From Acidobacteriota bacterium (lineage in GTDB: Bacteria > Acidobacteriota > Terriglobia > Terriglobales > Acidobacteriaceae): DNA of 49,707 bases. Shown here piece by piece: positions 1 to 49,707 of the stretch (position 1 is its first letter; each line of letters begins with the position of its first letter). The position numbers and the translations under genes were made by a program. The notes under the pieces were generated by a model. It was not told the DNA's origin. It saw only the letters and a program-made list of their open reading frames with translations, and ran no database searches. The stretch lies in the NCBI GenBank assembly GCA_021800255.1, contig JAJYZC010000017.1:1-49707 (forward strand). The letters run 5' to 3'.

Positions 1-2
1 GC

Positions 3-290
3 GGCGCAGGAGTTTTGTATCTTGCGCAGAGCTCCTACTGGTCGATCACCGCGGACTACGCCGGAGAATTTGCCGGCGTGGTTTCTGGAACCATGAACAT
101 GGGGGCGCAGATCGGCGGGGCGGTCACTGCTACGCTTACGCCATTGATTGCCCAGCATTTTGGATGGAATGCATCATTTCTGACCGCGATGGTGTTGGCG
201 ATAGTGGGTGCGGCAGCCTGGCTGGTAGTGAATCCCAAGGCGCGGCTGATTCATAGCGGCGCAGCCGGTGCTTCGGCTGCAACCGCGTGA
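3..290 (+). CDS. MFS transporter, C-terminal end (partial)
   Basis: This is the last 95 codons of a membrane transporter whose start lies left of the window; the frame is open from the first base. The visible part holds the final two or three hydrophobic helices, including a glycine-rich segment around SGTMNMGAQIGGAVTATL and a last helix ending in VVNPKARL, followed by a short alanine-rich cytoplasmic tail. The pattern fits the anion:cation symporter branch of the major facilitator superfamily (hexuronate or phthalate transporter-like). The substrate cannot be told from this fragment. It converges on glmU with only 33 bases between the stop codons. Confidence 0.75.
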   Translation, partial: GAGVLYLAQSSYWSITADYAGEFAGVVSGTMNMGAQIGGAVTATLTPLIAQHFGWNASFLTAMVLAIVGAAAWLVVNPKARLIHSGAAGASAATA

Positions 291-323
291 GAAATCTTGC
301 GCCGCGTATCGTTGCAATGCGCT

Positions 324-1796
324 TTACGGTTTGGATTCACGCCGTGCGCGCCGCGCCGCCACCCAGCCTTCCTTTGTAACCTGGCGGCCGCGGGCCACGG
401 CCAACGCCCCGGCAGGCACCGTCTTGGTAATGCACGAGCCCGCGCCGATATAAGCTCCATCTTCTACCGTTACCGGCGCCACCAGGGTTGAATCACTGCC
501 CACAAACACGCCCTTGCCGATGCGCGTCGTGTGCTTGTCCACGCCGTCGTAGTTGCAGGTGATGGTTCCGGCGCCGATGTTGGTTCCCTCGCCCACCTCG
601 GCATCGCCGAGATAGGTGAGGTGGTTGGCCTTCACGCCCTTGCCCAGCCGCGCCTTCTTGGTCTCGACAAAGTTGCCCACGTGTGCGTCTTCGCCGATTT
701 CGCTGCCCGGCCGCAGGTGCGCAAAGGGGCCGATGCGCGCTCCGCCGGCGACAGTGCTCGCGGCCAGCACGCAGCCCTGACGCACCAGCACGCCGTCGCC
801 GAGCGTGCAGTCTTCGATCACCGTGTAAGACCGGATCAGACAATTCGCGCCGATGCGCGTGCGGCCCCGCAACTGCACGAAGGGCTCGATCACGGTGTCC
901 GCCGCGACTTCCACCCCGGCGTCGATCACTGAAGTCTCCGGCCTGTAAATCGTGACGCCAGCGGCCATCAGCCGGTCTGCCGCGGCGGCGCGTAAGAATG
1001 CGTCCAAAGCAACGAGCTCGGCGATGGTATTGGCGCCCAGCAACTCGGCAGCGTCCTCGGTTTTGAAAGCCACCACACGCTCCCCGGCATCGTTCAGCAC
1101 AGCGGCCATATCGGTGAGGTACAGCTCACCGTGAGGATTGTCGGCGGTCAGTTGGCCGAGGTGAGCAAAGAGGGGCGCCGTCCGCAAGGCGTACAGTCCC
1201 ATGTTGACCTCGCGCAGCCCCAATTGCTCCGGCGCGAGCATCTTCTGCTCGACGATGGCCACGACTTCCGGCGCTTGCGGCGCGCGGCGCAGGACGCGAC
1301 CGTAACCGTGGGGATCGGAGGGCTCAGCGGTGGTGAGGGTCATGGCGGCTTGTTGATCGCGGTGGAAGCGCCAGAGCCGGGCGATGGTTTCAGAGCGGAT
1401 GAGCGGCGCGTCGCCGGAGAGCACCAAAATGTTTTCATAGCCGGCGACGGCCTGGCGCGCACACTGGATGGCGTGGCCGGTGCCGCGCTGCTCGGCCTGT
1501 TCGACAAAGCGCACACCGGTTTCGGCTACGGCTGCCCGTACGCGCTCTGCCTGGTGCCCGACAACGACATAAATGTCAGAAGGTGCGACTACCTGACAGG
1601 CTGCGGCAATTACGTGCGCGAGCAAAGGACGTCCGCCGATCTCGTGCAGCACTTTGGGGCGCTGCGATTTGAACCGGGTTCCTTTACCCGCCGCCATAAT
1701 AACGACGGCCAAGTTTCCGGCTTGCGAATCATGCCCCGGTTTTTGCTCATCCCCGCCGCCTGCCCGCCGTAGCGGCCCTGCTCCTTGGTTGCTCAT
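324..1796 (-). CDS. glmU: Bifunctional N-acetylglucosamine-1-phosphate uridyltransferase / glucosamine-1-phosphate acetyltransferase
   Basis: GlmU makes UDP-N-acetylglucosamine, the precursor of peptidoglycan and lipopolysaccharide, in the cytoplasm. The N-terminal half is a nucleotidyltransferase with the signature LAVVIMAAGKGTRF near residue 29, followed by QRPKVLH and the EQAEQRGTGHA substrate loop. The C-terminal half is a left-handed beta-helix of hexapeptide repeats, with the conserved RPGSEIGEDAHVGNFVETKK and CNYDG stretches of the acetyltransferase site. At 490 residues it is somewhat longer than usual (about 456) because of about 28 extra residues before the first motif. A GGGGAG Shine-Dalgarno sequence eight bases before this ATG supports the long start. 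It is read alone, converging on the MFS gene. Confidence 0.96.
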   Translation of the reverse strand: MSNQGAGPLRRAGGGDEQKPGHDSQAGNLAVVIMAAGKGTRFKSQRPKVLHEIGGRPLLAHVIAAACQVVAPSDIYVVVGHQAERVRAAVAETGVRFVEQAEQRGTGHAIQCARQAVAGYENILVLSGDAPLIRSETIARLWRFHRDQQAAMTLTTAEPSDPHGYGRVLRRAPQAPEVVAIVEQKMLAPEQLGLREVNMGLYALRTAPLFAHLGQLTADNPHGELYLTDMAAVLNDAGERVVAFKTEDAAELLGANTIAELVALDAFLRAAAADRLMAAGVTIYRPETSVIDAGVEVAADTVIEPFVQLRGRTRIGANCLIRSYTVIEDCTLGDGVLVRQGCVLAASTVAGGARIGPFAHLRPGSEIGEDAHVGNFVETKKARLGKGVKANHLTYLGDAEVGEGTNIGAGTITCNYDGVDKHTTRIGKGVFVGSDSTLVAPVTVEDGAYIGAGSCITKTVPAGALAVARGRQVTKEGWVAARRARRESKP

Positions 1797-2383
1797 CGCT
1801 TCTTCTCCCCGGTTCCCGTATGAGCGGGAAGCCGGCCCGGCCGCCGAATCGCGCGATCGAGCGACTACATCTCTTCCAACCTATTGTGCTCCAGGCGGCG
1901 CGTCAAACGCTGTCCGCCGCCAGCCTGCGCGGAACCCTGTATGGGCCTAAGCGCATCGCCTTTACGTTCAAGACGGGCAAACCCCTGCGAAATTAGCGCT
2001 GTACTTCGTGATTCGGTGGTCATTTGTTACCGGGCGTGGGTCTGGGTCTTTGACCGCTTGATTTTGCACCATTGGGGTGCCCCAGGTCCCATTTGGGACC
2101 TGGGAAAGCATCAACCTGAAGAAACGAATTCATGCGGTCAAAGAACTTGTGACCCACGCTACAGCCGGTCAGGTGGCTGGCGCCATACTCTCTCATCACC
2201 GAATCGTGTGGACACGGTGCCGGACTCGAAGCCGTAGTAGGATGGACGACGATGAAAAATGTAAGGCGAACCCGCATGGATCGGGAGTCCGATGCCCTGG
2301 GACCGTTCGGGAAGCAAGGATGCTTTGATCGAAGGCTGCCGGCAGATAACGGCTGACGGCGAGCGAGAAATGGAGGCGGAGAA
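1797..2383. other. Intergenic stretch, no gene seen
   Basis: This 587-base stretch separates divergently read glmU and the secreted hypothetical gene. The open frames in it have no recognisable protein character. Its only clear structure is the inverted-repeat element at 2038-2155. Promoters for both flanking genes should lie here, but I see no convincing -35/-10 pair. Confidence 0.6.
2038..2155. repeat. Fold-back inverted-repeat element, about 118 bp
   Basis: The core is a perfect 10-bp hairpin, CCCAGGTCCC (2081-2090) and GGGACCTGGG (2095-2104), around a four-base loop. Outside it the sequence folds back again: CTTTGACCGC (2048-2057) is the exact complement of GCGGTCAAAG (2134-2143), and GGGTC at 2038 pairs with GACCC ending at 2155. 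The nested symmetry looks like a small non-autonomous repeat (MITE- or REP-like) rather than an ordinary terminator. No second copy is seen in this window. Confidence 0.6.
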
Positions 2384-3016
2384 ATGGGCGGAGGAACGAA
2401 TTCACGACGCCGGGTAAAGCTTGGCGTGTGGCTGCTGAGCGGCCTGCTCTGCGCCTGCGCTCTGGCTCCGGCCCAGCAAGCCGGCATCAACCTGGCCCAA
2501 CTCAACGAGTCAGGCAAGATTCTCTTCAACGGGCGCCTGACTCCCTACCTCATTCGCCGTCTTCCGGTCAGCTCATTTCCCCAGCTTCCGCCCTGGATTC
2601 AGGCCAGCCTGAACCGGCGTGGCTGCATGATTCCGCAAACTTACGAAGCCTACGGGCCGGAGAACGTAATTCAAGGCAGCCTGGAGCGAGCCGGTTCCTC
2701 TGATTGGGCGGCTTTGTGTTCGGCGCACGGGACGGTATCGCTTCTGGTCTTCTTTGGGGACAGCACGCATCCTACCGTGTTGGCCTCAGCGCCGGAGACC
2801 GAGCGCCTGGGGGTCAGTGGCCCGGATGGCGAGCTGGGCTTTGACTGGGGTATCGATCCAGCCACGCCGGAAGAGGTTCAGGAGGCCGAGGCGGATATGA
2901 ATCCACGCCCCCCGCTCCTCGATCACGACGCTTTGGCCGTAACCGTCATCAACCACAACACCATTTACCATTACTACGCGAAGAATGCCTGGATGCTGGT
3001 GGCTGTGACGCAGTAG
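2384..3016 (+). CDS. Secreted hypothetical protein
   Basis: I do not recognise the family. The 210-residue product begins with a basic stretch (SRRRVK), then a hydrophobic segment and an APAQQ site, which together form a convincing Sec signal peptide cleaved around residue 31. The mature part is about 180 residues with no further membrane segments and no repeats, so it is probably periplasmic or outer-membrane attached. It has three cysteines after the signal. A GGAGG sequence seven bases before the ATG supports the chosen start. It stands alone, with an inverted-repeat element upstream and a hairpin repeat downstream in the gap it shares with convergent engB. Confidence 0.7.
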   Translation: MGGGTNSRRRVKLGVWLLSGLLCACALAPAQQAGINLAQLNESGKILFNGRLTPYLIRRLPVSSFPQLPPWIQASLNRRGCMIPQTYEAYGPENVIQGSLERAGSSDWAALCSAHGTVSLLVFFGDSTHPTVLASAPETERLGVSGPDGELGFDWGIDPATPEEVQEAEADMNPRPPLLDHDALAVTVINHNTIYHYYAKNAWMLVAVTQ

Positions 3017-3120
3017 CGGAATTGCATCCAACAAGCAGGCGTCCCTGCCTGGCGGGGCTTTGGTTGCGCTGCATGGGCGTGGCGGGCATCTGCGAGCGCC
3101 TCCAAGTCCACCTAGCGAAG

Positions 3121-3225
3121 CTATAGCATCTTCGGAACAGGTGTAGACCGAAACTGCTCCTGCTGAGTGGATTTTTCCTCAAGAAAAATCCACTTTCGCG
3201 GTTCTCAATCGTTCCCAGTATTTCC
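3121..3225. repeat. Dispersed 105-bp hairpin repeat, copy 1
   Basis: This stretch is nearly identical, in the same orientation, to 15862-15967. Both begin with CTAT, contain GTTTAGACCGAAAC or a close variant, a long hairpin, and then CTCAATCGTTCCCAGTATTT. The hairpin here has perfect 12-bp arms at 3166-3177 and 3183-3194 (AGTGGATTTTTC and its complement) with a five-base loop. It sits in the gap between the convergent genes ending at 3016 and 3278, where a two-way terminator would act. It could equally be a mobile REP-like repeat. Confidence 0.8.
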
Positions 3226-3277
3226 AAAAACGCCGTAGGACGGGACGCTCTCAAGCGGTGCCCGCAATCTTAAGCGG

Positions 3278-3877
3278 CTATTGCAAAATCAGGTTCTTTC
3301 CAGCCTCTTCGATCCGCGACCACAGTCCTCCGATCCCGTACCCTGTCTTCGCTGAAACCGGCAAAATCTCCTCCACGCCCAGCTCCTTTTTGAGCGCCGC
3401 CAAACTCTGCGTGCGCTGGTTCCCGCTCAGCCGGTCGATCTTTGTGGCTGCCACCACAAACTCCCGTTCTTGCGCCCGCAGCCACTCCAGCAGTTGACGG
3501 TCGCTGGCCCGCGGCGGCGTGTTGGCGTCCACCAGGCACACGCAGAGCCGCAGCGTCGCCCGCTCCTTGAGGTAGGGCTCAATGAACTTTGGCCACTCGG
3601 CTGAAATGGCCTTCGAGATCTTCGCGTAGCCGTATCCGGGCAGGTCAGCAAAGATCAGCCTGCGCCTCCGGACTTCGTCCAGAAGCAAGAAGAAATTGAT
3701 GGCGCGCGTCCGTCCGGGCGTTTTGGAGACCTTGGCTGCCCTCGCGCCCACCAGGGCGTTTAGCAGGCTGGATTTGCCCACGTTCGAGCGGCCCAAAAAG
3801 GCGATCTCCGCCACGTCAGGCGCCGGAAACTGCGCCTCCGCGGTCGCCGAAAGCAAGAATTGTGCCGAGTAGCGCAT
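3278..3877 (-). CDS. engB: Ribosome biogenesis GTPase EngB/YsxC
   Basis: EngB (YsxC/YihA) is a small GTPase needed for assembly of the large ribosomal subunit. All five G motifs are visible: GRSNVGKSS (P-loop), TPGRTR, DLPGYG, ATKIDR and VSAKT. From the ATG at 3877 the protein is 199 residues, the normal size for the family. The frame is open another 55 codons upstream, but those codons overlap the end of lon and encode low-complexity basic sequence, so the internal start is preferred. A GTG codon immediately before is also possible. The gap to the lon stop is only 28 bases, so the two genes are probably one transcript. Confidence 0.92.
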   Translation of the reverse strand: MRYSAQFLLSATAEAQFPAPDVAEIAFLGRSNVGKSSLLNALVGARAAKVSKTPGRTRAINFFLLLDEVRRRRLIFADLPGYGYAKISKAISAEWPKFIEPYLKERATLRLCVCLVDANTPPRASDRQLLEWLRAQEREFVVAATKIDRLSGNQRTQSLAALKKELGVEEILPVSAKTGYGIGGLWSRIEEAGKNLILQ

Positions 3878-3905
3878 CACCAGTCTAGGCTCGGCGTTCG
3901 CCGCA

Positions 3906-6320
3906 CTATTGCGGCACCGCCTGGCCGCTCGCAACATCAGAGGACGGCGGCACAGCGGGCAGCACTTCGGTTTCAGCGGGCACGGCGGCGGGCAGCGGAC
4001 CCTCCAGCGCCGACGCCAGCACTTCATCCATGGTGTCCACAAAGTGCAGCTTCATCGAGTTCTTGATGTTCTCAGGCAGCTCGGACATGTCCTTCTCGTT
4101 GGCGCGCGGCAGAATCACCTCAAAGACGCCCGCGCGCAGCGCCGCCAATAGCTTTTCTTTCAGTCCGCCGATGGCCAGCACTTTTCCGCGCAGGGTAATC
4201 TCCCCGGTCATGGCGATGTCGCGCCGCACGGGAATCTTGGCCAGCGCGCTGGCCAGAGCGGTCGCCATGGTGATGCCCGCCGAGGGGCCGTCCTTGGGAA
4301 TGGCGCCCTCGGGCACGTGCAGGTGCAGGTCCACATTGCGGTAGAACTCGCGGCTCAACCCCAGGGCCTGCGCCTTGCTGCGGATATAGGCCAGTGCGGC
4401 CTGCGCCGACTCCTGCATCACGTCGCCCAACTGGCCGGTGATGGTCAGCTTGCCCTTGCCGTCGAGCACCTGCACCTCAGTGGTCAGGATGCTGCCGCCG
4501 ACCTCGGTCCACGCCAGCCCGGTGACCAAGCCCACCTCGCTCTTTTCGTGCACCTCGGAGTCGCGGAACTTCGGCACGCCCAGGAATTCGCCGATATTTT
4601 CCGCGGTCAGCTCTTCCTTATGCTTGGCGCCGGCCTTCACCACCTTGCGCGCCACCTTGCGGCATACGTTGCCGATCTCCCGCTCCAAGTTCCTTACCCC
4701 CGCCTCGCGCGTGTAAGAGCGGATGATCTCCAGAATCGCATCGTCCTTGAATACGATGTTCTTCTCGCTCAGGCCGGTCTGCTCGCGCTGCTTCTTCACC
4801 AGATACTGGCGCGCGATCTCCAGCTTTTCCTGCTCCGTGTAGCCCTGCAGACGCAGCACTTCCATTCGGTCTTGGAGCGCCGGCGGAATGGTGTGCAGCA
4901 CGTTGGCCGTAGCCACGAAAAGCACCTGCGACAAATCGTAGTCAACGTCCAGATAGTGATCCTGGAAGGTGACATTCTGCTCCGGATCGAGCACCTCCAG
5001 CAGCGCCGAAGCCGGATCGCCGCGGAAGTCGGAAGAAATCTTGTCCACCTCGTCGAGCAGAAATACAGGGTTCTTGGTTCCCGCGCGCTTCATGTGCTGG
5101 ATGATCTGGCCGGGCATGGCGCCGATGTAGGTGCGCCGGTGGCCGCGAATCTCGGCTTCGTCGCGCACCCCGCCCAGCGAAAGCCGCACAAACTTGCGCC
5201 CCGTGGCCTTGGCGATCGACATGCCCAGCGAGGTCTTGCCCACCCCCGGCGGCCCCACAAAACACAAGATCGATCCTTTGGGATTTTTTACCAACTGGCG
5301 CACGGCCAGGAACTCAAGAATGCGCTCTTTGATCTTCTCCAGGCCGTAATGGTCGGTGTTCAGCACCTTCTCCGCGAAATCGATGGACCGCGTCTCTTTC
5401 GACTTCTTCTTCCACGGCACCGCCAGCAGCCAGTCGATGTAGTTGCGGCTCACCGTGGACTCTGCCGACATGGGCGGCATGGCTTCCAGCTTCTTCAACT
5501 CTTGCGTCGCCTTGTCCAGCACGTCCTTGGGCATTCCGGCTGCTTCAATCTTTTTGCGCAGTTCATCGAACTCGCTCTTTTCGCCGCGCCCCAGCTCCTT
5601 CTGGATGGCCTTGATCTTTTCGTTCAGGTAATACTCTTTCTGCGCCCGCTCCATCTGCCGCTTCACGCGCGACTGGATGTTACGGTCCAGGTCCAGCTTT
5701 TCAATCTCGATGTCGAGCACGTCGGCGATACGCGCCAGCCGCGCCGCCGGATCGAAGATGGCCAGCAGCTCCTGCTTCTCCTCGATCCCCAGTTGCAAAT
5801 TGGCGGCGATGGTGTCGCTCAGCTTGGCGGGCTCGTCCATGCGCACTGACGCGATGATGGTCTCGTAGTTCAGCGACTGTTGCAGCTTCACGTAGTTTTC
5901 AAACAGCGTGGTCACACGCTGCATCAATTGTTCGACGGCGGGCGTCATTTCGAACTGGATCTTGCCTACGCGCAGCGTGGCCACAAAGAAGCCGTCCCGG
6001 TCGCTCACTTCGATGCTTTTGGCGCGCTCCACGCCCTCCACCAGCACCTTGATGTTGCCGTCCGGCATCTTCACGCTCTGCACGATGTTGCAGATCGACC
6101 CCACCTGGTAAATGTCTCTGCCCTTGGGCTCGTCAATCGAAGCGTCGTGCTGGGTGGCCAGAAAGATCTTGCGGTCGCCGTTGAGGGCTTCCTCCAGCGC
6201 GCGCACACTCGACTCCCGCCCCACCACGAACGGCGTCATCATGTAGGGAAAGATGACCATATCGCGGATGGGCATCATGGGCAACTTGCGCTGCTCGCTC
6301 TTTTCGCGGGATACCGTCAT
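3906..6320 (-). CDS. lon: ATP-dependent protease Lon
   Basis: Lon degrades misfolded and short-lived regulatory proteins in the cytoplasm. The order is typical: an N-terminal substrate-binding domain beginning with [15 protein letters not shown], a coiled middle region, an AAA+ module with Walker [10 protein letters not shown] near residue 355 and Walker [11 protein letters not shown], and a C-terminal protease domain. The catalytic pair is present: serine in PKDGPSAG near residue 680 and lysine in GLKEKLL near residue 723. Length (804) is normal for bacterial LonA. An AAGGTG Shine-Dalgarno sequence lies just upstream of the ATG. engB follows 28 bases downstream of the stop. Confidence 0.98.
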
Positions 6321-6389
6321 GAAAGCACCTTAAGGAAATTAGACGCGCGCTAACCGCTGCCGGTACGAAACGGTTACCGCCTTCTTCGG

Positions 6390-6395
6390 ATTGTA
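6390..6395 (-). promoter_or_regulatory. Possible -10 box upstream of lon
   Basis: On the minus strand this reads TACAAT, a five-of-six match to a sigma-70 -10 element, about 70 bases before the lon start. The -35 region at the right distance is poor, so this is only a candidate. Confidence 0.25.
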
Positions 6396-6532
6396 CAGCG
6401 AATAGGGCCAACCGGCAGTCACGCCGCTGTTTCTTCGCCCCCAACCCAGCCGGGCGCTCAATCGCCGCTCCCACCGCAGTTAAAATTGGATTGCAGCAAC
6501 ATTCCGTCATCCCCACTCAAGGAGAGTCCCCA

Positions 6533-6772
6533 ATGGCCGAACCTACTATTGCACAACGCGGCCCCTACGCCATCAACGTCGAGGCCGGCAAAACCTATGC
6601 CTGGTGCGCCTGCGGCCGCAGCGCCAATCAGCCCTTCTGCGACGGCGCACATAGAGGCAGCGAGTTCTCCCCCGTCAAATTCCAGGCCACGCAAACTGAA
6701 ACCGTTTATCTGTGTGGATGCAAGCACACCGGCAATCGCCCCTTTTGCGACGGCGCGCACAAGCGGCTGTAG
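6533..6772 (+). CDS. Double CDGSH iron-sulfur domain protein
   Basis: The 79-residue product has two CDGSH-type motifs, CACGRSANQPFCDGAH and CGCKHTGNRPFCDGAH, each of which supplies three cysteines and one histidine to bind a redox-active 2Fe-2S cluster in this family. Double-CDGSH proteins of this size are soluble in bacteria and act in iron-sulfur or redox handling; the partner is not visible here. The start is the ATG at 6533, because AAGGAGAG stands at 6519-6526, six bases before it. A longer frame begins at 6491 but would place this Shine-Dalgarno inside the gene. It is divergent from lon with about 210 bases between. Confidence 0.92.
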   Translation: MAEPTIAQRGPYAINVEAGKTYAWCACGRSANQPFCDGAHRGSEFSPVKFQATQTETVYLCGCKHTGNRPFCDGAHKRL

Positions 6773-7036
6773 GGCGGCTTCAAAATCCGCAAGCTGCCCT
6801 GCCAGCGGTCTATCGATCTCTGCATAAATGATGTAACGATTTAGCGCAAAAACGAAGACCGGTCAGAATTGCTGGATGCAACCGCGAAGTTTCTCCGGCG
6901 AGGAGCGCACGCCGTTGATAGAACGGAAGAGGTCATCCAGCAGATCGGCGCTCCCGTTGGGGTTGGGCAGAGCGGCTTACGTGGAACCGCGTGAGCGATT
7001 CCATGGGTGCATCTTTTATGCAGAAGTGATACTGGC

Positions 7037-8566
7037 TTACTGCTGCCAGCCTCCGCCCAGCGCGTTATACAGTTGCACCAGCGCCAGCCGTTCGTTCAGT
7101 TCTGCCTGGGCCAGGTTCAGTTCCGCTGCAAAATAGTTCGTGTCGCTGGTGAGCACCTGCAGGTAACTGGCGCCGCCGTGCTGATACAACACCTGCGAGA
7201 GCCGGTCGGCATCGGCTGCGGCCGAAGTTAGTTTCTCCTGCTGCTGGCGGAATTCGCGATCCTTCTGATAGGCGATGAGCGCGTCAGAGACCTGCTGGAA
7301 GGCGTCGATAATCGTTTGCTTATAGCTCAGCACCATTTGCTCTTCCTGCGCCCGAACCAGCTTCAAACCCGAGCGCAATGCCCCGGCCTCGAAGATGGGC
7401 TGCGTAACCGAAGCCGCCCCGTTCCACACCGCGGAGGAGGTGTTGAAGGTGAACAGTCTGTTCAGCGCATAGCTTTCCAGTCCCCCCGTGCCGGTCAGAG
7501 CAATGTTGGGGAAAAAGTCGGCTTTGGCAGCGCCTATATCCGCATTGGCGGCCATCAGGTTGGCCTCCGCCTCACGGATGTCAGGCCGCCGGTCGAGCAG
7601 TTCAGAGGGCAACCCCGCAGGCACAGTGGCAGGAAGCGGCTCCGCGGTCAGCTTCAGGCCGCGAGCGATCGGCCCTGGATTCTGCCCCAATAAGACGCTG
7701 ATCGCATCTTCCTCCTGCTGAATCTGGCGCTCCAGAGCCGGAATCTGCTCTGCCGCCGTATCGACCAGCTCTTCCGCCTGGCGCATATCCAACTGTGAAG
7801 CGGAGCCATGAACCTCCAGCACGCGCGTCAGGCGAAGCGAGTCTTGCCGAGAGGCCAAAGTGCGCTGCGAGATTGCAAGCGCCAGGTCCAGCTCGCGAAG
7901 CTGAAAGTAATCGGCGGCTACACTGGACACGACCGAGGCGATCACTTCCTGACGGCCCCACTCGGTGGCCAGTAGCTGGTCGCGAGCGGCCTGCGTCTCT
8001 CGTCTGTACTTTCCCCAGAAGTCGAGATTCCAGATGGCGGAGAGATCCAACTCGCCCCCGGTCTCCTGGAAGGACGGGAAAACACTGGAGATTACGGGAA
8101 AGTTCTGGCTGAATGCTTGAGCCCCAACAGACGCCGTAGGAAACTCGTTCGAACGCGTGATCCCGACCTCGGCTTGCGCCTCAAGAACGCGCGTAGCGGC
8201 GATGCGCAAGTCAAAATTCTGCTTCAGTGCGGTGCGTATTAGCTGCTGTAAAACGGGATCACGAAATACCGTCCACCATCTCTCGTTGCCCAGCGAGGCT
8301 ACAGACGGCTGGGGGGATGAGCTTGCAGGCTGGCCGCGATAAATGGGAGGAACATTGACGGCGGGCCGGTGATAGTTCGGGCCCATCATGCACCCGGAAA
8401 GAAACCCGCACACCGCCAGCGCCAGTGTGGCGCAGCCGAAGTTCGTTGAAAAACAACCGCAGATCCTTCGCCTCCGGCTGCCACCGCGGCCTTTGCGCAG
8501 GATGACGGCGCGACGGTGCGGCGAACGGCTGAGGCAGGGCACTGGAAAAAGGCGTAAATATGTCAT
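7037..8566 (-). CDS. RND efflux outer-membrane lipoprotein (NodT/OprM type)
   Basis: This is the outer-membrane channel of a tripartite drug or solvent efflux pump. The lipobox LSGC with acceptor cysteine near residue 59 is followed by MGPNYHRP, the usual opening of NodT-family factors. Two long alpha-helical outer-membrane-efflux repeats follow, with the family sequence LLDRRPDIREAEANL between them. The N-terminus is long before the lipobox, but this ATG is supported twice: GGGAGG stands six bases upstream, and the ATG overlaps the pump gene's TGA as ATGA, typical of translational coupling. It is the last gene of the operon tetR-adaptor-pump-channel. Confidence 0.93.
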   Translation of the reverse strand: MTYLRLFPVPCLSRSPHRRAVILRKGRGGSRRRRICGCFSTNFGCATLALAVCGFLSGCMMGPNYHRPAVNVPPIYRGQPASSSPQPSVASLGNERWWTVFRDPVLQQLIRTALKQNFDLRIAATRVLEAQAEVGITRSNEFPTASVGAQAFSQNFPVISSVFPSFQETGGELDLSAIWNLDFWGKYRRETQAARDQLLATEWGRQEVIASVVSSVAADYFQLRELDLALAISQRTLASRQDSLRLTRVLEVHGSASQLDMRQAEELVDTAAEQIPALERQIQQEEDAISVLLGQNPGPIARGLKLTAEPLPATVPAGLPSELLDRRPDIREAEANLMAANADIGAAKADFFPNIALTGTGGLESYALNRLFTFNTSSAVWNGAASVTQPIFEAGALRSGLKLVRAQEEQMVLSYKQTIIDAFQQVSDALIAYQKDREFRQQQEKLTSAAADADRLSQVLYQHGGASYLQVLTSDTNYFAAELNLAQAELNERLALVQLYNALGGGWQQ

Positions 8567-11500
8567 CCTTCGCCTCCCGCCGGCGCTTCACCAGGTTGTG
8601 GCTTCTTTGTTCTGCGGGCGCCGGCGATCATTTCAACGACGCAGAAAATGACGGGAACGAAAAAGATGCCGATAATGCTGGCCCCGATCATGCCGCCGAT
8701 CACCGTGGTTCCCAAGATCTGCCGGGAAACGGCTCCCGCCCCGGAAGCCATCCACAGCGGCGCGACTCCAAAAATGAATGCAAACGATGTCATCAGAATC
8801 GGCCGCAGGCGGAGCCGCGCTCCTTCCAGCGCGGCTTCCATCAGCGGCCGCCCTTTTTCGTACTGTCCCTTGGCAAAGGCAACGATCAAAATAGCATTTT
8901 TGGCGGCCAGACCGATCAGCATGACGAGGCCTATCTGCGCGTATACGTCGTTCTGAAGCTGGACCATGTACGCAGGCAGGATCGCCAGATCAACCAAACG
9001 CCGCAGGTACAACACGCCGAGCGCCCCCAGGACGGCGACGGGCGTCGAAAGCAGCACGCTAAAGGGCAGCGACCAGCTTTCGTAAAGCGCCGCCAGGATC
9101 AGAAACACAAACAGAAATGACATGGCAAAAATCGTCATTGGCGAAATGCCGTGTTCTGCTACCTGTTCCTGAAACGACATGCCCATCCAGTCGTAGCCCA
9201 TCCCCGACGGCATCGTCTGCTTGAAGACCTGCTCCAGAGCGGACATCGCCTGCGCAGAACTGTAACCAGGCGCCGCCGCGCCATTCAGCTGAGCGGCGTT
9301 ATATTCGTCGTAATGCATGATGAATTCCGGCCCGTAGCGCGGCTCGAATTTGGCCAGCGCCGATAAGGGAACCATTTGCCCAATGTTGTTGCGAACGTAG
9401 TATTGGCTCAGATCGTCCATGTTGGTCCGATACGGCCCCGCGCCTTCCACATAGACCTGCCATTGCCGGCCGAAGCGGTTGAAGTAGTTCACGAAATAGC
9501 CGCCCATAAGCGTCTGTATGGTCTGGTAAATGTCGGCAATGGGAATGCCGAGCTTCATCGCCTTCACGCGATCCACATCCACAAACTTCTGCGGTACGCT
9601 GGGCATGAAAGTCGTGCTGATGCTGGCGATCTCCGGCCGCTTGCGGGCGGCAGCCATGAACTTATTCACGTTGGCGGCAAGGTAGGGGATGCCTTGGCCG
9701 TTCCGGTCTTCCAGGACCATCGTAAAGCCGCCGGAAGTCCCCACCCCAGGAATCGCGGGCGGAGAGAAAGAAAAGACGATTCCTTGCGGAAGCTGCGGAA
9801 GAACTTGATTTAAGTGCGCTTCGATGGCTCTGTATTGTTCGTCCGGCTTGGTGCGCTGGCTCCAGGGCTCTTCGACGGCGAAAAAGAAGGCGGTGTAAGT
9901 GGTCGGAGCGTAACTCAACAGACTGAAGCCGATAACGCTGGTTACGTACCGTATACCCGGGGTCTGGGCAATGATACGCTCAACCACGTGCGCGGCTGCG
10001 CTGGTCTGCTGCAGCGAAGAGTCCTGCGGGAGCTGCATGTTCACAAATACATAGCCCTGGTCTTCATCGGGCAGAAAACCTCCCGGCAGCCGTTGCCAAA
10101 AGAAAAACGCTCCCGCCGCGCACAGCGCCAGCAGAACCATAGCCGCAACGCTCTTACGAATCAGTTGCCGCGAGATACGAATGTAAAGCTCCCTCGCGCC
10201 GGCGAAGGCGCGATTGAACCCATCGAAGAACCAGCCCAGAGGGCCTCGTGACTTTTGTGGCCGCAACAACAGCGCGGCCAGCGCCGGGCTCAGGCTGAGG
10301 GCGTTGAAAGCAGAGATGATGACGGAAACGGCAATCGTCAGGGCGAACTGCTTGTAGAGCTGCCCGGTGATTCCGGGAATGAATATCGTAGGGAGAAAAA
10401 CACTCGAGAGAACCAGCGCAATGCCGATCACTGGTCCGGAAATCTCCTCCATGGCTTTGAGCGCGGCCGCTTTGGGCGCCAGGCCTTCTTCAATGTGGCG
10501 CTCCACAACTTCGACGACCACGATGGCGTCATCCACTACCAGGCCTATGGCCAGCACCAGACCGAACATGGTGAGGGTGTTGATGGTATAGCCGAACACC
10601 GGGAAAAGGATGAACGTGCCAACCAGCGAGACGGGAACTGCCAGAAGTGGAATCAGTGTGGCCCGCCAGCCCTGCAAGAAAACATAAACCACCAGGATCA
10701 CCAGGCCGATGGCGATGACAAGCGTCTTGACGATCTCCTTCATCCCTTGGGTCACGGCGAGCGTCTGGTCGAGGGAGACGGCGTAAGACATGTCGTCGGG
10801 AAAGCGCGGCTTCCATTTGGCCATCAGCGCCTTGACGGCGTTCGCCGTATCCACAGCATTCGCATCAGGCAACTGATAAACCGCAATTACAGCGCTCGGC
10901 TTTCCGTTCAGCCGGCCCATCAGCGAGTAAAACTGCGTTCCCAGCTCGATCTTGGCCACATCCTTCAGGCGTACAACGCCGCCGTTGGGTTGTTCGCGAA
11001 TAATGATGTTGCCGAACTGCCGGGGTGTCACCAGGCGTCCCTGGGCTACCACGGAATAGGTATATTGCTGGCCGGGCGGCACTGGCTGGGCGCCGATCTG
11101 CCCGGCGGGATTCACGGTGTTTTGAGCCTCCACCGCGTTGATCACATCCGAGGCAGTGATGCCCAGCCGCGCCAGCGCAGCCGGATCCAGCCAGATTCTC
11201 ATTGCGTATTGGCCAGACCCGAAAATTTGAACATTAGCCACGCCTGGCAGGCGGGTGATCGGGTCATTGAGATTGATATAGGCGTAATTCGCCAGAAACT
11301 GCGCGTCGTGGCTGCCATGCGGAGAATAGAGCGCCAACAGCATCAGAGGCGCGGTAGTCGCTTTCTGCACGGTCACGCCATATTGCGCCACTGGCGCAGG
11401 CAGTTCATAGGCCGCCTGAGTCTCGCGGATTTGGCTCAGAATCAGGTCCGTATCGGGATTGGTCCCGACCGCGAAGTCCACAATCATGGTCATCCCGCCG

Positions 11501-11757
11501 GTGGAGTTGGCGTTGACAGACCACATGTAGTTCATGTTGTCCACTCCGCTCATCTGCTCTTCGATCGGAGTGGCGACAGATTGCGCCAGCGTGTTCGCGT
11601 CAGCGCCTACAAAGGTAGTCGTAATCTTGACTTCGGGAGGAGCGATATTAGGGAATTGCGCCACCGGAAGGCGAAGGATGGTGATTACTCCCAGAATCAC
11701 CGTCAAGATAGCAATCACTATGGCGACGATGGGCCGGTTGATAAAGAATTTAGACAT
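8563..11757 (-). CDS. RND multidrug efflux pump, HAE1/AcrB type
   Basis: This is the inner-membrane proton-driven transporter of the efflux complex, 1064 residues, a normal AcrB length. It shows the N-terminal MSKFFINRPIVAIVIAI helix, two large periplasmic loops, and the proton-relay residues: paired aspartates in AIGLVVDDAIVVVE (helix 4) and a lysine in GLAAKNAILIVAFA (helix 10). These define the hydrophobe/amphiphile efflux subgroup rather than heavy-metal pumps. It starts four bases beyond the adaptor stop codon and its own stop overlaps the channel start by four bases, so all are co-translated. The exporter's substrates cannot be inferred from sequence alone. Confidence 0.96.
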   Translation of the reverse strand: MSKFFINRPIVAIVIAILTVILGVITILRLPVAQFPNIAPPEVKITTTFVGADANTLAQSVATPIEEQMSGVDNMNYMWSVNANSTGGMTMIVDFAVGTNPDTDLILSQIRETQAAYELPAPVAQYGVTVQKATTAPLMLLALYSPHGSHDAQFLANYAYINLNDPITRLPGVANVQIFGSGQYAMRIWLDPAALARLGITASDVINAVEAQNTVNPAGQIGAQPVPPGQQYTYSVVAQGRLVTPRQFGNIIIREQPNGGVVRLKDVAKIELGTQFYSLMGRLNGKPSAVIAVYQLPDANAVDTANAVKALMAKWKPRFPDDMSYAVSLDQTLAVTQGMKEIVKTLVIAIGLVILVVYVFLQGWRATLIPLLAVPVSLVGTFILFPVFGYTINTLTMFGLVLAIGLVVDDAIVVVEVVERHIEEGLAPKAAALKAMEEISGPVIGIALVLSSVFLPTIFIPGITGQLYKQFALTIAVSVIISAFNALSLSPALAALLLRPQKSRGPLGWFFDGFNRAFAGARELYIRISRQLIRKSVAAMVLLALCAAGAFFFWQRLPGGFLPDEDQGYVFVNMQLPQDSSLQQTSAAAHVVERIIAQTPGIRYVTSVIGFSLLSYAPTTYTAFFFAVEEPWSQRTKPDEQYRAIEAHLNQVLPQLPQGIVFSFSPPAIPGVGTSGGFTMVLEDRNGQGIPYLAANVNKFMAAARKRPEIASISTTFMPSVPQKFVDVDRVKAMKLGIPIADIYQTIQTLMGGYFVNYFNRFGRQWQVYVEGAGPYRTNMDDLSQYYVRNNIGQMVPLSALAKFEPRYGPEFIMHYDEYNAAQLNGAAAPGYSSAQAMSALEQVFKQTMPSGMGYDWMGMSFQEQVAEHGISPMTIFAMSFLFVFLILAALYESWSLPFSVLLSTPVAVLGALGVLYLRRLVDLAILPAYMVQLQNDVYAQIGLVMLIGLAAKNAILIVAFAKGQYEKGRPLMEAALEGARLRLRPILMTSFAFIFGVAPLWMASGAGAVSRQILGTTVIGGMIGASIIGIFFVPVIFCVVEMIAGARRTKKPQPGEAPAGGEG

Positions 11758-11760
11758 CGC

Positions 11761-12921
11761 TCAGTTTTCCCCCGCCGCTGGAGTGTAGGGCTCCGGCTTG
11801 ACCACCATTCCGGTCCGCACCTTCTCCGCGCCCACGGCGATGACCCGCTGGTTAGGTTCGAGCCCGTGGGTGATGACCCAAAGGGTTCCCACCTGCGGCC
11901 CTACCTGAACGCTGCGGATGCTGACGCGGTTGCCGGGGCCGACCACCGCCACCTGGTAGCTCCCTTGCAGTTGCATCACAGCCAGTTGGGGAACCAGAAG
12001 CGCGCCTTCGAGCACCTCCGTAACTGCGCGCACCGTCACTGTCTCCTGGGGGCGGAGAATCCGTCGCGGATTCGGGAAGGCGCCAACAATTTCTATAGTT
12101 CCCGTTTGCAGATTCATGGCCCGGCCGGCAAAGAGGGTTCGCCCTGTATAGCCGTAGGTCTGTCCGTTGGAGAGGATGAGTTGAAGCGGAATGGACTTCA
12201 CGCGGGAGGGCAAATTCACCGTACCCGAGTCGATCTTTCCAGCCATCTGCAACCAGTCATCCCCGCTGATCTCGAAATAAACTTTGATCGGATCCACCTG
12301 CGAAACGCTTGTGAGAACGGTCGATGGGGAGACCAGATTCCCCACCTGAACCTGAGTCACCCCGGCAATTCCGCCGATCAGGGAGCGGACCTTGGTGTAA
12401 CCCAGGTTCAACTGCGCCTGCTCCACTGCCGCCTTGCCGGCCTCAACCGCAGCTTCCGCTCCCAGCTTCTGTTGCTGGTCGGTTTCGAGCTGCATTTCGG
12501 GGATCGCGTGCGCCTGAGCTTCGGGAATGTCCCGGTTCACGTTCAGCGTGTCTTCGCCCAGCGCGGCCTCCGCCTCTGCGAGTTGTCCTTTCGTCTGGTC
12601 CAAAGCGGCTTGAAACGGACGCGGGTCGATCTCAAACAGAACTTGATCTTTATGAACGTAGGACCCTTCACGATAGTCCTGCTGGATGAGATAGCCCGTG
12701 ACCTGCGGCTGAATCTGAGCGTTGACGTAGCCCTCCAGTGTGCCTGCCCATTGGCCGGAAACAGGAACATTCTTTTGGACTACGCTGGCCACCTCCACGA
12801 CCGGCGGCGGAAACGGCGTCCTGGGCGCAGCCGCTTTCTCACAGCCGGCGCTGAAAACGATTCCGCCGATGCCGATCATCACCCTACCCGCTTTCCAAAA
12901 ACCGAGGCGCGTACTACTCAC
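11761..12921 (-). CDS. RND efflux periplasmic adaptor lipoprotein (AcrA/MexA type)
   Basis: This membrane-fusion protein bridges the RND pump and the outer-membrane channel. From the GTG at 12921 it is 386 residues and begins with a short basic region, a hydrophobic segment and the lipobox FSAGC. It contains a biotinyl-lipoyl-like half motif (NAQIQPQVTGYLIQQDYREG), an alpha-helical hairpin rich in Ala, Glu and Gln, and the second lipoyl half (AGVTQVQVGNLVSP), then beta-barrel and membrane-proximal domains. I chose this start because AAGGGAG stands just before it; an in-frame GTG at 12966 lacks a ribosome-binding site. It is second in the efflux operon, behind tetR. Confidence 0.92.
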   Translation of the reverse strand: MSSTRLGFWKAGRVMIGIGGIVFSAGCEKAAAPRTPFPPPVVEVASVVQKNVPVSGQWAGTLEGYVNAQIQPQVTGYLIQQDYREGSYVHKDQVLFEIDPRPFQAALDQTKGQLAEAEAALGEDTLNVNRDIPEAQAHAIPEMQLETDQQQKLGAEAAVEAGKAAVEQAQLNLGYTKVRSLIGGIAGVTQVQVGNLVSPSTVLTSVSQVDPIKVYFEISGDDWLQMAGKIDSGTVNLPSRVKSIPLQLILSNGQTYGYTGRTLFAGRAMNLQTGTIEIVGAFPNPRRILRPQETVTVRAVTEVLEGALLVPQLAVMQLQGSYQVAVVGPGNRVSIRSVQVGPQVGTLWVITHGLEPNQRVIAVGAEKVRTGMVVKPEPYTPAAGEN

Positions 12922-12991
12922 TGTTCTCCCTTCTGCACTGGCGCTGAGCCCGGCCTGGACACCCACGGCTGGCGGGCGCGGATGCCAATCC

Positions 12992-13600
12992 TCATGCCCT
13001 CAGCTTGGGCGCCAGGTACCCTGTTAAAACTGATTTGAATTCTTGAATGATTGCTATCCCCTCGTTGCCGTCAGCGCGCGCGTATAGGCTGAGCAATCCC
13101 CGGCTGATCTGCTGGACGACGGCGGCAACGCGCAGCGCCGTAGCCTTGGACATGCGAGGCTGGTGACAGATCAGCGCCTCGGCAATGCGCGTCCGGATCA
13201 GCTCGCGCCGGGCATGAGAAATCGTAGGAACATCCAGAAGCGTTAGCAAAACAGGATAATTCTTTATGATTCCAATCTGCAATTCCACCAGCCGCGAGGT
13301 AAAATCCTCGGCCGTCATGCCCGCAGCCTGGCGGCCGAGCGCGATCCAGGACTGCTCAATCGTCTTGACGTACTGGTTCCGCAGCGCCTCTGCCAGGGAC
13401 AGCTTGTTGGGGAAAAACTGATAGAGCGATCCCACGCAGGAATGGGATCGCTCGGCAATCGCGCACATGGTTGCCCGCTCATATCCCATCTCGGCAATCA
13501 CCGCAGCCGCCGCCCGCAAGAAGGCGTTGACGCGGCGCTGGCCGCGTTTCTGCTGCGGTATCCGCCGCGGCGCAATAGATGAACATGAAACCATATTCAT
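12992..13600 (-). CDS. TetR-family transcriptional regulator of the efflux operon
   Basis: The 202-residue protein has an N-terminal TetR helix-turn-helix (about residues 22-68; TMCAIAERSHSCVGSLYQFF followed by PNKLSLAEAL) and a C-terminal all-helical ligand-binding region. It is the first gene of the efflux operon, 70 bases ahead of the adaptor start, so it probably represses itself and the pump until an exported compound binds. A 7-bp inverted repeat overlaps its start codon and may be its operator. In-frame ATG codons stand at 13600 and 13594; neither has a good Shine-Dalgarno sequence. Confidence 0.88.
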   Translation of the reverse strand: MNMVSCSSIAPRRIPQQKRGQRRVNAFLRAAAAVIAEMGYERATMCAIAERSHSCVGSLYQFFPNKLSLAEALRNQYVKTIEQSWIALGRQAAGMTAEDFTSRLVELQIGIIKNYPVLLTLLDVPTISHARRELIRTRIAEALICHQPRMSKATALRVAAVVQQISRGLLSLYARADGNEGIAIIQEFKSVLTGYLAPKLRA

Positions 13601-13602
13601 CT
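13577..13602. promoter_or_regulatory. Candidate TetR operator at the tetR start
   Basis: AGATGAA (13577-13583) and TTCATCT (13596-13602) form a perfect 7-bp inverted repeat with a 12-base spacer, straddling the tetR start codon. Position and size suit a TetR-family operator. On the minus strand TATAAA lies immediately upstream and could be part of the promoter. Short AT-rich dyads also arise by chance. Confidence 0.3.
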
Positions 13603-14008
13603 TTTTTATAGCACAACCGATGCCGGTGTTGCCTCAGGGGCTTTCCTCCCGCTGGACTTTCGGCGATGCTGCCAAGCGCAGGCGGAGAACGGCAGGCGCC
13701 GAGAGGGGAAACGTTGGCATGGACGGGGAGTCAGGCGGATTGACGTTGGCGCCGATACTGGACCAGCGCCGGGATTCGGGAGATTCTCACCAGCGATCAG
13801 GATTTTCCATTTTCCCTTGCCAGATCTCGTGCCTTGGGTCTACGCTATTCTCATGCATCGATGTCGCTAACACCGTCCTGGTGCCAGCTCCGATGCACGA
13901 TGTGCGCCTGATCGCGCGCGCTTTTCCCACCGACAAGCTGCACCGTCACCCTAAAATCCATTTCATGAGAGGTCCGGGCTTATAGCACCGGGAAAAAGGA
14001 GATTGATT
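13601..14008. other. Divergent intergenic region between tetR and cysK
   Basis: This 408-base region must hold the promoters of the efflux operon and of cysK-cysE. An open frame crosses it on the plus strand but it has no recognisable protein features and starts inside tetR. I found no strong promoter match for cysK; TTGCCA at 13817 with TACGCT at 13841 is a weak one. Confidence 0.5.
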
Positions 14009-14989
14009 ATGGCGCGCATTGCCGCGAATGTCACTGAACTCATTGGCCGCACTCCCCTTGTACGGCTTAACCGTGTTGCAGCCGGATTGCCGGCTACCGT
14101 AGCCGCCAAACTGGAAAGCCAAAACCCCGCCTCGAGCGTGAAAGACCGCATCGGCTTCGCCATGATCGAGGACGCCGAAAGGAGGGGCAAGATCGCGCCC
14201 GGCAAGACCGTGCTCATCGAGCCCACCAGCGGCAATACCGGCATCGCGCTGGCCTTTGTGGCCGCGGTCAAGGGCTACAAGCTGATCCTTACCATGCCGG
14301 AGACCATGAGCCTGGAGCGCCGCGTCACGCTGCTGGCCTACGGCGCCGAGATCGTGCTCACTCCCGGCTCTAACGGCATGAAGGGCGCTATTGCCAAGGC
14401 CGAAGAGATTCGTGCCAAAACCCCAAACGGTTATATCCTGCAGCAGTTCGACAATCCCGCCAATCCCGCCATCCACCTGCACACCACCGGCCCTGAAATC
14501 TGGGACGACACCGGCGGCCTGGTCGATATTCTCATCTCCGGCGTAGGCACTGGCGGCACCATTACCGGCGTAGCGAATTACATCAAGCCGAAGAAACCGT
14601 CGTTCAAGGCCATCGCCGTAGAGCCGGTTGACAGCCCGGTCCTCTCCGGCGGCAAGCCCGGCCCGCACAAGATACAGGGCCTCGGCGCCGGCTTTGTACC
14701 CAGCATCCTCGACACCAAGCTCATCGACGAGGTGGTGCAGGTAACCAATGACGAGTCCATCGAGATGGCGCGGCGGCTGGCGCGCGAGGAAGGTATCTTT
14801 GCCGGCATCAGTTCCGGCGCAGCAGCCAGCGCCGCGCTCAGAGTGGCGGCGCGGCCTGAAAATAAAGGCAAGCTGATTGTGGCCGTGCTGCCCGACTTCG
14901 GCGAGCGCTATCTGTCGAGCGTGCTCTTCGAGCCGCTGCGCCAGCAGGCCATTGCACTGCAGCCGGAGCCGATTGCGGTGACGGCGTAA
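14009..14989 (+). CDS. cysK: Cysteine synthase A (O-acetylserine sulfhydrylase)
   Basis: CysK joins O-acetylserine and sulfide to give cysteine, using pyridoxal phosphate. The lysine that holds the cofactor is K45 in SSVKDRIG; the substrate loop TSGNTG and the phosphate-binding loop [10 protein letters not shown] are intact, and SSGAA lies near the C-terminus. The 326-residue length is normal. The ATG at 14009 is chosen because AAGGAGA ends about seven bases upstream; a TTG six bases earlier is in the same frame but less likely. cysE, which makes the O-acetylserine, follows 90 bases downstream on the same strand, so the pair forms a cysteine-synthesis operon. Confidence 0.96.
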
Positions 14990-14995
14990 GAAAGG

Positions 14996-15103
14996 CAGGG
15001 ACTAGGGGCTTAGGGGTTAGCGAAGCAGCATTCCGTGCCTGCGCTGGAAGTTCTTCCTGATCCCTAGTCCCTGGTCCCTATGTCCCTGGTCCCTATGTCC
15101 CTG
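14996..15103. repeat. Inverted and tandem repeats in the cysK-cysE gap
   Basis: CAGGGACTAGGG (14996-15007) is the exact complement of CCCTAGTCCCTG (15062-15073), a 12-bp inverted repeat across a 54-base loop. Overlapping its right arm is a tandem run of TCCCTAG/TCCCTGG/TCCCTATG units; the 15-base unit TCCCTGGTCCCTATG stands twice (15068-15082 and 15083-15097) and then partly again. The run carries two in-frame cysE ATG codons, at 15080 and 15095. Slippage could change the start of CysE; the stem could affect read-through from cysK. Confidence 0.7.
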
Positions 15104-15829
15104 TTTTCCGGAATCCGCGAAGACATCCGCTCCGTGATGGAGCGCGACCCGGCTGCGCGCACGCGTCTGGAGGTCCTGCTCTGCTATCCGGGGCTTTGGG
15201 CGGTGTGGCTGCACCGCATCGCTCACCGGCTATGGCGCGCGCGTCTGCGCCTGCCGGCGCGCGTGCTCTCCCAGGCGGGCCGCTTCATTACCGGTGTGGA
15301 CATTCATCCCGGCGCGCAACTGGGCCGCCGCCTGTTCATCGATCACGCTGCCGGCGTGGTCATCGGCGAAACCGCCATTGTGGGCGACGATGTGACCATG
15401 TACCAAGGCGTAACTCTGGGCGGTACCGGAAAGGAGCACGGCAAGCGCCACCCCACCATCTGCGACAACGTTTTTATCGGCAACAACGCCAATCTGCTGG
15501 GCAATATTACGGTGGGCGAGAACTCACGGGTGGGGGCGGGCTCGGTGGTCTTGGCTGATGTTCCGCCCAACTCCACCGTGGTCGGCGTGCCGGCGCACAT
15601 CGTCTACCACGATGGCCAGCGCGTGCTCATCACCGATCCTCACGACATCAAAGATCCGCTCTCCGACGCGCTGATTGCGCTTTCAACGCGCGTGGAGGAG
15701 CTGGAGGCGCGGCTGGGCGCGCACGAGCATCGGGTAGCCCCTTTTGCCGCCGAAGAGAAAGAACGCTCCGCCTACCGCGCCGAGCGGGAGCGGAGGCAGC
15801 AGTTCGTTTCCATGGGCGAAGGGATTTGA
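15080..15829 (+). CDS. cysE: Serine O-acetyltransferase
   Basis: CysE acetylates serine with acetyl-CoA, feeding CysK. A short N-terminal helical part leads to the conserved [18 protein letters not shown] region and a left-handed beta-helix ([20 protein letters not shown], then [14 protein letters not shown]), which contains the catalytic histidine and acetyl-CoA site. The N-terminal domain is short, as in the Bacillus-type enzyme rather than the E. coli one. A charged, probably coiled C-terminal tail of some 50 residues is extra. Two in-frame ATGs (15080, 15095) lie in tandem repeats and neither has a Shine-Dalgarno sequence, so the true start is uncertain and translation may depend on coupling to cysK. 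Confidence 0.94.
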
Positions 15830-15861
15830 GGCCGGGAGCGAACATCCTTCACTGCGGCGCC

Positions 15862-15967
15862 CTATCGCATTTTCGGAAAAGGTTTAGACCGAAACCGCTT
15901 CTGCTGAGTGGATTTTTCCTCAAGAAAAAATCCACTTTGCCGGCTCTCAATCGTTCCCAGTATTTCC
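15862..15967. repeat. Dispersed 105-bp hairpin repeat, copy 2
   Basis: This is the second copy of the repeat at 3121-3225, same orientation, differing at scattered bases and by one extra A in the right hairpin arm (stem 15907-15936). Again it lies between convergent genes, here cysE ending at 15829 and the glutathione peroxidase gene ending at 16086. Confidence 0.8.
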
Positions 15968-16085
15968 GAATCTGCCCTATCGCGGCTGTTGCGCAACGTC
16001 CATCTGCACCCCGGCGCGGCGCTTCGCCGGGCCTTCCCGTTCATTCACTCCGCCATCGCCGGTTGGCTTTTCCTCGTTTGCGCAG

Positions 16086-16595
16086 TTACGCGCCGTCCAG
16101 CAGCCGCTCGATGGCGCCGGCCAGTTTCCTTGGCTCAGTAGCGGGAGCGTAGCGTTTCACCACCCCGCCCGAGCGGTCCACCAGAAACTTGGTGAAATTC
16201 CACCGGATGTTTCCCGCACCGAAAATTCCAAACATCCCCGGTTTTTCTTCCTTGAGAAAGCGGAATAGGGGGTGAGCGTGGAGGCCGTTTACATCGGTCT
16301 TGGCAAAAAGAGGAAAACTGATCTCATAATTTCGGACGCAAAATTCCATAATCTCCGCCCCCGTACCCGGTTCCTGGCCGCCAAATTGGTTGCAAGGGAA
16401 GCCCAAAACCTCAAAACCCCGTTGCCTGTAGGTCCGATAAAGACGTTCCAGGCCCGCGTATTGGGGGGTAAAACCGCACTGGCTGGCGGTATTCACGATC
16501 AGCAGCACCCGGCCTCGCAACTCGTCGAGGTGCATCGTTCGCCCATCCAGAAGGGTGGCGGAAAACGCATAAACCGAATGCACCGGCGTTGCCAT
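16086..16595 (-). CDS. Glutathione peroxidase family thiol peroxidase
   Basis: The 169-residue enzyme reduces peroxides with a thiol donor. The nucleophilic cysteine is in NTASQCGFTPQY, in the position of selenocysteine in animal enzymes; the other catalytic residues are present in PCNQFGGQEPG (Gln) and RWNFTKFLVD (Trp, Asn). Bacterial enzymes of this type usually take electrons from thioredoxin rather than glutathione. The frame is open 53 codons upstream, but that part has no homologous character, so the ATG at 16595 is used; only a weak GAGG stands upstream. It is divergent from bamA. Confidence 0.9.
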   Translation of the reverse strand: MATPVHSVYAFSATLLDGRTMHLDELRGRVLLIVNTASQCGFTPQYAGLERLYRTYRQRGFEVLGFPCNQFGGQEPGTGAEIMEFCVRNYEISFPLFAKTDVNGLHAHPLFRFLKEEKPGMFGIFGAGNIRWNFTKFLVDRSGGVVKRYAPATEPRKLAGAIERLLDGA

Positions 16596-17167
16596 GTGGG
16601 GGGAACCTCGATGCCAAATGACGTCCTGCGGCGGTTCTCCGCTCCCCGTAGAGTACCGAAACCTGTGCACTGTGGCGTTTTCTTCCCGCCACGGACGATG
16701 ACCTGCCAGGGAAGTACCCGTTGAGGAAAACGCCACGCAGCGGCTGCGTTCCACTCTACACTAATCAGAGAACCGCAATAAGCTGGTGTGCTTCGTCTAA
16801 AAGATGCCGCCGGGCGCGGCGTGGATTCAGAAGGCATTGTAGCCAGCCTGGTTCCGGTAGACTGGGGAATGTGCCCTTCGGAGCAGGTGGGGCCGGCTGC
16901 AGGCGCCGGCAGCTCGCCGGCTCGCGATGTGGACCAAACCGGGTGCATACAGGCTTGGCGCGGCGGGAAGGTTCCGGGAACGGCGGAATTTCTGGGGGGC
17001 ATGGCCAAGCGGCAGTTTGGGCAGGGTGGCCGCGGCGCAATATAATGATTCTTTCCTTTAGGTGGGAACAGATTCTCAATAACGAGGGTGTGCAAATTCT
17101 TTCCGTGAAACCGAACCATGGATCGCGCCAGCAAGCGTGTCCGCTGCAGGATCTCAGCCCAGCGAAC
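16596..17167. other. Divergent intergenic region, peroxidase to bamA
   Basis: This stretch of about 570 bases holds no supported gene. The bamA frame is open through much of it, but the likely bamA promoter at 17017-17046 lies inside that open stretch, which argues against translation before it. Confidence 0.55.
17017..17046 (+). promoter_or_regulatory. Sigma-70-type promoter for bamA
   Basis: A perfect TATAAT at 17041-17046 follows TTGGGC (17017-17022) at 18 bases. Transcription would begin near 17053 and leave a leader of about 115 bases before the chosen bamA start. The -35 element matches consensus at only three of six positions. Confidence 0.5.
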
Positions 17168-20092
17168 ATGGCGCATGCCCTCATTCGCCGTGCGCCGCGA
17201 GCGGCGCGCATGGTGCGCAGGATGGCGCTGCTGGCGCTGGCGTTCTTGACGGCTTCGGCGCTGGCCCCGGCGCTGCTGGCCCAAGCGGCGCAGACTCAGG
17301 AGCCGCAGACCATCTATGAAATCCGCGTCATCGGCAACCGCCTCATTCCCAAAGAGACCATCATGGCGCGGCTCTTCACCCACCCGGGCGACACTTATGA
17401 CCCGGCGGCCGTCGAACGCGACTTCAACTCCCTGTGGAATACCGGCTACTTCGACAATCTGAAAATTACGCGCGAAAACACCGTTAAAGGCATCATCCTG
17501 AACATCTACGTCCGCGAAAAGCCCACCATCCGCGAGATCAACTACAAGGGCCTGAATAGCATCACCCAATCGGACATCCTGACCAGGTACAAGCAGGAGA
17601 ACTTCGATTTCACCGTGGAAAGCCAGTATGATCCCACCAAGATCAAGCGCGCGGAGACGATATTGAAGCAGATGGAGGCCGAGCACGGCCACCAGTTCGC
17701 CACCATCCGGACGGTCGTCAAAACCATTCCTCCGGCGTCGGTGGAGGTGGACTTCAACGTCAAGGAAGGACCGATGGTGAAGGTGGGCAAAATCCGCTTC
17801 ACCGGAAATTACCACATCCGCTCCCGCACGCTGCTGCACGCCATGAGGAACCTGCGGCCCATCGGCATTCCCTATTCCCTCATCTTCGAGGACCTGTTTC
17901 CGCGCACCTACGACGCCTCCAAACTGGAGGAAGACACGGAGCTCGTGCGCCGTGCCTACGAAGACGAGGGCTACTACAATGCGGCCGTCGAACAGCCCAA
18001 AACCGTCATCCGCAACGAAGGCGGACTCAGTTGGTTTACCTTCCGCCCCCGCACCGGCAAGCGTATCGACATTTTGCTGCCTATTGAGGAGGGCGCCCGG
18101 TACCGGATGGGCACCATCACCTTCACCGGCAACAAGGCAGTTACAAACGTGAAGGCTCTGCGCGCACTCTTCCCCATCAAGGACGGCGCCTGGTTCGACG
18201 CCACAGCGATTGGCAAAGGTCTGAAGAACCTGAAGAATGCTTATGGGGATCTGGGCTACATCAACTTCGCCGCCATCCCCATGCCCGTCTTCAATGAGAA
18301 GAAGAAAACCGTTTCGCTCAACATCAACATCGACGAGGGCAAACGCTACTATGTTTCGCGCATCGAGTTTGAGGGCAACACTGTTACCCGCGACCGGGTG
18401 ATCCGCCGCGCACTCCTGCTCCAGGAAGGCCAGGTCTACAACGCCCAATTGTGGAAGCTCAGCCTGCTGCGCCTCAACCAATTACAGTATTTCAGCCCTC
18501 TCACGGTGAGCCAGGACACCGTGGCCAACCAGAATCCGAAAAACGGCACCGTGAGTCTGCTGCTCAAAGTCAAGGAAAAGGGCAAGAACTCTATCGGCTT
18601 GAACGGCGGTGTGAGCGGTCTGTCCGGAGCCTTCCTCGGCCTCAACTATCAGACCAACAACTTCCTGGGACTGGGTGAAACCCTGAGTCTGCAGGCCAAT
18701 CTCGGCAGCATCAGCCGCCAGTTCCTGTTCGGCTACGAGCAGCCCTACGTCCACAATCGGCCTATCAGCGTAGGCTTCCAGGTCTACAACAATAAGACGG
18801 ACTACAACGCCGCCACGCAATATAAGACCGCCACCGGCTTGGCGCTCAACCTGACCAAGGCCGAAAAATCACTGACCCAGAACTACAATCAGGCCTCCGA
18901 GGGGATGAACTTCTCAATCAGCTACCCCTTGAGACGGCACGCCTTCCAGAGCATCGGCTTCACCTATGCGTGGAGCCGGGCGACGATTACAGCTTTCAGT
19001 AACGCTTCGGCGTCCTTCTTCCAGACCATTGCCTTCCGGTCTGGAATTCAAGGCTCGAATCCTCTAACCGGCATCACCAACAGCTACATCTCTCTGAGCT
19101 ACATATACAACACCGTCAGCAACCCGTTGCGGCCGCGCACCGGCAAAGAATTCTCAGCCGTGGTGCAGGCTTCGGGACTGTGGGGCGACGAGCGTTACGT
19201 GGCGCCGTTCGTGGCTTATGAACGCTTTATGCCCATCCACTACTTGAAGTTCTCGCCCACGGGGCGCAACGTGCTGGCGATGCGCGTCCAGTTAGGCTGG
19301 ATCACGGGCTGGGGCGGCGATGTGGCTCCGCCGAACCAACGCTTCTACTCCGGCGGCGAAGCCGACTTGCGCGGCTTCATTGAGCGCGGCGCCACACCGT
19401 ATGGGTACGTCCCCACGAAGGTGAACTTCACGCTCTTCAACCCCGACGGCCAGTGCGTCCCCCGCGATCCAACCAATCCGGAGGACAATCAGTGCATCCA
19501 GGTGCTGCTGCCCATCTACGGCGTGGCTTCTATCGGCGGCGACACCAATATGACCACCAATCTCGAGTACCGTATCCCTATCGTCGGACCGTTCACCTTC
19601 TCATTCTTCGACGACTTCGGTCTCGATATGGCCCTTAGCAGAGGGAATCTGGAGCAGAGTCCTGAGGGCTTTGCCTCGCTGACCTCGCCCCAGTACGGCT
19701 GCCCCGTCTTCAACAACGGCGCCTGCCAGGACGGCATCCCAGGGTCCAAGGTTGGGTTCCAGCAGGATATCCGGGTTATTTCCGGCACCAACTACGTACC
19801 CCGCATGTCCGTTGGCGCCGAACTGGGTGCGTTCCTGCCCATCATCAACGCACCGTTCCGAATTTACTTCGCCGATAACCCCCTGCGTTTGTATGAAACT
19901 CCTTATTGCAACGCCAACTCTGGAGGGCCCAAGCAGGGAAGCTGCGGGGCGGAGTTAGTTACGCGCGATATGTTTCCCCCTGGCGGCGATGGTGACTATA
20001 CCTATGCCCAGGCCATCCAGGCATATGGGTCGCGCTATATATTCCGGGAGCCGCGCAGAACCTTCCGGCTGACCATCTCTACGACTTTCTGA
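17168..20092 (+). CDS. bamA: Outer-membrane protein assembly factor BamA
   Basis: BamA inserts beta-barrel proteins into the outer membrane. A signal peptide (to about residue 40) is followed by five POTRA domains, recognisable by their first strands: IYEIRVIGN (about 48), PTIREINYKG (117), VKVGKIRFTGN (204), YRMGTITFTGN (312) and YYVSRIEFEGN (394). A 16-strand barrel follows, from about residue 475 to a C-terminal phenylalanine (TFRLTISTTF). The essential loop-6 motif is present as DLRGF near residue 733. The barrel region is about 500 residues, longer than the roughly 390 of E. coli, because of long loops with several cysteines. The start at 17168 gives the best signal peptide; in-frame ATGs at 17210 and 17222 are alternatives. 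Confidence 0.95.
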   Translation: MAHALIRRAPRAARMVRRMALLALAFLTASALAPALLAQAAQTQEPQTIYEIRVIGNRLIPKETIMARLFTHPGDTYDPAAVERDFNSLWNTGYFDNLKITRENTVKGIILNIYVREKPTIREINYKGLNSITQSDILTRYKQENFDFTVESQYDPTKIKRAETILKQMEAEHGHQFATIRTVVKTIPPASVEVDFNVKEGPMVKVGKIRFTGNYHIRSRTLLHAMRNLRPIGIPYSLIFEDLFPRTYDASKLEEDTELVRRAYEDEGYYNAAVEQPKTVIRNEGGLSWFTFRPRTGKRIDILLPIEEGARYRMGTITFTGNKAVTNVKALRALFPIKDGAWFDATAIGKGLKNLKNAYGDLGYINFAAIPMPVFNEKKKTVSLNINIDEGKRYYVSRIEFEGNTVTRDRVIRRALLLQEGQVYNAQLWKLSLLRLNQLQYFSPLTVSQDTVANQNPKNGTVSLLLKVKEKGKNSIGLNGGVSGLSGAFLGLNYQTNNFLGLGETLSLQANLGSISRQFLFGYEQPYVHNRPISVGFQVYNNKTDYNAATQYKTATGLALNLTKAEKSLTQNYNQASEGMNFSISYPLRRHAFQSIGFTYAWSRATITAFSNASASFFQTIAFRSGIQGSNPLTGITNSYISLSYIYNTVSNPLRPRTGKEFSAVVQASGLWGDERYVAPFVAYERFMPIHYLKFSPTGRNVLAMRVQLGWITGWGGDVAPPNQRFYSGGEADLRGFIERGATPYGYVPTKVNFTLFNPDGQCVPRDPTNPEDNQCIQVLLPIYGVASIGGDTNMTTNLEYRIPIVGPFTFSFFDDFGLDMALSRGNLEQSPEGFASLTSPQYGCPVFNNGACQDGIPGSKVGFQQDIRVISGTNYVPRMSVGAELGAFLPIINAPFRIYFADNPLRLYETPYCNANSGGPKQGSCGAELVTRDMFPPGGDGDYTYAQAIQAYGSRYIFREPRRTFRLTISTTF

Positions 20093-20106
20093 GGCCTCCT
20101 CATACC

Positions 20107-20152
20107 GGAACAGACCGGGCCGCAGCCTTTGCTGTGTGGCCCGGCCGGTTCC
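20107..20152 (+). terminator. Strong hairpin after bamA
   Basis: Fifteen bases after the bamA stop, GGAAC, ACCGGGCC and GCAGC pair with GCTGT, GGCCCGG and GTTCC around a CTTT loop, giving a long GC-rich stem. No run of T follows, so it is either a rho-independent terminator lacking the U tract or an mRNA-stabilising hairpin. Confidence 0.5.
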
Positions 20153-20496
20153 GCATCGCTCGGAGCCGCCCTTTGTCCACAGCCCCTGCCAACACACGCT
20201 GAGGATCATTCTGCGTTCCCGTTTCAGTTCCTGCGAAGCACAGCCGTCAGTCAGTCTTAACTTGACGTGTTCCCGTTCCTCTGGTCTACTCATCTCACGG
20301 CGTCATGTCTCCGCTTCGCTCCAACTCGATCTTCTCCCCAGTTCTTCGGGGAGCAGTTCGCCTGACTTCCATGCGAATTACCCGTCCCAACTTGCCCGCG
20401 GGAAATGGAGCCTGATCGAGCGCCCCCGTAAGTTCAGCATCACCCAGGCCACCACCCGTATATGCGGCTGGCGGCCTTTCGCATTTTACGCACCTT
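20153..20496. other. Intergenic stretch before ilvA, nothing recognised
   Basis: This 344-base stretch lies between the bamA hairpin and the threonine ammonia-lyase gene. It should hold the ilvA promoter, but I see no convincing -10 or -35 box and no gene. Confidence 0.5.
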
Positions 20497-21729
20497 ATGA
20501 TCGAGGAGAAGCCCTTGAAACCCGTTGCCCCGGAAACGATTCGAGCCGCGCGCTCGCGCATCGGCGATGCGGTTTTCTTGTCGCCCTGTCAACTCTCGCA
20601 CTCCCTTTCTGAACTGGTTGGCCTGCCACTGTACCTGAAACTTGAAAACTTGCAGCGCACGGGGTCCTTCAAAGAGCGCGGCGCTCTCAACAAGCTGCTG
20701 ACGCTCAGCAAGGCAGAGTGCGAGCGCGGCGTGATCGCGGCCAGTGCGGGCAACCACGCCCAAGGCGTCGCCTTCCACGCCACGGCGCGCGGCATCCGCG
20801 CCCAGATTGTGATGCCCCTGGCCACCCCCCTGGTCAAGGTCGCCGCCACCCGCGCCTATGGCGCCGAGGTTGTTCTCCACGGAGCCAACTACGATGAAGC
20901 CTGCGACGAGGCCATGCGCCGCTGCACCGCTGAGGGCCGCACCTTGATTCATCCCTTTGATGATGCCGTCGTCATTTCGGGACAAGGTTCCGTGGCCCTG
21001 GAATTGCTGGAACAGGTGCCTGACATGGAGGCGGTGGTTGTTCCCGTCGGCGGGGGTGGGCTCATCGCCGGTATGGCCTGCGTCCTCAAGGAGTCGCATC
21101 CGAATATCTGCGTGGTTGGCGTGGAATCAGAGAAGCTGCCTTCGATGTTGCGCGCCCGCGAGGCCGGCGCTCCCGTTACCCTCACGCCTGAGGCCACCAT
21201 TGCCGATGGCATTGCCGTGCGCCGCGCCGGCGACCTGACCCTCCCACTGGTTACGCGCTACGTGGACGAAATTGTGACTGTGGACGATGAAGAGATCGCC
21301 AGCGCCATCCTCATGCTGCTGGAGCAAGAGAAGACCTTGGCCGAGGGAGCTGGGGCTGCCGCTTTGGCCGCCGTGGTGCAATCCAAAGCTCATCTGCGCC
21401 ATCGCCGCACTGTGGTGCTGGTCTCCGGCGGCAACATCGACGTCACCTTGTTGGCCAAGATCATTGAGCGCGGCTTGGTTAAAGATGGCCGCCTGCTGCG
21501 CATCCGCGTCTACCTTCAGGACCGGCCCGGTGCGCTGCATGCACTCACGCAGATTCTGGCCCGCGAACGCGCCAACATCGTCGAAACCATCCATAACCGC
21601 GCCTACTTTGGCGTAAGCCTTGGCGAAACCGTCACCGACGTCACCCTCGAAACCCGCGGCGCTGCGCATATCACCGCGATCAGCGGCGCTCTGCGGGAGG
21701 CCGGTTTCCGCTTCGAGCGGATTCAATAG
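20497..21729 (+). CDS. ilvA: Threonine ammonia-lyase with C-terminal ACT domain
   Basis: The enzyme deaminates threonine to 2-oxobutanoate, the first step towards isoleucine. The PLP lysine is K59 in GSFKERGA, with SAGNHAQG and the phosphate loop [10 protein letters not shown] also present. At 410 residues, with one C-terminal ACT domain starting about residue 330 ([20 protein letters not shown]), it matches the shorter ACT-bearing form rather than the 514-residue E. coli IlvA with two regulatory ACT-like repeats. The ACT domain suggests allosteric control by an amino acid. A GAGGAGAAG sequence lies inside the coding start, and no clear Shine-Dalgarno sequence precedes the ATG. Confidence 0.93.
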
Positions 21730-21911
21730 AAGCTGCATTTGCCGCATCCGCAGCGGCTATACCGCGCAATACGCCCAAAAGTAACCGGCGAAGAGGTGCC
21801 GGAAACGCCATCCAGCCTAACCGCAAAGAGCTATTCGGCTTTTTGGCGGCTGCATCGATACTGAATCCACACGCGCTTCCGCGGCCTGGCTCCTGATCAT
21901 TCCGGAAGCGG

Positions 21912-23168
21912 GTGGGCATTCTCTTCATGCAAAGATTAACCGCCATAGCGAATGAGCACCCTCCTCGTGCTCTCTGGCCGCCGTTCTCCGAGGATACGGC
22001 GGAGACGAATCCGCTCTCCAGCCCTGAAACCGATTTGCCGCAATCCGATTGCCTGCCTTTTCTTGCGCACACCGTGCGCTCGCTCGTGGTGGTGGGCGCC
22101 AGCGCTCCCATGCTGGCCACCGCGCGACGTATGAGAAAGTCCATCAAAATCCATTTGATTCATCTGAATCGAGGAGCCGCGCTCTCTCACCGTCCGCGCA
22201 TCGGCATTGAGCCGGGCAGCGTCTCAGTAGGCATTGCCGAAGCGGGTACTGTCCATGGGTTGGCCATCATGATGGCCTTCGCGGACAAGGTGAAGGCGGA
22301 TGCCATTGTGAGCGACGACGACTGGATGCTGCTGTGCCTGGCGAGGAAACGCGCCTACTTCGAGCCTGCGTGCAGGGTCCTGGCGCCGGACGCCGGCACG
22401 CTGGAGCGTCTGTGGGACAAGCGGTATCAGATTCGCATTGCGGAGAAGTGTGGATTCAATGTGTTGCCTACCTACACGCTGAAGACGGCCGAAGATGCAG
22501 CCGCGCTTCCCGGCAATATCTTTCCCGCCGTAATTCGTCCCAGTTATCTAAACTCCGCGTGGCCGAAATTCAAAGCCAAGGTGCTGACATCGCAAGACGA
22601 ATTGAGCCGCCTCTACAACGCTACAGCCTGGACTCATCCGCCCATCGTGCAGCGTTTCTGTCTGGGACCGAATATGGTGCTGCATGGTGTGCGCGCGCAG
22701 ACCGGCCAGTGGCTCAAGCTGCAGCTCTTCAAAGCCTATCGCAAGTATCGCGGATTCAGCGCATCGCTGGAACCGGCGCCTCTGCCTCCACAGTTGGAGA
22801 CGGCCGCGCGCAGGTTTGTTGAGGCCGTCGGGCTGACAGGGCCGTTTCACTTCGATCTCCTTTTGAACAGCGCCGAAGACAAGGTCTACTTTCTTGAGAT
22901 CAACACCCGGCTCGGAGGAACCACTGGCAAAGCTATCGAATTGGGCTACGACGAACCTGGCCTGCTGTTCCGCGCCTTCAACGCGGTCGTGCCCAGGCCG
23001 CTGCCTCCTCTGTTCCCGCACCCGCGCGTGACCAGCCTGCGGCTCAACCTGACGCAGGCCTGGAATGATCTGCGCAACCGCCGCGATCCGCTCGCCTATC
23101 CGCAACTGCCGCGTATGCGGAGCGTCCTGTCTGCGCTCATGGAGATTCAGCTCGTCCGTCACGGCTAA
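21912..23168 (+). CDS. ATP-grasp domain protein of unknown substrate
   Basis: The 418-residue protein has a Rossmann-like N-terminal part (SLVVVGASAPMLATARRM), a central ATP-grasp module with IFPAVIRPSYLNSAW, and the magnesium-binding end FLEINTRLGGTTGKAIELG. ATP-grasp enzymes join a carboxylate to an amine or thiol through an acyl-phosphate. It resembles carbamoyl-phosphate-synthase-like and peptide-ligase-like stand-alone proteins, but no neighbour points to a pathway: ilvA lies upstream and a HAD phosphatase converges from downstream. The start is uncertain: a GTG at 21912 has GGAAGCGG upstream, and an ATG stands in frame at 21927. Confidence 0.8.
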   Translation: MGILFMQRLTAIANEHPPRALWPPFSEDTAETNPLSSPETDLPQSDCLPFLAHTVRSLVVVGASAPMLATARRMRKSIKIHLIHLNRGAALSHRPRIGIEPGSVSVGIAEAGTVHGLAIMMAFADKVKADAIVSDDDWMLLCLARKRAYFEPACRVLAPDAGTLERLWDKRYQIRIAEKCGFNVLPTYTLKTAEDAAALPGNIFPAVIRPSYLNSAWPKFKAKVLTSQDELSRLYNATAWTHPPIVQRFCLGPNMVLHGVRAQTGQWLKLQLFKAYRKYRGFSASLEPAPLPPQLETAARRFVEAVGLTGPFHFDLLLNSAEDKVYFLEINTRLGGTTGKAIELGYDEPGLLFRAFNAVVPRPLPPLFPHPRVTSLRLNLTQAWNDLRNRRDPLAYPQLPRMRSVLSALMEIQLVRHG

Positions 23169-23299
23169 AGCAAAACCAGAGCCGGTGTATCCCGTAGACG
23201 CGACGGCAAAGGCGCCTCAAGCGGCAGCGAGTGGCGGCCTTGCCGGACCCCAACAGAACACAAGACCCTGGTTTTGCCGTAAGCTGTCTTCTCTGCATC

Positions 23300-24013
23300 T
23301 CAAAATATCTCTCTCAGCTTCACAAATGCATCCAGCTCGATCAGCCGCTGCCCATGGGGCGCCGCGTCCAGCTCCGCGTGCTCCAGCACCCAGGTGTCTT
23401 TGTGGAAGAGAAACACTGCGTTCAGCCCAGCTGCCAGCGCCGGATTGATGTCGCTCTTGGGGCTGTTGCCGATCATCCAGCTTGTGTGCGGCGCGAGCGC
23501 GTGCCGCGCCATCACCTCGCGATAAGCCGGCGGGTCCTTTTCCGCCACAATTTCGACCGCGGAGAAGTGCGCGCCCAATCCGGAGCGCGCCAGCTTGTCC
23601 GCCTGTTCCGCGCGGTTGCCCTTGGTCATCAGGATCAGCCGGTGCCGGCGCGCCAGCTCGGCCAGGGTCTCGGCCACGCCCGGCAGCAGCTCGATCTCCT
23701 GCTCAGCGATGGAGCGCGCGAAGCCGAGAACCCGCTCCGCCTTTTCTTCGGTCACCGGCGCGGGGCTCAGCCGCTCAAAGCAGGTCACTAGCGAGCGTGT
23801 AAAGCTGGTTAGCCCGTACCCGTGAGCTAGAATCGTCTCCCGCTCCACGGCGTTCAGCGCCGCGCGTACCTCAGCAGGCGAATACTCGTGGTGATTCAGA
23901 TAGCTGATGAAAGCCGCGATGGCGCGCTCGAAGTAGATGTTGTTTTCCCACAGCGTATCGTCGGCGTCGATCAGCAGCGTCTGGCCAGCTTCAAACTGGG
24001 GCATAAGTTCCAT
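23300..24013 (-). CDS. HAD-superfamily hydrolase, YjjG-like
   Basis: The 237-residue protein shows HAD motif I DADDTLWENN (D16, D18), a helical cap, motif II in LILMTKGN, the motif III lysine region and motif IV GNSPKSDINPALAAG. The set defines a magnesium-dependent phosphatase of the subfamily that includes YjjG nucleotide phosphatases and haloacid-dehalogenase-like enzymes; the exact substrate is unknown. The frame is open to 24169, but those residues lack family character. ATGs at 24013 and 24004 are the plausible starts, neither with a good ribosome-binding site. The gene lies 162 bases downstream of osmC. Confidence 0.87.
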   Translation of the reverse strand: MELMPQFEAGQTLLIDADDTLWENNIYFERAIAAFISYLNHHEYSPAEVRAALNAVERETILAHGYGLTSFTRSLVTCFERLSPAPVTEEKAERVLGFARSIAEQEIELLPGVAETLAELARRHRLILMTKGNRAEQADKLARSGLGAHFSAVEIVAEKDPPAYREVMARHALAPHTSWMIGNSPKSDINPALAAGLNAVFLFHKDTWVLEHAELDAAPHGQRLIELDAFVKLREIF

Positions 24014-24131
24014 CGTACATTTCACAATCGCTGCGCAGGAAGGAAGCGTTCGTCTCGACTCGAGTCCGGGAAAGGTGGCGCCGGCGGCTATCCGGTGATG
24101 TTCGATGGGGTCAAGCGCCACGCCGAAGCCG

Positions 24132-24158
24132 CCGGCCGGGACCTTGCGCCCCGGCCGG
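24132..24158 (-). terminator. GC-rich hairpin after osmC
   Basis: CCGGCCGGG (24132-24140) and CCCGGCCGG (24150-24158) form a perfect 9-bp stem with a nine-base loop, about 17 bases past the osmC stop in the direction of transcription. It lacks a T run and may be a terminator or a stabilising hairpin. Confidence 0.4.
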
Positions 24159-24175
24159 GGCAGGCGCATGCCGCA

Positions 24176-24607
24176 TTACACGAGCTTGGCGTCGAGGGTG
24201 ATCTCGGTATTGTTGGCGAAGAGCTTCGAGATTGGGCAGCCGGTCTTAGCGTCGGCCGCCGCCTTGTCGAAGACCTCTTTGCTGGCGCCGGGAACGTTGG
24301 CCGTGGTGGTGAGCGCGATCTTGGTCACCGCGAAGCCTCCGTCGGTCTTCGCCAGGGTGACGGCCGCGTGTGTCTCGATCCTGGTGGGTGTCAGACCCGC
24401 GCCGCCTAACTGGGCGCCCAACGCCATGGAGAAGCAACTGGCGTGCGCCGCCGCGATCATCTCCTCCGGAGTAGTGCCGGCGGCTGCGCCTTCAAAGCGC
24501 GTGGCGAACGAATAGTTGGCGTCCTTCAGCACTCCCGTCGCCGTTGAGATCGTGCCTTTGCCTTCCTTCAGTGAACCTGTCCAAACTGCACTTGCCTTGC
24601 TTGCCAT
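24176..24607 (-). CDS. osmC: OsmC-family peroxiredoxin
   Basis: OsmC proteins reduce organic hydroperoxides with a pair of cysteines. Both are here: one in AAHASCFSMAL and one in KTGCPISKL. The 143-residue length is normal for the OsmC subgroup, and the opening ASAVWTGSLKEGKGTIST is typical. The start at 24607 is certain: a perfect TAAGGAGG (24613-24620) stands five bases upstream, although the frame is open further. It is divergent from the small zinc-ribbon gene. Confidence 0.95.
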   Translation of the reverse strand: MASKASAVWTGSLKEGKGTISTATGVLKDANYSFATRFEGAAAGTTPEEMIAAAHASCFSMALGAQLGGAGLTPTRIETHAAVTLAKTDGGFAVTKIALTTTANVPGASKEVFDKAAADAKTGCPISKLFANNTEITLDAKLV

Positions 24608-24769
24608 AAGTTCCTCCTTAGGGGATTCAAGAATCCTGGGGTTCGAATTGTGATTGCCGGGTGCGCCACTGTAGGGAAGCGAGGCGCTGCTTAAAAAAGC
24701 GGATCCATCAGGCGGCTGTCTGTGATGAAGCGCGCCCAGCCGCCTCACTTCTATGCTAATCTGTCGGGC

Positions 24770-24988
24770 ATGTCGCCTGAGAGACCGCAGGCTTCTGCTC
24801 CCGATTTTGCCCCGAATGCTGGGTCGAACGTCTCGCATGGTGAGGCGGCCGGCCAGCAAGCCGGCGCGTCTCCGGCGGAACACCACAGCCAGGTATGCCC
24901 GAATTGCGGATTCCGGCTCACCGGCCGCCGCTGCAAGCTGGTCTGCATGCAGTGCGGTTATTACATGAGCTGCGCGGACTATTATTGA
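24770..24988 (+). CDS. Small six-cysteine zinc-ribbon protein
   Basis: The product is about 72 residues. The first 40 are Ala/Pro/Ser-rich and probably disordered. The rest is a compact knuckle, [20 protein letters not shown] then [10 protein letters not shown], with spacing C-x2-C-x8-C-x3-C-x2-C-x5-C, which suggests binding of one or two zinc ions or another metal. I associate short proteins with this ending with acidobacterial genomes, but I know no function. The start could also be ATG 24725 (87 residues); neither has a clear ribosome-binding site. It sits between divergent osmC and convergent mutY. Confidence 0.7.
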
Positions 24989-25053
24989 GATTTGCGCACC
25001 GGAGCGTGGAGGAGCTGCATCTCAAACGCGCTCTAAAACGCCGCAAGCGGTTC

Positions 25054-26163
<1,110 letters not shown>

Positions 26164-26171
26164 GCGCCTAG

Positions 26172-26375
26172 ATTACGGCATTGCGCACGGCGCTCACATC
26201 GGGTCAGGTCTGCACCAATCCTCAGGGTACCGTGGGCTGCCAGAATGTAGTGGGCGATGCGCCGCTGAATGCGAACCTCAATGCGCAGATCGCCAAGTAC
26301 AAGAGCGACCTCGACCCCCTGCGCTTCTATCCCATCGTCTCCTTCGGCCTGGCGTATAACTTCCCTATCCGCTGA
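26172..26375 (+). pseudogene. C-terminal remnant of an outer-membrane beta-barrel protein
   Basis: The frame opens directly after a TAG at 26169 and reads ITALRTALTSGQVC and onwards, ending in LRFYPIVSFGLAYNFPIR. That ending has the alternating hydrophobic pattern of the last strands of an outer-membrane barrel. There is no proper start, signal peptide or room for a barrel: the mutY start lies eight bases upstream. I read it as the tail of a gene whose front was lost in a rearrangement. It sits right beside the AT-rich restriction-modification island. A short intact gene is possible but less likely. Confidence 0.55.
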
Positions 26376-26508
26376 ACACCGGCTGTGAATAATAGCCGCG
26401 CGGCTGATCGCGGGACTGGGCAGGCAAGACACGGTGGCGGTCGAGCATGCCAACCCCTTCAGGAAAGTTGATCCATTTTAGGAGACGCGAATAGTAAGCG
26501 AACTTTAT

Positions 26509-26545
26509 TTGTACGCCGCTTTATAAAGGTGCGTATACTAGGCCC
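26509..26545 (+). promoter_or_regulatory. Methyltransferase promoter and 24-bp operator-like palindrome
   Basis: TACGCCGCTTTA (26512-26523) and TAAAGGTGCGTA (26524-26535) are complementary at 10 of 12 positions, giving a 24-bp near-palindrome centred 22 bases before the methyltransferase ATG. It overlaps a -10-like TATACT (26534-26539); TTGTAC at 26509 is a weak -35 at 19 bases. Transcription would start at or next to the ATG at 26546, and no Shine-Dalgarno sequence precedes it, so the mRNA may be leaderless. The HTH domain of the encoded protein is the natural candidate to bind the palindrome. Confidence 0.5.
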
Positions 26546-28651
26546 ATGCAGATTGCAATTCCAACGGCCCTGACATTCATCCGCTCAAAACACGGTTTAA
26601 GTCAGGAAAAACTGGCCCGAACACTGGGTGTTTCGTTCGTGTCAATCAATCGATGGGAACGCGGTGCGAGCAAACCGAGTCCGGCACAGTCCGCAAAGAT
26701 TCTCCAGCTCTATGCCTCTGCCGTCTCTGGAGGGGAGCTTACATCTCTGGGCCAAATGACCACATTCGCATCGCACGGAGCGCGGAGATTGCGGTCTCTT
26801 CCACTTTTAGATCCGAAGATCGAAGTCAGCCTAGCCGAAGAACCGCTGCCGCCTCTTTTAGACAGACTGACGCATGGTAACTTCTATGGCCATCCCGAAC
26901 TATTAACAGAAATTCTGCTTCGTCATCGGGAACCGGCGGACTCGACGAATCGCCCTCCATCGGAGGGCATGTCCGCTGGCAAAAACACCTATACGTATGA
27001 CGCTCACACGTACCATACCAAAGTGCCGCCGCAGGGCATTGCCGAACTGTTAAAGCACTATCTGCCGTCCGGGGGACTAGTGCTTGACATATTCGCAGGG
27101 AGTGGGATGACGGGCGTTGCTTCTGTTTCCAATGGGTACGACTGCATTCTAAACGAATTGTCGCCGGCTGCTTGTTTCATTGCCAACAGATTTGTCGCAA
27201 ATGTCGATCCTCTCCTTTTTGAGGCCGCTGTTGAGAGGATCCTGGAAGAGAATGACACATTAAGAAAGATGCTCTACACGACATCATGCCGGGAATGCGG
27301 CCGGGACACTGAAGTGCTTTATACCGTATGGTCGTACAAGGTGCTTTGCTCGAAATGTGATTATGAGTTCCTGCTGTGGGACGTTTGCAGAAGCTATGGC
27401 GCGACAGTAAAGGAACATAAAATTCTGTCGGAAATCGATTGTCCCCACTGTCACACCCGCCTCAACAAATCACGGCTTAAGAGAACAATCAGCGTGCCCG
27501 TGCTGGTTGGCTATAAATGCTGCAGGTCTGTACAATGCGAGGCGGCCCTAAATCAAAACGATCTGGAGAAGATATTGTCCCTTGAGACAGCGGCTCCGCT
27601 CGCATCCAGCTTTATACCGGACTTTCCTCTTCCAAACGGTGTTAATTTACGGCAGCCTGCCAAACACGGGCTGGACCGTATCGACCGATTTTATACGCCT
27701 CGTAACCTAACGGCCATGAGCCATCTATGGAAAACGATTCATCGCGTAGAGAATCCCGAAATCGCGGCGCAATTAGGTTTTGTTTTCACATCGCTTTATC
27801 AAAGGGTAACCCGCCTCTCAGAATTCCGCTTTTGGGGAGGAAGCGGGAACACTGCGCGCTTCAATGTTCCCTTCATCTCTAACGAAGCAAATGTGTTTGT
27901 AACATTTGCACGAAAGGCACGCAGTATTCAAGACCATCTTGAGACGACAGCCGGATGCTTTACCGGAAAGTGCTCGGTGATACAGAACTCGGCAACCTCC
28001 CTCGATTATCTGCCTGACAACTCTGTTGACATCATCTTTACTGACCCCCCGTTCGGTTCGTATATCAATTACAGCGAGATGAACATTCTTTGGGAAACTT
28101 GGCTCAATAGATTCACCGAAACTAAGGATGAGGCAATTATTAATCGTGTGCAGGGTAAAGGAACGAAAGAATACTCCGCACTGATGCTGAAGTCGCTGCG
28201 CGAAGCATATCGAGTGTTGCGCCCTGGTCGATGGATGCTCTTGGTCTTTATGAATAATTCCAGTGAAATCTGGAGGGTTTTGAATAAGGCAATCGCTGAT
28301 GCCGGGTTTCGAATAGTGAAAGCAGATATCTTTGATAAGCAGCACGGAACATTCAAACAGTTTGTGAGTGAGAACACACCGGGGTGCGATTTGGTTCTGC
28401 ACTGTTTAAAGCCGGATGTCGAAGTTAGTGTTACTGTACCGCCCTTTCAAGCAAAGATGCAGCTCGATGCATATCTTAAAGAAATGGGGGCAGATCGGCT
28501 GACAACTGAATTTCTGCATGTGAACCGTGAAGCGGAACTTGATGTTCGCAGACTTTACAGTGAATGGGTAGCGCGGTGCGTTACGACACATCACCCGATT
28601 ATGGATTTTACAGAATTTAAAAGGGCGGTCGAAGAGTGGGCAGGAAATTAG
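26546..28651 (+). CDS. HTH-fused DNA methyltransferase with zinc fingers (restriction-modification)
   Basis: The 701-residue protein starts with an XRE-type helix-turn-helix (about residues 5-58; SQEKLARTLGVSFVSINRWE). The methyltransferase part has the SAM motif LDIFAGSGMTG from residue 180 and the catalytic motif TDPPFGSY at 499-506, typical of N6-adenine or N4-cytosine enzymes. Between them lies a 300-residue insert with cysteine pairs (C248/C251, C268/C271, C299/C302, C325/C326/C331) that look like zinc ribbons and may read the target site. The domain order resembles Zn-ribbon adenine methylases (COG1743-like). Base composition is clearly AT-richer than its neighbours. A candidate endonuclease gene ends one base away on the other strand. 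Confidence 0.85.
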   Translation: MQIAIPTALTFIRSKHGLSQEKLARTLGVSFVSINRWERGASKPSPAQSAKILQLYASAVSGGELTSLGQMTTFASHGARRLRSLPLLDPKIEVSLAEEPLPPLLDRLTHGNFYGHPELLTEILLRHREPADSTNRPPSEGMSAGKNTYTYDAHTYHTKVPPQGIAELLKHYLPSGGLVLDIFAGSGMTGVASVSNGYDCILNELSPAACFIANRFVANVDPLLFEAAVERILEENDTLRKMLYTTSCRECGRDTEVLYTVWSYKVLCSKCDYEFLLWDVCRSYGATVKEHKILSEIDCPHCHTRLNKSRLKRTISVPVLVGYKCCRSVQCEAALNQNDLEKILSLETAAPLASSFIPDFPLPNGVNLRQPAKHGLDRIDRFYTPRNLTAMSHLWKTIHRVENPEIAAQLGFVFTSLYQRVTRLSEFRFWGGSGNTARFNVPFISNEANVFVTFARKARSIQDHLETTAGCFTGKCSVIQNSATSLDYLPDNSVDIIFTDPPFGSYINYSEMNILWETWLNRFTETKDEAIINRVQGKGTKEYSALMLKSLREAYRVLRPGRWMLLVFMNNSSEIWRVLNKAIADAGFRIVKADIFDKQHGTFKQFVSENTPGCDLVLHCLKPDVEVSVTVPPFQAKMQLDAYLKEMGADRLTTEFLHVNREAELDVRRLYSEWVARCVTTHHPIMDFTEFKRAVEEWAGN

Positions 28652-28652
28652 C

Positions 28653-29423
28653 TCAAGTGGCTTTTGGCAGACCTTGTTTCGCTTTTTTTTGATGGAGCTT
28701 TGCTTCAATCGCCGACCATAGCTCATCAGAGGTCAGCGTCACTCTCTCGACCGAGAATATGTCCGCGCTTTCCGGAATTCTGTAGACAATGTAGAATTGC
28801 TTCCCTCCTGATGTCCATCGGAACATTGAGGCCGGCAGCGGACCCTCTCTAGCAACGGAGATTGGATATCCTGCAATATTTCTATTCGATCCGGCGGCCT
28901 TGCCGGTATCTTTCCACCAGTATTCTGACGGATCGTATTCCCGCGGCGGGGATTCTTCCCAGTAGATGAACTCCCCGGTGCTCACAGGCACCATAAATGA
29001 CAGCACATTCCACTCGTATCTTCTGACAATCTGCTCGTTATAGTACTTGAGGACAAGCGATCCCAGGGCAGTTGCGTCCATGTTAACGATCGTATTACCT
29101 GTTGTGAGTAGTTCATCCACTTTGGGGCGGGCTACGATGAAGTCCATCGTTTCTCCCAGAAAATCCTTGGCGGAGGGGCGTATCCGCGTTGCTCTTATTC
29201 GTTCGCATTTGACCGAATAATTGACTCGCTTCTCTCCGATCATCACATATAAGTCAGGATTTGGACGATTATCCCGTTTCCCGGTCCAAACCCCTCCTTT
29301 GACCTCTGCGAGTATCTGCTCCCAAGCCGTTCCGAACAGTTCTGTTGCGAAAGGTAAGGCAAAGAGGATGGTCAATTCGTGCTGTGCTTTCAGTATCTGC
29401 GCGTCTGTCAGATATTTGGACAT
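28653..29423 (-). CDS. Candidate type II restriction endonuclease
   Basis: I do not recognise a named family. The 256-residue protein faces the methyltransferase tail to tail with a single base between the stop codons, and shares its AT-rich composition. A PD-(D/E)xK-like core is possible: EVKGGVWTGKRDN, then PDLYVMIGEKRVNYSVKCER, where PD and a lysine in SVK are spaced as in that fold but the usual acidic residue before x-K is replaced by serine. There are no membrane segments or signal peptide. The role rests mainly on the pairing with a DNA methyltransferase. No good Shine-Dalgarno sequence precedes the ATG. Confidence 0.55.
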   Translation of the reverse strand: MSKYLTDAQILKAQHELTILFALPFATELFGTAWEQILAEVKGGVWTGKRDNRPNPDLYVMIGEKRVNYSVKCERIRATRIRPSAKDFLGETMDFIVARPKVDELLTTGNTIVNMDATALGSLVLKYYNEQIVRRYEWNVLSFMVPVSTGEFIYWEESPPREYDPSEYWWKDTGKAAGSNRNIAGYPISVAREGPLPASMFRWTSGGKQFYIVYRIPESADIFSVERVTLTSDELWSAIEAKLHQKKAKQGLPKAT

Positions 29424-29503
29424 GCCAAAAGGCTAACGGAGCGACCTCCCGGGAGCAAGTGCTGGAGGAGGTTACCTGGTGCACTCGCCCAAACAGATCA
29501 GAG

Positions 29504-30937
29504 TCAAGTCCCATTGAACTTTATCCGCGCGCCGCGCCAATAGAGCATGAGGCCGAGCAGGATGGAGACGGCGGTACCCGCCACCAGCTTGAGCTCGAAG
29601 GCGAGCTTGCTGCCGGAGCCGCCGGGCGGCACGAGTGAGACCAGAATCCCAATCAGCACAACCAGGAATCCCAGGCCGCCGCAGATCCACACGCCCGCAA
29701 TCCCGCCGGGGATTAGGACGGCTTGCGGATTCGTTTTGCGGTCCGGGCGCCGCGCCAGCTTGATGACTGCGGCGAACATATAGAGGAAGGGAATGAAGTA
29801 GAGGATGATGGCGGCGTCGATGAGGAACTGGTAGGCGCCGAGGGTGGTCTCGTTGATCTGGCTGATGAGCAGGATGGCGCCGGAGAGGACGGCCTGGACG
29901 AGGATGGAAACATAAGGCGTCTTCCAGCGGGGATGGATTTTGCCGAAGGCCGAGGGCAGATAGCGGTCGATGCCGACGACGAAGGGAACACGGGCGATGC
30001 CGGCGACGGTCGAGCCCACGCCGCCGGCGTTGCCGGCGGTGACCAGAACGGCCGCGAGAATGCCGAGGAAGCCGAGGCGCAGGGCCACCGAGCCGATGGT
30101 GATGGCGTGAAAGACGCCGGCCTGGGGGTCAATGGCTGCGGCGGGCGCCAGCGCCAGCACGGCGAAGGTTCCGGCGATGTACATGAGAGCGATGAGCGCG
30201 CCGGCGCCGAAGACAGCGCGAGGCAGGGTGCGGCGCGGGTCGCGGACCTCCTCGCTCATGGCCGCGACCAATTCCAGGCCGGTGAAGGCGAAGGCGATCT
30301 GGGACCAGAAGTTGACGGTGTTCCAGTCCCACGTGGGCAGCATATCGTGAAGGGTGAAGTGCGTCACCGAGCCGTGGCGCAAGGTCACGACTGCGGCCAC
30401 GCCGGTGAGGATGAGCAGCGGCGCGTAGGTGCCCACGCCGCCCGCGTTCTGGAGCCACTTGCCGACGTTGAGGCCGACGATGTTGAGCACCACCGCGGCC
30501 ACCAGCAGGGCCAGCGAGACCCAGAGCTGAAAGGCGCGGTCCTGGGAGAGCGCGGCGCCGCGCCCGGCCACGATATAAGCCGACATCGACGCGCTGGCCA
30601 AAAGCAGGCCGGGAAAGTAGAAGACGGTGTAGATCCAGTAGGTCCAGCCGGCGATGAAGCCGTGAAAGGGGCCGAAGGCGTCACGCGCCCAAGCGTAGAG
30701 GCCGCCCTCCTCAGGAAAGCGTGACGACAGCTCGTTGATGACCAGCGCGCCGGGGACAAAAAAGAACACGGCGGCGATGACCCAGAGGCTGATGGACGAT
30801 GGGCCGTTATGGCCGGCCGCGGCGATCCAGCGCGGGCCGAGGACGGTGGCGATGTTGAACAGCAGCACATCCCAGAAGCCCATGGTCTTGCGCAAGCCGG
30901 ATTGGGCGCCGGGCGCGCCAGGCGCGGAGGTGGTCAT
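29504..30937 (-). CDS. APC-family amino acid permease
   Basis: The 477-residue membrane protein has about twelve hydrophobic helices and opens with LRKTMGFWDVLLFNIATVLG, the region that contains the unwound first helix of amino acid/polyamine/organocation transporters. FAFTGLELVAAMSEEVRDPRR, here split over helix 6 and its loop, is a hallmark of the family. It imports or exchanges an amino acid or a related compound across the inner membrane; the substrate is not predictable. GGGGTG lies eight bases before the ATG. It is divergent from the beta-propeller gene, 155 bases away, and returns to the high GC of the host genome after the island. Confidence 0.9.
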   Translation of the reverse strand: MTTSAPGAPGAQSGLRKTMGFWDVLLFNIATVLGPRWIAAAGHNGPSSISLWVIAAVFFFVPGALVINELSSRFPEEGGLYAWARDAFGPFHGFIAGWTYWIYTVFYFPGLLLASASMSAYIVAGRGAALSQDRAFQLWVSLALLVAAVVLNIVGLNVGKWLQNAGGVGTYAPLLILTGVAAVVTLRHGSVTHFTLHDMLPTWDWNTVNFWSQIAFAFTGLELVAAMSEEVRDPRRTLPRAVFGAGALIALMYIAGTFAVLALAPAAAIDPQAGVFHAITIGSVALRLGFLGILAAVLVTAGNAGGVGSTVAGIARVPFVVGIDRYLPSAFGKIHPRWKTPYVSILVQAVLSGAILLISQINETTLGAYQFLIDAAIILYFIPFLYMFAAVIKLARRPDRKTNPQAVLIPGGIAGVWICGGLGFLVVLIGILVSLVPPGGSGSKLAFELKLVAGTAVSILLGLMLYWRGARIKFNGT

Positions 30938-31092
30938 AGACCCACCCCGGAGCCGGGAAAAAACTCTGCCTGCATTCGGAAATCATAACCGACAAGGTGG
31001 AACGGAGTTGCGAGCGCGGCGCATTCTCCAATCTCCACCGGCGCTGTGCTATGGTTTTTGTTATCGATTCAATTCACCAAGGAGGAGCGAAG

Positions 31093-32136
31093 ATGCGAAA
31101 GATGCGATTCGCGGTTGCGATGCTGCTGGGGGCAGCGTTGTTGCTGGCCGGCGCGCTTGCGGCGGCGGCTCAGTCGAAGTGGGAAGTGAAGAAGACGGTG
31201 CACATCGGGGGAGCTGGCGGGTGGGACTATGCGCTCGTCGATGCGCAGACGCATCGGCTGTTTGTAACCCGCACCACCCACACTGATGTGATTGACACGG
31301 TAACTGGAAAAGTCGTGGGCGACATTCCGGGCCAGATACGGTCGCATGGCACGGCCCTGGTGCCGGCGCTGAACCGGGGTTTTATCACCGACGGCGGCGG
31401 CAGCGGAGGGATTATCGTTTTCAATCTGACGACCTATAAAGTGATCGGCCGGCTGGCCACCATGCCCGATTCCGACGGCATTATCTACGACAAGGCGATG
31501 AATCGCATCGTGGCCGTTTCCGGCGACGGCGCAACGCTGATGGTCTTCAACCCCAATATCGATCCCAAGAACGGCCAGGTGGAGAAGATCGCCCTGGGCG
31601 GAAAGCCCGAGTTTTTGGCCGCCGGCGACAACGGGAAGGTGTATGTAAACCTGGTAGACAAGAGCCTGCTGGCGGTGGTGGATTTGAGGACTCGGAGGGT
31701 GATCGCGCGCTGGCCCACGGCGCCCGGCGGGCATCCGACGGGATTGGCGCTGGACGCGAAGACGCACACACTTTTCATCGGCTGCCGCAATCCGCAAAAG
31801 CTGATCGTGATGGACGCGGATAACGGCAAGATTCTGGCGGCGCTGCCCATCGGGGCGGTGAACGACGCTGTCACGCTCGACGGGGCGCAGGCCTTCGCGA
31901 GCTGTTTCGACGGGACGCTGACCGTGGTAGGTAAAGAGGGCGGAAAGTATGCGGTGGAACAGGTAGTGAGGACGCACAGAGGCGCACGGACCATGGCGGT
32001 TGATCCCGCCACGAATACCATCTATATGCCCGCGGCGGAGTTCGAGCCGGCGGCGCCCGGAGTTCCCATGCGGTGGCCGCGCATGAAGCCGGGCAGCTTC
32101 ATGATCGTGGAGGTTGGACGGGCAGCGGCGGAGTAA
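31093..32136 (+). CDS. Secreted YncE-like beta-propeller protein
   Basis: The 347-residue product has a clear signal peptide (MRKMRFAVAMLLGAALLLAG, cleavage near AAAAQ). The rest is made of repeats of about 40 residues, each with the pattern of YVTN/YncE propeller blades, for example VDAQTHRLFVTRTTHTDVID, VDLRTRRVIARWPTAPGGHP and MDADNGKILAALPIG. Such proteins are periplasmic; some bind DNA or other ligands, most have no known role. The start is set by AAGGAGGAG at 31079-31087, six bases before the ATG at 31093. It converges on the PIN-domain unit. Confidence 0.88.
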   Translation: MRKMRFAVAMLLGAALLLAGALAAAAQSKWEVKKTVHIGGAGGWDYALVDAQTHRLFVTRTTHTDVIDTVTGKVVGDIPGQIRSHGTALVPALNRGFITDGGGSGGIIVFNLTTYKVIGRLATMPDSDGIIYDKAMNRIVAVSGDGATLMVFNPNIDPKNGQVEKIALGGKPEFLAAGDNGKVYVNLVDKSLLAVVDLRTRRVIARWPTAPGGHPTGLALDAKTHTLFIGCRNPQKLIVMDADNGKILAALPIGAVNDAVTLDGAQAFASCFDGTLTVVGKEGGKYAVEQVVRTHRGARTMAVDPATNTIYMPAAEFEPAAPGVPMRWPRMKPGSFMIVEVGRAAAE

Positions 32137-32183
32137 GGGGCCTCGACTCAAATTCGGGCTGCCGGCAGGGCGTTGCGGGCTGC

Positions 32184-32681
32184 CTATGCGCGCTCGGCGA
32201 GCGGTTCGGCCTGTTCCTTGGCCTCTGCGGGTGCTTGCGTGGTGGGATCAATGGTTTCCAAGCCCTCTTTTTTGGCCGCTTCCAGGAGCGAAGGCGAGGC
32301 AGAAACGAAGGTAATGCTTGTGCCCGGAAACATGTCGCCTGCGGCGAGCGCGGAGCCCAGTTGCACGGCCGCGGGCCAACGCAGGGTGGTGCGGTCCAGC
32401 AGTTGGCGCGCGATCTCCAGGACAGCGGGGTTGAGCGGCTGCTGGACCATGCGGGCCGACTCCTGGCGCAGCGAGCCGAGCGCCGACGTCGCATCATCCG
32501 GGGCAAGGTCTCCCGCGCGCTCGCGCTGACGTATGGAGGCGTAGACCTCGAGGGGTGAGGCGGACGAGATCAGCTTGCGATGATCCTCGACGGCCTCCAA
32601 AAGGCGGATGAGCGCATCGGTGCCCGGCTCCTGCACAAAGAGCTTGGCGAAAGCCGTGGTCTCAATGAAGTAAGAGTTCAC
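32184..32681 (-). CDS. PIN-domain protein with degenerate active site (VapC-like)
   Basis: The 165-residue protein has the outline of a VapC-type PIN ribonuclease: YFIETTAFAKLFVQEPG at the N-terminus, SPLEVYASI with E45, and LRWPAAVQLGSAL followed by TFVSASPSLL. Active PIN domains carry four acids. Here the first is Glu7 instead of Asp, and by alignment to the usual pattern the third and fourth are Ala104 and Ser129; only E45 is standard. It is therefore probably inactive or changed in function. The GTG start overlaps the upstream gene's TGA as GTGA, which indicates coupled translation as in toxin-antitoxin pairs. The C-terminus is Ala/Glu/Pro-rich. Confidence 0.75.
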   Translation of the reverse strand: MNSYFIETTAFAKLFVQEPGTDALIRLLEAVEDHRKLISSASPLEVYASIRQRERAGDLAPDDATSALGSLRQESARMVQQPLNPAVLEIARQLLDRTTLRWPAAVQLGSALAAGDMFPGTSITFVSASPSLLEAAKKEGLETIDPTTQAPAEAKEQAEPLAERA

Positions 32682-33400
32682 TCATCACCCCGTTCTTCCT
32701 CGACGGTTTTGGCGATGGTCTCGCCTTGCATCGACACGGGATGGAATCGTTGCGCCTCTTCAGGAATGCCGGCCTCGGCACGGTTGAGACGGATCGTGGT
32801 GGTGGGATAGGTGGGGGTTTTGGGGTTGGCGATCTTACTGGTAAGCACCACGCCGCGTTGGATGGCCTCAGCCAATACGGATTGGCGGGTCTCCGGGTGT
32901 TGATTCCAGCGGTAGGCTTTACGGGGCAGGAACGAGTCGCGGAACCATTTGAGAGCGATAAAGGCGTGACCGCCGCGCTCGGCTTCTGCCAGCGCAGTGC
33001 ACAGCTCTTTCACGCGGGTGTCCATGTCGGCGGGCAAAACGGCTTCCTGCGCGTCGTCTTCCTCATAGGCCGTGCGCGGTGGAATCGGCGTGCGCTGGGT
33101 GCGGGCGGGACGCGAAGACGGTTCTCCGTCACTCACACGCTCGAAGTAGATGCGCACTTCGTCTTCTTCCGGCGACCATGTGTCGGCTGAGGCGTTACGG
33201 CGCTTGCTGCGCCCGTTCTCGCTGCATAGTTCCACGATGGCCCGATACCCTGGAGGCGCGAGAAATTGCAGCGCCCGAGCCAAGCCTGGATCCTGAGAGT
33301 ATGCCAGTTCATTTAACGCTTCTTCAATAACTTCTTCTGCGTCCGGGATGGTCAGGTTACCGCCATCGAGGTTGCCATGTATAGGTCTAGCCGGTCTCAT
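32678..33400 (-). CDS. Unknown protein coupled to PIN-domain gene
   Basis: I do not recognise the family. The 240-residue protein is soluble and charged. An acidic N-terminal segment (PDAEEVIEEALNELAYS) is followed by a linker rich in Arg, Pro and Ser (about residues 85-110) and a C-terminal region that could be a winged-helix-like fold (HAFIALKWFRDSFLPRKAY, then SVLAEAIQRGVVL). It is first in a two-gene unit whose second gene, a PIN protein, overlaps its stop by four bases. By position it would be the antitoxin or DNA-binding partner, but it is about three times larger than usual VapB-type antitoxins. GGAGAG stands eight bases before the ATG. Confidence 0.65.
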   Translation of the reverse strand: MRPARPIHGNLDGGNLTIPDAEEVIEEALNELAYSQDPGLARALQFLAPPGYRAIVELCSENGRSKRRNASADTWSPEEDEVRIYFERVSDGEPSSRPARTQRTPIPPRTAYEEDDAQEAVLPADMDTRVKELCTALAEAERGGHAFIALKWFRDSFLPRKAYRWNQHPETRQSVLAEAIQRGVVLTSKIANPKTPTYPTTTIRLNRAEAGIPEEAQRFHPVSMQGETIAKTVEEERGDE

Positions 33401-34224
33401 CTCTTTCTCTCCATAGGCCGTTTCATCTTATGCAATTCATGGTGCGTCTTCCTTGTAGCCGGTCTCGGGGCCGGGCTGAGGAGATGCCCGGCGCACTGGG
33501 TGCAACCCAGTTTCAGGGCATAAATCTGAATTCGATATGCACACGAAGTTCACGCGCGCCGCCCACTCCGCCCATGCCGAACGGCCACAGTCATCCGTTG
33601 GCGCCTGCTCCAGAGGGCGGATCCAGATCAGCCTCCTCCCTTCGGTATGTATTCCCCTTGACCATGCCATAAGCGACCGTCCGCGTCATGTTCGCGTCAA
33701 GGTAGAGCATCGAAACCCCACTCGCTATCGCAGAGGCCTGAATCCTGACTCACCAACGCAAAAGAAACACAGCATTCTGGGAAAGTACCGGCCCTCCGCC
33801 CGCCCGATTCAGGCATCCAAGGCGCGAGAGCAATAGCTTGAGCCTTCTCTTTTACAATCTGCGCATATTTGTGCCTCTATCTCGTCCCGCACAAGTGGGT
33901 GCTTACCGTTTTAGAATCAATGACGACGGCTTCTCTAGGATCAACGAAAGTAAATACATTCTATACACCCAGCCCGCAGGTGACAAGAACCGATCTCCGC
34001 TATCTATTCCGCATCCGGGGCTTTTTCATTTTCCATCGGAGGGAATGTTAGGTTAGCGCGGAATCGAACAAACTGCGCATAGTCTATCAAAAAGAAGCGA
34101 TTTCGCACCCAGGAAAAACTGTGCGCGAGGGCCGCCGCGCAAGAAACTGGTTTTGATGGAATGGTATGACCGCCATTCCGGCTGCTCACTTACAGTGGTT
34201 GGGATCGTACAATAGTAGAGATAT
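33401..34224. other. 824-base region without a supported gene
   Basis: Short open frames occur on both strands but none has a ribosome-binding site together with protein-like composition. From about 33840 to 34100 the sequence is noticeably AT-richer than the flanks, which could mark decayed mobile DNA. Promoters of the divergent flanking genes should lie here; TACAAT at 34208-34213 is a possible -10 for the 960-residue protein gene. Confidence 0.5.
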
Positions 34225-37107
34225 ATGCGTGGCTGTTTGCGCCTAATCCTGTTGTGCTGTATATATTGCGCGGCTTCAACCTTGTTGTTCGCCAGCCCGG
34301 CCTTTGACCTCAGCGGGCCGAAGGTGGATGTGCAAGTCAAACGAGGTGCGGTAACCCTGCCCATCTCCGAAGCGCCCAACCTGCTGCCCGGCGACCGGCT
34401 GTGGATTCATCCCGAACTGCCGGTGAGCCAGGCGGAGCGATTTGTGCTGGTGGTGGCCTTCCTGCGCGGACCCACAAACCCGCCTCCGTCGAAATGGTTC
34501 ACAGAAGTGGAGACTTGGACGCGGAGGGTACGGGAAGAGGGATTTTTTGTGAATGTGCCCGCGGGCGCCGAGCAGGCGCTTGTGTTTTTAGCCCCAGCGA
34601 CGGGCGGCGGCTTCAGCACTTTGCGCAAAACCGTCGAGAATCAGCCGGGATCGTTCGTGCGCGCAGCTCAGGATCTGCAGGCGGCGAGTTGGGAGCGGAT
34701 GCGGCTGGAAGCCTATCTGAACGATGTGAGGGTCACCTCGCAAGCCAATCCCGAAGATTTGCAAGCGCGCACCCAGATGGCAGCCCGGAGCCTGGGCATC
34801 AAGATCAACGAAGCCTGTTTCTCGAAGCCCAGCGACGAGCAGGCCGCCTGCCTGTCTCAGAACTCGGAAGGGATGGTGCTGAACGATTCGAATGCGCAGT
34901 CGCTGGTGGACCAGTTAGCCAACGGAAATGCGCTGGACATGGTAAACCAGCTCAGCTACTCGTCTATGGCCGGCGGAGGCGCCTACAGCCCCTATGTGGG
35001 CGCAGTCGTGGATATGGTCAAAATCCTCGGCTCCATGCACACGGCGCACTACCAGTACATCCCCGCTCTGGCCCTTCCATCGGCTGACTCGCTCAACCTG
35101 CGGCTGAACATGCCGCCCTCGTTTAGCAATCCCAAATCGGTGGTGGTGGTGGCGCTGCCGCCTATCGGGCCGACGCAGCCGGAGCCGTTGCGGCCAGTGA
35201 ACCCGGAGAACAGTTTTTGCGCGCTGAAACCCGGCCTGGTGTTGCCTGCCGAGGGAGCGCCGCTGGCATTCGCCACGACCTATGCGCACGATCTGACGCT
35301 GCAGATCACGGCCCAAGGCGGCTCGAGGGAAAATGCCGTGGATGTGCCCGTGCAGGCCGACCCGGTCAAGGGAGGGATCGTGCCTGAGGGTGCCATGCCG
35401 CGCCTGCCGGCGGGAGAATTGACTGCCATAGTCCACGGCAAATGGGGCTTTGACGATTGGGAGGGGCCGCGTTACGAACTATTTTCCGCGCGGCCAGACA
35501 AGTGGGCTGTGGCCTCTGGAGATGTGTCGGCGCTGGTAGTAGGGCGCGCCGACCCGGTCCAACTCAAAGGCGAAAGCGCCTTGTGCGTCGAAAAGGTGAA
35601 GGAGCTGGCCGGCAAAGGGCACGCCGTGAATCTCGCCTGGAAGTCTCTCACGCCCGATTCGCTTGCCGTGACGGTGCCTTTGAAGAACGCGGCTCCGGGG
35701 CCGGTGCGTCTGGAGGTCTATCAGTATGGTCTGCGCCAGCCGGACCGGATCGAGATGACCGCCTACGCAGTCGCCGCGTCGCTTGAGGGGCTGACCCTGA
35801 ATGCCGGCGATGCGGAGGCGCTGCTCAAAGGCACGCGGCTGGACGAAGTGGCAAAGGCTTCGCTGGCTGGCATTGCGCTCCGGCCGTCTGCGCTGGGCCG
35901 GGCGGGGAATTTAGACCAACTTGTTCTCAAAGCTGCCCAATCCACTTCCAGCCTGGAACCGGGAGTGAGTTACACCGCAGTGGTTGAGTTGAAAGACGGT
36001 CGCCGGCTCAACGTGCCGGTCACCGTCAATCCGCCAAGGCCTGAAATCACGCTGCTCAGCGAGGGAGTGCAAGCCGGCGCTTCAGGTGCGCCTATGCCGG
36101 TTGAGTTCGGCAGCCCCAACGATCTGCCTGTCAACCGCCAACTGGTTTTCTTTCTACAGTCGGAGACGCCGGTCAACTTCCCTCTCGACGAGAAGGTGGA
36201 AGTCGCGGTGGCAAATTCGAGCCTTCACTCCATGCTGAGCTTCGCCGACGGCGGTCTGATGCTGGAAGACGCGAGAACCGCAGTGGGTGAGTTAAAACCG
36301 CTCAAGTGCTTCGGTCCCTCGGCCTTTGGTCCGCTACAGGTGCGCGCCGTGTCGGCCGATGGCGTAGCCGGCAAGTGGGTCCCGTTGGGAACGCTGGTGC
36401 GGCTGCCCAGCTTCGACAAGTTGCGCTGTCCCCGTGCGCTGGCCGAGCCGTGTACATTGAGCGGAACCGATCTTTTCCTGGCCGATTCCATCGCCGCTAC
36501 TCAAGATTTCAATACGCCCACCGAGGTCCCGCTCGAGTTTACGGGAACCGAGATCCAGGTGCCTCACCCCATCGGCGGCGTGTTGTATGTGAAGCTGCGC
36601 GACGACCCCAAGACGGTGCAGAGGCTTACCTTGGCGGTTACTTACCCGCCACCGTTGCTGCCGGTGGCGGCAGCGACGGCGGCGCCAGCCGCTCAAACGG
36701 CCGCGTCGAACGCGCCATCAGTTGCATCCAGCGCCGCAGAAGCGTCGGCAAATCCATCCACTGTTCCGGCCGCTTCATCGAGTACGCAAGGGAATCCGTC
36801 CAGCGCATCGGGCAAAACGGTTAACGGGCCCGCGAAAGCGGCTGCCGCGCCGTCTGCTCCGGGCGCAACGGCGCCGCCAGCTTCACCCGGCTCTTCAGCG
36901 CCATCTGGTTCTTCAGCCAAAGCGCACGCAGGTTCGGCCACGCCTTCCACTGCGGCTCCGAAAACGCCAGCTACGCCTGCTCCGGCTCCGCCCGCTTCTT
37001 CTGGTTCTCCGGCCAAGGCGCCTTCCGCCCCGGCCGATGCTCCTGCCGCGCAGGGCGAACGCACGCCGCCGAGCTCGTCAACAAGTGCTCGAAGCGCAGG
37101 GGCATAG
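34225..37107 (+). CDS. Large secreted protein with Ala/Ser/Pro-rich tail
   Basis: I do not recognise the family. The 960-residue product has a signal peptide (LILLCCIYCAASTLLFASPA). About 770 residues of non-repetitive sequence follow, with short beta-rich stretches that could be Ig- or IPT-like domains (for example ARPEITL-type starts near residues 610 and 700) and a region with four or more cysteines. The last 140-150 residues are almost only Ala, Ser, Pro, Gly and Thr, like a flexible cell-surface or wall-spanning stalk. There is no C-terminal membrane helix. It is probably exported and perhaps surface-attached. Only a weak ribosome-binding site precedes the ATG. Confidence 0.7.
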   Translation: MRGCLRLILLCCIYCAASTLLFASPAFDLSGPKVDVQVKRGAVTLPISEAPNLLPGDRLWIHPELPVSQAERFVLVVAFLRGPTNPPPSKWFTEVETWTRRVREEGFFVNVPAGAEQALVFLAPATGGGFSTLRKTVENQPGSFVRAAQDLQAASWERMRLEAYLNDVRVTSQANPEDLQARTQMAARSLGIKINEACFSKPSDEQAACLSQNSEGMVLNDSNAQSLVDQLANGNALDMVNQLSYSSMAGGGAYSPYVGAVVDMVKILGSMHTAHYQYIPALALPSADSLNLRLNMPPSFSNPKSVVVVALPPIGPTQPEPLRPVNPENSFCALKPGLVLPAEGAPLAFATTYAHDLTLQITAQGGSRENAVDVPVQADPVKGGIVPEGAMPRLPAGELTAIVHGKWGFDDWEGPRYELFSARPDKWAVASGDVSALVVGRADPVQLKGESALCVEKVKELAGKGHAVNLAWKSLTPDSLAVTVPLKNAAPGPVRLEVYQYGLRQPDRIEMTAYAVAASLEGLTLNAGDAEALLKGTRLDEVAKASLAGIALRPSALGRAGNLDQLVLKAAQSTSSLEPGVSYTAVVELKDGRRLNVPVTVNPPRPEITLLSEGVQAGASGAPMPVEFGSPNDLPVNRQLVFFLQSETPVNFPLDEKVEVAVANSSLHSMLSFADGGLMLEDARTAVGELKPLKCFGPSAFGPLQVRAVSADGVAGKWVPLGTLVRLPSFDKLRCPRALAEPCTLSGTDLFLADSIAATQDFNTPTEVPLEFTGTEIQVPHPIGGVLYVKLRDDPKTVQRLTLAVTYPPPLLPVAAATAAPAAQTAASNAPSVASSAAEASANPSTVPAASSSTQGNPSSASGKTVNGPAKAAAAPSAPGATAPPASPGSSAPSGSSAKAHAGSATPSTAAPKTPATPAPAPPASSGSPAKAPSAPADAPAAQGERTPPSSSTSARSAGA

Positions 37108-37169
37108 GAGCAGCGAAGTAAAGGGAAGTCATCTTATCAGGCCAGAAAGCGCGCCTGTGGCGCAGCCCA

Positions 37170-37766
37170 TCAGAAGATGCGCACGCGGATGCCCGCGCTG
37201 ACTCCGGCGGTGCTCATGACTTGGGTGCTCGTGGCTCCAAAGCTGAACTGGGGCCACGCCTGGTACTCGAAGTCGGGCATGCGGATGTGAATTCTGCTAT
37301 TGAGAACGTAGTCCAGCCCACCCCCCGCAGTGAGAACCAGGTAACGGCCGTAACCGTCGTTATAGGGAAAATTGAAGTCGCCAAATCCGATTAAGCCCTT
37401 GGCGTAAGGCTCGAAACGGCCCAGATCGAAGTGATAGCGCGGGCCGATGGAGTAGATTTCGGCGTGGACATTCTGGGTCTGGTGGAACTCCAGCCAGTGC
37501 GCTTCAGCCTCGATGCCGATGCGGCTCTTGGCGTCGGCGTCGACAAAGGCTGTAATGCCGGCCATCTTGTGCTGGCCATATTGAAGATAGAAACCGGAGC
37601 CCATGACGCCAACGGAGAGGATGGAACCGCCGGCCTCCGCCGACGGGGCCACTTGGGCCCGCACCGCGCCGGGCAAAGCCAAGCTGACCGCCAAAGCCGC
37701 GGCCGCCAGCATCAGCCGGTCTGGCCGGGCGCTTCTCAGCCCCCAAAAATCACGGAAATCCCTCAT
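37170..37766 (-). CDS. Outer-membrane beta-barrel protein
   Basis: The 198-residue product has a signal peptide (LMLAAAALAVSLALPGAVRA, cleaved near AQ). The mature part of about 160 residues consists of alternating hydrophobic strands such as GSILSVGVMGSGFYLQYGQ, EIYSIGPRYHFDLGRFEPYA and AGVSAGIRVRIF, ending in phenylalanine, as expected for a small eight-stranded OmpA/OmpX-like barrel. The function is unknown; similar proteins serve as pores or adhesins. It lies 40 bases downstream of the giant NHL/Ig protein gene's stop, on the same strand, and may be co-transcribed with it. It converges on the 960-residue protein gene. Confidence 0.85.
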   Translation of the reverse strand: MRDFRDFWGLRSARPDRLMLAAAALAVSLALPGAVRAQVAPSAEAGGSILSVGVMGSGFYLQYGQHKMAGITAFVDADAKSRIGIEAEAHWLEFHQTQNVHAEIYSIGPRYHFDLGRFEPYAKGLIGFGDFNFPYNDGYGRYLVLTAGGGLDYVLNSRIHIRMPDFEYQAWPQFSFGATSTQVMSTAGVSAGIRVRIF

Positions 37767-37806
37767 CGCTCTCCTGAACCACCCGCGGCGGCTCGCGATC
37801 CCGGCG

Positions 37807-40800
37807 CTATTGCGTAATTGTCAGCGAGACGTTCTGGTAGTGAATCACGTTGCTGTTCTCGCCCGTGCCGGTTACCTGAATCGTATAGTTGCCCGGCGCC
37901 GCACTGCCCATGCTGAAGCCGCTGCAACCGGAGGCCAGCATCGCGCCGGCCGTGAGAGCCAGCGCCAGCACCATCGTAAGGAAGCCCGCACTGCGCCGGC
38001 GCAGCCGCCAGAAGAGCCAGCCGAAGAAAGCGCCGAAGGGCAGGAACAGACCGGCGAGGTCGGGACCCACGCGGACAAGTTCTCCTCCGCTGGGTGTAAG
38101 AGTGATGCTTCCGCCCGAGCGGCGGTTCATGGCCGTCGAGCCTCCGCCGAGAGGGTTGTTGGTGTCGATGGTCAGTTGCGCCTGGGCCGTGCCGTTGGCG
38201 GGCAGTTTTACGCTGGGGCTGGAAAAGTGACAGTTGACTCCGTTGGGGAGCGAGGCGCAACCCAGCCCGATGGTGTCAGTGAAGCTGCCGTTCGAGGTCA
38301 GGGTCACGGTGACTGTAGCGTTCTGCTGAGTGGCCATAGTTACGGCGGCGGGCGTGACGGTGAGATTGAAGCCGGTGGCCGTGCCGGAGATATTGATGGG
38401 CTGCGAGGTGGACGGACTGTGATCGGGATCGCCGCTATAGGAGGCGGTAATGGTGTAATTCGTGCCAGCGTTCAGGTTGGGAGTCAGCGTCGCCACTCCG
38501 TTGGCATCAAGCGTAGCTGAGCCGAGTGTGGTGGATCCGCTTTTGAAGGTTACCGTACCCGTGGGTTTGGGGCCGGCAGCGCCGTTAAGAACCGTGGCTA
38601 CCAGGATCACCTGTGGATTCGAGCCTGAGCTGGTCGTGCTGCCCAGGTCAGTGGTGGTGGGAATGGCTCCGACCGTCAGCGCATAGGAAGACGATGTGCT
38701 GGCTGCGTTGTCAGCGTCGCCGCTATAGACGGCTGTGATCTGGTAACTGCCCGCCGCCAGCCCAGCCGTGTCGGTATAGCTCGCCGCTCCTCCGCTGAGC
38801 GTTGCCGTGCCCAGCGTCGTGGTTCCCTCCATGAAGGTTACCGTGCCGGTAGGCGTGGCGCCGTTGCCCGTAACCTTGGCGGTAAAGGTGACAGCCTGCA
38901 AGACCAGAGCCGGGTTGGGCGAGGCGCTGACCGTGGTTTCAGTCGTGGCTTGGTTGACGGTGAGCGCCTGCGGGGCGGAGGCGCTGCCCTGGTCGTTCGA
39001 GTCGCCAGAGTAGGTGGCTACGATCTGGTAGGTTCCAGGCGCCAGAACTGGTTGGATGGCGGCTGTTTCAGTCGCGGTGTTCAGATTGGCCGTGCCCAAG
39101 GTCGTGGTTCCCGAGGTGAAGGTAACCGTGCCGGTGACTGTGGCTGCGCCCGCAATGACCTTTACGGTGGCCGTAATGGTCTCTGGCGTCCCGGCGATGC
39201 CCGGCGCAGGCGCGGCGGAGATGGTCGTCGCGGTCTGGGTCTCATTTACAACCTGGCTGAGCGGCGGCAAGGAGGTGGCGGCGGCGTTGTAGGAGTCGCC
39301 CGCGTAGCTCACGGTGATGGGATGCGTGCCCACGACGAGTGAGGATGTGGTGAATGTAGCGGCTGCCGGGTTGCCGGAGAGCGTTCCCGTTCCGATGGAT
39401 TTGCCGTTATCGAGGAAGTCCACTGTGCCCGTAGCCGCCTGCGTGGCGGTGGAGGAGATGGTTGCGGTAAAGGTGACCGGCTGGCCGTAGTTCGATGGGT
39501 TCAGGGTGGAGGTTACGGCAATGGTATCGGACGCTTGCACGTCCTGGGACAGCGTGCCTTCACTGCCCAGGATGTCGTTGGCGGTGTCGCCGCTATAGGA
39601 GGCGGTGATGGTGGTGAGTCCGCTGGGCAGCGCCGCCGTGGAGTACGTTGCCTGCCCGGCGTTCAGCGTTTCTGTCTGCGCAGTAGTTCCCCACGAGAAG
39701 GTGACCGTGCCGTCCGGAGTAACGCCGCCGCCCGCGCTGTTGGCGGCCACGGTTGCCTTAAAGGTCACGTTTTGGCCTACGGCGGAGGGATTGGCGCTCG
39801 ATGAGAGCGTAGTTACCGTGCCTTCTTCCACGGTTTGAATCAGTGGGGCAACGCCGTTGTCGGTGGACTTGCTGGAGAAATGGGCCGGATCGTTGGCGTT
39901 GTTGTAAGAGGCTACGATGGTGTGGCTGCCGGCGGCCAGCGTGGAGATGGCGAAGGTGGCTGTGCCCGTATCCCCGGCCGAGTTGAGCGTAAGGGTCAAT
40001 CCCGATGCCAGCGTCGCCGTGGCCCCGTTAAAGGTGTCAGTGATGCTCACCGTCCCCGTCAGGTTCCCTGTCCCCGCGCCCGTGGTTACCGTGACCGTGA
40101 AAGTGACACTCTGCCCGAAGCCGGAGGGATTGGGAGTGGAGGTCACGACGGTAGTGGTCGAATTGACGGCCAGTGCGTCGCCCACCAGCAGGATGTCGAG
40201 CGGGGAGTTGGGCGCAACAACGCCGGGAGAACCCGGCTGGGCGTCTTCGGCTACGTCGATATTGGCGTCGAGGGGATTGCCGGAGACCGTGGGCGCAAAG
40301 ACCGCGGCAATGGTGCAATCGGAGGCCACGCCCAGGTAGGGCGTGTTAGTGTTGCAAGTTGTCGAAGCGTCCACGGCAGAGTTCGCGTCGGGCGTGATGG
40401 CCGTCAGATCGAGCGGGACGTTGCCGTCATTTTCGATGGTCTGGTCGATGGGCGTAGATTTTGACCCTTGGCGGACCGCGGTGGTGTAATCCAAGGCGAT
40501 AAAGTTGCCCTCGATCTCGCGCACCACCATGTCGAGCGTGTCGGCTACATAGAGATTCCCGCCGCCATCCCAAAGGAGTCCGATGGGGCCGTAGAGCGCC
40601 TCCGGCTTCACGAACGCGCCGTTCGAGTAGTAGTCGCCTTTGCCGTTCACGGCTAGGGTGGAGATGTCGCCGGTAGCGGCGTTCACCTTGCGAATGGCGG
40701 CATTTTGGGTGTCGGCGATGTAGACGTTGCCGGCGGCGTCGACCGCGACGCCGGAGGGCGAATACAATTCCGCGCTGGCGGCCGCCCCGCCGTCGCCGGT

Positions 40801-42102
40801 GTAGCCCGCCGTGCCGTTGCCGGCAAAGGTGGTGATGGTGCTGGCCGAAGTAATGACGCCGCCAACGGCCACGACTTCTCGAATGCGGTTGTTGGCTGAG
40901 TCGGGAATATACATGTTGCCAGAGGGATCGAAGGCGACTGCATAGGGATAGTTAAGTTCAGCCGCCGTGGCTAACCCGCCATCGCCGGTATAGCCGCCGG
41001 TTCCGTTCGCGTTGGTGTAACCATCACCGGCAATGGTGGTGATGATGCCCGTAGAAGCGGCAGCCTCGCGGATGCGCTGGTTGTAGGTGTCGGCGATGTA
41101 GAGGTTACCGGCGCCGTCGAGGGTGACCCCGTTAGGCTGGTTAAGCGTGGCCTGGGTGGCCGGGCAGCCATCGCCCACGGGATCTGTTTTGCCGGCGCAG
41201 ACGGTCTCGGCGGAATTGCCGGCGATGGTGGAGATTACGCCCGTCGCGGCGGTGATGACGCGGATGACATTGTTGCCAGTGTCGGCGATGTAGAGATTGC
41301 CCGCGCCGTCAAGGGCCACGCCGCTGGGCGTGTTCAAAGTCGCGCTGGCTGCAGCGCCCCCGTCACCCGTGTAGGCGGGATTGCCGTTGCCGGCGATCGT
41401 GGTGATGTAACCGGCGCCATTGCAGGTAGTCACGAAGGCGGGAGGGTTTTTAGAGCAGACCATGCGAATACGGTTGTGCGCGCTGTCGGCGATATAGATG
41501 TTTCCGTTCCCGTCCACCGCCACGCTGGTAGGCAGGTAAAGCTCGGCGCTGGTAGCCAGCTTGCCATCGTCCACAGCGGTGTAGAGGCCATCCTGTCCGG
41601 CCACTGGAAGCAGGTTGCCCGGCGCCAGCACGCCCAACCCGCCCGATCCGGCGCCCAGGAGATAAGCCGTTCCCAAGACGTTGTTGCTGCTGTCCAGCAG
41701 CACCACCGCGCCCATGCGCAGGCCGGGCGCAGCAGGCGTGAAGGTCACCCATTGCGTGCACTTTCCGTTCGCCGAAAGCGAAGCGCCTGGGCAGGTGGAG
41801 GCGCCCAGACCCGCGGCGAAGTCCTTGCCGGAGGCGCCTAGCGTGAGCACCTCCACGGTCTGCACTGTACCGCCGTTGGGTGACGTAACCTGAATGCTTT
41901 GCTCGCCGGAGGTGCTCCCAACCGCCTGCGCCGGAAAGACGTTTTGCGCCTGCGCCCCACTGGCCGCCAGTGCGAGAGCCGCCAGGCAAGCTATCCAACG
42001 CCAGCTTCGCCCGGGCGCGGGCCGCCGCACAGCGGCTGTGAGCGGGCAGGAAGGTCGGCCCCGAACCTCTGGATAGGCAGTTCGATCCGGTATGCGGCTC
42101 AT
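37807..42102 (-). CDS. Giant secreted NHL-repeat and Ig-like protein
   Basis: From ATG 42102 (CGGAG six bases upstream) the protein has 1431 residues. A signal peptide (WIACLAALALAASGAQA) is followed by a short domain, then about six NHL propeller repeats (about residues 190-535; units such as GNLYIADTGNNVIRVI and GNGTAGYTGDGG). Next come a small Cys-containing domain, six Ig-like domains with openings such as STPNPSGFGQSVTFTVTV (about 640-1240) and one more beta-sandwich. The C-terminus has a hydrophobic helix near Arg-rich RLRRR and a second one ending in ASGCSG. Such proteins in Acidobacteriota are exported and may bind surfaces or polysaccharide; function is unproven. A longer frame begins at a TTG at 42162 but lacks a ribosome-binding site. 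Confidence 0.85.
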   Translation of the reverse strand: MSRIPDRTAYPEVRGRPSCPLTAAVRRPAPGRSWRWIACLAALALAASGAQAQNVFPAQAVGSTSGEQSIQVTSPNGGTVQTVEVLTLGASGKDFAAGLGASTCPGASLSANGKCTQWVTFTPAAPGLRMGAVVLLDSSNNVLGTAYLLGAGSGGLGVLAPGNLLPVAGQDGLYTAVDDGKLATSAELYLPTSVAVDGNGNIYIADSAHNRIRMVCSKNPPAFVTTCNGAGYITTIAGNGNPAYTGDGGAAASATLNTPSGVALDGAGNLYIADTGNNVIRVITAATGVISTIAGNSAETVCAGKTDPVGDGCPATQATLNQPNGVTLDGAGNLYIADTYNQRIREAAASTGIITTIAGDGYTNANGTGGYTGDGGLATAAELNYPYAVAFDPSGNMYIPDSANNRIREVVAVGGVITSASTITTFAGNGTAGYTGDGGAAASAELYSPSGVAVDAAGNVYIADTQNAAIRKVNAATGDISTLAVNGKGDYYSNGAFVKPEALYGPIGLLWDGGGNLYVADTLDMVVREIEGNFIALDYTTAVRQGSKSTPIDQTIENDGNVPLDLTAITPDANSAVDASTTCNTNTPYLGVASDCTIAAVFAPTVSGNPLDANIDVAEDAQPGSPGVVAPNSPLDILLVGDALAVNSTTTVVTSTPNPSGFGQSVTFTVTVTTGAGTGNLTGTVSITDTFNGATATLASGLTLTLNSAGDTGTATFAISTLAAGSHTIVASYNNANDPAHFSSKSTDNGVAPLIQTVEEGTVTTLSSSANPSAVGQNVTFKATVAANSAGGGVTPDGTVTFSWGTTAQTETLNAGQATYSTAALPSGLTTITASYSGDTANDILGSEGTLSQDVQASDTIAVTSTLNPSNYGQPVTFTATISSTATQAATGTVDFLDNGKSIGTGTLSGNPAAATFTTSSLVVGTHPITVSYAGDSYNAAATSLPPLSQVVNETQTATTISAAPAPGIAGTPETITATVKVIAGAATVTGTVTFTSGTTTLGTANLNTATETAAIQPVLAPGTYQIVATYSGDSNDQGSASAPQALTVNQATTETTVSASPNPALVLQAVTFTAKVTGNGATPTGTVTFMEGTTTLGTATLSGGAASYTDTAGLAAGSYQITAVYSGDADNAASTSSSYALTVGAIPTTTDLGSTTSSGSNPQVILVATVLNGAAGPKPTGTVTFKSGSTTLGSATLDANGVATLTPNLNAGTNYTITASYSGDPDHSPSTSQPINISGTATGFNLTVTPAAVTMATQQNATVTVTLTSNGSFTDTIGLGCASLPNGVNCHFSSPSVKLPANGTAQAQLTIDTNNPLGGGSTAMNRRSGGSITLTPSGGELVRVGPDLAGLFLPFGAFFGWLFWRLRRRSAGFLTMVLALALTAGAMLASGCSGFSMGSAAPGNYTIQVTGTGENSNVIHYQNVSLTITQ

Positions 42103-42708
42103 GCAAGGCTCCGTGTGAGGGTTTAAGGCTAATACTTCCTCAGTACTCCAATGGGGAAACAATCCGATCGCTTGTGAACGCGAGGCTGGGGCCGTTGCTT
42201 ATTCCTGCGCGGACTGACCCTCCTGTGAACGCTATGGGATCAATTGCGCGATGACAAACGTATGCTGGCATCATACCGCGCCGCTAGAATGAGAAGCCGC
42301 AGAAATAACACGAAAGATGTACATCTGGAATGCGCTTTGTCAATGGCTGTACAGGTTCGCGGAGCGACTGGTCCCAGACGGCGGTTGAACCCAGCCTGAG
42401 CTATGGGCATGGCATGGAATGGGACAGTTGAAGGAAGCAGCCGCCCGGCGCGGAGCCGTTCTCAGCGCCCGGCCATTGCTGGCGGCGCAGAATTGCAGTA
42501 TGTTTACATCGGCGGCGCGCCGGCGCATAGCGCGCGTGGCGTCTCAGGTGCGCGGCAAAGCGATGGCCGCATCGTCTTTACGGCCAGCCGGATACTCATG
42601 GTCACCGCCGGCATAGCGCCGTTCGGCCGCACCCTCCATCCCGAAGGCTGACGCGCATCCGAGGGCCCTCAATGGTTTGACCGATCAAAAGCCAAGAGGA
42701 GGTCCACC
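42103..42708. other. Divergent intergenic region with a 12-bp palindrome
   Basis: No gene is supported in these 606 bases; the short frames are not protein-like. A perfect 12-bp palindrome, AGATGTACATCT, stands at 42315-42326 and could be a regulator site for either flanking gene. TGTGAACGC occurs twice (about 42173 and 42223). The Shine-Dalgarno sequence of the Memo-AMMECR1 gene is at the right end. Confidence 0.45.
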
Positions 42709-44196
42709 ATGGCATGGCAGATGGATCAATGCATCGCGTTCCTGGCCGCGGCGCCCATCTTCACGCGCGCCGGCGAACCGCAAAAGGTACGGCCGGCGGC
42801 GGTGGCCGGCGGCTTCTATCCCTCTGATCCCAAGGCGCTTTCGGCGATGATTGAGGAGATGCTGGCGGGGGTGACGCTGCCGCCGTTGGAGGGTCCGATC
42901 CTAGCTGCGGTCGCGCCTCACGCCGGCTACCCGTACTCCGGCCCGGTCGCCGCCTGCACCTATGCGGCCCTCAAAGGCCGCAAGTACTCGCGCGTGGTTG
43001 TGATTGCGCCCTCTCACTTCGTGGCCTTCGGTTTCACCTCGGTCTACGACGGCGACGCCTACGCGACGCCCCTCGGCGTGGTTCCCGTGGACAAAGAGTT
43101 CGCGCGCGAGTTAGCGAAGATAAGCCCGACTATCGAGCTCTCCGAGAAAGGTCATACTCCGACCTTAGCCGGGGCCGAGCACGCCATTGAGGTGCAACTG
43201 CCCTGGCTCGAAACCGTCCTGGGCAACTTCGAACTGGCGCCCATCATCATGGGCAGCCAAAGCTACGAGAGCAGCCGCGCCCTGGGCGTGGCCCTGGCTA
43301 AGCTGATCGACGGCGGCGACACGCTGATTCTGGCCAGCTCCGACCTCTCGCACTACCACTCCTATGCGGAAGCCGAATCCATCGACCACAAGACTCTTCA
43401 GGCGCTCGCCGGGTGGGATTACTTCAGCATGTCCCGTAACTTCCAGGCCCGCGTTTGGGAGGCCTGCGGCGGCGGTCCCATCGTGGCCGCCATGATCGCC
43501 GCCGAGCGCATGGGCGCAAACCAGGCCAGGGTCCTCAAGTACCTCAACTCCGGCGACACCTCCGGCGACCGCTCGCGGGTTGTGGGTTATAGCGCCGATC
43601 TGTTTGTGAAGGCGCCTCACGCCGCCGCCGCCGAAGCGCCTTTTTCGCTCACCGGCCAGGAAAAGGCCGAGCTGCTGGCGGTGGCGCGCAAGTCGGTCGA
43701 GTCAGTGGTGCGCGAAAAACGCCCTTACATGCCTGAAGTTCCCGCCAGCGAAACTCTCAACCGCGAGTACGGCGCCTTTGTCACGATCACGGAAAGCGGC
43801 CATCTGCGCGGCTGCATCGGTTACACCTCGCCTGTCGAGCCGCTTTACATGACGGTGCGCGATACGGCTGCGCTGGCCGCCACGCGCGACCCACGCTTTC
43901 CGCCCGTCACAGCCGCCGAGCTGCCCCAGCTTCGCTATGAGATCTCCGTGCTCTCGCCGCTGCGGCGCGCCGCCGGCGCCGAGGAGATCCAAGTCGGCCG
44001 CGATGGGCTGCTCATCAAGAACGGCCGCCACGAGGGCCTGCTTCTGCCCCAGGTTCCGGTGGAGCAGCACTGGGACCGCCAGCGATTCCTTGAGGGGACC
44101 TGCGCAAAAGCGGGATTGGGCGCCAATTGCTGGAAGGACGAGAACACCGACATCTTCCGCTTTACGGCGGTCGTCTTTGGCGAGCACGAACCGTAG
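42709..44196 (+). CDS. AmmeMemoRadiSam proteins B and A fused (Memo-AMMECR1)
   Basis: The 495-residue protein joins two families. Residues about 25-300 are a Memo-like domain (AmmeMemoRadiSam protein B) with APHAGYPYSGPV, APSHF and the metal-site stretch ASSDLSHYHSY. Residues about 315-490 are an AMMECR1 domain (protein A) with the invariant GHLRGCIGY. In many genomes these two travel with a radical SAM protein, and together they are thought to modify a small molecule or protein; here no such gene is next door. The start is supported by AAGAGGAGG at 42694-42702, six bases before the ATG. It converges on vapBC. Confidence 0.93.
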   Translation: MAWQMDQCIAFLAAAPIFTRAGEPQKVRPAAVAGGFYPSDPKALSAMIEEMLAGVTLPPLEGPILAAVAPHAGYPYSGPVAACTYAALKGRKYSRVVVIAPSHFVAFGFTSVYDGDAYATPLGVVPVDKEFARELAKISPTIELSEKGHTPTLAGAEHAIEVQLPWLETVLGNFELAPIIMGSQSYESSRALGVALAKLIDGGDTLILASSDLSHYHSYAEAESIDHKTLQALAGWDYFSMSRNFQARVWEACGGGPIVAAMIAAERMGANQARVLKYLNSGDTSGDRSRVVGYSADLFVKAPHAAAAEAPFSLTGQEKAELLAVARKSVESVVREKRPYMPEVPASETLNREYGAFVTITESGHLRGCIGYTSPVEPLYMTVRDTAALAATRDPRFPPVTAAELPQLRYEISVLSPLRRAAGAEEIQVGRDGLLIKNGRHEGLLLPQVPVEQHWDRQRFLEGTCAKAGLGANCWKDENTDIFRFTAVVFGEHEP

Positions 44197-44256
44197 GGGA
44201 AACTCAGAAACGGCCGATGGGGTTGAGCGGATTCGAATGCCTGGGGCGGAATCCTC

Positions 44257-44625
44257 TTAGGGCAAACCGGCCAGGATGCTGAGTCCTCTGGCAATTTTTC
44301 TCAAGCTCCTGTCCCTGGTCCATAGTTGCGTGCCCGCGTTGATCAGTACGGACGCGATTAAATGCGCGTCGATCAACCCGATCCCCCGATTGTGAAGAGA
44401 ACGAGCCTCGATCATCTGCCGCACTTCATCCTGGTTTGCCGTCCCCAGTTGGGGTAGATGATCCAGATAGACCAGCAGCCTTTTCCGTTCCGGCAAAGGC
44501 CCCAGCGCCAGTTCTCCGGCTACGAATGGGTGCATCACGATTTCGTCTCTGTTGAGCTGCCTCTGCAATTCCGCGTCAGGGGAGCGAAAATGATCAATCC
44601 AAACGCTGGTGTCCGCCAGAATCAT
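44257..44625 (-). CDS. vapC: VapC toxin, PIN-domain ribonuclease
   Basis: The 122-residue protein is a complete VapC: MILADTSVWIDHF with D5, VAGELALG with the conserved Glu, GLIDAHLIAS with the third acid and WTRDRSLRKIA with the fourth. VapC toxins cleave specific RNAs, often tRNA or rRNA, when freed from VapB. Unlike the PIN protein at 32.2-32.7 kb, all catalytic acids are present. The start overlaps the end of vapB by 32 bases in another frame, a common arrangement that ties toxin translation to the antitoxin. Confidence 0.93.
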   Translation of the reverse strand: MILADTSVWIDHFRSPDAELQRQLNRDEIVMHPFVAGELALGPLPERKRLLVYLDHLPQLGTANQDEVRQMIEARSLHNRGIGLIDAHLIASVLINAGTQLWTRDRSLRKIARGLSILAGLP

Positions 44626-44818
44626 TCCTGCTCACCTTCCGCCGTGGAATATTGGGGAAATCGGGAGCGATGCCTCCCAGCGCCGCCAACCTGCGCGCGC
44701 TCTCGCGCTCAATCAGCGCTCTCAGACCCGCGCGAACCAATGCCGTTTTCTCTGCTACCCCCGTCAACTCCTGGGCCGTACTCACCAACTCGTCGTCGAG
44801 GGCAAGTGTGGTTCTCAT
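44594..44818 (-). CDS. vapB: VapB antitoxin
   Basis: The 74-residue protein begins MRTTLALDDELVSTAQEL and continues with TEKTALVRAGLRALI-like sequence, the ribbon-helix-helix or AbrB-like opening of VapB antitoxins that dimerise on DNA, with a C-terminal tail (RRKVSRND) that binds and blocks VapC. GGAGGG stands five bases before the ATG at 44818; the frame is open seven codons further. It overlaps vapC by 32 bases. An inverted repeat upstream probably serves as the operator for autorepression. Confidence 0.9.
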   Translation of the reverse strand: MRTTLALDDELVSTAQELTGVAEKTALVRAGLRALIERESARRLAALGGIAPDFPNIPRRKVSRNDSGGHQRLD

Positions 44819-44830
44819 GGAACCCTCCAT

Positions 44831-44856
44831 GCATATCATTCTACATCAAATGATGC
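44831..44856 (-). promoter_or_regulatory. Candidate vapBC operator and promoter
   Basis: ATCATT (44835-44840) and AATGAT (44849-44854) form an inverted repeat with an eight-base spacer; with a two-base gap the arms extend to GCAT and ATGC. On the minus strand TAGAAT (44838-44843), a good -10 box, lies inside the repeat, 20 bases before vapB. This is the usual design for VapBC self-repression. Confidence 0.45.
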
Positions 44857-45010
44857 TGGTTTTATATGGATTTGCTCCGCGCTCCCTGCCCGGTAACGCC
44901 TCGCCCCGCCCTGCCGATAGAAGAATTACCGGGTTTCCTTTCGGGGCGCGTACAGCCGGATGCCTCAGCGGCAGGTCTCGTTCGTGGGGTGGAATCGGGA
45001 GGAAAGACGC

Positions 45011-45907
45011 ATGGGAAATAAGAACGGCCGCAACCACGGCGCTGCCGGGGGCAACGGGACGCTGTTAGAAAAGCCGCAGGCGGCGCGGACCGCCGATGGC
45101 CCGGCCACGCCGGTTAACATAACCCCTCTCCGGCTGGATAAGGACTGTAACTACGAACGCGAACTGCGCCGCCTGCAAGTCGAGCTGGTCAAGCTCCAGG
45201 AGTGGATTCGCCACGAGGGTCTGCGCGTGGTGGTTCTGTTTGAGGGCCGTGACGCCGCGGGCAAGGGCGGGGCCATCAAGCGCATCACCGAGTCGCTGAA
45301 CCCGCGCGTCTGCCGCGTGGCCGCACTGGCCACGCCCACGGAGCGCGAAAAGACGCAGTGGTACTTCCAGCGTTACGTCGCTCATCTTCCCGCGGCCGGA
45401 GAGATGGTGCTGTTCGACCGCAGTTGGTATAACCGCGCCGGTGTAGAGCGGGTGATGGGCTTTTGCACGGAGCACGAGTATCAGGACTTCATGCAGAGCT
45501 GCCCGGAGTTCGAGCGCATGTTAGTTCGCTCCGGCATCGTGCTCATCAAGTACTGGTTCTCGGTCTCCGACGAGGAGCAGGAGCGCCGCTTCCAGGACCG
45601 GATGCACAAGCCCACCAAACGCTGGAAGCTGAGCCCCATGGACCTGGAGTCGCGCAAGCACTGGGCCGACTACTCGCGCGCCAAGGACGAGATGTTCGCG
45701 GTGACCGACACGCGCCAGGTGCCCTGGTACGTGGTCAACGCCGAAGACAAGAAGGCGGCGCGGCTAAACGTCATCCGCCATCTGCTTGCCATGATTCCCT
45801 ACCGCGACCTCACGCCGGAGCCGCTGAAGCTGCCTCCCATCGGGAAATCGAAGTACGTTCGCCCGCCCATCCAGGAGCAGAACTTCATCCCCGAGGTCTA
45901 CAAGTAG
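45011..45907 (+). CDS. ppk2: Polyphosphate kinase 2
   Basis: PPK2 moves phosphate between polyphosphate and nucleotides, mainly making NTPs from NDPs. The P-loop is EGRDAAGKGG, followed by the lid region (RVAALATPTEREKTQWYFQR) and the Walker B DRSWYNRAGVE. The C-terminal part has the family sequence YWFSVSDEEQERRFQDR and KHWADYSRAKDEM. At 298 residues it is a single-domain (class I-like) enzyme with about 35 extra N-terminal residues rich in Gly and Asn. GGAGG stands eight bases before the ATG at 45011. Confidence 0.95.
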   Translation: MGNKNGRNHGAAGGNGTLLEKPQAARTADGPATPVNITPLRLDKDCNYERELRRLQVELVKLQEWIRHEGLRVVVLFEGRDAAGKGGAIKRITESLNPRVCRVAALATPTEREKTQWYFQRYVAHLPAAGEMVLFDRSWYNRAGVERVMGFCTEHEYQDFMQSCPEFERMLVRSGIVLIKYWFSVSDEEQERRFQDRMHKPTKRWKLSPMDLESRKHWADYSRAKDEMFAVTDTRQVPWYVVNAEDKKAARLNVIRHLLAMIPYRDLTPEPLKLPPIGKSKYVRPPIQEQNFIPEVYK

Positions 45908-46090
45908 GACGGAAGAGGCGTCAGCCCGCAACCCCAGGTGGGAGTGCGCTCATTCTCGTCCGCGCAACTCCCCGAAGGCATGGGCGGGAACGCTGCAGCC
46001 CTTTACGCCTGCGCCCTGTCCAACCGAATGGCCGCCTACCGAGTCCGTCCGCGGCCATGCTACCCTGACTCCGTAACCGGCAAGAGAGAA

Positions 46091-46987
46091 ATGCTTTCTA
46101 TGCGTACAGGCATTTTTTTACTTCTTCCTTTCATCGCCGCCTCTCTTTTTTCAGCGCAGGCTTTTACGCAGGCTCCCGCAAAGACGCGCGCAAATGGAGC
46201 TGCGCAGGCATCCGCACTCAACGCGCCCCTGCCCGATCCCGCGGAGCTGCATGCGCGCGCCCTGGCCAACGAAAAGAAGCTGGCTGCCGAGCAGGAGCGT
46301 TACAACTGCCGTGTAACCGATGTGGAGACCGAAACGGACAAGCGCGGGAACGTCAAGAAGACCAGTACAGTCGTCATGGATCAGTTTTACGTCAACGGCA
46401 TTCCCATCGAGCGCATCCTCTCGAAGAACGGCAAGGCCCTTTCGCCCGGCGAGGAGAAGAAGCAAAACAAGCAAGTGATGAAAGAGACAATCCAATATTC
46501 GAACCAGGCCGCGGCTCGGAAGGAAACCGGCAAGCAGGAGGAGCAGGCCGACGAGTTACTCGCGGCCATGATGCTCACCAACGGGCGCCGCGAGATCGAG
46601 AACGGACGCAGAGTCCTCGATTACGACATCGTGCCCAACCCCAAGTTCCATGCCCGAAACCTGTACCAGCGATTCGCCAAGGCGATGCGTGGGACGGTCT
46701 CCATCGACGAGCAAACCGGCGAGGTCATCGACTTCAACGTGAAGTCAGTGACCGACCTAAAGCTCGGCGGCGGCCTGCTGGCCAACATTCACAAGGGATT
46801 GTGGGTGCACATTCACAACCATGAGCAGCCCGACGGCGTGTGGCTCAACGATCTGGCCGAAGGCAGCGGCAATGCGAATGCTCTTTTCTTCTTCCACCCC
46901 TACTTTCGCTTCAAGGAGACCACCAGCGACTGCCGTCTCTACACCACGGCGGCCACGCAGGTGGGGCGGGCAAAGCCGGTGAAGTAG
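46091..46987 (+). CDS. Secreted protein of unknown function
   Basis: I do not recognise the family with confidence. The 298-residue product has a signal peptide (MRTGIFLLLPFIAASLFSAQ). The mature part starts with a helical, charged segment and continues with beta-strand-rich sequence (VTDVETETDKRGNVKKTSTV; GRRVLDYDIVPNPKFHARNL; RFAKAMRGTVSIDEQTGEVI), which recalls the open half-barrel of lipoprotein-sorting (LolA/RseB-like) domains; that is only a fold guess. Two cysteines remain in the mature part. In-frame ATGs at 46091 and 46100 are both possible. It converges on the lipoprotein gene at the right. Confidence 0.75.
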   Translation: MLSMRTGIFLLLPFIAASLFSAQAFTQAPAKTRANGAAQASALNAPLPDPAELHARALANEKKLAAEQERYNCRVTDVETETDKRGNVKKTSTVVMDQFYVNGIPIERILSKNGKALSPGEEKKQNKQVMKETIQYSNQAAARKETGKQEEQADELLAAMMLTNGRREIENGRRVLDYDIVPNPKFHARNLYQRFAKAMRGTVSIDEQTGEVIDFNVKSVTDLKLGGGLLANIHKGLWVHIHNHEQPDGVWLNDLAEGSGNANALFFFHPYFRFKETTSDCRLYTTAATQVGRAKPVK

Positions 46988-47002
46988 CCGGCGGGCGGGG
47001 TG

Positions 47003-49507
47003 CTACTGGCCGAGAGTGGCGACCTGCTTGATAGCGCCCCATTTGGGGTATTGTTCGGTCGAGCTTGCCGGGTCGGAAGAGTAGCCGGTGTCGGCATCGA
47101 TGTCGTAGCTGATGTTTTCATCGAGGCCCCAAGTATCGGCCGAGCAGAGCTTGTAATAGAAGAAAATTTCTCCGCCCTGCGTGAACCAGGTGTCGAGGTC
47201 CGTGGTGGTGATGCCGCGCATCGCAGGCAGGGTTTGGGCGGCAACTGCGCCCGCGGTCTGGTTCTGCGCGCCTTGGCCGCCCTCGTAGGCGATCATGCCG
47301 CCCTGGAGCGCATATTGGTTCGCAATAGAGTCCAGGGCGGCGTCCCAGGTATCGATGTAATCCGTCTGATAAGCCTGCATGCCGGTGATGATCTCTTGCG
47401 CGGTGAGAGTGTTGCCGGCGGTGTCGCCGCTGAAATCGACGTAGGGCGCTCCGGCGACGGCCCAGACGTACTGGTTGGCGCCGCCGTGCTGGCTTTGCAG
47501 ATAGCCGAGGCCGGAGTAGGTTCCGGAGTTGGCGAGCTGGCCGGCGTAGATGGGCCGGTAGACGGAGCCGAACTCTGAGGAGCCGAAGACGCTGGCGAAG
47601 GCGTTGGCGATGAGCATGACGCCCTTGGCGTTAATGCGCCACTCCAGGTCGGAGACGTTGGTGTCGCCGTCCCAGTCGAGGTCGGGGTCATGGGCGGCGA
47701 TGGCCGCTTCCGCCTGCTGCTGAATCCATGCGTTCTGGCTGTTGGCGGCGTTGAAGAACTCGTTGGACCACTCGATGTAGACGTGGAGGCCGGAATTGAG
47801 CGGAGGGTTAACGGGACCGGAGGCGGGCTGAGGGTTCGAGCCGGAGGAGCCGTTGGGGCCGGTGTAGGGATTGCCGCTGGCGTCAGAGCCGTATTTGAGC
47901 AGGAGAGCCAGGTTGGTGGCCCAAGTGGTGGAAGTGAACTGGTAGGTGCCGCCGAAGGCGAGGTGGGGAATGGTGAGCCAGAGGTCCTTGCCAGTCTGGT
48001 TGGCAAGCTGAATGGCGTACTCATAGCAGCCGCCGGTGACGTACTGAGGATCGACGTTTTGGGAAGCGTCGGGCGGGACCTCCTGCTGGCTGGCGTCGGC
48101 GGGAATGGCGCGGCCGCTCCAGACCGTCTCGGTAGAGCTATTGGTAAAGAGATAGTCCATCATGCGCAGGGCGCTGAAGTATTTCAGGCGGTTGAGAAAA
48201 CGGTCGGTGAACAGGGTCCCGGGCGGATGCGGCGAGCCGTCAATCATGGGGCGCATCAGCGAGACATTGGTGATGCCGGTGTCCAGCGAGCTCGATGGGG
48301 TGCGCTTGGTGTTGGTGAAGACGAGCGCGACCTGCTGAAAACCGGGCTTAACGGTTACCGTAGCGGTGCTGGTATTCGTGGAGCTGTCGTAGCTGACAGG
48401 GCCGGCGCTGACGTCCGGATCGTCCCAGGCCTGCACGTCGGCCTGGCCGGTGAAGGAGAGCGCGTAATTGCCGTCCATCCAGGCGCTCTGGTTGAGGGTG
48501 TTGGCGGTCAGGGAGATGACCATGACGCCGGCGTCCTGGGTGGGCCAGCCCTGGGCGTCCACGCTGGCGGTTTCGTCGTAGGGCGCGGAAACGCTGCCGA
48601 ACTTGCGCGCCTGTTTCATGGCGTCAGCGAACATCTGCTCGGGGTCCCAGTCGGTAACCCAGCCGATATTGACGCCTAATTTGTCTTCGGTGGCCGAGAG
48701 CGCGGACGATACAGTGACCGAGGCCGAGGCGGTGACCGCGTCGCCGGCGGCGTTGGTGACGGTGAGGGTGTAGTTGGTGCTGGCAGAGGGCTTCACAGGA
48801 ACGGCCATGCCGCTGGTGGCGGAAAGGCTGCCGGGAGTAATGACCGCAGTGCCGTTGGCAAATGCGCCGGTGAGGGTGGAGATTTCGCCCGCAGCGATGG
48901 AGGTTGGGCCGGCGATGAAGGAAGTGATTACGGGCGCAGGCACGACGGTTACTGTGGCGGAAGCGGTGACTTGGGCTCCCAGCGAATTGGTGACGGTGAG
49001 AGTGTAGGTGGTGGTGGCCGGCGGCGAAACGCTCACTGGAACTCCGCTGGTGACGGTGAGGTTGCCGGGGGTAATGACGCCGGTTCCATCGGCAAAGTTC
49101 GCGGTCAGGCTGGTGGAGTTGCCTGCGGTGATGGTCGCGGGGTTGGCGGCAAAGCTCGATATGGATGAGGCGGGATCGACGGTGACCGTGGTTGTGGCCG
49201 TGACGGCGGTTCCGGCGGAGTTGGTGACGGTGAGAGTGTAGGTGGTGGTGTTGGTGGGCGTTACGGTAACCGCCATGCCGCTGGTGGCAGAGAGGTTACC
49301 GGGGGTGATGACGCCCGTGCCGTTGGCGAAGGTTCCGGTCAGGCTGGCGGACGCGCCAGCCGTGATGGCGGAGGAGCTGGCGGTGAAGCTGGAGATGGAG
49401 GGCGCGGCGGGCGGCGGCGTGCTGCTGGAGGATCCCGAGCAGCCGTTCAGACAGCTTAAGCAAAAGAGAACGGCAAAAGAGCAAACGGCGGCGCGCGAGG
49501 GCTTCAT
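47003..49507 (-). CDS. Lipoprotein with Ig-like repeats and glycoside-hydrolase-like domain
   Basis: The 834-residue product begins with a lipoprotein signal (LFCLSCLNGCSG). Three Ig-like repeats of about 80 residues follow (each opening ISSFTASSSAITAG or a variant and closing TTTYTLTVTNSAG or a variant), then a large domain from about residue 285. That domain resembles clan-A glycoside hydrolases: IEWSNEFFNAA has the Asn-Glu pair of an acid/base and MIAYEGGQG could hold the nucleophile. I infer a surface-attached polysaccharide-degrading or -binding enzyme; the family number is uncertain. GAGAGG stands just before the ATG at 49507, although the frame is open 14 codons further. Confidence 0.8.
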   Translation of the reverse strand: MKPSRAAVCSFAVLFCLSCLNGCSGSSSSTPPPAAPSISSFTASSSAITAGASASLTGTFANGTGVITPGNLSATSGMAVTVTPTNTTTYTLTVTNSAGTAVTATTTVTVDPASSISSFAANPATITAGNSTSLTANFADGTGVITPGNLTVTSGVPVSVSPPATTTYTLTVTNSLGAQVTASATVTVVPAPVITSFIAGPTSIAAGEISTLTGAFANGTAVITPGSLSATSGMAVPVKPSASTNYTLTVTNAAGDAVTASASVTVSSALSATEDKLGVNIGWVTDWDPEQMFADAMKQARKFGSVSAPYDETASVDAQGWPTQDAGVMVISLTANTLNQSAWMDGNYALSFTGQADVQAWDDPDVSAGPVSYDSSTNTSTATVTVKPGFQQVALVFTNTKRTPSSSLDTGITNVSLMRPMIDGSPHPPGTLFTDRFLNRLKYFSALRMMDYLFTNSSTETVWSGRAIPADASQQEVPPDASQNVDPQYVTGGCYEYAIQLANQTGKDLWLTIPHLAFGGTYQFTSTTWATNLALLLKYGSDASGNPYTGPNGSSGSNPQPASGPVNPPLNSGLHVYIEWSNEFFNAANSQNAWIQQQAEAAIAAHDPDLDWDGDTNVSDLEWRINAKGVMLIANAFASVFGSSEFGSVYRPIYAGQLANSGTYSGLGYLQSQHGGANQYVWAVAGAPYVDFSGDTAGNTLTAQEIITGMQAYQTDYIDTWDAALDSIANQYALQGGMIAYEGGQGAQNQTAGAVAAQTLPAMRGITTTDLDTWFTQGGEIFFYYKLCSADTWGLDENISYDIDADTGYSSDPASSTEQYPKWGAIKQVATLGQ

Positions 49508-49597
49508 GAAACCTCTCGACTGGGGGCAGCTAACAGGATACGCCATCATGCCAATGAAACCTTGGATGCGAACCGGCGCCGGCAGGGCAAACGCATC

Positions 49598-49707
49598 TTA
49601 ATTCTCCACTCCGAGCAGGCGTAACAGGTAGGGGTGATCCCAGGCAGCAGTGAGCCGTTTGCCGTGGACGCCGAGTTTGCAGGTTTTGTCCTGCTTGAGC
49701 AGATTCA
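49598..49707 (-). CDS. Transposase C-terminus, ISAs1 family-like (partial)
   Basis: Read on the minus strand, the right edge of the window encodes NLLKQDKTCKLGVHGKRL then TAAWDHPYLLRLLGVEN and a stop. This is the usual ending of ISAs1-family (H-repeat-associated) DDE transposases, with the NLL-K-x-K and AGWDHxYLL signatures. The rest of the gene lies outside the window, so it cannot be said whether the element is complete. It points to a mobile element beside the lipoprotein gene, 90 bases from its start. Confidence 0.75.
   Translation of the reverse strand, partial: NLLKQDKTCKLGVHGKRLTAAWDHPYLLRLLGVEN

What the first reader, a model, noticed from the sequence alone, without database searches (positions are those of the whole stretch)
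26546..29423. Acquired restriction-modification island with an HTH-fused, zinc-finger methyltransferase and an unfamiliar endonuclease
Seen: XRE-type HTH, SAM motif FAGSG, about 300 residues with five Cys clusters and the DPPF motif in one protein; a convergent 256-residue gene one base away. A sample line in the methyltransferase gene (27361-27420) is 28/60 G+C by hand count against 40/60 in mutY (25981-26040). Known: some methyltransferases with an N-terminal HTH repress their own gene. Inference: a complete mobile type II-like system whose nuclease has an altered or novel active site (PD...SVK).
Basis: partly seen in the sequence, partly recalled or inferred. Interest (0 to 1): 0.7.

Follow-up and report, generated by a model that had tools for sequence, protein, structure and literature searches.

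The report
Restriction-modification pair with altered nuclease
A bacterium of the Acidobacteria group carries a small, apparently acquired two-gene DNA-defence cassette, a methylating enzyme fused to a DNA-binding switch next to a probable DNA-cutting enzyme of an undescribed family whose usual cutting motif has changed, which offers a test of how such enzymes evolve.

Summary
In detail: XRE HTH, SAM motif and DPPF in one 701-aa protein (four Cys pairs, not five clusters), a convergent 256-aa gene one base away, exact G+C counts. Best reading: an acquired Type II-like restriction-modification cassette. The 256-aa protein has no significant library hit, but profile comparison places it in an undescribed family with three branches. 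In 8 of 8 independent loci whose methyltransferase is 45-77% identical to the window's (own included), a family member is adjacent: 2 convergent (RE-A, D-x12-S-x-K), 6 tandem (RE-B, D-x8-E-x-K). The third branch adjoins an HTH-fused C5 methyltransferase and matches a PADLOC Type II REase model (E 7e-5). Between RE-A and RE-B loci the predicted recognition insert is 61-67% identical (44% in one), the nucleases only about 20%: same site with swapped nuclease is the inference. Core and insert are of BREX-3 BrxXI/PglXI type, but the genome has no PglZ match. Purifying selection argues against a decayed gene. Not shown: nuclease fold (two AlphaFold jobs failed), cleavage, target, autoregulation, mobility. 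Two of 11 family members lack an adjacent methyltransferase.

The parts
26546..28651 (+). MT: 701-aa HTH-fused amino-methyltransferase of BrxXI/PglXI type
   Evidence: Pfam HTH_3, N6_N4_Mtase; PADLOC PglXI E 4.2e-107, MTase_II E 1.3e-78
26546..26725 (+). N-terminal XRE-type HTH (about residues 1-60)
   Evidence: HTH_3 residues 13-56, E 1.8e-9
27092..27106 (+). SAM motif I FAGSG (residues 183-187)
27209..27979 (+). Insert between motif I and motif IV (about residues 222-478), predicted target-recognition region, with Cys pairs 248/251, 268/271, 299/302, 325/326
   Evidence: a profile of the insert finds the methyltransferases of three BREX-3 loci, E 4e-19 to 9e-12; 8 Cys kept in 6 of 6 sequences, own included
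28043..28054 (+). Catalytic motif IV DPPF (residues 500-503)
28653..29423 (-). RE: 256-aa predicted restriction endonuclease (branch RE-A)
   Evidence: family profile comparisons; convergent partner kept in L032
29202..29258 (-). Predicted active-site hairpin P56-D57-x12-S70-V71-K72-C73-E74
   Evidence: hhalign places S70-V71-K72 on the ExK of RE-B; P56, D57, S70, K72, E74 invariant in 3 of 3 RE-A
28797..28937 (-). Second conserved block of the family (YDP...W ... RWTSGGKQ, residues 163-209)
   Evidence: kept in RE-A, in part in RE-B and RE-C
26512..26535 (.). 24-nt imperfect palindrome ending 10 nt before the MT start: candidate operator of the HTH
   Evidence: the repeat finder I2, 88% complementary; not kept as a palindrome in L032 (by eye), so weak

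Best explanation
A horizontally acquired, self-contained Type II-like restriction-modification cassette. MT methylates an amino group (probably N6 of adenine, from DPPF and the BrxXI kinship) in a specific site read by its Cys-rich insert; its N-terminal HTH probably represses its own promoter. RE, which faces MT and so must have its own promoter, probably cuts unmethylated copies of the same site with a PD-(D/E)xK-type active site in which the ExK glutamate has become serine (PD-x12-SxK). Shown here: the two genes, their joint recurrence and purifying selection, and the homology of RE to D-x8-ExK proteins beside the same methyltransferases and to one protein that matches a Type II REase model. 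Inferred: nuclease fold, cleavage, shared target, autorepression, and that E74 (two residues after the lysine) supplies the missing acid.
For: 8 of 8 independent loci with MT at 45-77% identity (own included; L025's MT is a 292-residue part) have an RE-family gene adjacent: 2 convergent RE-A (window, L032), 6 tandem RE-B (L023, L024, L025, L033, L060, L096). Three of them were found by searching with the nuclease, not the methyltransferase: L032, L033, L096. The third branch (L009) lies 33 nt downstream of an HTH-fused C5 methyltransferase and matches PADLOC REase_II, E 7.1e-5. hhalign scores A-C 64 and 58, B-C 52 and 46, A-B 35 and 43, against at most 26 for 150 unrelated ORFs per profile and 27 for reversed sequences. 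The A-B alignment puts SVK on ExK. G-x-G-V-E-x-K is invariant in 7 of 7 RE-B. Window/L032: RE 76.2%, MT 77.3%, both under purifying selection.
Against: No fold support: the AlphaFold models have mean pLDDT 35 and 34. RE itself has no significant hit in Pfam, NCBIfam, PADLOC or PDB sequences (best PDB E 0.8), and the 9-member family profile none in the PDB. Weak hits point elsewhere, taken as chance: an RE-B profile to rotavirus VP8*, E 0.0017; L009 to Pfam YqgU, E 0.0016, below its cut-off. The catalytic Asp of RE-B is Gly in 1 of 7 (L025); RE-A and RE-C lack the Glu. Two of 11 family members have no methyltransferase next door: L006 (megaplasmid; its only N6_N4 match lies about 80 kb away) and L064 (jumbo phage with no N6_N4 or C5 match; other methyltransferase families not searched). 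Only L009, of nine members scanned together, matches the REase_II model, so the window protein is linked to it at second hand.
Confidence: 0.8

Rival explanations
1. The 256-aa protein is a catalytically dead relative of the nuclease family that has become an accessory DNA-binding or regulatory subunit of the methyltransferase.
For: ExK glutamate absent in RE-A and RE-C; inactive restriction-endonuclease-like domains acting as sensors are proposed in defence systems (PMC12839542, passages).
Against: P56, D57, S70, K72 and E74 are all invariant in 3 of 3 RE-A, down to 39% identity, and RE is as constrained as MT between window and L032; CCGG-family enzymes are active with a moved acid (PMC6344858, passages).
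Confidence: 0.1
2. The family is in origin a free-standing nuclease of phages and megaplasmids (attack on host or rival DNA, or homing), and its place beside MT reflects capture for a function other than restriction of the methylated site.
For: Members without an adjacent methyltransferase in Sinorhizobium phage Phosso and the Miltoncostaea megaplasmid, the phage with no N6_N4 or C5 match.
Against: 9 of 11 members sit beside a methyltransferase of one of two classes; MT and RE of window and L032 differ to the same degree.
Confidence: 0.06
3. MT is an orphan epigenetic methyltransferase or a remnant of BREX type 3, and RE is an unrelated neighbour.
For: MT core and insert are BrxXI/PglXI-like; methyltransferases of BREX-3 loci are among its relatives on plasmids.
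Against: No PglZ match in the own genome; after the catalytic part only about 75 residues remain; RE-family neighbour in 8 of 8 close relatives, own included.
Confidence: 0.03

Closest known systems
BREX type 3 methyltransferase BrxXI/PglXI (PADLOC PDLC02541)
   Same: Motif I, then a large Cys-bearing insert, then DPPF; the insert itself matches (E 4e-19 to the enzyme of an E. faecium BREX-3 locus). The review describes a 4-Cys Zn-finger insert between strands 2 and 3 (PMC12839542 section 26, read whole).
   Different: N-terminal XRE HTH, 8 conserved Cys in the insert rather than 4, no ~280-residue C-terminal helical region, no PglZ in the genome; two-gene system. The review says searches with the insert found no homologues outside BREX, though it finds the same insert in its BREX-related (DUF1156) systems (passage).
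PADLOC MTase_II models PDLC03312 and PDLC03346 (Type II methyltransferases)
   Same: Match MT over core and insert (E 1.3e-78 and 3e-71), so Type II methyltransferases of this build are already in a defence library.
   Different: Their profiles are longer (1344 and 1068 positions); which enzymes they were built from was not available here.
HTH-fused, self-regulating Type II methyltransferases (SsoII, Ecl18kI, EcoRII, ScrFI)
   Same: N-terminal HTH that represses its own gene in those systems (PMC3874152, passages and cited titles); the third-branch locus L009 has a C5 build with HTH.
   Different: Here an amino-methyltransferase with a Cys-bearing insert; regulation untested.
PADLOC REase_II PDLC03480 (Type II restriction enzyme)
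   Same: Matches the third-branch protein L009 over residues 33-185 (E 7.1e-5).
   Different: No match to the window RE or to RE-B; member enzymes of the model not identified here.
CCGG-family restriction enzymes (Cfr10I, NgoMIV, PfoI) with PD...K...D/E
   Same: Precedent for a PD-(D/E)xK enzyme whose acid is no longer two residues before the lysine (PMC6344858, passages).
   Different: No sequence link found; the R-(D/E)R recognition motif is not conserved after K72 (by eye).

Membership tests
Type II restriction-modification system | Adjacent genes for a DNA methyltransferase and a separate endonuclease-family protein | tested here: met
   8 of 8 close loci, own included; that the family is an endonuclease is inferred
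Type II restriction-modification system | Nuclease cuts the unmethylated site that the partner methylates | not testable with these tools
   needs bench work
PD-(D/E)xK nuclease superfamily | (P)D-xn-(D/E)xK motif | tested here: not met
   window RE has PD-x12-SxK; RE-B relatives have D-x8-ExK (E and K 7 of 7, D 6 of 7)
PD-(D/E)xK nuclease superfamily | Restriction-endonuclease-like fold | tested here: inconclusive
   AlphaFold mean pLDDT 35.1 and 34.1; no fold search was run on these
CCGG-family REases | R-(D/E)R recognition motif just after the catalytic lysine | tested here: not met
   by eye in A5: after K72 come CER, CEG and TEA in the three RE-A
BREX type 3 | BrxXI-type methyltransferase with Cys-bearing insert | tested here: met
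BREX type 3 | PglZ and the other BREX components | tested here: not met
   no PglZ (PF08665) match in the own genome; the other components were not searched
HTH-autoregulated methyltransferase | N-terminal HTH domain | tested here: met
   HTH_3 E 1.8e-9
HTH-autoregulated methyltransferase | Binding to an operator over its own promoter | tested here: inconclusive
   palindrome 26512-26535, not kept in L032 (by eye)
Mobile genetic element | Own integrase/transposase or target-site duplication | tested here: inconclusive
   none recognised by eye among ORFs of 23-33 kb, of which four were scanned against Pfam; repeats flanking the pair look like chance

The most novel reading that the evidence does not exclude
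Within one restriction-modification lineage the methyltransferase and its target site stayed while the nuclease was exchanged (or diverged almost beyond recognition) and changed from tandem to convergent; the new nuclease works with a rearranged PD-SxK-x-E site in which the catalytic acid has moved from two residues before to two residues after the lysine on the same strand.
Probability: 0.3. Interest if true: 0.65.

Novelty: new variant of a known kind. Interest (0 to 1): 0.5.

Why it matters
If true, it adds an endonuclease family without a model in the Pfam and NCBIfam copies searched and without a PDB relative found by sequence; it places the BREX-3-type methyltransferase insert in simple two-gene systems, where a 2026 review saw none outside BREX and BREX-related loci; and it gives natural pairs of systems, with a probably shared target but a different active-site motif, in which the evolution of a catalytic acid can be tested directly.

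Tried and rejected
AlphaFold of RE with 3 sequences (mean pLDDT 35.1) and of an RE-B member with two RE-A rows (34.1): unusable, so no fold search was run; the strands they show at the motif are not used as evidence. Viral-contig searches with RE-A and with mixed RE-A/L009 alignments found no relative, nor did the L009 protein; RE-B gave one contig. L009 had no match in plasmids. PDLC03480 in 297 genomes of the phylum and 14 controls: 0 hits, which says nothing because no positive rang. Three weak RE matches in the phylum are taken as chance: one (L004) is antisense to a long ORF that I recognise as UvrA from memory; the other two contain stops and were not looked into. Weak PDB and Pfam matches (VP8*, E 0.0017; YqgU, E 0.0016; PDB matches at E 0.58 and worse) taken as chance. 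Idea that MT is M.NruI-like: those enzymes have DPPY in a gamma-like motif order and the word zinc does not occur (PMC2890505, first of four parts and passages); dropped. BREX membership: rejected. CCGG-family membership: rejected on the recognition motif. Direct repeat GAACTTTAT at 26500 and 29516 as target-site duplication: judged chance, the first copy lies just before MT. Guess that L009 is ScrFI-like: recall only, untested. Exact empty site: not obtained; neither the permease beside RE nor MT or RE was found in the ten congener stretches fetched around mutY.

Full report
What is there. The window carries MT (26546-28651, +, 701 aa) and RE (28653-29423, -, 256 aa), tail to tail with one base between. 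MT has an XRE-type HTH, SAM motif FAGSG at residue 183, then 312 residues, then DPPF at 500. Four Cys pairs lie in the insert; these eight and C281 are kept in 6 of 6 aligned sequences, own included. The pair is the G+C minimum of the window, 49.5% against a mean of 60.8% (sd 2.8) for stretches of that size. A contig titled as an Acidobacteria MAG (L031) is 99.4% identical to the window over 7.3 kb, flanks included.

What MT is. PADLOC's best models are PglXI (E 4.2e-107) and two Type II methyltransferase models (E 1.3e-78 and 3e-71). The motif order is SAM, insert, catalysis, the alpha order as set out in PMC2890505. A profile of the insert alone, from six sequences with the window's, finds the methyltransferases of three loci annotated as BREX-3 (E 4e-19, 5e-12, 9e-12; loci). 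A 2026 review describes such an insert, with a 4-Cys Zn motif, as the hallmark of type 3 BrxXI and reports no homologues outside BREX (PMC12839542, section 26), though it finds the same insert in its BREX-related DUF1156 systems (passage). The window's genome has no PglZ match. So the BrxXI build is used here outside BREX; since PADLOC's Type II models also match, that use is not wholly unknown.

What RE is. Alone it has no significant match in Pfam, NCBIfam, PADLOC or PDB sequences and only a PHROG of unknown function at E 0.2. Relatives build a family of three branches. RE-A: window, L032 (76%), L006 (39%). RE-B: L023, L024, L025, L033, L060, L096 and phage Phosso (L064). RE-C: L009. HMMER with the RE-A profile gives L009 E 1.5e-8 (31 bits) and with the RE-B profile E 1e-5 (22 bits) among 1,820 ORFs; the best unrelated ORF, with RE-A, scored 16 bits, E 5e-4. 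hhalign gives A-C 64 and 58, B-C 52 and 46, A-B 35 and 43 (either profile as query), against maxima of 26.1, 25.3 and 23.8 for 150 unrelated ORFs each and 27.4 for reversed sequences. With Phosso added and the truncated L024 left out, A-B is 46 and 49, and SVK falls on ExK (controls not rerun for that profile). Phosso against RE-A alone scores only 28. L009 matches PADLOC's REase_II PDLC03480, E 7.1e-5, and sits 33 nt after an HTH-fused C5 methyltransferase. This is the only direct link to an annotated restriction enzyme; of nine members scanned together only L009 shows it. Weak matches elsewhere, taken as chance: VP8* E 0.0017 for an RE-B profile, YqgU E 0.0016 for L009, below its cut-off. 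Two AlphaFold jobs gave mean pLDDT 35.1 and 34.1, so the fold is untested.

The active site. RE-B has D-x8-E-x-K; in 7 sequences E and K are invariant and D is kept in 6 (Gly in L025). RE-C has D-x8-G-x-K. RE-A has PD-x12-S-x-K, with P56, D57, S70, K72 and E74 invariant in 3 of 3. A Glu two residues past the lysine is invariant in RE-A and absent at that place in all seven RE-B; on a strand it would face the same way as the residue it may replace. That is inference. A moved acid has precedent in the CCGG family, PD...K...D/E (PMC6344858, passages).

Linkage. Independent loci with MT at 45-77% identity, own included: window and L032 (RE-A, convergent, 1 and 2 nt apart), L023, L024, L025, L033, L060 and L096 (RE-B, same strand, overlapping or up to 3 nt apart; L024's RE and L025's MT run off their contigs). 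That is 8 of 8. Not counted: L031 (same species), and L015-L017, L034, L057, L063, which are the same places again. Of 11 family members, 9 lie beside a methyltransferase; L006 and L064 do not. The megaplasmid's only N6_N4 match is about 80 kb off; the phage has no N6_N4 or C5 match; other methyltransferase families were not searched. Among the other loci held, many with methyltransferases at about 33% identity or less, no family member was found; several of those loci are short. L096's MT (646 aa) aligns with the window's from residue 137 on and shows no counterpart of the HTH.

Co-evolution and swap. Window against L032: RE 76.2%, MT 77.3%; pN/pS 0.16 and 0.17, synonymous sites saturated. 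Window against the RE-B loci L023, L024, L060 and L033: insert 61-67% identical, catalytic part 62-67%; with L096 44% and 55%. RE against L023, L025, L060, L033 and L096: 17-22% in one seven-sequence alignment, though a three-sequence alignment gave 28% for L033. If the insert sets the target, the site may be shared while the nuclease was exchanged or diverged; this is inference.

Acquisition. MT at E <= 1e-20 occurs in 9 of 299 genomes of the class, own included, and in none of the 6 other congeners in that sample; MT profile at E <= 1e-60, 4 of 396 in the phylum, own included. RE, apart from three chance-level matches, is in 1 of 396 genomes of the phylum, the own one. RE-B profile: 2 of 162 genomes in G275's class and 1 of 95 in G544's order, G275 and G544 themselves included. 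mutY was found in 29 of 30 genomes of the genus sample (own included); stretches around 10 of the 28 others were read and none has MT or RE. L032 has the pair between other genes. No mobility gene was recognised by eye beside it.

Regulation. A 24-nt imperfect palindrome at 26512-26535 ends 10 nt before MT's ATG; it is not kept in L032 (by eye). HTH-fused methyltransferases that repress their own gene are established (PMC3874152, passages). No sigma-70-like site was listed before either gene.

Print search. Of the searches run, no listing showed a paper on this system; listings only were seen, beyond the papers named with what was read of them. REBASE and most subscription papers could not be searched.

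Verdict. A probable Type II-like system of a known kind, new in its nuclease family and in the pairing.

Noticed in passing
window 26181-26375 (+): A 64-aa ORF whose end (LDPLRFYPIVSFGLAYNF) reads like the C-terminus of an outer-membrane beta-barrel, perhaps a gene remnant between mutY and the cassette; by eye only.
   Followed up: no
L064 2005-2805 (phage Phosso PV764938.1): A jumbo phage encodes an RE-B relative (hhalign E 2e-38) among tRNA genes, annotated as hypothetical, with no N6_N4 or C5 methyltransferase match in the record.
   Followed up: partly
L006 8004-8816 (Miltoncostaea oceani 815-kb plasmid): An RE-A relative with PD...SVK kept, in a stretch with RNA ligases, threonyl-tRNA ligase and uracil-DNA glycosylase and no adjacent methyltransferase.
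   Followed up: partly
L012 4891-10663, L013 5969-11756 (Arthrobacter-group conjugative plasmids): A small HTH gene followed by two tandem BrxXI-like methyltransferases, a protein that in L012 matches MTaX1 (PF20296) and an ATPase: a further setting of this methyltransferase type.
   Followed up: no
L042, L044, L046, L048, L049 (viral contigs) and L027: A recurring three-gene run: BrxXI-like methyltransferase, a 659-826-aa ORF, then an ORF of over 600 aa, perhaps another defence cassette.
   Followed up: no
L035 1742-5668: A viral-contig ORF of 1309 aa (reaching the contig end) joins an HTH-like start (by eye) to a methyltransferase 33% identical to MT.
   Followed up: no
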